Of a stretch of 29,308 nucleotides of DNA, positions 1 to 29,308 are shown one piece after another (the first letter of the stretch is position 1; each line of letters begins with the position of its first letter). The notes beneath the pieces are model-generated. The model saw nothing but the letters and a program-made list of their open reading frames with translations, made no database searches and had not been told where the DNA came from. The translations under genes were made by a program, and so were the position numbers. The stretch is from a virus, in the IMG/VR virus record IMGVR_UViG_3300021375_000117, positions 1 to 29,308 of that record. One strand, 5' to 3'.

Positions 1-168
1 CACCTAAACACAGTGTCTGATTTTGTCAGCGGTCGGAGAGGCGGCATACGTCTAGACACCTTGATCAAGATCGAAAAAGCTTGCCACGTTATAAAAGAGA
101 GTCCGTTTTTATGCCGAAGAGTTAGTCGGAGTAAACAGCAGGGAGCTACCTTAATGGTAGTTTCTTAG
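1..168 (+). CDS. C-terminal part of a Cro/C1-type HTH regulator (5' cut by window edge)
   Basis: Frame 1 is open from the first base to a TAG stop and encodes 55 residues. It begins HLNTVSDFVSGRRGGIRLDT and continues LIKIEKACHV. The pattern TVSDFVSGRRG followed by LDTLIKIEKA is what is usually seen at the recognition helix and following helix of small Cro/C1-type HTH proteins (helix 3, then a loop, then an L.TL.KI helix). The tail is short and basic, with no peptidase or dimerisation domain, so the whole protein is probably under 100 residues. It sits just upstream of the early operon and could be a Cro-like regulator of it. The first helices lie outside the window, so the exact family cannot be named. 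Confidence 0.6.
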   Translation, partial: HLNTVSDFVSGRRGGIRLDTLIKIEKACHVIKESPFLCRRVSRSKQQGATLMVVS

Positions 169-185
169 TGTTAATTCCAACACTA
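166..185. promoter_or_regulatory. Perfect 7-bp inverted repeat at the start of the early operon
   Basis: TAGTGTT (166-172) and AACACTA (179-185) are perfect inverted arms around AATTCC. The left arm contains the stop codon of the preceding HTH gene. There is no T-tract after it, so it is more likely an operator or leader hairpin than a terminator. Confidence 0.4.
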
Positions 186-189
186 CAAC

Positions 190-207
190 TAATCCTGAGG
201 AGGATTA
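190..207 (+). promoter_or_regulatory. Hairpin that holds the ribosome binding site of the first early gene
   Basis: TAATCCT (190-196) and AGGATTA (201-207) form a perfect 7-bp stem around a GAGG tetraloop. The Shine-Dalgarno sequence GAGGAGG lies in the loop and 3' arm, and the ATG follows three bases after the stem. A stem this exact over an RBS suggests translational control. GGA in a hairpin loop over an RBS is also the type of site bound by CsrA-family proteins, and a CsrA-like gene is present at 9716-10117. Confidence 0.4.
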
Positions 208-210
208 ATC

Positions 211-378
211 ATGGAAACAATTGATGCAACGCCAACATGGCAAGAAACAGCAGTAATGCTTACGCAGATACTGGAATCGGGCAGTGACAAGTCTTGGGCA
301 CGCGATGAGATTATTCGAATGGGCAAGATCATTGATCAACAGCAGGCATTCATTAAGCAGTCAAAGGAGGTGGCGTGA
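211..378 (+). CDS. Small early protein, 55 aa, unknown function
   Basis: ATG follows a strong GAGGAGG site, and the protein begins METIDATPTWQETAVML. It is soluble, Q-, I- and K-rich in its second half, and ends in SKEVA. There are no cysteines and no membrane segment. The C-terminal codons (AAG GAG GTG GCG) also form the Shine-Dalgarno site of the next gene, and the stop TGA overlaps the next ATG. Such arrangements are typical of early phage operons with coupled translation. I do not recognise the family. Confidence 0.65.
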   Translation: METIDATPTWQETAVMLTQILESGSDKSWARDEIIRMGKIIDQQQAFIKQSKEVA

Positions 379-665
379 TGGAAGTTTCAAAGAAGCGTCA
401 TCAAGAAATAATTAACCTAGCTAACACGCTATCAAACGATGATTTATGTACTTTGATTAATGCGGTTAGTAGTAGGTTAGAAGTTTACTTAGGCACAATC
501 GGCTTAGTGTGTATTTCAACTGAGGTTGAATACGCTCACATGAACGGTATGACAGTACAAGTCAATACCACAATGGCTCAGCTAGATGATATGCGTGAAG
601 ACGATGAAATCCAATACGCAATGAAAATGTATGAGCTGCGAAATCCAGAAAAGGAGGTGTCGTGA
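378..665 (+). CDS. Small early protein, 95 aa, unknown function
   Basis: The chosen ATG at 378 overlaps the previous stop by one base and lies seven bases after AAAGGAGG. An in-frame GTG three bases upstream is less well placed. The protein begins MEVSKKRHQEIINLANTLSN, is acidic toward the end, and finishes NPEKEVS. It has a hydrophobic stretch (YLGTIGLVCIS) too short to be a clear membrane span. The end KEVS, like the KEVA of its neighbours, is encoded by the shared junction sequence. The function is unknown. Confidence 0.7.
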   Translation: MEVSKKRHQEIINLANTLSNDDLCTLINAVSSRLEVYLGTIGLVCISTEVEYAHMNGMTVQVNTTMAQLDDMREDDEIQYAMKMYELRNPEKEVS

Positions 666-841
666 TGAAAGTAACTTCCAGCTATGGCGAAGAGTATGAT
701 CTCGATGTGCAGGGTGCAATGGATATACTTGAGTACGCGGCAAAGCAATACTGCCAAGAACTTGGCGGCGATATTAGACACCTATACACCCGCAAAGAGA
801 TATTAAATTCGATTGCCCTTTTAAAGAAGGAGGTGGCGTGA
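665..841 (+). CDS. Small early protein, 58 aa, unknown function
   Basis: ATG overlaps the preceding TGA by one base and is preceded by AAAAGGAGG. The protein begins MKVTSSYGEEYDLDVQGAMD, continues with ILEYAAKQY and ends LLKKEVA. It is mildly acidic, has one cysteine, and looks like a small helical protein. It starts and stops at copies of the recurrent AAGGAGGTGGCGTGATG junction. There is no recognisable family. Confidence 0.65.
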   Translation: MKVTSSYGEEYDLDVQGAMDILEYAAKQYCQELGGDIRHLYTRKEILNSIALLKKEVA

Positions 842-1017
842 TGAAAACCTTACACAGTAGTGACTTCAGTGATTTTCTCTGGGAACTGCAAGATTTGGTT
901 GACAAATATGTTGGCAAAAATGGAAATATTATGTGGGGAACAGAAGATGGGTGGTCTGTATTTGAAGTCTCAATTCCACGGGACCCTTCAGAATCTGAAG
1001 AGGAGGTGGCGCGATGA
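841..1017 (+). CDS. Small early protein, 58 aa, unknown function
   Basis: ATG overlaps the previous TGA by one base and follows AAGAAGGAGG. The protein begins MKTLHSSDFSDFLWELQDLV, is Trp- and Asp-rich, and ends SESEEEVAR. The reading frame is supported by its start and stop junctions, which match those of the flanking genes, and by overlap of its stop with the next start (ATGA). The function is unknown. Confidence 0.65.
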   Translation: MKTLHSSDFSDFLWELQDLVDKYVGKNGNIMWGTEDGWSVFEVSIPRDPSESEEEVAR

Positions 1018-1394
1018 GAGATTCAACTTATATGATCGACCTTAACGTCGTTACCTTCGATGCATTCTGCAAGCTAGATGCGCTAGACGAAACCTTTATA
1101 GGCACCCCCGATTATATGGGGGTTGCTTACTTTTGGGGTCATGGAGTGAAGCATTACCTTCGAGAAGCTTCTCAAGCACAGAGACGTAGAATCCATAAAA
1201 AATGGCTTGAAAAAGGACTTGATCTGTACGACGACAGTGACGACCACTTCAGAGTTATAGGTGAAGTGATGCCGCGCTTTCGTCAGGAGATACAGAACAG
1301 CCTGAAGGTCAACGGCTTTGAAAAGCACCGTGTACCCGAATGGAACAGGGTCAAGTTTGGAAACAAGCCCACAGTGATAGCCGAGGTAGCGTAA
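1014..1394 (+). CDS. Early protein, 126 aa, unknown function
   Basis: ATG overlaps the previous stop (ATGA) and follows GAGGAGG. The protein begins MRDSTYMIDLNVVTFDAFCK. It has a basic helical middle (SQAQRRRIHKKWLEKGLDLY) and ends KPTVIAEVA. There is no membrane segment and no metal-binding cysteine pair. It is the longest of the early genes here. Its last codons again form the spacer before the next gene, but the junction is diverged (GAGGTAGCGTAATG) and lacks a strong RBS. The family is not recognised. Confidence 0.7.
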   Translation: MRDSTYMIDLNVVTFDAFCKLDALDETFIGTPDYMGVAYFWGHGVKHYLREASQAQRRRIHKKWLEKGLDLYDDSDDHFRVIGEVMPRFRQEIQNSLKVNGFEKHRVPEWNRVKFGNKPTVIAEVA

Positions 1395-1573
1395 TGAACA
1401 AATTTAAATGTGAGCAGTGCGACTTCTTTGGCAATGATGATGAAATTGTCATTGTTAAAGAGGTTGATATGGAACCATACGGAGACAGAAAGGTTGAAAG
1501 GGCAAGCTACTACTATCACTGCCCAGACTGCAACTCTGACGACCTCACAGAATACGCTGAGGTGAATTGGTAA
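1394..1573 (+). CDS. Zinc-ribbon protein, 59 aa
   Basis: The chosen ATG overlaps the preceding TAA (TAATG); an upstream in-frame start would place 18 extra residues inside the previous gene. The protein begins MNKFKCEQCDFFGNDDEI and later has YYYHCPDCNSDDL. The two CxxC pairs (residues 6-9 and about 43-46) form a four-cysteine zinc ribbon. Small proteins of this kind usually bind nucleic acid or a protein partner, often a host factor. It is the last gene of the tightly coupled early group, since nearly 100 non-coding bases follow. Confidence 0.7.
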   Translation: MNKFKCEQCDFFGNDDEIVIVKEVDMEPYGDRKVERASYYYHCPDCNSDDLTEYAEVNW

Positions 1574-1622
1574 ACCCCGAGATTGCGCTAAGGATGGCGC
1601 TCTTTTTCGTTAGTTTTTCAGG

Positions 1623-1640
1623 TGCAACCCGAGGGTTGTA
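1623..1640 (+). promoter_or_regulatory. Leader hairpin before the next early gene
   Basis: CAACC (1625-1629) and GGTTG (1634-1638) form a stem around CGAG, extended by a G-T wobble and a T-A pair. It lies about 30 bases upstream of the ATG at 1671 and has no T-tract, so it is not a normal intrinsic terminator. A weaker GCGC...GCGC pairing followed by TCTTTTT lies at about 1585-1607 and could be a weak terminator of the upstream operon. Confidence 0.3.
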
Positions 1641-1670
1641 TCTAATGAACTAATCAAAGAGGAAAGCAAC

Positions 1671-2009
1671 ATGTTTTTATTTAAAGAAACGCTAGAACAC
1701 GCAGGCATGGCAGACACCAGAACACAGAAGCTTGCCGAAGCACTCAACTTACTGCACTCAGCTATATCGCAGTGCGATCTAGGCAACAGAAAAATCTTTG
1801 CGGACAACTTCCCTTACGCTGTTAGGTCTGCCGTCGAGTACGCAAAGATAGAGGAGCTAAATCAAGACTTGTGGGGGATTAGCGCACTGGATCGATACCG
1901 ACAAGACACTGAGCTTGCAGAGTGGATCTCTGAATACTCAGAGTATGAAGACAGCATCCAGACTCATCCAATTAGAGATAATGTATTCGATATGGGAGAC
2001 TACCGATGA
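1671..2009 (+). CDS. Early protein, 112 aa, acidic, unknown function
   Basis: ATG follows AAGAGGAAAG. The protein begins MFLFKETLEHAGMADTRTQK and is rich in helix-forming and acidic residues, with an E/D/Y-rich C-terminal third (SEYSEYEDSIQTHP). There is no membrane span or cysteine cluster. Its stop overlaps the start of the next gene (ATGA). Small acidic early proteins often act on host enzymes, but nothing here identifies a target. Confidence 0.7.
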   Translation: MFLFKETLEHAGMADTRTQKLAEALNLLHSAISQCDLGNRKIFADNFPYAVRSAVEYAKIEELNQDLWGISALDRYRQDTELAEWISEYSEYEDSIQTHPIRDNVFDMGDYR

Positions 2010-2137
2010 TTATTGAAATCATTTTTACAATTGTATTTTTTTCCGTAATGGCTGTGCTTTTAAGTGGAGCTTTTCTAATCGTTCAGGACAAAGAAAGACA
2101 ATACCAAGAGAGAAGGAATCAACGTGACAACAAATGA
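2006..2137 (+). CDS. One-pass membrane protein, 43 aa
   Basis: ATG overlaps the previous stop (ATGA). The protein begins MIIEIIFTIVFFSVMAVLLS, a clear hydrophobic span continuing through GAFLIV, and ends in a highly charged tail (QDKERQYQERRNQRDNK). This predicts an inner-membrane protein with the basic tail in the cytoplasm. The final codons overlap the start of the next HTH gene by 14 bases. The function is unknown; superinfection exclusion or membrane anchoring are possibilities only. Confidence 0.6.
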   Translation: MIIEIIFTIVFFSVMAVLLSGAFLIVQDKERQYQERRNQRDNK

Positions 2138-2315
2138 AGAACTGCAACACCTTATGCGAAAGCACAATCTGTCTCAGACTGATGTTTCAAAAATGCTAGA
2201 GATTCCCTTGGACACTGTAAAAAACTACAGCCGAACCGCTAACCGTAGTAGAGTGCCCAAGGTAGTCATAATAGCTTTGCGTTTGAGTATTCAACTAAGA
2301 GACAAAACGGAATGA
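2124..2315 (+). CDS. Small HTH DNA-binding protein, 63 aa
   Basis: GTG start, with AGAAGGAA about eight bases upstream, inside the end of the preceding gene. The motif LSQTDVSKMLEIPLDTVKNY (residues about 17-36) is a standard HTH of the XRE/Cro type: a helix, a turn at LEIP, then a recognition helix VKNYSRTANR. A basic segment and a short hydrophobic helix follow. It is likely a small transcription regulator closing the early operon. Its 3' end overlaps the convergent nuclease gene by 50 bases. Confidence 0.75.
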   Translation: MTTNEELQHLMRKHNLSQTDVSKMLEIPLDTVKNYSRTANRSRVPKVVIIALRLSIQLRDKTE

Positions 2316-2691
2316 GAAAGACCCACTTTGGATGCCGGTCCTGAGGACCATGAATTTGGACCGGCTCCATCCCTTCAAGCAAGATACATTCAAGTATCCC
2401 CTCCCTGCTAAACCAATACTCCCCCTTACCTGTATCAATCACCCAGAAATCAGCTAGCGACACGCTGAATGCAGACGGCTTGTTGTGGTAGTACTCGACC
2501 ACAATGTTGCCTGTCTTTTGCGACATCGGATCGTACTTAACCTCAACAGTTTTACCTATCTCAGGCATCTCAATATCCCAGTCGGGATGATACCCCTCAG
2601 CCTTCCTAGCTTGAGGGAATACCAATCTCAACCGATCAAGTAAGTTACGCTCAATCGCCTCGCCTCGAATGAGGTCTTTAGCGAATCCCAT
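2266..2691 (-). CDS. PD-(D/E)XK family nuclease, 141 aa
   Basis: The chosen ATG gives MGFAKDLIRGEAIERNLLDR, overlapping the upstream gene by 14 bases; an in-frame start 12 residues earlier would overlap by 50. The core HPDWDIEMP...KTVEVKYD carries the signature Asp (D39) and E-x-K (E50, K52). It is followed by GNIVVEYYHNKPSAFSVSLA, a pattern known from small phage nucleases of this fold. It probably cuts or processes branched or damaged DNA in phage replication or recombination. It is the last gene of the leftward replication operon, and its 3' end overlaps the convergent HTH gene. The substrate is inferred, not shown. Confidence 0.75.
   Translation of the reverse strand: MGFAKDLIRGEAIERNLLDRLRLVFPQARKAEGYHPDWDIEMPEIGKTVEVKYDPMSQKTGNIVVEYYHNKPSAFSVSLADFWVIDTGKGEYWFSREGILECILLEGMEPVQIHGPQDRHPKWVFLIPFCLLVEYSNAKLL
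2335..2364. repeat. Inverted repeat with two alternative pairings near a convergent gene end
   Basis: CCGGTCC (2335-2341) can pair with GGACCGG (2358-2364), or its GGTCC part can pair with GGACC (2345-2349). It lies 20 bases after the plus-strand stop at 2315, inside the minus-strand nuclease gene. It might slow convergent transcription, but there is no T-tract. Confidence 0.25.
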
Positions 2692-2968
2692 TTGCTCTGT
2701 CTTTTTTCCACAGCATCTCAACGCCAATCTTTACTAAGTCTTTACTGTGACTGGGCGTTGCATTATCTGGAATGCTGTCTATTGCCGCTCGCCTTTCATC
2801 CTTGCTTGGCAGTTCCAGTATGTTGCTTGGAAGGTAATAGGGTAGGGTTGCTTTTGCTAGATCATGAAAGTCTGGATCTAGGTTGTCCTCTATATACTGG
2901 AGGCACTGGGGGTAGTATGTTTTTTTCGCGGCTAATTTTATTTCAGCATTGAACTTTGCAGGCTTCAT
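2678..2968 (-). CDS. Phage protein of unknown function, 96 aa
   Basis: ATG start, MKPAKFNAEIKLAAKKTYYP, basic at the N-terminus. The middle is rich in leucine and proline (ATLPYYLPSNILELPSKDER) and the end is basic. It has no catalytic motif or cysteine cluster. It lies between two PD-(D/E)XK nuclease genes and overlaps both, so it is co-translated with them and may take part in the same DNA transaction. The family is not recognised. Confidence 0.65.
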   Translation of the reverse strand: MKPAKFNAEIKLAAKKTYYPQCLQYIEDNLDPDFHDLAKATLPYYLPSNILELPSKDERRAAIDSIPDNATPSHSKDLVKIGVEMLWKKDRANGIR

Positions 2969-3380
2969 TGGGAACCTCTAGTAATTCTCTCATTAACAAG
3001 ATGCCTGTCTCCCAATCCACCGTGACTGTTTCGACAGGTTTAAATGAGTATTCCTTGAATGTCCGTAACGGAAATACCATGCGTATCGGTTGGCGGTCGT
3101 ACTTGTATATCAGCACCGGAATATAATCATCCCCTGCTGAAGTCTTTGCTTGCTCCCACCACTCCGGCTTGTACCAGTGACCAGTCGCGTATCGTTTGGC
3201 TTCGATCATTAAGTTGTGAAACTCAATGTCAGCCTTGCCGCAAGTCTGGTATTGATCTAGGTTTCGCTTTAGGTGATTAGCGCAGGAGCCGAACTCATCT
3301 TGAAATTTCTTGATGAGCTCACGCTCAAACGCATGACCCTTAGCGCGACCGTTTATCAACTCTCTTCCTCTTCTAACCAC
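2943..3380 (-). CDS. PD-(D/E)XK nuclease, Holliday-junction-resolvase-like, about 145 aa
   Basis: The N-terminal helix NGRAKGHAFERELIKKFQDE contains the conserved E of this fold. Then CGKADIEFHNLMIEAKRYAT carries the metal-binding D51 and E60-x-K62, numbered from the GTG start. The rest (VLIYKYDRQPIRMVFPL) completes the alpha-beta core. Phage proteins with this layout are usually annotated as Hjc-like resolvases or VRR-NUC-like nucleases, and a role in resolving branched DNA fits the operon. The start is uncertain: the GTG at 3380 overlaps the upstream gene by 25 bases, while an in-frame TTG at 3359 follows AAGAGGAAGAG and overlaps the upstream stop, so it may be the true start. Confidence 0.75.
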   Translation of the reverse strand: MVRRGRELINGRAKGHAFERELIKKFQDEFGSCANHLKRNLDQYQTCGKADIEFHNLMIEAKRYATGHWYKPEWWEQAKTSAGDDYIPVLIYKYDRQPIRMVFPLRTFKEYSFKPVETVTVDWETGILLMRELLEVPNEACKVQC

Positions 3381-3601
3381 TGCAAGTAAACTCTTGCCTT
3401 TTGCAATGACTGGACCTTTCCGTTTGGATGATTTTCATATCGCCAAACATACTTCTGAACATTACCTTTGAGGTAACCTTTGAACTGCTCAGATGTCATA
3501 GAGGATTTGATAGCTTCGATGCACTCAATCGCATCGTCTGATTTCTTATAGTGTTTGGGCTGATTTACAGCGTCCCACTCTTGGGGTGTTGCATTAACCA
3601 T
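3356..3601 (-). CDS. DUF3310 phage protein, 81 aa
   Basis: The protein contains VNQPKHYKK near the start and FKGYLKGNVQKYVWRYE in the middle, followed by a helix of LQKARVYLQWL type. This is the known pattern of DUF3310 (xxNHPxHY, then GyxxGNxxKYxxRY, then KAxxYL). These small phage proteins are nearly always found in nucleotide or replication gene clusters; their biochemical activity is not established. It overlaps the Ref-like nuclease gene upstream by eight bases and the resolvase-like gene downstream. Confidence 0.85.
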   Translation of the reverse strand: MVNATPQEWDAVNQPKHYKKSDDAIECIEAIKSSMTSEQFKGYLKGNVQKYVWRYENHPNGKVQSLQKARVYLQWLEEEES

Positions 3602-3905
3602 TATTTTTCTCCGTTATCTTTTGTTTGGTCCAGTCGAGCAGTTCCATTTGTGTTCCGTAACGCTCTTCGAACCTCCGTTTAAAAGGGTGGCGACTTGTGT
3701 AACTAACATTGTCTTCACCGCCACGATGATGCTTGTAACAAAGGGGTATCGACTTAAGGTGCGCCCCTTCTTTAGTTTTTCCGTCGATGTGATGCACCTC
3801 AGCAGGCGTGAATACGTTGAACTGACGGTGACATACACAACATCCAAACTGAGTGATGTCATCCATCCATTTCTTATCAACTGCATTCGCACCACGTCCT
3901 TTCAT
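3594..3905 (-). CDS. Ref-like HNH nuclease (recombination enhancement family), 103 aa
   Basis: Motifs run in the order GCCVCH (residues 21-26), PAEVHHIDG (about 34-42), IPLCYKHHRG (about 53-62) and a C-terminal YGTQMELLDW. This matches the core of the Ref family first described in phage P1, a RecA-dependent nuclease with an HNH-like zinc-binding fold. The protein lacks the long N-terminal tail of P1 Ref, as do many phage homologues. In this operon it would act beside the resolvase and primase-helicase in recombination-linked replication. It overlaps the genes on both sides by four to eight bases. Confidence 0.8.
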   Translation of the reverse strand: MKGRGANAVDKKWMDDITQFGCCVCHRQFNVFTPAEVHHIDGKTKEGAHLKSIPLCYKHHRGGEDNVSYTSRHPFKRRFEERYGTQMELLDWTKQKITEKNNG

Positions 3906-4234
3906 GTACCGTAAACTCTCCGCTCAGCTCTCTCACTGGCTAGCATTGACTGCCAGACTTTGAACTCAACTTCAGCTGCCAACATCTCTGACTTTGCCGC
4001 CGCTAACATTCCCTTAGCCTTGCCTCTAGCAAGACGGGCTTCATACACATTGGCGTCTTCATCAGAAGCTCTTAATTGAGCGGCATTAGTCTTAGCTCCT
4101 TTTGCTTCAGCCATGACCATCGTTTGTGCGACAATTCTTTTCTCATCTGCATCAGATTTCGATAGCTGATACTCAGCCTTACCAACCGCTGTGCCTGCTT
4201 CTCGAATCTTCATTGCGAAGTCTTCTTGATCCAT
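3902..4234 (-). CDS. Helical phage protein, 110 aa, unknown function
   Basis: It starts MDQEDFAMKIREAGTAVGKA and is almost wholly helical by composition: Ala-, Glu- and Lys-rich, with few Gly or Pro, consistent with a coiled coil. There are no cysteines and no membrane span. It follows directly after the primase-helicase stop and overlaps the Ref-like gene by four bases. The position suggests an accessory role in replication or recombination, such as a loader or single-strand DNA binding partner, but no motif proves it. Confidence 0.7.
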   Translation of the reverse strand: MDQEDFAMKIREAGTAVGKAEYQLSKSDADEKRIVAQTMVMAEAKGAKTNAAQLRASDEDANVYEARLARGKAKGMLAAAKSEMLAAEVEFKVWQSMLASERAERRVYGT

Positions 4235-6070
4235 CTAGTTCTCCTTTGAATAGTTAATGTAATAACGAGCCTTGCCGTTCTTTCTGTCTCTGTACTGACA
4301 GCACTTATTGTCGAACTCAAAGCCAACTTTGCCTTCGTACATACCATTACGATTCTTTAAAACCTCTAGGTACATATCCCATTGCCTTGTGTACTGCTCA
4401 TCAGGCTCTTCACCTAACATTTCAGCCTGCTCAATCTGCTCTGTCTTGCGCTTGTTTTTCCACACGGATAGGAATCCATCAGCAAGGTCTGTAATTGACC
4501 CCGAACCCTTTACGTCATACTTGTTTGGTGCTGAGTACTCTGACTCACCCTTTCGGACGTGGGTCACAATGAATATCGTGACTGGAAATGACAGCTTGAA
4601 GTTGACAAGCTTTTCTATGAATCTCTGCTGACCCTCATAGTCATCTTGCCTAACCATATTGGTTAAAGAATCGACAACGAATGTGGTAATGCCGTAACGT
4701 CGATATGCATATTCAAAGCAGGACATTAGGTCTTCAGGTTTCGGAGTTAACTTATCAACAAACAGCCACAGGTTTGGGCACATCCACTCAAGCAGTTTCT
4801 TTCTATAGGGTTGGGGTGGTTGCTCTGATCCTGCCGCCTGACGAACCATTCGACCCATCGTTGCTTTAGGTGTCATCTCCATCGAAGCGATTAGTACTTT
4901 CTGTTGCTGTTCAACAGCGTTGAGTGCAAGTTGATTTAGCCACATTGATTTACCGTGACCATTGATGCCGCACACACCCCAGAGTTCATTGGGTCTGAAC
5001 TTGATGTCTTCTTCGTCTAACTTCGCCCAACCAGAGCCAAAGCCCTGAGTGTCATCAGCCTTGTTTTCAAAGTAGTCATCTATCTCTGACTCAAAATCTA
5101 AGACAGATCTAAGAGTCTCAGGATCTTTCCACCGAGCCTCTTCATATGCACACTTGAGCATCCATTGAGCCTGCTCATAACCTTCCTTCTGCAAGAGCTC
5201 ATTAATGTCTTTGGTAGGAAGGTTGACTCGATAGCATCGATCACCAAGTCGCTGCATTATTTCTGCGGCGGCAAGCTCCCCCTGCTCATCCATATCAGTA
5301 GCGATAAGGATCTCTTCGAAGCGTGCTAGGTTCTCGTATTCATGAGCTATCCACTTAGTCTGCTTTGCACCTTTACCTCCACCCATTGGTACAGATAGAG
5401 CAGGGAAACCTAATTCACCACAAGCAATCGCGTCCCACTCACCCTCCGTAATCCAGATCTTCCTGACAGTGTCAGGGATTGCCTGCCAACCAAACAGGAT
5501 TGGCTTTAGATCTTTCTGGGTAGATGGGTTGCCATCATGATTGATCGGCTTAGTCTTTATGAATGTCTCTTTGCCGTCTGTATCAAAGAACGGAAACACT
5601 ACATCCTGACCGCCTCTAGCATCTGTCTCATAGATCTTGTATCGGAAGCACACCTCTCCTACATCTTTGAATCCTCTTTTCTCCATGTATTCATGAAGGT
5701 GTTGATGCTCATTCCTTTCGGGAGGTTTAGGTAGGGTGTAATTTTTCTTTTCCGCCGGAGCAACTTTTTTTGCAGGCGTGTTGTCCCTGATACCATATCT
5801 TTTCTTTGCCCAGTCCATAGCATTGACTAAAGAAAGACCTTGGCTGTACATAATCAAGTCAAGAAGGTCACCACCTTCTCCGGTGCTGAAATCCATCCAC
5901 TTACCGCACTGATCACCGTTGAGATAGACAGACATACTTCTACCTCTTTCACCCTGTATCGATCCTATCTTGTAGCATCCAGACTCGACTCGACCGTCAG
6001 GATATAACTCGTTGCAAATGCCTGCGGCATGAGGCGCTAGGTTCTGCGCTAGCGTTTTAACATCCATCAT
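4235..6070 (-). CDS. Primase-helicase, T7 gp4/twinkle type, 611 aa
   Basis: The protein unwinds the replication fork and may prime. A TOPRIM domain has the metal-binding Glu in WITEGEWDAIA (E209) and the DxD in ATDMDEQGE (D259, D261). A DnaB/RecA-type helicase domain follows, with Walker A GINGHGKS (368-375), Walker B TTFVVDS (about 462-468) and the sensor IVTHVRK (H504). The N-terminal 100 residues contain isolated cysteines (19, 32, 55) but no CxxC pairs, so the zinc-finger primase domain seems degenerate, as in twinkle. The ATG overlaps the stop of the initiator gene upstream (ATGA); a second ATG follows immediately. Length and domain order match phage primase-helicases. Confidence 0.93.
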   Translation of the reverse strand: MMDVKTLAQNLAPHAAGICNELYPDGRVESGCYKIGSIQGERGRSMSVYLNGDQCGKWMDFSTGEGGDLLDLIMYSQGLSLVNAMDWAKKRYGIRDNTPAKKVAPAEKKNYTLPKPPERNEHQHLHEYMEKRGFKDVGEVCFRYKIYETDARGGQDVVFPFFDTDGKETFIKTKPINHDGNPSTQKDLKPILFGWQAIPDTVRKIWITEGEWDAIACGELGFPALSVPMGGGKGAKQTKWIAHEYENLARFEEILIATDMDEQGELAAAEIMQRLGDRCYRVNLPTKDINELLQKEGYEQAQWMLKCAYEEARWKDPETLRSVLDFESEIDDYFENKADDTQGFGSGWAKLDEEDIKFRPNELWGVCGINGHGKSMWLNQLALNAVEQQQKVLIASMEMTPKATMGRMVRQAAGSEQPPQPYRKKLLEWMCPNLWLFVDKLTPKPEDLMSCFEYAYRRYGITTFVVDSLTNMVRQDDYEGQQRFIEKLVNFKLSFPVTIFIVTHVRKGESEYSAPNKYDVKGSGSITDLADGFLSVWKNKRKTEQIEQAEMLGEEPDEQYTRQWDMYLEVLKNRNGMYEGKVGFEFDNKCCQYRDRKNGKARYYINYSKEN

Positions 6071-6789
6071 TTGACAGCCCCCAACAGATCATTCTTTCTG
6101 TCGTGACCTCTAAATGACTTAAGAGCATCCCAGTCAGGCTTACCAACAGACTTCCACTCCCTGCTGATTGCAAAATCCACAACACCTGACAAGTCAAAGC
6201 CTTGCTTTTTAAGAACAAGAAAGTCCTGAGAAATGACCGTAATCATTTTCTTGGCAGGCTTCCTACCTTTACGATCATCAAGCTTGTACTCCCACCACTT
6301 AACCCAAGCGGCTTTCGTTACACCCTCTGGTGGAGCGTTAAGGAGAGAAGAACGCCAACATATTTGTTCTTTCTTATCTTCGTTAGTAATAATGTTTGTT
6401 CTTTGGGTTTGATTTACTTGATCTGGGTTTACTTGATCTGGGTTTTGATGATCTGGTGGAAAGCGACCGCGAACATCTGTAACTAGCCAGTCCCATCGGA
6501 CAACATGACCACTTTCGTTTCGGACAATTTCTCTACGGATATACTCTGCGTTCTCTAGCTCATCAGTAATGCGAGTCATCTTCACATTGCCGACACCAAA
6601 GACTGTACAGAGTTGGTTGTTAGTTATTTGCCAGTCATCGACATGGCTTAAAAGGTAGACAAGAACACCGAGGGATTCGGGGCTAAGTCCATCGCCTCTA
6701 TACTCGCTGGCGGAAAATCCACCTCGAAGGAGTAAGTTGGGGATTCGGGTATAATAATCTTGTTTAAGATTGGCAGGACGAAAAATCAT
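6067..6789 (-). CDS. Replication initiator-like protein with winged helix, O-like, 240 aa
   Basis: Residues about 35-95 form a winged-helix region: LSPESLGVLVYLLSHVDDW, then ITNNQLCTVFGVGNVKMTRI as the HTH, then a wing. A polar linker with the duplicated peptide NPDQVNPDQVN follows, and then a C-terminal domain with the tract WVKWWEYKLDDRKGRKP. A DNA-binding N-terminus, linker and C-terminal helicase-interaction domain directly upstream of the helicase gene is the layout of lambda O and related initiators. The linker codons form a direct-repeat array that could be the origin. The RBS is GGAG, 11 bases from the ATG. The gene is the first of the leftward operon, read from the divergent control region. 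Confidence 0.75.
   Translation of the reverse strand: MIFRPANLKQDYYTRIPNLLLRGGFSASEYRGDGLSPESLGVLVYLLSHVDDWQITNNQLCTVFGVGNVKMTRITDELENAEYIRREIVRNESGHVVRWDWLVTDVRGRFPPDHQNPDQVNPDQVNQTQRTNIITNEDKKEQICWRSSLLNAPPEGVTKAAWVKWWEYKLDDRKGRKPAKKMITVISQDFLVLKKQGFDLSGVVDFAISREWKSVGKPDWDALKSFRGHDRKNDLLGAVK
6411..6455. repeat. Three 15-bp direct repeats (iteron-like, candidate origin)
   Basis: Three head-to-tail copies are present: GATTTACTTGATCTG, GGTTTACTTGATCTG and GGTTTTGATGATCTG. Copies 1 and 2 differ at one base; copy 3 differs from copy 2 at three. They lie in the linker-coding part of the initiator gene, next to an AT-rich stretch (about 6358-6410). Lambda ori has this same arrangement: iterons inside O followed by an AT-rich unwinding element. 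Confidence 0.5.
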
Positions 6790-6923
6790 TAATCAGACAG
6801 CTCCATGTAATATTCATTTGAGCAGGGATAATAATCTGCAAGTATTCATTTGGCAAATTTATTTATCTGAAGGTCTTGTTAAATTATCTTAAATATGGAA
6901 GATCCTGACTCAGGGAGAAATAC
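6790..6923. promoter_or_regulatory. Divergent control region with repeated operator-like motifs
   Basis: This non-coding stretch separates the leftward replication operon from the rightward repressor-like gene. TATTCATTTG occurs twice as a direct repeat, at 6811-6820 and 6843-6852, 32 bp apart (about three helical turns). The second copy runs into the small palindrome ATTTGGCAAAT (6848-6858). AT-rich segments could supply divergent promoters, but I see no strong -35/-10 pair. The layout is that expected of a lysogeny switch controlled by the adjacent HTH protein. Confidence 0.55.
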
Positions 6924-7337
6924 ATGGACGATAAAACTAAAAAAGAAAAACGTGCGGAAATATTTAAAGACGCTTTAGATCAAGCGGGAGTGCCGGAATG
7001 GGGCAGGGGCGCAGCGATTGTAAAGCAGACCGGCTGTAGCCCAGCTTCAGCGCAGGCTTGGATTCGAGGAAGCCTGCCATCGGATGGGGAGCGCATAGTA
7101 GAGTTATGTGATCTTTATCACATTGACTTATACCTATGGATAACCTTGGCGTCGCGAGGTGATTCGCTGATAGCAGATTCGATGACTGAAGCTATCATTT
7201 ACGTTAAGCATTTTGAGGAAAAAACAGCTTTCACCCTTACACCAGATCAGTTTTCTCTTATGTGTCTAATGTATACAGATGCTCGAAAGCGCGATGGGAT
7301 AGCAGGCATGATGAAAGTTTTGACTGCAAAAGGTTAA
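6924..7337 (+). CDS. Repressor-like HTH protein, 137 aa
   Basis: ATG follows CAGGGAGAAATAC. After a charged start, residues about 12-70 form a helix-turn-helix domain: IVKQTGCSPASAQAWIRGSL gives a turn and a recognition helix, followed by ERIVELCDLYHIDLYLW, like the later helices of C1-type repressors. The second half has no Ser/Lys peptidase motif, so it would not self-cleave like LexA or lambda CI. Its position, divergent from the replication operon and across a repeat-containing control region, suggests that it controls lytic replication. It could also be a Cro-like or activator protein. The recombination genes and integrase follow in the same direction. Confidence 0.65.
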   Translation: MDDKTKKEKRAEIFKDALDQAGVPEWGRGAAIVKQTGCSPASAQAWIRGSLPSDGERIVELCDLYHIDLYLWITLASRGDSLIADSMTEAIIYVKHFEEKTAFTLTPDQFSLMCLMYTDARKRDGIAGMMKVLTAKG

Positions 7338-7380
7338 TCAAATATTTATATTTGAAAGATAATTTTTAAAGAAATAATTA
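7338..7380 (+). promoter_or_regulatory. Palindrome overlapping a weak promoter
   Basis: TCAAATATTTATATTTGA (7338-7355) is a perfect 8-bp inverted repeat with a TT centre, directly after the repressor-like stop. Its right arm overlaps TTGAAA (7352-7357), which is 17 bp from TAATTA (7375-7380). The -35 is good and the -10 is poor. The CAAAT half-site also occurs in the divergent control region, so a repressor operator is plausible. Confidence 0.4.
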
Positions 7381-7399
7381 CATTAAATGGACGTTTTAT

Positions 7400-7591
7400 A
7401 TGGCAAGAGTTACACCGGAAGATAGATTAAGCTGTAATCAGTTGGTTAAGTTTATGCAAGCCCGCCCCGCACTTAGCAAGAACTTTCGTATAGACCATCC
7501 ATTATTTTTTGAACATCTCCAGACAGTTAAAAGCATCCGGAAAAGATTAGGATCTAAAATAAATAGTTTAGAGGATGATTTAAAAATCTGA
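7400..7591 (+). CDS. Small basic protein, 63 aa, unknown function
   Basis: ATG with only a weak RBS (GGACG). The protein begins MARVTPEDRLSCNQLVKFMQ, is basic overall, and has a helical C-terminal part (TVKSIRKRLGSKINSLEDDL). There is no recognised family. It is framed by a palindrome-promoter upstream and a better promoter immediately downstream, so it may be expressed separately from the recombination genes. A small regulator is possible but not shown. Confidence 0.5.
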   Translation: MARVTPEDRLSCNQLVKFMQARPALSKNFRIDHPLFFEHLQTVKSIRKRLGSKINSLEDDLKI

Positions 7592-7596
7592 AAGTG

Positions 7597-7625
7597 TTGA
7601 AATAAATCTACATGGTGTGTAATAT
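7597..7625 (+). promoter_or_regulatory. Sigma70-like promoter of the recombination genes
   Basis: TTGAAA (7597-7602) and TAATAT (7620-7625) are separated by exactly 17 bp. The -35 matches consensus at five of six positions and the -10 at four. The first gene's GGAG RBS (7641-7644) and ATG (7652) follow at a suitable distance. Confidence 0.6.
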
Positions 7626-7651
7626 GTCTGTTGAATTAACGGAGATATTAC

Positions 7652-8305
7652 ATGGATATGCTTACCCGAGCCCAAATCTGGGCGACACTGTCTAATATAG
7701 ATGTAACAGAATTTTGTACCGAAACAGAGATACTCGACAATAAAACGTTGACCTATCTGCCTTGGATGAAAGCCCATGAAATCATGATGGGCGAGTTTCC
7801 TGAATACTCTTGGGAGTTCACCGAAGACCCTTCTTCTCGTGAATGTCACTATTTTGATGATGGTTCTGCCGAAGTTAGATGCCGAATGACTATCGGTGGG
7901 CAGACCAACATCACCTACTTACCTGTCCACTCCTCTGGCAAAGCAGTCAGTTCACCCTCAGCAACCGATATCAACCAAGCTAAACAGCGGTGTCGTGTTA
8001 AGGCAATGGGTGAGTTTGGTCTGGGCTACCGGATGTGGATTAGCTCTCAAATTAAAGATATTGAGTCTAAAAGTGCTTTTCAAGATGTACAAAGTACACC
8101 TCCAGAAACAGATGATGCAGATGCAGAACTTCAAAAGGTTATTGCGATCTGGGATCACCTGAAGTTTGGTGACGCCAAAACTCTTAGTGAAGCAACCAAG
8201 CTGTATGACAAGTTTAAACGAGGTCTAACTAATAGAGGCTTAACAGATACCACTGGTAACTGGGAAAAGCTCTGTAAGGAGAATGGTTGGAGGGCTAAGA
8301 AATGA
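7652..8305 (+). CDS. Single-strand annealing protein, DUF1071/Sak-like (Rad52 superfamily), 217 aa
   Basis: The N-terminal 135 residues follow the DUF1071 pattern: LTYLPWMKAHEIMMGEFPEY, then a beta-rich part with TNITYLPVHSS, then INQAKQRCRVKAMGEFGLGY. These proteins anneal complementary single strands and belong to the Rad52-like fold of phage recombinases. A polar linker (STPPETDDADAE) separates a C-terminal helical region of about 60 residues. The gene overlaps the YqaJ exonuclease gene by four bases, which is the usual annealase plus exonuclease pair, and an SSB gene follows. Start: ATG seven bases after GGAG, downstream of a good promoter. Confidence 0.85.
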   Translation: MDMLTRAQIWATLSNIDVTEFCTETEILDNKTLTYLPWMKAHEIMMGEFPEYSWEFTEDPSSRECHYFDDGSAEVRCRMTIGGQTNITYLPVHSSGKAVSSPSATDINQAKQRCRVKAMGEFGLGYRMWISSQIKDIESKSAFQDVQSTPPETDDADAELQKVIAIWDHLKFGDAKTLSEATKLYDKFKRGLTNRGLTDTTGNWEKLCKENGWRAKK

Positions 8306-9330
8306 GTTTAGCTGTCCAAGGATCACCCGAATGGCACGCGGCAAGAGCTGGAAAGATCAAAGCATCTGTCTGCGCCGCGCTAGAGGGTAAGCACCCATAC
8401 ATGAAACCTGCTGACTTAGTTCGCCAAGAAGTACGAGCACTGGCAGGGGCTGAATCAGAATTCAAGATGGTTCCGGCAGTTGCTCACGGGCAAATGATGG
8501 AAGACCATGCAAGGATCTTTCTTGAGAACTTGCAGGACTACACTGTCGAAGAGACTGGTCTGGTTGTACATCCTAAGTATGACTTTATTGCAGCATCTCC
8601 AGACGGACTTGTCGGACTTGACGGCTGCGTTGAGATTAAGTGTCCGTTCCCCCAATACACTAAGACCCCTTACTCTATCTTTGCTCCCAAGAGAAGCATG
8701 TATCTAATGCAGGTCTATATGCAGATGGAAGTGCTTGATGCAGAGTGGTGTGATTTTATTTGTTACCTCGCAAAAAATGAAACGGCGGAACCCCAGTACA
8801 CGTTGGAGAGAGTTCACCGCAAGGAAGACTTTCTAACTGAACTGTTAAGCCGCAAGTACCTGCCTCAGCCTGAGAAGGGAACTATCTCTCGCCTTGATCT
8901 ATATAGATGTTGGCACAACTGGATTCAAGAACAGTATAGAGACGAAGTAACCCGAGCTGAACACGTAAAAACAATTGAGGTTAACGCTCCTGAGGTCATT
9001 AAGACCGATGAGGAACTGAACCGACTAACTGCAATGCAGAACAGGATTGCAGACATTAAGTCACGAATCAGTGACGACTTAGAAACCTTGGACGTACTGG
9101 GAAAGACCAGTGACTCCCTGAAAAAAGATATCGCCGAACGTTACAAGAGTTCTGTCAGCAATGGCAAGACTACTGTGAAGGTGATTATGAAGAACCCACC
9201 AATAGACTATAGAAAAGCGTTTGAGTTCTTGGGTGGTGAAGATGAAGTATTAAATAAAGACGAGTCCCTAGATTCTTTTCGAAGATCGACGGGAGCAATG
9301 CAGGTACAAATTCAACACGGAGAAGTGTAA
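8302..9330 (+). CDS. YqaJ-type (lambda exonuclease family) viral recombinase, 342 aa
   Basis: The start GSPEWHAARAGKIKAS is the diagnostic YqaJ motif. AHGQMMEDHARIF (about 61-73) follows, and the metal site is ASPDGLVG...CVEIKCPF with D101, E111 and K113. A conserved Q lies in YLMQVYMQMEV. The enzyme should digest one strand of a duplex end so that the annealing protein upstream can act. Residues beyond about 230 are an extra helical, coiled-coil-like tail not present in lambda Exo. The ATG overlaps the annealase stop by four bases, so the two are translationally coupled. Confidence 0.92.
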   Translation: MSLAVQGSPEWHAARAGKIKASVCAALEGKHPYMKPADLVRQEVRALAGAESEFKMVPAVAHGQMMEDHARIFLENLQDYTVEETGLVVHPKYDFIAASPDGLVGLDGCVEIKCPFPQYTKTPYSIFAPKRSMYLMQVYMQMEVLDAEWCDFICYLAKNETAEPQYTLERVHRKEDFLTELLSRKYLPQPEKGTISRLDLYRCWHNWIQEQYRDEVTRAEHVKTIEVNAPEVIKTDEELNRLTAMQNRIADIKSRISDDLETLDVLGKTSDSLKKDIAERYKSSVSNGKTTVKVIMKNPPIDYRKAFEFLGGEDEVLNKDESLDSFRRSTGAMQVQIQHGEV

Positions 9331-9704
9331 TGCAAAAACCAACAGCATTTGAATCATTAAAAGCAGGCAAGGGTAGATTATACCCAATGCCAAAAGAGAA
9401 GCGCGTCGAAGAGTGGAACCGCCTTAAGCAGTATGACTGGGCAACCAAGGCGCACGTCCCTAAGTTCGATGGCTTTATTAAAGTTAGTCGCGAGTTAGTC
9501 GCTGACCTACAGGCTGCTCTTGACGTACATGGCGGTAACGACTTCCGCTACAACATAAAAGTCTGCGAGCAGATGGGTGACGATGGGAACTTACAGCAGT
9601 TAAATGTTGATTACTGGATTCCTAAGCCAAACCCTAATACGCAATCTTCAGCGCCAGCAGCTGCGCCTGCTGACGACTTTTTAGACGACGACCTACCTTT
9701 CTAA
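9330..9704 (+). CDS. Single-stranded DNA-binding protein, 124 aa
   Basis: The protein begins MQKPTAFESLKAGKGRLYPM. It has a mixed beta core of about 95 residues, a Pro/Ala/Ser linker and the terminal acidic tip DDFLDDDLPF. This last element closely matches the DDDIPF tip by which bacterial SSB recruits partners, and is the main evidence for the call. The OB fold itself is too diverged to recognise by eye. Position after the annealase and exonuclease genes is typical of phage SSB. ATG overlaps the exonuclease stop by one base (TAATG). Confidence 0.75.
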   Translation: MQKPTAFESLKAGKGRLYPMPKEKRVEEWNRLKQYDWATKAHVPKFDGFIKVSRELVADLQAALDVHGGNDFRYNIKVCEQMGDDGNLQQLNVDYWIPKPNPNTQSSAPAAAPADDFLDDDLPF

Positions 9705-9715
9705 GGACTTACTAA

Positions 9716-10117
9716 ATGCCTCTAAGAATTACCCGAAGAGCTAACTCCGTCTTTTATGGCGGAGAAAGCCTTGACCCCGACGACCTCGAAGGCACTTTCG
9801 ATCATCGAGTTTGGGTTCGCGGTGTAGTGGACTTGGACGGCAGACATGAGGCGATCCTTAACGTGCATACCAAACGTAAAGGGCATCAGGACCATGTATT
9901 AACTGCTGGGGATGAAGGTCTTCAGCTTACTGATTCTGTGTTTGTCGAGATGACAGGTGTACAGCCGTATTTTGTAAAACCCCAAGTAACGTGCCCTGAA
10001 TGCGGACGATCTGATGGAGTAGGGGCTAAGCCCTTTATGTTGCCATCAGCGAAGCTGCTAGTAGGAGCACCCCGAAACTACCAAATAGTGCGTGATGACG
10101 CGAGGAAAAAGAAATGA
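9716..10117 (+). CDS. CsrA-like protein with an insertion, 133 aa
   Basis: The C-terminal segment AKLLVGAPRNYQIVRDDARK matches the last strands of CsrA/RsmA (xGxxAPxxxxVxR), including the Arg equivalent to the RNA-binding R44. GDEGLQLTDSVFVEMTGVQ before it resembles CsrA strands 1-3, and the first residues (MPLRITRRANS) resemble the CsrA start. Between these lies extra sequence with a single CPEC pair. CsrA is normally about 60 residues and binds GGA motifs near ribosome binding sites, so this would be an elongated form. The call rests on motifs only; a different beta-rich fold is possible. RBS AAGGACT; the stop overlaps the next gene by four bases. Confidence 0.45.
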   Translation: MPLRITRRANSVFYGGESLDPDDLEGTFDHRVWVRGVVDLDGRHEAILNVHTKRKGHQDHVLTAGDEGLQLTDSVFVEMTGVQPYFVKPQVTCPECGRSDGVGAKPFMLPSAKLLVGAPRNYQIVRDDARKKK

Positions 10118-10374
10118 GTGAACAACCACAAATTATCTCTATCGATAATACCCCTTACTTAATTGATGACCTAAGTGATCTGTGTAAAGAGCAACTTAAC
10201 CTAGCACAGGCAGGCAGCCAAGCCCTTGGGCAAAAGCAAGCTGAAGCTAAGCTCTTACAGATGGGTCTTGACGTTGCGCTTAGTGAAGCTAAGAAATTGT
10301 TGCCTGAACCTTATCAAGCTGAAGCTGCTGAAGAAGCAGACGAAGATGTTGAAGTGGTAGATAACCGCCACTAA
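10114..10374 (+). CDS. DUF6447-like small phage protein, 86 aa
   Basis: The N-terminus IISIDNTPYLIDDLSDLCKE and the following helical LLQMGLDVALSEAKKLLPE resemble small phage proteins of the DUF6447 type (an I.IDG.xY..dLS.e.K.qL pattern followed by a helix). The C-terminus is a short acidic tail. No activity is known. The ATG overlaps the previous stop (ATGA), so it is translated with the CsrA-like gene. It closes the recombination operon, since a structured leader follows. Confidence 0.55.
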   Translation: MSEQPQIISIDNTPYLIDDLSDLCKEQLNLAQAGSQALGQKQAEAKLLQMGLDVALSEAKKLLPEPYQAEAAEEADEDVEVVDNRH

Positions 10375-10428
10375 GGCTCCCCTAGAGGGTTAGGGCGTTC
10401 CCTCCTCACGTCCTTTTATAGCAGGCTT

Positions 10429-10461
10429 GGTCTACCTGTCCCTCGAGAACAGACCTTTATT
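10429..10461 (+). terminator. Terminator-like hairpin before the integrase gene
   Basis: GGTCT pairs with AGACC, and GT (10438-10439) with AC (10449-10450) beyond a 4-base bulge. The loop is nine bases. TTTATT follows directly, a short imperfect T-tract. It could separate the recombination operon from int, or act as an attenuator. Confidence 0.35.
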
Positions 10462-10498
10462 AATGAGATCGATGCATGGTAACCTGCCACTGCTGTTG

Positions 10499-10514
10499 GT
10501 CTCTTCACGGAGAC
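10499..10514 (+). promoter_or_regulatory. Hairpin that hides the integrase ribosome binding site
   Basis: GTCTC and GAGAC form a 5-bp stem around TTCACG. The GGAG Shine-Dalgarno site (10509-10512), six bases from the ATG, is inside the 3' arm. Confidence 0.45.
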
Positions 10515-10518
10515 GAAT

Positions 10519-11436
10519 ATGAAGTTAACATTTAAAGAAATAGCTGATCGTTATTTGGCACAGCCAAGCGCACATAACGATGAGAAGCAGAGAACCACGG
10601 TAGTTGTCGCTAATAACCTTATTAAGGTGTTTGGTAACAAGCCGATTAAAGCATTTGAAAAGATCGCTCTTTTCGATAATTTTATTGAGGATCTGCGGGT
10701 ACAACCATCCAAAAGGAAAATTGGTCAAAGGGTCAGCAATAGCTGGGTTAACAAGCACACTATTATTATGCGAGCTATTCTTAACTACGCTTACAGTAAA
10801 GAGCATATAAATAGAGTGCCTAAGTTGTCCGTGTTGCCAGAGACTAAGAGCAAGATCTTTCTTAAGCCTCAACAGGTTCTCGACCTTATTGGAACTTTGG
10901 ATGACTTGAGAGCAGATCAAGTTAGATTTGCAGTAGCGACAGGGTTGCGAAAGACAAACATCAGACTTTTGAAGTGGGGGCAAATATCAGAAGACTTGTC
11001 GTCACTTCTTGTCGATGGAAAAGATGCCAAGATGGGCGAGGATATCCTCATCCCGTTAAACGCAGATGCTCGAGCAGTCTTGCTGCGACGAAAGGATTTA
11101 AACGATGCTCTAGTAAAGAAGCATAGGTATCTTCGCAACAAGATAGACTATGTCTTTGTTCAGCAGTCTGGAGGCAGAACAAAGGTAGGTAATGTTTTAA
11201 GTGAAATTACAAACAGCACCTACAAGAATGCTTGCAGAAAAGCTGGCTTGCCAGAAGGAACCACCTTTCACACCATGCGTCACACATTTGCTAGCTGGCA
11301 CATTGAAAACGGAACGAGTGAGATGGTGCTTATGGAGTTAGGAGGATGGAAAGATCGTACTTCATTGCAACGATATGCTCATCTAAACCAAGCTCAAAGA
11401 AAGATTGCATCGTCTAACATTGAAGGAATGCTATAA
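10519..11436 (+). CDS. int: Tyrosine recombinase, phage integrase, 305 aa
   Basis: All catalytic residues are visible: Arg in ATGLRKTNI (R144), Lys in KDAKMGEDI (K171), HTMRH (H251 and R254), GGWKD (W277) and the nucleophile in LQRYAHLN (Y286). Residues 1-100 form the SAM-like core-binding domain (VSNSWVNKHTIIMRAILNYA). There is little or no separate arm-binding domain, which is common in phage integrases of about 300 residues. The enzyme would integrate the phage into, and excise it from, the host chromosome. The SD site is held in a small hairpin. No tRNA fragment is seen beside the gene, so the host target is not evident. Confidence 0.93.
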   Translation: MKLTFKEIADRYLAQPSAHNDEKQRTTVVVANNLIKVFGNKPIKAFEKIALFDNFIEDLRVQPSKRKIGQRVSNSWVNKHTIIMRAILNYAYSKEHINRVPKLSVLPETKSKIFLKPQQVLDLIGTLDDLRADQVRFAVATGLRKTNIRLLKWGQISEDLSSLLVDGKDAKMGEDILIPLNADARAVLLRRKDLNDALVKKHRYLRNKIDYVFVQQSGGRTKVGNVLSEITNSTYKNACRKAGLPEGTTFHTMRHTFASWHIENGTSEMVLMELGGWKDRTSLQRYAHLNQAQRKIASSNIEGML

Positions 11437-11609
11437 AAACATTTAAAATATAAACTCGCGCAAGTCATTGATATATAACAATAATTTTCATCTTAAGTTG
11501 CTTCGTAAGCAATTGCTCTCGAAGCAGGTGACAATCATTTTTATTCAATTAAATCAATAACTTAGAGACCGACAGCAGAGGCTCTTGCGCGTACTACCGG
11601 AGACTGAAA
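11437..11609. other. Non-coding region after int; candidate attP
   Basis: No gene is supported. TTGCTT (11498-11503) and AAGCAA (11507-11512) form a perfect inverted repeat around CGT. GCTTCG (11500-11505) also pairs with CGAAGC (11520-11525). The rest is AT-rich. Phage attP sites commonly lie next to int and contain short inverted repeats around the crossover, so this is a candidate, without proof of a core sequence. Confidence 0.35.
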
Positions 11610-11798
11610 ATGGATATAAAGAAAGCAATTAGAGACGCCAACGACTTCGCTGATGAAGCAATAGCTAACACTTGTGGAGACTTAAAGAGTATCGAAGCCA
11701 CCACAAAGAGATGGATGAACGCAGGAACATACAACCTACAGAACAAGCATTTGTTTGGGTGGTTTGTTGTTACTGTAGTTCTCTGTTTAGTGTTTTGA
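11610..11798 (+). CDS. Small C-tail-anchored membrane protein, 62 aa
   Basis: ATG follows CCGGAGACTGAAA. The first 47 residues are soluble and helical (MDIKKAIRDANDFADEAIAN...), and the last 13 are hydrophobic (FGWFVVTVVLCLVF), a probable C-terminal membrane anchor. The gene lies after the integrase and candidate attP, reading toward the virion operon. The layout is of the type seen in accessory genes of temperate phages. The family is not recognised. Confidence 0.55.
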   Translation: MDIKKAIRDANDFADEAIANTCGDLKSIEATTKRWMNAGTYNLQNKHLFGWFVVTVVLCLVF

Positions 11799-11904
11799 TA
11801 TACCAAAAAAACATGGAGCAGATTGCAAATATTCATTAGCCGTTGAGCTAAAACAACACTACAATGCGCCCTCAATTTTAATGTAACTTAAAGGTGTCAA
11901 GGTA

Positions 11905-11973
11905 ATGTTGGTGGTTTGTATCTGCGTATTGTTTGGTTTGGTCGTTATAGCTAAAGATGATTTAGCTAGCTAA
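11905..11973 (+). CDS. Possible 22-aa hydrophobic peptide
   Basis: The reading frame MLVVCICVLFGLVVIAKDDL followed by AS is almost wholly a membrane span. AAGGT lies just upstream. It is followed at once by a hairpin, as is usual at operon ends. Such a short hydrophobic frame can arise by chance in T-rich DNA, so this is only a candidate. Confidence 0.25.
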   Translation: MLVVCICVLFGLVVIAKDDLAS

Positions 11974-11976
11974 GAT

Positions 11977-12004
11977 AAGGGCGTTATCGAAAGGTAGCGC
12001 CTTT
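11977..12004. terminator. Hairpin between converging transcription units
   Basis: AAGGGCGTTA (11977-11986) pairs with TAGCGCCTTT (11995-12004) as a ten-pair stem with two wobbles and an eight-base loop. It lies between the end of the rightward genes and the end of the leftward virion operon, overlapping the last codon of the latter. T-rich runs are short on both strands, so terminator strength is uncertain. Confidence 0.5.
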
Positions 12005-12104
12005 AGCCTATCCACAGAAGCGAACTAAAACCAAAAGAAAAGAATACAATTACAAAAATCAAAGCCTTCCACTCTTCTTTATCTCTCCAGTCAAAATTAC
12101 TCAT
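12003..12104 (-). CDS. Small one-pass membrane protein, 33 aa
   Basis: ATG overlaps the stop of the upstream gene (ATGA). The protein begins MSNFDWRDKEEWKALIFVIV and continues FFSFGFSSLLWIG. A charged 13-residue N-terminus precedes a single membrane span, so it is likely N-in. It is the last gene of the long leftward operon, and the stop lies in the terminator hairpin. The coupled start makes it more credible than its length suggests. A holin-like or lysis role is conceivable but not shown. Confidence 0.5.
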   Translation of the reverse strand: MSNFDWRDKEEWKALIFVIVFFSFGFSSLLWIG

Positions 12105-12343
12105 TCAAAAATTACCGTCTCTTTTGGGTCCACATACTTCGGTTTACAGAAAGCCCTTACTGGTACGTCATATATTTTCCCAAATCTATTTTCGCCGGAC
12201 CCTCTTATGCTTTGCAGGGTTATTCTTCTAGCAAAATAAACGCAGGAGTTGATATTATTCCAGACTCCGTACTCCTCAATGTCTTCAACAAAACCATCAG
12301 GGGTCATGGTCTCTATCATCAAAGCAAACACTAACGTTTTCAC
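12101..12343 (-). CDS. Small protein, 80 aa, paralogue of the next gene upstream
   Basis: GTG start overlaps the upstream stop (GTGA). The protein begins MKTLVFALMIETMTPDGFVE, a short hydrophobic N-terminus that may be an export signal. It contains INSCVYFARRITLQS and ends FCKPKYVDPKETVIFE. The order of a hydrophobic start, a Tyr, a C-x-Y segment and a final CK..VD...VI is shared with the protein encoded at 12340-12531. Small secreted or membrane-associated proteins of this kind are common in marine phages, without known function. Confidence 0.6.
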   Translation of the reverse strand: MKTLVFALMIETMTPDGFVEDIEEYGVWNNINSCVYFARRITLQSIRGSGENRFGKIYDVPVRAFCKPKYVDPKETVIFE

Positions 12344-12531
12344 TTTATAACTCGTGTAGAATTATCTACCCACGTCACTTTACAGACGCAGTCAACCGCT
12401 TCATATTTTTTTGAAGGTCGGGACAACTCTTGACACATGTACACGCAGGCGTGCTTATTAACGTAGTAACGTGTCTTGCTCTCATCAACCTCACCGTTAA
12501 CGAAGAATAGAAGAGCGAAGACCATTCTCAC
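12340..12531 (-). CDS. Small cysteine-containing protein, 63 aa, paralogue of its neighbour
   Basis: The GTG at 12531 overlaps the upstream stop (GTGA); an ATG two codons later is an alternative. The protein begins MRMVFALLFFVNGEVDES and has CVYMCQEL and VDCVCKVTWVDNSTRVI. The four cysteines could form disulphides if the protein is exported, and the N-terminus is a weak signal-like segment. The shared pattern with the following gene suggests a tandem duplication. Confidence 0.6.
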   Translation of the reverse strand: MRMVFALLFFVNGEVDESKTRYYVNKHACVYMCQELSRPSKKYEAVDCVCKVTWVDNSTRVIK

Positions 12532-12830
12532 TGTTTAGCCAACAACGCCTGTACTAACGCAGAGATTTGATCGTTAGTCTTTTCTTGTATTTTTTCTTGA
12601 CGAGCCAATGACTCTACAATTGCATCAACCTTAGTCTCTGTTACAGCTTGAGCCTGACCGTTCTCTTGTGCCTTCTTAGCTGTTTCCTTAACAATGACTT
12701 CAATACGCTTAACTTCAGTAGTAGTGCTTTCAGCGTTAGCTTGTGCTGCCCCGTACGAGATAGCTCCAACAAATAATGAAACGACTAATGGAATAGCCCA
12801 TGTTGGGATTACAATACCTTTCTCTGACAT
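12528..12830 (-). CDS. Membrane-anchored coiled-coil protein, 100 aa, spanin-like
   Basis: Residues about 8-28 (IPTWAIPLVVSLFVGAISYG) form an N-terminal membrane span, followed by a Gln-, Glu-, Lys- and Ala-rich helical region (KETAKKAQENGQAQAV, then ARQEKIQEKTNDQISAL) typical of a periplasmic coiled coil. A single N-terminal anchor with a helical ectodomain is the layout of inner-membrane spanins such as Rz, and the position after the virion genes fits a lysis cassette. No lipoprotein partner with a clear lipobox is seen, so the role is tentative. Confidence 0.6.
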   Translation of the reverse strand: MSEKGIVIPTWAIPLVVSLFVGAISYGAAQANAESTTTEVKRIEVIVKETAKKAQENGQAQAVTETKVDAIVESLARQEKIQEKTNDQISALVQALLAKQ

Positions 12831-12846
12831 AACTTATATCTCTCTG

Positions 12847-15800
12847 TTAATTTAACTCTTCATTTAATAGCTGTTGAATTAATGTCCATCTATCAACAAA
12901 CTCTTTACTCTTCTGCTTACCAAACAAAACGTCTGACTTAGATATTGAGTTCTTTAAAGTGCTGTCTGACATAGTCCAAGCTGATGCCCCACCCTGAATC
13001 AAAGCCCTAGCATCCTTCTTGGTCACGCCGTTAGAGCGCAATATTGTCATTGTTTGTGTAGCGTTTAAGCCGGAACTCATAGCTGCACTTACCAGAGCTG
13101 CCATATCTTCAAAGGTCTCGCGCCTAGCTGTAGAAGCTCTGCCAAAAGCTTCTCGTATATCGCTATCCGATACATCGTTAGGGTCTCTAAACACGGAGGT
13201 AAGCAGTCTAGTTGACTGGCGCTTACCTTCTGAGAACTCATACGCCTTAAAGTGCAGTGCAGTCTTAGGATCAAATGTAGTCTTACGGAAGCCTATAAAT
13301 GCCGCCATTTCATCACCAACATCGTAAGCCTTACCGCCTCTAGATATTTCTCCTGAAAGAGCTTTCTCCATACGGCGACCGTTCTGTATAACGCTTGGTC
13401 CCATACCTCTCTCAAAGTGCATGTAGGTATCTACAGCTTTATTGGCTAGCGTGTCAGCCTCGTTATAGACCTCACCGCCTGACGTCTTCTCGTTTGAGAT
13501 AAACTCTAAGATAGTATTGGTGGATATATCCCAGCCTAAGAACGGCTTAAGTATTTCAACCCCAGCATCTACTACAGCATCATCTAGCGGCTGATCTCTC
13601 AGTAACGCATTTAATGGACGCTTCATTAGTGCGTATGGGTCAAGATGAGTAAGATCTAAGTACTCTAAGCGACCTTGATCATCTCTACCTGTTACCAGTA
13701 TGTTTGAGTTCTTAGCCCAAGGAGCTGCCATCAACTTGATAGCCTCTTCCTCTTCTTCCGAAACACCAAACGCTGACATAGCCATTGCTTGAGCTGCATA
13801 CACACCCGCACTAACCATACCTATACCTGCAATACGCTTAAGAGCAGCAGGTCTCATGTCTGGATCTGCCAAGTCTTCACGCAAGTACTTGATCATGTTC
13901 GCTTGCGTCCTAACAATTTCTGCGGGGAAAGAAACAAACGTGCCAGCAAGAGGAAAACGTCTTAACTTCTGAGGCAGATCACCAATCAGAGAGTAAGTTG
14001 GGTAGGTGTCACGAATACGCTTAGCTGATTTGATCTCAGCTTCTTCGCGTGACATGCCCTTGTTCTCCATGAAGTTGATGATTTCATTCTCGAAGCCAAC
14101 GATCTTCCAGAAGTCATCACCATACTGATAGAACCGTGTAGCGTTATCAAAGAATGACTTCATCATTCCTGTGCCTGATACCCACTGCTCTGCGTTAGTG
14201 TCCTTCAACAGATCTACCATCTCGCCAGCGTATGGGTTGTCGTGTACTACACCTAGCTTTTTCAGGCGCTTTAAGTACTCAACGCCGTCACCTTGACCTG
14301 TTCTGTAGCTACTGGTCACATCAATCGACTTGCCTATTTTAGACCAGTTAAAGTGCCCATTTGCCACAGTAAACAGAGATGCAGACATCCAGTTACGAGC
14401 CATAGTGGTAGGTGCGATTACAGTCTTACCGTACTTGACCATACCGTTGATCTGGATAACCGTCTTATACAAGCCTCCTAGCTGCTCCTTATCTAGGGCG
14501 TCTCTGAATGCTTGCTCTATCTCAGGGAATGTATATAAGCCGTTGAGGGGGGACATGGTTTTTGACCCGACTTCCGCAATTTTTTTCGTTGCGCCTACCG
14601 GAGCATCTGCCTGATCAAACAGGAATACACCCTTACCGTCTTTAAGAACTTGGTTAAGGAACCTGTCGTTGTAGATAAGGCGAGACATCTTGGTGGCTGA
14701 CTTAGCGAAGTTGATTCGCGCATCCTTATACTCACCTAGAAGTGCCCGTATCTCTGGGGCTATATCCTTTTGTTTCTTCAGGATGGATAGGTCTTTTGCC
14801 CCTAACTTAGACTCGGCAATAAACGATGACATATCATCAAAGGCAGTACCTTCTTTGAGTATGGTATTGATTACCTGATCTGGGTTAGTAGTACCCTGCT
14901 CTACAAGGAAGTTTCTAGCTGCCAAAATGATTTCTTTGGGGACTTCTTTGTTCCAGTTCTTATCGTCAAAAGCCCTGTGGCTTCTGTTTGCATACTTACC
15001 CATATTGTTGACAACAATGCTTAACAACTCACTCTTGGCTAGCGCTTCATCGTTACCCTCAGACTTCAGCTTTTCTATATCTGAGTTAAGTATCTCAGCA
15101 TAGTCAGCTGACATCTTGTCGATGTAGTTACGCATTGCTACCAGAGCTTCCTTAATATCATTAGGTAGCTTAGAAGCCATAACTTCTGCCGCTGGTACTT
15201 GCATTGCTTTGTCCAACACAGCAGCCTGTGATGCGTCTATCTCGCCGAAGTTGTTCTGAACCGCTTCATCAAACAATCCAACCATCTGGCGGATGTCCAT
15301 CTCCACAGCACCGAACTCACCATCACGCTCGATCTTTGAATCAAACGCTGTCTCAGGCAATAGACCTCTGGAGTAGAAGTTCTTCTGGAACCACTTCTTA
15401 AAACCTGAAGCTGCAAACCCTGCTGCTGCCTTAACATCTTTATCTTTGACTGCGTCGATTACTTGACTGCCGTCTGATCCAGCGCGAACAGATGCAACCA
15501 AGTCTTCATCCGACATGATCTCTGCGGCTGTACTTGTGGGGGCAGTTACGAAGTCCTTCTCTGAAGGTCTTTGTGGGGGTGAGTCTAGCTGATCTGTAGA
15601 AACTCCGGCAGCATCGATTCTAGCTCCGCTTCCAGTGGCTTCTTGGGGTCCAGAGTCCTGTCTGGGTACGCCTCTATCAGATAGGATTCTCTCGTAACTG
15701 GTTTCTGATACTTCGTCAGGTACTGAAGAATCGGATCGCTCCCAATCAGGTCTTTGTATTCCTCCGGAATGCTCATTGATTTTTACCCTTGCCTCATCGA

Positions 15801-18800
15801 GGCTTAATTTACCGTTATTATATTGACTCCATACGCCTTGTACAAATACGCCGTTTTGTTTATTTGACTTATAACCGGCAGTAAATAAACCCCTTACTGC
15901 CTCCCAAGTAATTGACTGCATCTCTCTAGGCAACACGTTTCTATCTTTGGCGGCTCTTCGGTATGCTTCCTCATAAAGTGAATACGTTCCTCTGTGACCC
16001 GTAACTGTAGAGTTTGAGGCGCCCGAGCCAAAGTTTGCCGCTACCTCTGGAGAGTTCCCTCCTAAAGGTCTGATTAAGCCAGCGGCGACAGCATGGGTGT
16101 CTATCGTCACAAAACCTAAATCAGATGCAGGATCAAAAATATTGTTGTAAAAGTTTCTGACCTTGTTCTTATCGCCGAGAGACAAGGAAAGTGTATCCAT
16201 ATCGCTATTAATCAGCGCTGTGACAGCCTTCCCTATTTCAGAGAGCGAACCCCAAGCAACCTTTGACCGAGTTTTCCCGTTTGCGTTTAGCGCATAATCT
16301 AATAATTTCCCGTCAGGAGAAACTATTCGATAACTCGGAGCGTTGTACGTCTGATCATAGGTCCGTATCCACATCCCTAAAATATTACTTGGAGCATCCT
16401 CTCGAATTAAATCGCTCAGAGATTTTTCTTTAATGATGTCCAGCTTTTCTCTGTTTTCTATTTTTGTCTTAGCATTTACACCCTTATGAAAATATATTTG
16501 CTCGGCTTTTTCTTTCATAGCCTGATCAAACGGGTCGTTCATGTTCTGGTGATATATATCAATAACTCTCTCAGCTAGGCTAGCATTCTGATACCAGTCT
16601 TTCTGTGGAGATAAGTTAGCAGTTACAGCGCTCGCTTGAGCAAGCGAAATGCCATGCCTGTCAGCCATTCGCTGTACGATTTTGTTTGCGCCCTCGTACC
16701 ACTGTTTCGATACTTCTCTTGTGGCTTGAGGAACAGAATCAAATATATATAACAGGTTGTCTCGCACATGATTTACAAATCTTTCGGCAACAACCTCATC
16801 CGATCCGTTTTGCTCTTGCTGTGTAAGGTTTGTGTAGGGCTTTATGAGAGCAATGTTTTTGCTAAACAGATTGCCAGCATTCAAAAAACTTTCGTAGTCG
16901 TTGACCAATAATTCTCTTAAAGGGTCTTGAGTTCTTTCTTTAGCTGTAGGGAACCTAGTGCTTACCGCCTGATACAGGGCATCATCATCGAAGCCAGCCA
17001 GATCATCCATCGGATCATAGTCGTCATCGATATCACCAAGATCTTGCTGAACAGCGTCCGCTTCAGCTTTCTCTAGTCGTTCACTGTGTGCTTTATTAAG
17101 CCACTGCAAGGCTTCCTTTCGATTGTCACCGATACCGCCAGTTCTTGCGATGGCGTTGAAGTCCAGCTTGAGAATGTCATAGTACTCTGGAGACAAGTGC
17201 CACATTGGATTGGCAAACTGCATTGTGTCTCGATAGATTAAGTATTCAGTGCCGTCCGGATAGGTGACGTTATAGTTACCAGTGTTCTCAAAATCTGCGG
17301 CTCGTTTTACCTTCGGCTCTGTTTGCTCTAGCTGTACAGCTCGTCCATCCCTGTCCCCAGCTTCACGTTGGGTCGGTTCTCCCAGTCCTTGACTGGCTTG
17401 TTCCGCATCAAGGCTACTTCCGCCATCTCCTCCAGATCCTTCTTGCTCCTGAACTTGAGTGCTTCCGCGCTGGGTAGGTGACCGAACTTCTCCCTGTACT
17501 TCTTGAGGTTGCCCGTTAGCTTCATTGGTCCGAATGTCAGCTTCGCCATTTTGAATAGTCTCCGTTGGTTGCGTTCTAAGCAGTCTCTCTAGATGCTTAT
17601 ACGTTTTTGGTGCTTGCTCCTGAAGTAGTTCAGGGCTTGTATGAAAGATGGCAAACGCTTGAGCGAATGCTTCTTTCTGCATGCGATCTACTTGACCCGC
17701 TATATTCTGAGGTTCTGAATTAGCTATCCATTCAAATGCTGGTCCGAATGGGTATGCTAACTCTTGACCTAACTCTGTGCCACTTAAATAGTTTTGACCC
17801 AGCTCATGGATAACTGGTCCCATCTCGTAAGTAGCCGAGTTCATGCCCATCCCGTTTACCTCTAAAGAAAAGTCTGGAGAGTTGGTTGTGTGACCAGTGC
17901 CTACATCAAAAGCATGACCGATTTCATGAGCAAGATTAAATCTGAGTTCGATAGCAGAATCGCTGCTATTGTCTTTGTCGGCTATAAGTTCCTTAACTCT
18001 CGCACTATTTAGCGTTATCGCTTTAGATGCTTTTAAGTATGAGCCAGCTACCTGCCTGTCCATCTGGCTATCGGTATGTGAATAAAAGCCGCTTACATAA
18101 TTCATCACACGCTTTGGAAGACCTGCACCTAGCAGATCAACTAGAGCGTGCTTAATCTCATCAGCCTGAACACCTTCGGCTACAGTAATCGTATTACCGT
18201 TCTGCATCACAACTTCAGGAGACGCAAACAAACTGTCTATACGACCTTGATCAATAGGTGATCTATTAGCGCCTTGAGAATCATTGATGTCAGATATAGC
18301 CTGAGCCAAAGGCTTCATGTTAGGGCGCGTTACATTCTCTGTGTAAGCAACCGCAGGCATATCGCTCATAGAACCTTGAGGGATCGTGAGGCTTTGAGTT
18401 GCTATCTCTTGAATGCCCTCTACCACAGCTTCTGCATTAGGCATTGATTGCGCGATATCTATAGCTTGAGATGCCGGAACACTATCTGGGATGTTGTCTG
18501 GGTCAGACTGCTGTATTACCTGCTTTTGTATGCTTGCAGGTAAGTCATCTAGTTCTACTATAATTTGAGAGAAGTCAGGAACTGGAGTCTTTTGGTTATT
18601 GATTCTAGCTACTACTTCTGGAGTCCTAATAGTTTTCTTTGCACCGTTCTCATCCCTTACTGCTAGAGATAAAGGATTACCTTCTGCATCTCTTATAATT
18701 CGGGTGAGAGAATATTTTTTCCCGCGCAATTCAAATTTATTGTTGTCATCAATCTGAACGTCTTTCTCGAATACCAGATTGCCACCAGTAGGCACGACAC

Positions 18801-20535
18801 CTAACTGCTCTGGAGACTGGTACTCACCACTCTCAATAAGCACGTCACCGTTGTCTTGAGTTGCTACGTAGAACCCGTCGTCTTTCTTAAGTACTGGTCC
18901 TTTGTTTCCGTTGTAGTCTACGTCCTGACCTACAAGCTCTTCCATTCTGGGGGTGATAGACTCTGGTAAGTTGCCACCAAACACTGGAGGCTCTTCAGCT
19001 ACAGGCTCTGGCTCTTTGTCTTTAGGTATTCTTGTTGTCTCACCTAGAGCACCAAGCTCCATCTGATAGATTTTTTTGACCTTTTCTCGAACGGCAGGAA
19101 GCCCCTCAATTTGCGCCCTTGCTTTTGCTCTAGCTTCTTCTTGCCTTGCTTCAGGGTCAGATCGATCTTGACGATCTGGGAAGTCATCAATTTCTCGACG
19201 AACTTCCTCTCTGCTTTTTGGAGCTATAGTCGTTCTGCCAGTAGGCAATCTACGCCCATCAATTTGCGTCTCGGTTCTACTCCTAGCCTGCTCTCTAGCT
19301 TGTTCTACCGTTAGTGGGTCAGTGCGCGGGTCATTCCTTGCTCTGCCTTTAGGAAGATCGAGAGCTTTTTCTCTTGCAGCCTGAACCTTTGCTCCGCCCT
19401 TGTCAGTTGACTCTGGTTGCGGCTGATCATCTATAACCGGAGCTTGTTCTTGTTCTTGAGCCTGCTCTTCATCTAAAACAACTTCCGGCGAGCTTTCTTC
19501 AGACTTACCGTCTAAAGCATTCTCATCTAGGTTTTGCTTTAGCTCTGGATCTTTAGTGACAGCACCAGTAACGCCGCCGATAGCTCCACCACCAATGGCA
19601 CCAGCTACAAACGCATTAAGGTATTGAGATCGGTTCTCTTCATCGAACAATCGCTCAAGGAACGCTTCCTCTATAGCAGGGTCTTGCTGACCGCGTACAA
19701 ACTCCAAGGTAGAGTTCTGTACAACTTCCTGCATCATCTCCGTTACGCCTTCAGTACCGGATGCTTTGGCTGCCTCTTTAAATGCGCGACCAATGACTGA
19801 TTGTTTTTTGCTTACGTTTTCAGCTATTTCTTGAGTAGCTTTGCCGTATAGGTTTTGTGGTAAGACACGCTTCAAGACTCTCATTGGAGTCATTGCGTCT
19901 AACGCACCAGATGCTAGACCCGTAACAAGTGCTAGACCAGCAGCCTCTTCACCAGTCTCATCAAAGATTCTAGTAAAGGATTCTCCCGCACCCATCACCG
20001 TACCAAAACCTACAGCGCCTGCGACCTGACCCTTTAGCCCAACCTTACCCAAAGCCTCTCTGCCTACAGCTGACTGTGCGTACTGCCTTGACGCTGCACT
20101 CTTCGCCATTCCTTCAGCGTTCTTTTTGACTAGAGCTTTTGCGCCTTGATGTATGGCTAGCTTCTTGGCGGCAAAACCCCCTACTGCACCAACACCACCG
20201 CCCCCAATGAGGCTAGGTATAATGTTGCCTACGATAAATGCAGCATAATTTGCTAAGTCTCCACCACCATCAATGTCTTCTAGCCTTCCGACATCAGCAG
20301 TATTCTCAGCGGCTTCTGCCATCTGCTCGTCGAAGTACTGCATACCGTCATAGAACCAATCATCGTTACCGACAGCCGATCCAACTAACGCTTTTGCACC
20401 ACCGGCAAGAGCCTGCAACTGATCTACACCAGCGCCGAAACCCTTACCGAATTCGTTAAGAACTCCGGTTTCCTCTTCTTCCTTGAAGGTTTTTAGACGG
20501 GCGTTGTTAAAGTCTTGATTCGCATATATGGGCAT
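12847..20535 (-). CDS. Giant polyvalent (injected) virion protein with metallopeptidase, 2562 aa
   Basis: One uninterrupted frame. The N-terminus (about 90-125 and 310-330) has Gly-rich hydrophobic stretches (IGGGGVGAVGGF, GAIGGGAIGGVTG) suited to membrane passage. Residues about 383-482 hold charged imperfect repeats. A zincin follows, with HEIGH (H870, E871, H874) and a downstream EAFAQAFAIFHTSPE. A region at about 1180-1570 has LSPQKDWYQN and VTIDTHAVAAGL, like HhH-glycosylase-related domains of polyvalent proteins. The last 900 residues are helical (FPAEIVRTQANMIKYL), as in LPD-type domains. Such proteins are packaged and injected with DNA in podoviruses and protect or modify it. Low-complexity linkers near 996-1070 and 1587-1651 each contain a nested ORF. 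The RBS is weak (CAGGT). Confidence 0.85.
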   Translation of the reverse strand: MPIYANQDFNNARLKTFKEEEETGVLNEFGKGFGAGVDQLQALAGGAKALVGSAVGNDDWFYDGMQYFDEQMAEAAENTADVGRLEDIDGGGDLANYAAFIVGNIIPSLIGGGGVGAVGGFAAKKLAIHQGAKALVKKNAEGMAKSAASRQYAQSAVGREALGKVGLKGQVAGAVGFGTVMGAGESFTRIFDETGEEAAGLALVTGLASGALDAMTPMRVLKRVLPQNLYGKATQEIAENVSKKQSVIGRAFKEAAKASGTEGVTEMMQEVVQNSTLEFVRGQQDPAIEEAFLERLFDEENRSQYLNAFVAGAIGGGAIGGVTGAVTKDPELKQNLDENALDGKSEESSPEVVLDEEQAQEQEQAPVIDDQPQPESTDKGGAKVQAAREKALDLPKGRARNDPRTDPLTVEQAREQARSRTETQIDGRRLPTGRTTIAPKSREEVRREIDDFPDRQDRSDPEARQEEARAKARAQIEGLPAVREKVKKIYQMELGALGETTRIPKDKEPEPVAEEPPVFGGNLPESITPRMEELVGQDVDYNGNKGPVLKKDDGFYVATQDNGDVLIESGEYQSPEQLGVVPTGGNLVFEKDVQIDDNNKFELRGKKYSLTRIIRDAEGNPLSLAVRDENGAKKTIRTPEVVARINNQKTPVPDFSQIIVELDDLPASIQKQVIQQSDPDNIPDSVPASQAIDIAQSMPNAEAVVEGIQEIATQSLTIPQGSMSDMPAVAYTENVTRPNMKPLAQAISDINDSQGANRSPIDQGRIDSLFASPEVVMQNGNTITVAEGVQADEIKHALVDLLGAGLPKRVMNYVSGFYSHTDSQMDRQVAGSYLKASKAITLNSARVKELIADKDNSSDSAIELRFNLAHEIGHAFDVGTGHTTNSPDFSLEVNGMGMNSATYEMGPVIHELGQNYLSGTELGQELAYPFGPAFEWIANSEPQNIAGQVDRMQKEAFAQAFAIFHTSPELLQEQAPKTYKHLERLLRTQPTETIQNGEADIRTNEANGQPQEVQGEVRSPTQRGSTQVQEQEGSGGDGGSSLDAEQASQGLGEPTQREAGDRDGRAVQLEQTEPKVKRAADFENTGNYNVTYPDGTEYLIYRDTMQFANPMWHLSPEYYDILKLDFNAIARTGGIGDNRKEALQWLNKAHSERLEKAEADAVQQDLGDIDDDYDPMDDLAGFDDDALYQAVSTRFPTAKERTQDPLRELLVNDYESFLNAGNLFSKNIALIKPYTNLTQQEQNGSDEVVAERFVNHVRDNLLYIFDSVPQATREVSKQWYEGANKIVQRMADRHGISLAQASAVTANLSPQKDWYQNASLAERVIDIYHQNMNDPFDQAMKEKAEQIYFHKGVNAKTKIENREKLDIIKEKSLSDLIREDAPSNILGMWIRTYDQTYNAPSYRIVSPDGKLLDYALNANGKTRSKVAWGSLSEIGKAVTALINSDMDTLSLSLGDKNKVRNFYNNIFDPASDLGFVTIDTHAVAAGLIRPLGGNSPEVAANFGSGASNSTVTGHRGTYSLYEEAYRRAAKDRNVLPREMQSITWEAVRGLFTAGYKSNKQNGVFVQGVWSQYNNGKLSLDEARVKINEHSGGIQRPDWERSDSSVPDEVSETSYERILSDRGVPRQDSGPQEATGSGARIDAAGVSTDQLDSPPQRPSEKDFVTAPTSTAAEIMSDEDLVASVRAGSDGSQVIDAVKDKDVKAAAGFAASGFKKWFQKNFYSRGLLPETAFDSKIERDGEFGAVEMDIRQMVGLFDEAVQNNFGEIDASQAAVLDKAMQVPAAEVMASKLPNDIKEALVAMRNYIDKMSADYAEILNSDIEKLKSEGNDEALAKSELLSIVVNNMGKYANRSHRAFDDKNWNKEVPKEIILAARNFLVEQGTTNPDQVINTILKEGTAFDDMSSFIAESKLGAKDLSILKKQKDIAPEIRALLGEYKDARINFAKSATKMSRLIYNDRFLNQVLKDGKGVFLFDQADAPVGATKKIAEVGSKTMSPLNGLYTFPEIEQAFRDALDKEQLGGLYKTVIQINGMVKYGKTVIAPTTMARNWMSASLFTVANGHFNWSKIGKSIDVTSSYRTGQGDGVEYLKRLKKLGVVHDNPYAGEMVDLLKDTNAEQWVSGTGMMKSFFDNATRFYQYGDDFWKIVGFENEIINFMENKGMSREEAEIKSAKRIRDTYPTYSLIGDLPQKLRRFPLAGTFVSFPAEIVRTQANMIKYLREDLADPDMRPAALKRIAGIGMVSAGVYAAQAMAMSAFGVSEEEEEAIKLMAAPWAKNSNILVTGRDDQGRLEYLDLTHLDPYALMKRPLNALLRDQPLDDAVVDAGVEILKPFLGWDISTNTILEFISNEKTSGGEVYNEADTLANKAVDTYMHFERGMGPSVIQNGRRMEKALSGEISRGGKAYDVGDEMAAFIGFRKTTFDPKTALHFKAYEFSEGKRQSTRLLTSVFRDPNDVSDSDIREAFGRASTARRETFEDMAALVSAAMSSGLNATQTMTILRSNGVTKKDARALIQGGASAWTMSDSTLKNSISKSDVLFGKQKSKEFVDRWTLIQQLLNEELN
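15585..15776 (-). CDS. Nested ORF inside the giant gene, 63 aa
   Basis: This lies in the +1 frame of the polyvalent gene. It begins MSIPEEYKDLIGSDPILQYL, then has YQKPVTRESYLIEAYPD and EAELESMLPEFLQ, with a balanced, protein-like composition. Short phage proteins with a PxTRExY...AY pattern followed by AELExxLP are, from memory, common in structural modules. The overlapping stretch of the giant protein is a Ser/Asp/Arg/Gly/Pro-rich linker between domains. An AAGGG site lies about ten bases before the ATG. It is probably an overprinted gene; if not, it is an unusually protein-like chance frame. Confidence 0.5.
   Translation of the reverse strand: MSIPEEYKDLIGSDPILQYLTKYQKPVTRESYLIEAYPDRTLDPKKPLEAELESMLPEFLQIS
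17328..17549 (-). CDS. Nested ORF inside the giant gene, 73 aa
   Basis: This lies in the same +1 frame as the nested ORF at 15585-15776. It begins MAKLTFGPMKLTGNLKKYRE, continues KFGHLPSAEALKFRSKKDLE, and ends GTGMDELYS. GGAG lies ten bases before the ATG. All lysines are AAG, and codons ending in C or G dominate. In the giant frame this stretch is a Gln/Glu/Gly/Ser-rich linker, and its Q and E residues arise largely because AAG codons of the nested frame are read as CAA and GAA. That makes the nested frame look like the constrained one. Expression is not shown. Confidence 0.55.
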   Translation of the reverse strand: MAKLTFGPMKLTGNLKKYREKFGHLPSAEALKFRSKKDLEEMAEVALMRNKPVKDWENRPNVKLGTGMDELYS

Positions 20536-20548
20536 TTAAATACCTGAA

Positions 20549-21985
20549 TTAATCTACTGCGTTGAAATATTTGCCTGAGCCAGTACGGGCTAGCTGCTCG
20601 GAAGGAGTTAGATACTTTCCCGCACCTCTATTATTGCTCGCTCTTCTAAACGTATCGTTCTTCCAGTTTTTCCACTCTTTATCGTTATCAATCACAGCAT
20701 TCCCGTTTTCATCTATGCTGAGATACTGTGCCGCTTCCAGAACCTTCGCTCTGGACAAAGGCTTGCCCTCATTAAATCGACTTAGATTTCTAATAACGCC
20801 TTGATCTTTAAGTGCGTTATAGGATTGATCTCCAGCTAGAGCTGCCTCAACAGGTTGATAATTGCCCACTCGATTCGACGAATAGTGAGACCTCATCAGC
20901 CCTTTGTTTGCAGCAAACTCGCTCATAGTCATGCCCTTAATAGGGCTTGATAGATCTGGGTTTCGTGCTCCATCTATTTCAGCAGCTTTAATGTCGTCAG
21001 CGACTAGCTGCAAGAAGTCTCCGTCTTTGCGACCCTCAGTTAAGTCGTAACCCCTTGCATTAATTTCGTTAAGTACTCCACGATAAGGCGCCATAGCGTT
21101 TGCGTACTGATAGAACCCGCTGGCGGCTTGAACGGCTTCTTCGACAGACATAAATGCTTTCTCACTGCTAGCTTCACGACCAACAGTCATTGGAGCCTCG
21201 TAAGTAAACTGCTCACCTGTCTCAGGGTTCTCAATCAAAACGTCTACTGTGAGTCCTAATGAATTTCCGTCCAGCCCAACATTCGACACCTGCTTGCTCA
21301 CAACAACGTAGCCCTTGTCTGCATAAGAGCCTGCGTGTTTGTGAGTTTCTGATGTAACTAACTCTCCAACACCAGCCATATTGTTACTGTGAAACACTAC
21401 GTTAAAAGTATCTCTAAGGGCGGTCTCATCAATTTGGTCAGCCTTACCTTCGGCAATAAGGTCGAGTGTTTGTTTGAGTCTTCCTGCTTGGAACTGAACG
21501 TTAGGCTGGGTGACGTAATCCAAGTCCATCAGCGTTCCTCTGGTGGCTTCTGCCATCTCTGCAAGCCTAGCCTGCGTGTCAGCATCGTAAGCAACCTCAC
21601 CAGTTCTTACCTGCTCTGCCAAGTCCACAAACGACTGAACTCGTGTAGCTGCTACTGAATTTGTTTCTCTTTGACTTCGGCGCTTCTTCTTCAGGTCTAG
21701 ATCGTCAGTAAGGGTATCTGTTTGCGCGTTCCTAAAATTGGCGTCAGAATTAATTCTGGTTTCGTCCAGACCAAGCTGTTTCTTTTTATTTTCTGCCTCT
21801 AAACCCCTTATGCGAGTTTGTTCAGCGGCATTGTCTGTCTGCGCCTTTCGGTATGCAGCCGTAGATTCCCGATCAAGATCACCCTGACGAGCCTGCTCTT
21901 CAAGCCTGTCCCGTTGTAACTCACGATCCTTAACGTCACTTATTAGCCCGAAGCCACTTCTAAAACCGTCTGCAAAACCTGCCAT
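20549..21985 (-). CDS. Internal virion protein-like, 478 aa
   Basis: The protein begins MAGFADGFRSGFGLISDVKD. It has a long charged helical N-terminal third (RDRLEEQARQGDLDRESTAA and similar) suited to a coiled coil, then a mixed region with a beta-rich part near residues 230-275 (YVVVSKQVSNVGLDGNSLGL). The C-terminus is basic. It sits immediately upstream of the giant injected protein and after small internal-protein genes, the position of gp15 in T7-like phages, so it is probably part of the ejected core. Homology to gp15 is not visible by eye. The RBS TAGGTATTTATC resembles that of the giant gene. Confidence 0.7.
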   Translation of the reverse strand: MAGFADGFRSGFGLISDVKDRELQRDRLEEQARQGDLDRESTAAYRKAQTDNAAEQTRIRGLEAENKKKQLGLDETRINSDANFRNAQTDTLTDDLDLKKKRRSQRETNSVAATRVQSFVDLAEQVRTGEVAYDADTQARLAEMAEATRGTLMDLDYVTQPNVQFQAGRLKQTLDLIAEGKADQIDETALRDTFNVVFHSNNMAGVGELVTSETHKHAGSYADKGYVVVSKQVSNVGLDGNSLGLTVDVLIENPETGEQFTYEAPMTVGREASSEKAFMSVEEAVQAASGFYQYANAMAPYRGVLNEINARGYDLTEGRKDGDFLQLVADDIKAAEIDGARNPDLSSPIKGMTMSEFAANKGLMRSHYSSNRVGNYQPVEAALAGDQSYNALKDQGVIRNLSRFNEGKPLSRAKVLEAAQYLSIDENGNAVIDNDKEWKNWKNDTFRRASNNRGAGKYLTPSEQLARTGSGKYFNAVD

Positions 21986-21994
21986 GATAAATAC

Positions 21995-22639
21995 CTAGTC
22001 GAATAATTTGTTAAGTAAGAAAGCCACGCCTAAGCCAATAGCTATTGGTGTTGCTAATGCCGAGAGCTGAGCCATTGGTCCTGTAGCTGCTACGGCTTCG
22101 GATGCTGCGGCAACTTCGCCTGCGGCTGCGACTGCCTCACCACCAGTAGCGACTGCCTCAGTCACCCCAGCAAGATTGTTGATTGCTCCACCAACTTCTG
22201 CACCACCTGCCAACACCTCTCCAGTTGCCGTTACCCCCTCAACAGCAGTCGATATGTTGTTTATTCCTCCAGCCGTATTCGCTAACTCGCCACCTTCCAT
22301 TATGGTTTTAACTGTTTCTCCAGACTTGCCTATCCCCTCCATAGCGGTTCCGATGTTGTTTATCGGACCTGATGCGTCGGTAGCTGCGCTAAGAGCCCCT
22401 TGAGCGTCGGACAGTCTTTGGACGTTACCTGCGTGAGCGCCTTTCAGCTTCATCGCTGTCGATGCTCCCTGCATTCCACCAATACCTGCGCCAGTGCCAA
22501 GAAGCTGTGATTCCGCCGCCTGCTCCTGTGCCTCAATAGCCATCCTTTGCTGATTCTCAATAGACTCAGATCTAGCTACCGCTGCCATTCCTCTGTTTGC
22601 AAGACCTCTAAGACCTTGTCCTACCGCAATCATTGTCAT
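21995..22639 (-). CDS. Ala/Gly-rich virion protein with internal repeats and C-terminal membrane span, 214 aa
   Basis: The N-terminus is helical and Gln-rich (RSESIENQQRMAIEAQEQAA). The middle has three imperfect repeats of about 30 residues: GPINNIGTAMEGIGKSGETV, GGINNISTAVEGVTATGEVL and GGAINNLAGVTEAVATGGEA. The C-terminus is hydrophobic (ATPIAIGLGVAFLLNKLFD), a likely membrane-inserting helix. Such Ala/Gly-rich proteins with a terminal span are found among ejected core proteins of podoviruses. It overlaps the upstream gene by four bases. Confidence 0.65.
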   Translation of the reverse strand: MTMIAVGQGLRGLANRGMAAVARSESIENQQRMAIEAQEQAAESQLLGTGAGIGGMQGASTAMKLKGAHAGNVQRLSDAQGALSAATDASGPINNIGTAMEGIGKSGETVKTIMEGGELANTAGGINNISTAVEGVTATGEVLAGGAEVGGAINNLAGVTEAVATGGEAVAAAGEVAAASEAVAATGPMAQLSALATPIAIGLGVAFLLNKLFD

Positions 22640-23148
22640 TGTCCTGTACTCCTTGCCTTCTGTGAGATTCCTGATAGAGAGCCTGAAAGGATTGACTGGC
22701 GACGATCTGCATCTCTGAGTCTTGTATCGTTAAGTCCACCAACTAAACCACCCACAGCTGTTGTGCTGTTAGATATGTTGCTTCTGTTTTGCAAACCCAT
22801 TCGAGCCATGTTGCGGTCTTGTTGACCCTGAACATTGGTCACTGCACTTCCCATATTTGAGCGTGTACGTTCCAGATCTGCACCCAAGGACTTGGTGCCT
22901 GTTGCGGTGATTTGTCCTGCCAAAAAATCTTCCATCGGGGCAAATCGCGTATTATAGTCTTGAGTCTGAGCCCTAATTAAATCGGCATATAACTGGTCTC
23001 CGGGATTGTCTTCGGGACTCATGCCAGAATATCTGTAAGGGTTAATGTTTGAATAAGGATTACTGCCACCCGAGAAGTTGTAAAAGCTACCAACAGCTCC
23101 TGCTACTTCTGGGTTTAACATAGCCATATAGCCTCTAAAGTCCATCAT
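22636..23148 (-). CDS. Virion protein, 170 aa, paralogue-like to the next gene upstream
   Basis: It starts MMDFRGYMAMLNPEVAGAVG. The first part is Asn/Tyr/Ser-rich (NFSGGSNPYSNINPYRYSG), then comes a helical part with AQTQDYNTRFAPMEDFLAGQ. The segment Y...RFAPMEDF matches RYGDVFVPLENMF of the protein encoded at 23148-23720, and both continue with Gln/Ala/Met-rich helices containing MARMGLQ- or QFNMGLD-like ends. The two are likely diverged paralogues in the internal core, like small T7 gp14-type proteins. Starts and stops of the neighbours overlap, indicating coupled translation. Confidence 0.65.
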   Translation of the reverse strand: MMDFRGYMAMLNPEVAGAVGSFYNFSGGSNPYSNINPYRYSGMSPEDNPGDQLYADLIRAQTQDYNTRFAPMEDFLAGQITATGTKSLGADLERTRSNMGSAVTNVQGQQDRNMARMGLQNRSNISNSTTAVGGLVGGLNDTRLRDADRRQSILSGSLSGISQKARSTGQ

Positions 23149-23720
23149 TAGCCTCCACCTCCTAAGCCATATCCTGCCGCCATGCCGGCACCAGTACCTG
23201 CAATAGATGCAAGACTTTGTGATCTAGCGAAATCTCTTTTAGCCGCTGATCCCGCTCTATCTAAACTGTTCTGCATACGATCAATGTTTCCAGTCATTGC
23301 TTGAGTTTGAAGACCCTGACCCATTGCTATTACATTACCTAAACCTTGGTAGGCAGCATCTGTATAACCAAGACCTGCATCTGCACCAGCAAGACCCATA
23401 CCTCTAGCCTGAGCCTGTCTTAATGCTGATGACTCACCTTGAGCGCGACCAGACATGGGGTCTAATCCCATATTGAATTGAGCGCCTTGCATATCTCCAA
23501 AGCCTTGCTCATAGATAGCAGAGGTCTGATTTTGTGCAGATGCCATTGCATCATCAGAAGCACCGTCAGCAAACATTGCTTTAGTGTCATCAATAAACAT
23601 GTTCTCTAAAGGGACAAACACATCACCGTAACGTCGCAATGCATTAGCTGCCTGCTGAGCTAGCGCCTCTTTACTCTCTAATTCCTTTGGATCGCTTCCG
23701 CCACCACCGCCAAAACACAT
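23148..23720 (-). CDS. Gly/Ala-rich internal virion protein, 190 aa
   Basis: The protein begins MCFGGGGGSDPKELESKEAL, an N-terminus (MCFGGGGS) that I recall from short virion proteins of marine podoviruses. It continues with the helical NALRRYGDVFVPLENMFIDD and Gln/Ala/Met-rich segments, and ends in a flexible Gly-rich tail (GTGAGMAAGYGLGGGG). It is likely a core or gp14-like ejection protein. Its stop overlaps the start of the paralogue-like gene downstream by one base. Confidence 0.65.
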   Translation of the reverse strand: MCFGGGGGSDPKELESKEALAQQAANALRRYGDVFVPLENMFIDDTKAMFADGASDDAMASAQNQTSAIYEQGFGDMQGAQFNMGLDPMSGRAQGESSALRQAQARGMGLAGADAGLGYTDAAYQGLGNVIAMGQGLQTQAMTGNIDRMQNSLDRAGSAAKRDFARSQSLASIAGTGAGMAAGYGLGGGG

Positions 23721-23723
23721 AAG

Positions 23724-24188
23724 CTAAACCTCTATCTTTAATAAAGCCCCGACTTCACTAAAGCCGTGGCGTTCCAATAACTTCTTATAGCCATCACCCG
23801 CTATACCTGACGTGATTCCTAAGGTCACTTGCTTTACTCCTTTCCCTGTAGCCCAAAGTCTGTAACTTGAAATAATCTCTTTAATACTGCTACCAATTCC
23901 TTTTCGCCTATCAGGCTTGAATACAAGCCCCAAATCCTCTGCAACTTTTTCGTATGAAAAAAAGCACTCTGTGACGCACCCCATGAACATCCCAACAACT
24001 TCGCCGTCATCGTCTGCAATCAACATAAAAATATCCGACAAGGGATTTATTGCTTCTTTGAGCAATCCGTAGAACTTACCGTCAGACCATCCACAGTTTT
24101 TGTAACTGCTGTTTTCTTGAAACCACTTACCCAAATCATTGATCTGAGGAAAGTCGTCTAACGACGGATCACGCACGACAATTGCCAC
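23724..24188 (-). CDS. GNAT-family N-acetyltransferase, 154 aa
   Basis: The first strand and helix are IVVRDPSLDDFPQINDLGKW. The middle strands are FMLIADDDGEVVGMFMGCVT. The acetyl-CoA motif A is LVFKPDRRKGIGSSIKEIIS (R-x-x-G-x-G type), and the closing helix and strand are YKKLLERHGFSEVGALLKIE. The order is complete for a GNAT domain, so it should transfer acetyl groups to an amine. Such genes are often found among structural genes of marine podoviruses, where the substrate is unknown. GTG start with AGG seven bases upstream; it lies after a non-coding gap, so it may begin a transcription unit. Confidence 0.85.
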   Translation of the reverse strand: MAIVVRDPSLDDFPQINDLGKWFQENSSYKNCGWSDGKFYGLLKEAINPLSDIFMLIADDDGEVVGMFMGCVTECFFSYEKVAEDLGLVFKPDRRKGIGSSIKEIISSYRLWATGKGVKQVTLGITSGIAGDGYKKLLERHGFSEVGALLKIEV

Positions 24189-24255
24189 TAAAGCCTGCCT
24201 TTAATATGTTGGATTTTTATAAGCTATATTCGTGTATAAACGAGTAGCTAATTCG

Positions 24256-24293
24256 GGGTGAGATGTTCCGGAGGTCGGAGTCCCGCTTTACCC
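24256..24293. other. GC-rich structured element in an AT-rich gap
   Basis: GGGTGA (24256-24261) pairs with TTTACCC (24288-24293), and TTCCG (24266-24270) with CGGAG (24276-24280) around GAGGT. This nested stem-loop stands out from AT-rich flanks. It may be a regulatory RNA element or processing site between the tail-fibre and virion-core genes. It is not a tRNA: no full cloverleaf or matching acceptor arm is present. Confidence 0.3.
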
Positions 24294-24316
24294 TTATGAT
24301 ACTTTAAAATCAAGTA

Positions 24317-24336
24317 AATTACTAAAAAAAGTAATT
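24317..24336 (-). terminator. AT-rich hairpin after the fibre-associated gene
   Basis: AATTACT and AGTAATT form a 7-bp stem around six T residues on the minus strand, directly after the stop at 24338. It is a weak stem without GC. It may be a terminator or RNA stability element. A TTGATT-like -35 follows, but with no convincing -10. Confidence 0.3.
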
Positions 24337-24337
24337 A

Positions 24338-24685
24338 TTACGCTTTGGGGTAGGAGTCTTTTACTTCTTTTATTGCTGTAAAGAACTCACCTGTTTCATT
24401 AAGTGTACCGTTGTCTATATCGTGAAACAGTTTGTCTAACTGATTTGCAATGCTTGGGTAAGTTAATGCCCTAGACTCTGCGTATGTAGGCTCTGGAGCT
24501 GTTGCCGTAACATACTGAATTACTGTTCCAAACTCGTCATCAACAACATAATCTACTTCATCTCTTGGCAACCTATCCGGAGCTGGTGCATACGCATACC
24601 ATCCTGACTGGTCCTTCATGCCTGCTTGTGGACCTGCCGTTATGCGTCCCTCACCTGTATCAAATTGAACATAAAGTTGTGTCAT
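24338..24685 (-). CDS. Tail-fibre-associated protein, 115 aa
   Basis: The protein begins MTQLYVQFDTGEGRITAGPQ and has acidic and beta-rich early parts. The C-terminal third, RALTYPSIANQLDKLFHDID, matches a pattern (YPxxxxQLDxL) common at the ends of tail-fibre assembly and XkdW-like phage proteins, followed by a helix and VKDSYPK. Its ATG overlaps the fibre stop (TAATG), so it is co-translated with the fibre. It is likely a chaperone or minor component of the fibre, though it could be structural. Confidence 0.65.
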   Translation of the reverse strand: MTQLYVQFDTGEGRITAGPQAGMKDQSGWYAYAPAPDRLPRDEVDYVVDDEFGTVIQYVTATAPEPTYAESRALTYPSIANQLDKLFHDIDNGTLNETGEFFTAIKEVKDSYPKA

Positions 24686-27600
24686 TATCGTAGGCTCATA
24701 GCTATGCCTTCTAAGGCGTAAATTTTATCCATCACCCAATTTTTGTATGGCTGGCTGCTTGGAACGTAGTACTTGTTCGCGTTGTAAACTCCAATCCTAA
24801 TTTCAAAATCAACAGCCGAGCTTGTCTTGGTGCCAAGACCGCCACTAATAGAGAACTGATATGGGTGGTAGTCAGACGCAGACCTGAAGAAAAAGTCATT
24901 AACCATAGTGTACTGATTGGTCAGGATCTGTCCGAACACAGACATGTTTGTGGTGATTGTTGATGTTGACGCTCTTGTGTAATAAATTCGAGTTCTATCT
25001 GTTGATGACGTATAGCCGCTGGATGATGTGTTGCCGTAGGTGTAGCCCATTACCAGTAATGCAGATCCCGAAGAGACAAGGGATGTTACATCTCCAGCCA
25101 CTTCAAACCAGTAGATAATATAACCAAAGCCGTAATTTTGAGATCCGTGATTGGTTACAGTCCCTAGAGAAGGAGTAGAACTTGATGTGTCGTTTGTTTT
25201 CATCCATAGCTCTAATCTGTAGGCGTCGTCATTCTCAAACACACCCCAACCTTCCGCACTGATGTAAGCTCTTTTCTCTACACCGTCCGCCTGAGCAGGA
25301 ATTTGACCTGTGAATATGACTTGCTCTGCTCCGTTAGGTGCATCAATTGCTACCGCCGAAGATAGAGAGAACGGAATCAGATCATTGATATCACCAGTTA
25401 TTTGGTCAGCTCTTAGGTTCTCTACTGTTATGTTGGCAGCGTTTATTGTTCCTGAGGTTATCTTGTTAGCTGATATGTCACCTAAGGTTAGTGTGGGAAC
25501 ACCGTTAACGTCCTGCGACGTAAGGAATACACCGTCAATGTTAAGGAGGGAGGTTGATATTTTTCCGCCCGAAATTCTATTTGCGTTTAACTGACCCGTA
25601 ATGTTTGCAGTATCAATTGTAGCGTTGCCAATCTGTGCTGTAGTAATCGTACCGTTCTTAATGAACGCACCATCCATATAAACACCGGCAGGGACAATAA
25701 CATTACCGTTCTCATCTTCTATATCCTCACCTTCAACCGTGAACGGAACTAAAACCTGAGTGTCATTTATGGGCTCGTTTGAAACTTGAGTCGAAGTAGT
25801 CTGAGGATTTACGATGGCGAACCGATCAGCCCTAACAATAAATGCAGAGGTTGGAGTTCCGTCATCATTGCTCGTGTTAGACAACCCGAATCCGGCTATA
25901 TGTCCTTGGTTGTCTACTTTTACGGAGTACTGTGATGAAAGTCCTGTCTCAGAATCTCCAACAATTTCCTGAGTAGTTTCAATAGCGGCTTTAATTCCGC
26001 TTGTTCCATCTTCACCATTAACAACAACTTGCAAGGTGTCAATCTTACTTGCGCCAGTCTGGTCTGTCTCAGACCCAAATACCTCTAGATTTATTTTTGA
26101 CGCAAAATCAGCTCCAGCTAATAAGACAGCGTTATCTGGATTACCTTGATCCCAAAGTGCTGCTGATAACTGCGAAACTCTAGATGCATTACTATCACCA
26201 TTCGGAAACACTTCGGTCTGTACTTTGTCAAAAGCCTCGGACGTAGCCAGCTTTAATGTCCCCGACGTATCACTATTAACAAACATAGATGCCGCTATGT
26301 TATCGACCTTATCAACCAACGCTCCACTGTTGTTTACCGTCGCATTAAGAGTCCCAAATTGAGCGGCTGTTGCCAAAGCTAGCTGCTCGTTACCATTAGA
26401 ATCTGTGTCATAAAGAACAGCCCTTAATCCATCTATTCTAGAAGCTGAAACATTTCCATCGGGACCAAAAACCTCTGTTTGTAATGTTGAAAATGCGTCA
26501 GCATCCGCAAGCTTCACATTATTATTTTCATCAAATACGGCTGAACTGAGAGCGTCTATTTTAGAAGCTCCTGCCTGAGGGGTTACACCCTCACCGTACA
26601 CGCTAGTGTTTAATACGGACACAGCACCGGAGGTTGCAGTAAGACCTGTTGTTGGATTTGTTATTGTCGCATCTAACGTGTCTATTCGAGATGAAGTCGC
26701 ACCAGAAGGCGTTACTCCATTGCCCCAAACCTCAGTTTCTAACAGAGATAAGGCTCCAGCGCCTGCTAACTTAACATTGCCCCCAGAATCAAACATCGCA
26801 TTATTTAAATCAACCACATCCGACTGAACCGACGTAACAAGACCTGAAGGGGGATCAGTAGAGTCATCGTAAATAGCTGTTACTTTGTTGCTAAGAGCAC
26901 CTAGAGCGCTGCCTGTAGCAAGTCTTGAGGTATCGTTAGCATTAAATACCTCAGCATCTAGGCTGGTTACTTTTTCCTGTATGGCGCTAATTTGAGTAAC
27001 CGCGTCTGGGTCATTGGGGTTGTATATTGCAGTTACGTTATTAGTTAACCCGTCTAGCGCATCTACTGTAGCTAACTTAACCTGATTGCCATTAAATACC
27101 GCACCTTCCAATGCTGTAGATCTACCTTGTAGCGACTTAACCGCAGACGCTTCATTGGGGTTATCTGGATTATAGATAGCCTCAATGCTAGTTGTTAAAC
27201 CATCAATGGAATTTTGCGTTGCTAATTGAACAACTCCATTAGAATCGAAAACTGCTGACTCAAGATCAGTTACATCGCTTTGAATTGTTTTAACAAGTGA
27301 TACTGCATTTGGATCGTCAGGGTTATAAATAGCCTCAACAGATGTGGTAAGACCAGACAATGCAGAAGTAGTAGCAAGTAAAACATTTCCGCTAGAATCA
27401 AAAACGGAGTTATTTAAATCAGTTATGTCATCCTGAACAGACTTAACAACACTAGCATTTCCGCCATCATAGATTGCAGTAACACTATTGGACACTGTAT
27501 TTAAAGCAGAACCTGTAGCTAATCTTGCAGACCCATCTGAATTAAATACTTCTCCTTCTAATGAAGTAATATCAGACTGAATTGTTTTTACAACAGACAC

Positions 27601-29308
27601 TTCACTAGGGTTTTCAGGGTTGTAAATAGCTTCCACTTCTGATGAAAGCGCAGATATCGCCGCAGATGTTGCTATTGCTACAGTTCCATCAGCATTAAAA
27701 ACTGCACCATTTAAAGTTGAAACGTCGTCCTGCACTGACTTAACAACACTGGCATTTGTGCCGTCATAGATTGCAGTTACCGAATTACTTACCCCAGTTA
27801 AAGCTGAACCCGTTGCAAGTCTAGCCGAGCCATCCGAATTAAAGACTTCACCTTCAAGAGCAGTTACATCTGTCTGCACAGTCTTAACTACACTAGCATT
27901 CGTTCCGTCGTAGATAGCTGTTACGCTGTTGGTAAGTCCAGATAAAGCCGACCCCGTGGCAAGTCTAGCCGAACCATCCGAATTAAATACTTCGCCTTCT
28001 AGCGCACTTACATCGGTTTGCACGGACTTAACGACACTGGCGTTAGTGCCATCATAGATCGCTGTAACTGAGTTAGTAAGACCCGACAAGGCTGATCCTG
28101 TGGCTAGTCTAGAAGACCCGTCAGAATTAAATACTTCACCTTCTAGGTCGGTAATGTCTGTTTGTACACTTTTAACGACACTAGCATTTGTACCATCGTA
28201 GATGGCAGTGACGCTATTAGTCAGACCTGACAGGGCAGTTCCGGTCGCTAACCTTGCGGAACCGTCAGAATTAAATACTTCACCCTCTAAAGCGGTGACA
28301 TCATCTTGTACGCTTTTAACAACGCTTGCGTTGGTCCCGTCATAAATCGCCGTTACGGAATTAGTTACTCCGGTAAGTGCAGATCCTGTAGCTAATTTTG
28401 CAGATCCATCTGCGTTAAATACTTGCCCTTCTAGTGCTGTAACGTCTGTCTGTATTGAGGTGATTGTTCCGGCTTGAGTGCTAACTGTATTTGTTAGACC
28501 TGTTAACGCGGTTCCAGTAGCTAAGCGAGCAGAACCATCAGAATTAAAAACCTCACCCTCAAGATCTGTAATATCCGTCTGAGCGCTAGATATGTTATTT
28601 CCTTGGGTGGTTACTGTATTTGTTAGGCTTGTTACAGCTGCTCCAGTAGCTAATCTAGCGGAACCGTTGGAGTTAAATACTTCCCCCTCCAAACTTGTCA
28701 CGTCCGCAGCTATAGAGGTTACCGTTCCGTTGAGATTTACAACGGTGGTATCAAGGGCGGTTAACGCTGAAGATGTGGCTAAACGAGACGACCCGTCGCC
28801 ATTAAATACTTGAGAGTTTAGAGAAGTAATTGATGCTTGGTTAGATGCAATTCTTGGATCAGCAATACTTACCCAGCTAGAGCCGTCATAATAATAAGGC
28901 GCCATATTGTCATCAGAGTCATACCATCTAGAGTTTGTCGCAATCGTGCCGGTTGGTGCTGAAGTCTGAACGTAAACCGAGCTAGTGCCAGACGTTAAAT
29001 CTGACACAGATGACTGAAGATTGCTTACAGATGTATTTAAAGATGACAGGCTGCTATCAACAGAAGTATTTCTTGAGCTAACAGAACTTTGCAGCGTTGA
29101 CACGGTACTGCTTAATGATGATGCAGAAGCTGCTGCCGAGTTAGCGGACGCTTGAGCTGTTGCTGCGGCGGACGAGGCTGCCGTGGCGGCAGAAGCAGCA
29201 GTGTTTGCTGTAGCCTCAGTATTACCAACGCGGGTTAAAAGATTAGCGCCACTATATGTAGTGGTATACCCAGTATAAGCATCTAACCCATCTATCCTGC
29301 CGTCAAGT
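24685..29308 (-). CDS. Tail fibre / receptor-binding protein with lambda-J-like (DUF1983) domain; 5' end beyond the window
   Basis: The frame remains open to the right edge; GTG at 29103 is internal, and about 68 more residues lie upstream (DGRIDGLDAYTGYTTTYSGA, then an Ala/Ser/Thr-rich coiled-coil-like stretch). At least 1540 residues are in the window. About 19 tandem repeats follow, with units such as EVFNSDGSARLATGSAL and VTAIYDGTNASVVKSVQ; these should form an extended trimeric fibre shaft. Next comes a DUF1983-type domain (AGFGLSNTS, then AFIVRADRFAIVNP, then a triple-beta repeat with GAFIKNGTITTAQIGNATID). The last 300 residues form a variable tip with Ser/Thr/Tyr-rich beta segments, probably binding the host surface. 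Confidence 0.88.
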   Translation of the reverse strand, partial: LDGRIDGLDAYTGYTTTYSGANLLTRVGNTEATANTAASAATAASSAAATAQASANSAAASASSLSSTVSTLQSSVSSRNTSVDSSLSSLNTSVSNLQSSVSDLTSGTSSVYVQTSAPTGTIATNSRWYDSDDNMAPYYYDGSSWVSIADPRIASNQASITSLNSQVFNGDGSSRLATSSALTALDTTVVNLNGTVTSIAADVTSLEGEVFNSNGSARLATGAAVTSLTNTVTTQGNNISSAQTDITDLEGEVFNSDGSARLATGTALTGLTNTVSTQAGTITSIQTDVTALEGQVFNADGSAKLATGSALTGVTNSVTAIYDGTNASVVKSVQDDVTALEGEVFNSDGSARLATGTALSGLTNSVTAIYDGTNASVVKSVQTDITDLEGEVFNSDGSSRLATGSALSGLTNSVTAIYDGTNASVVKSVQTDVSALEGEVFNSDGSARLATGSALSGLTNSVTAIYDGTNASVVKTVQTDVTALEGEVFNSDGSARLATGSALTGVSNSVTAIYDGTNASVVKSVQDDVSTLNGAVFNADGTVAIATSAAISALSSEVEAIYNPENPSEVSVVKTIQSDITSLEGEVFNSDGSARLATGSALNTVSNSVTAIYDGGNASVVKSVQDDITDLNNSVFDSSGNVLLATTSALSGLTTSVEAIYNPDDPNAVSLVKTIQSDVTDLESAVFDSNGVVQLATQNSIDGLTTSIEAIYNPDNPNEASAVKSLQGRSTALEGAVFNGNQVKLATVDALDGLTNNVTAIYNPNDPDAVTQISAIQEKVTSLDAEVFNANDTSRLATGSALGALSNKVTAIYDDSTDPPSGLVTSVQSDVVDLNNAMFDSGGNVKLAGAGALSLLETEVWGNGVTPSGATSSRIDTLDATITNPTTGLTATSGAVSVLNTSVYGEGVTPQAGASKIDALSSAVFDENNNVKLADADAFSTLQTEVFGPDGNVSASRIDGLRAVLYDTDSNGNEQLALATAAQFGTLNATVNNSGALVDKVDNIAASMFVNSDTSGTLKLATSEAFDKVQTEVFPNGDSNASRVSQLSAALWDQGNPDNAVLLAGADFASKINLEVFGSETDQTGASKIDTLQVVVNGEDGTSGIKAAIETTQEIVGDSETGLSSQYSVKVDNQGHIAGFGLSNTSNDDGTPTSAFIVRADRFAIVNPQTTSTQVSNEPINDTQVLVPFTVEGEDIEDENGNVIVPAGVYMDGAFIKNGTITTAQIGNATIDTANITGQLNANRISGGKISTSLLNIDGVFLTSQDVNGVPTLTLGDISANKITSGTINAANITVENLRADQITGDINDLIPFSLSSAVAIDAPNGAEQVIFTGQIPAQADGVEKRAYISAEGWGVFENDDAYRLELWMKTNDTSSSTPSLGTVTNHGSQNYGFGYIIYWFEVAGDVTSLVSSGSALLVMGYTYGNTSSSGYTSSTDRTRIYYTRASTSTITTNMSVFGQILTNQYTMVNDFFFRSASDYHPYQFSISGGLGTKTSSAVDFEIRIGVYNANKYYVPSSQPYKNWVMDKIYALEGIAMSLR
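26100..28810 (-). repeat. Tandem coding repeats of the tail fibre (about 19 units)
   Basis: The best-preserved units are 47 codons (141 bp) long. Starting from the right, successive VF(N/D)..G....LAT cores are close to identical for units 3-8, then diverge and lengthen toward the tip. The DNA of neighbouring units differs at many third codon positions although the protein is nearly the same. Confidence 0.85.

What the first reader, a model, noticed from the sequence alone, without database searches (positions are those of the whole stretch)
17328..17549. Intact gene nested in the +1 frame of the giant polyvalent gene
Seen: a 73-codon frame with a GGAG site ten bases upstream, protein-like composition, all lysines AAG, and a locally GC-richer sequence. 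In the giant frame the same DNA encodes a Gln/Glu/Gly/Ser-rich linker. AAG preceded by C or G reads as CAA or GAA in the giant frame, so the linker composition looks like a by-product of the nested frame. Inferred: the nested frame is the older, constrained one and the giant frame overprints it. This would be a hidden gene absent from standard annotations.
Basis: partly seen in the sequence, partly recalled or inferred. Interest (0 to 1): 0.8.

Follow-up and report, generated by a model that had tools for sequence, protein, structure and literature searches.

The report
Hidden gene nested inside giant phage gene
A 73-amino-acid protein is encoded in a second reading frame inside the giant "polyvalent" gene of this phage; the same hidden gene sits at the same place in dozens of related phage giants, always beside the same protease domain, so it looks like a real, previously unannotated gene that probably works with that protease.

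Summary
The 73-codon frame exists as described. Its length alone is not remarkable: 41-71% of synonymous shuffles of the giant gene contain one as long. Comparative evidence makes the case. I found 48 distinct relatives in viral contigs, all complete and in the +1 phase inside a giant ORF. Giant-frame synonymous change inside the overlap is 3.5% against 36.7% in the flanks. Substitutions fall on the nested wobble position, with crude omega about 0.3 nested and 1.9 giant. A Shine-Dalgarno match precedes 40 of 45 starts against 16% of control ATGs. So a hidden gene family is real. It is tied to the ATLF-like zincin protease domain just upstream, not to the giant as such: of 54 giants with one C-terminus type and an intact start, 39 have zincin plus nested gene, 15 have neither, none has one alone. 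Three giants with a different metallopeptidase lack it. Most likely the basic, helical product regulates or chaperones the zincin; that function is inferred, untested.

The parts
17328..17549 (-). Nested gene, 73 aa, ATG to TAG, +1 frame of the giant; basic, helix-rich small protein (family core Y-x3-FGH-x-PS-x-EA ... L-x2-A-x2-AL ... P-[IV]-x2-W-x-[DE]-R)
   Evidence: conserved in 48 distinct relatives
17560..17563 (-). GGAG Shine-Dalgarno site, 10 bases before the nested ATG
   Evidence: SD match of 4 nt or more in 40/45 relatives vs 16% of controls
12847..20535 (-). Giant polyvalent-type gene, 2562 aa, host ORF of the nested gene
17624..18147 (-). ATLF-like zincin metallopeptidase domain of the giant, directly upstream of the nested gene
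   Evidence: Pfam ATLF E 1.7e-4, below curated cut-off; invariant HExxH and Asp, nearly invariant downstream Glu; AF2 pLDDT 91 with weak, non-significant zincin matches in PDB
17914..17928 (-). HEIGH (HExxH) active-site motif, 126 codons before the nested ATG
19561..20457 (-). Conserved N-terminal region of the giant (residues 27-325), shared by family giants with an intact start
16492..16776 (-). DUF7178 domain of the giant (variable cargo, present in few relatives)
12922..15030 (-). C-terminal region of the giant, phrog_22602 'virion structural protein' (one of two alternative C-termini in the family)

Best explanation
Window 17328-17549 (-) is an independently translated gene nested out of frame in the linker that follows the zincin protease domain of a giant phage polyvalent protein. 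Shown by comparison: conserved frame, start and ribosome-binding site, protein-level constraint, and strict association with this zincin family. Inferred: ribosomes initiate internally on the giant's mRNA, giving the 73-aa basic helical protein as a separate product made together with the giant. It most likely binds the zincin (or the giant around it) as a protease keeper, an inhibitor or holding chaperone, that stops the protease from cutting the giant or other proteins in the producing cell before packaging and delivery. My odds: real protein-coding gene 0.97; functional partner of the zincin module 0.75; keeper in the strict sense 0.35.
For: Gene: 48 distinct relatives, all nested in the same phase with an open giant frame; synonymous freeze 34/960 vs 2000/5452, p 1.5e-121, over 16 close pairs; nested-synonymous changes 51% vs 25% expected; SD 89% vs 16%; start regions less structured than the giant average, mean z +1.0. 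Partnership: 50 of 51 loci found with the zincin domain carry it, and the one without ends at the contig edge; the most divergent zincin (L176, 30% identity) also carries a divergent copy; in giants found by a different domain, 39 both, 15 neither, 0 single; three giants whose zincin is swapped for an LHEGTHGGI metallopeptidase lack it. N- and C-terminal neighbours and spacing vary. Precedent: an intragenic small protein inhibits its own toxic full-length protein in Rpn systems (PMC10327210).
Against: No expression data. No direct evidence of binding or inhibition; the nested protein's model is only moderately confident (pLDDT 70, pTM 0.51) and has no structural match. Physical nesting next to the zincin alone would produce much of the co-occurrence if the block is inherited as a unit. 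The zincin patterns were derived from nested-positive members (the scan used another domain).
Confidence: 0.6

Rival explanations
1. Real nested gene, but its product acts on its own, for example as an anti-defence or host-takeover protein or a virion assembly factor; it stays next to the zincin only because the overlap locks the two together as one inherited block.
For: Overlap makes separation by recombination costly; the product is small and basic (mean pI 9.25), as some phage effector proteins are; no homologues elsewhere, so no functional clue.
Against: Giants that keep family-type ends but swap the protease lose the nested gene at the same time, although this is also what block inheritance predicts.
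Confidence: 0.35
2. The conserved element is a +1 programmed frameshift product: ribosomes slip from the giant into the nested frame, giving a zincin with an alternative C-terminus instead of a separate small protein.
For: The nested frame follows the zincin directly and is in the +1 phase everywhere.
Against: Start codon (41 ATG, 4 GTG) and SD are conserved; the nested frame upstream of the start is open for only a short and variable stretch and is not conserved; no slippery site was apparent on reading the upstream sequences.
Confidence: 0.04
3. No protein is made; the sequence is frozen by an RNA or DNA element (packaging site, structured RNA).
For: Synonymous sites of the giant are frozen; another frozen stretch without an open frame exists in the same gene.
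Against: Changes concentrate at the third position of nested codons; the amino-acid motif is conserved across relatives down to about 30% identity; SD and start are kept; no Rfam match in the window.
Confidence: 0.02
4. Chance open frame with no function.
For: A +1 ORF this long is expected in 41-71% of shuffles of this giant.
Confidence: 0.01

Closest known systems
Lambda-type embedded spanin pair Rz/Rz1
   Same: Small phage gene completely embedded in the +1 frame of a larger gene, with the two products working together (PMC6139136)
   Different: Host gene is a giant polyvalent protein and the overlap is an internal linker, not a C-terminus; the product is a soluble-looking helical protein with no lipoprotein or membrane feature in its sequence; proposed partner is a protease domain, not a membrane spanin
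RpnL/RpnS genes-within-genes
   Same: Small helical product translated from inside the gene of a potentially harmful enzyme (PMC10327210)
   Different: RpnS is the separately translated C-terminal domain of RpnL itself; here the frame is different, so the protein shares no sequence with its host protein; inhibition is not tested here
Polyvalent proteins with zincin-like MPTase and LPD domains (Iyer et al. 2017, PMC5512222)
   Same: The host gene is of this kind: very long, late-gene context, zincin, shuffled cargo, LPD38 C-terminus in many relatives
   Different: The words 'overlap' and 'alternative frame' do not occur in the main text of that paper, and no library model matches the nested protein

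Membership tests
Out-of-frame nested (overprinted) phage genes | Complete ORF inside another ORF on the same strand in another frame | tested here: met
Out-of-frame nested (overprinted) phage genes | Purifying selection on the nested protein with suppressed synonymous change in the host frame | tested here: met
Out-of-frame nested (overprinted) phage genes | Own translation start and ribosome-binding site | tested here: met
   (sequence level only)
Out-of-frame nested (overprinted) phage genes | Product detected in infected cells | not testable with these tools
   no isolate record carries it; no proteomic data
Polyvalent protein (host gene) | Very long multidomain protein with MPTase and variable cargo domains, encoded near virion genes | tested here: met
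   tail-tip gene upstream on the same strand
Two-component spanin (Rz/Rz1) | Embedded product is an outer-membrane lipoprotein with a signal sequence | tested here: not met
   sequences of 34 relatives show no N-terminal hydrophobic signal or lipobox cysteine by reading; mean GRAVY -1.0
Intragenic antitoxin or inhibitor (RpnS-like mode) | Small protein inhibits the enzyme encoded by the host gene | not testable with these tools
   needs biochemistry
Intragenic antitoxin or inhibitor (RpnS-like mode) | Strict co-occurrence with that enzyme domain | tested here: met

The most novel reading that the evidence does not exclude
A phage protease keeper written out of frame inside the gene of its own protease: the giant polyvalent gene encodes an ATLF-like zincin and, overprinted on the linker after it, the small protein that keeps this protease silent until the giant is delivered.
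Probability: 0.33. Interest if true: 0.85.

Novelty: new variant of a known kind. Interest (0 to 1): 0.68.

Why it matters
Polyvalent giants are delivered multi-enzyme proteins of phages; how their built-in proteases are kept inactive in the producing cell is open as far as I know. A conserved hidden gene coupled one-to-one to one protease family gives a direct, testable candidate. The case also shows that gene-sized hidden frames in giant phage genes can be recognised by synonymous-site freezing even when the frame alone is not statistically unusual, so phage annotation and protein-family libraries are probably missing more of them.

Tried and rejected
ORF length as evidence: rejected by synonymous shuffles. 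Stand-alone homologues: searched with single proteins and profiles in viral contigs, bacterial genomes, phage records and plasmids; the few weak hits there (E about 1 or more) were treated as chance; the one checked, at an Alteromonas phage, scores below 5 bits with the profile, and L134 is an unrelated protein sharing one motif. Family libraries: only sub-threshold matches. Fold comparison of the nested model: nothing. Relative age from codon use: inconclusive. Frameshift-product and RNA-element readings were considered and set aside. An apparent second frozen stretch (13693-13800) has no open frame and looks like a recent recombination tract.

Full report
WHAT IS THERE. The frame 17328-17549 (-) is real: ATG, 73 codons, TAG, in the +1 frame of the 2562-aa giant ORF 12847-20535 (-), with GGAG ten bases before the ATG. 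All 11 lysines are AAG, and GC is 0.554 against a giant mean of 0.461. Taken alone the ORF is not unusual: 41% (ATG start) to 71% (any start) of 1000 synonymous shuffles of the giant contain a +1 ORF as long.

RELATIVES. Profile searches of viral contigs gave relatives at 90, 86, 50 and down to about 30% identity. After merging there are 48 distinct proteins, every one complete and lying in the same phase inside an open giant frame, mostly 1800-3500 aa where the giant is complete. The start lies 118-154 codons after an HExxH motif in the loci measured. The family is 72-92 aa in the 45 members measured, basic (mean pI 9.25), with a core Y-x3-FGH-x-PS-x-EA ... L-x2-A-x2-AL ... P-[IV]-x2-W-x-[DE]-R. 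No stand-alone copy was found in viral contigs, 50,697 phage records, plasmids or the bacterial genome collection. No library family matches.

IT IS A PROTEIN-CODING GENE. In 16 close pairs from several clades, codons with unchanged amino acid in the giant frame differ synonymously in 34 of 960 cases inside the overlap and 2000 of 5452 in the flanks (for the window and its two nearest relatives 1/60, 0/53, 0/49 against 340/873, 510/1731, 388/911). The giant's third codon position, normally the most variable, is usually the least or second least variable inside the overlap, because it is the second position of the nested codon. Substitutions in the overlap are synonymous in the nested frame in 51% of cases (25% expected) and in the giant frame in 16% (27% expected); crude omega 0.31 and 1.9. 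Starts are 41 ATG and 4 GTG; 40 of 45 have a Shine-Dalgarno match of at least 4 nt against 16% of 3138 control +1-frame ATGs in the same giants. Start regions are less structured than the giant average (mean z +1.0). Together these exclude a chance frame and make a pure RNA or DNA element very unlikely. Translation itself is not shown.

WHAT IT BELONGS TO. The giants share an N-terminal region and the zincin plus nested block, while the rest is shuffled: DUF7178 occurs in only a few (the window, L093, L100), the C-terminus is either phrog_22602-like or LPD38-like, and the nested gene sits anywhere from codon about 750 to 1550 in giants with an intact start. Searching with the zincin domain gave 51 loci; 50 carry the nested gene and the other ends at the contig edge. 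The most distant zincin found (L176, 30%) also carries a diverged nested gene with its own GGAGG. A search with the LPD38-type C-terminus, which does not use zincin or nested gene, gave 54 loci with the giant's start inside: 39 with both, 15 with neither, 0 with one alone. Three giants lacking both (L234 and L237, and L236, which is cut at its start) have a C-terminus as similar as in positive members, and L234 and L237 show a similar N-terminal region by reading, but they carry another metallopeptidase (LHEGTHGGI) and not this zincin. The nested gene therefore follows this zincin, not the giant.

HOW IT MOST LIKELY WORKS. Inferred: internal initiation on the giant's mRNA makes a small basic helical protein alongside the giant. 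Polyvalent MPTase domains are thought to process the giant before or after delivery, or to attack host proteins (PMC5512222), so an unregulated zincin would be a hazard to the producing cell. A dedicated partner, made from the same mRNA and never separated from the protease, fits an inhibitor or holding chaperone. RpnS within RpnL is a precedent for an intragenic inhibitor (PMC10327210), and Rz1 within Rz for a +1-embedded phage partner (PMC6139136). An independent function with mere block inheritance remains a serious rival. The zincin model is confident (pLDDT 91) and its best solved-structure matches include zincins such as lethal factor and selecase, though not significantly. The nested protein's model is moderate (pLDDT 70) and matches nothing.

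AGE. The nested frame is clearly the constrained one, but age is open. Codon use is atypical in both frames. Giants exist without the nested gene and the nested gene was never found without a giant, which leans towards the nested gene arising inside the giant. A structured nested protein over a disordered-looking giant linker leans the other way: a zincin gene could have read through a downstream partner gene. I leave it undecided.

NOVELTY. Out-of-frame embedded genes are a known kind in phages. This protein family, its location in polyvalent giants and its coupling to a protease domain were not found in the papers or libraries searched, which cover open-access papers only.

Noticed in passing
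window 13693-13800: About 35 codons of the giant without any synonymous change among the window and its two nearest relatives (0/66 codon pairs in the core, 33% overall), with no open alternative frame; not frozen in more distant relatives, so probably a recent recombination tract.
   Followed up: partly
L234, L236, L237: Giants with family-type C-termini in which an LHEGTHGGI-type metallopeptidase stands in place of the ATLF-like zincin, with the nested gene absent: a natural swap of the protease module.
   Followed up: yes
window giant residues 1064-1148 versus L005 giant residues 754-824: A segment that follows the overlap in the window's giant resembles one that lies before the zincin in the L005 giant: a shuffled segment.
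   Followed up: no
window 10519-11436 (+), 8302-9330 (+), 4235-6070 (-), 24685-29103 (-): Integrase, YqaJ-type recombinase, primase-helicase and tail-tip gene: the record looks like a tailed, possibly temperate phage.
   Followed up: no
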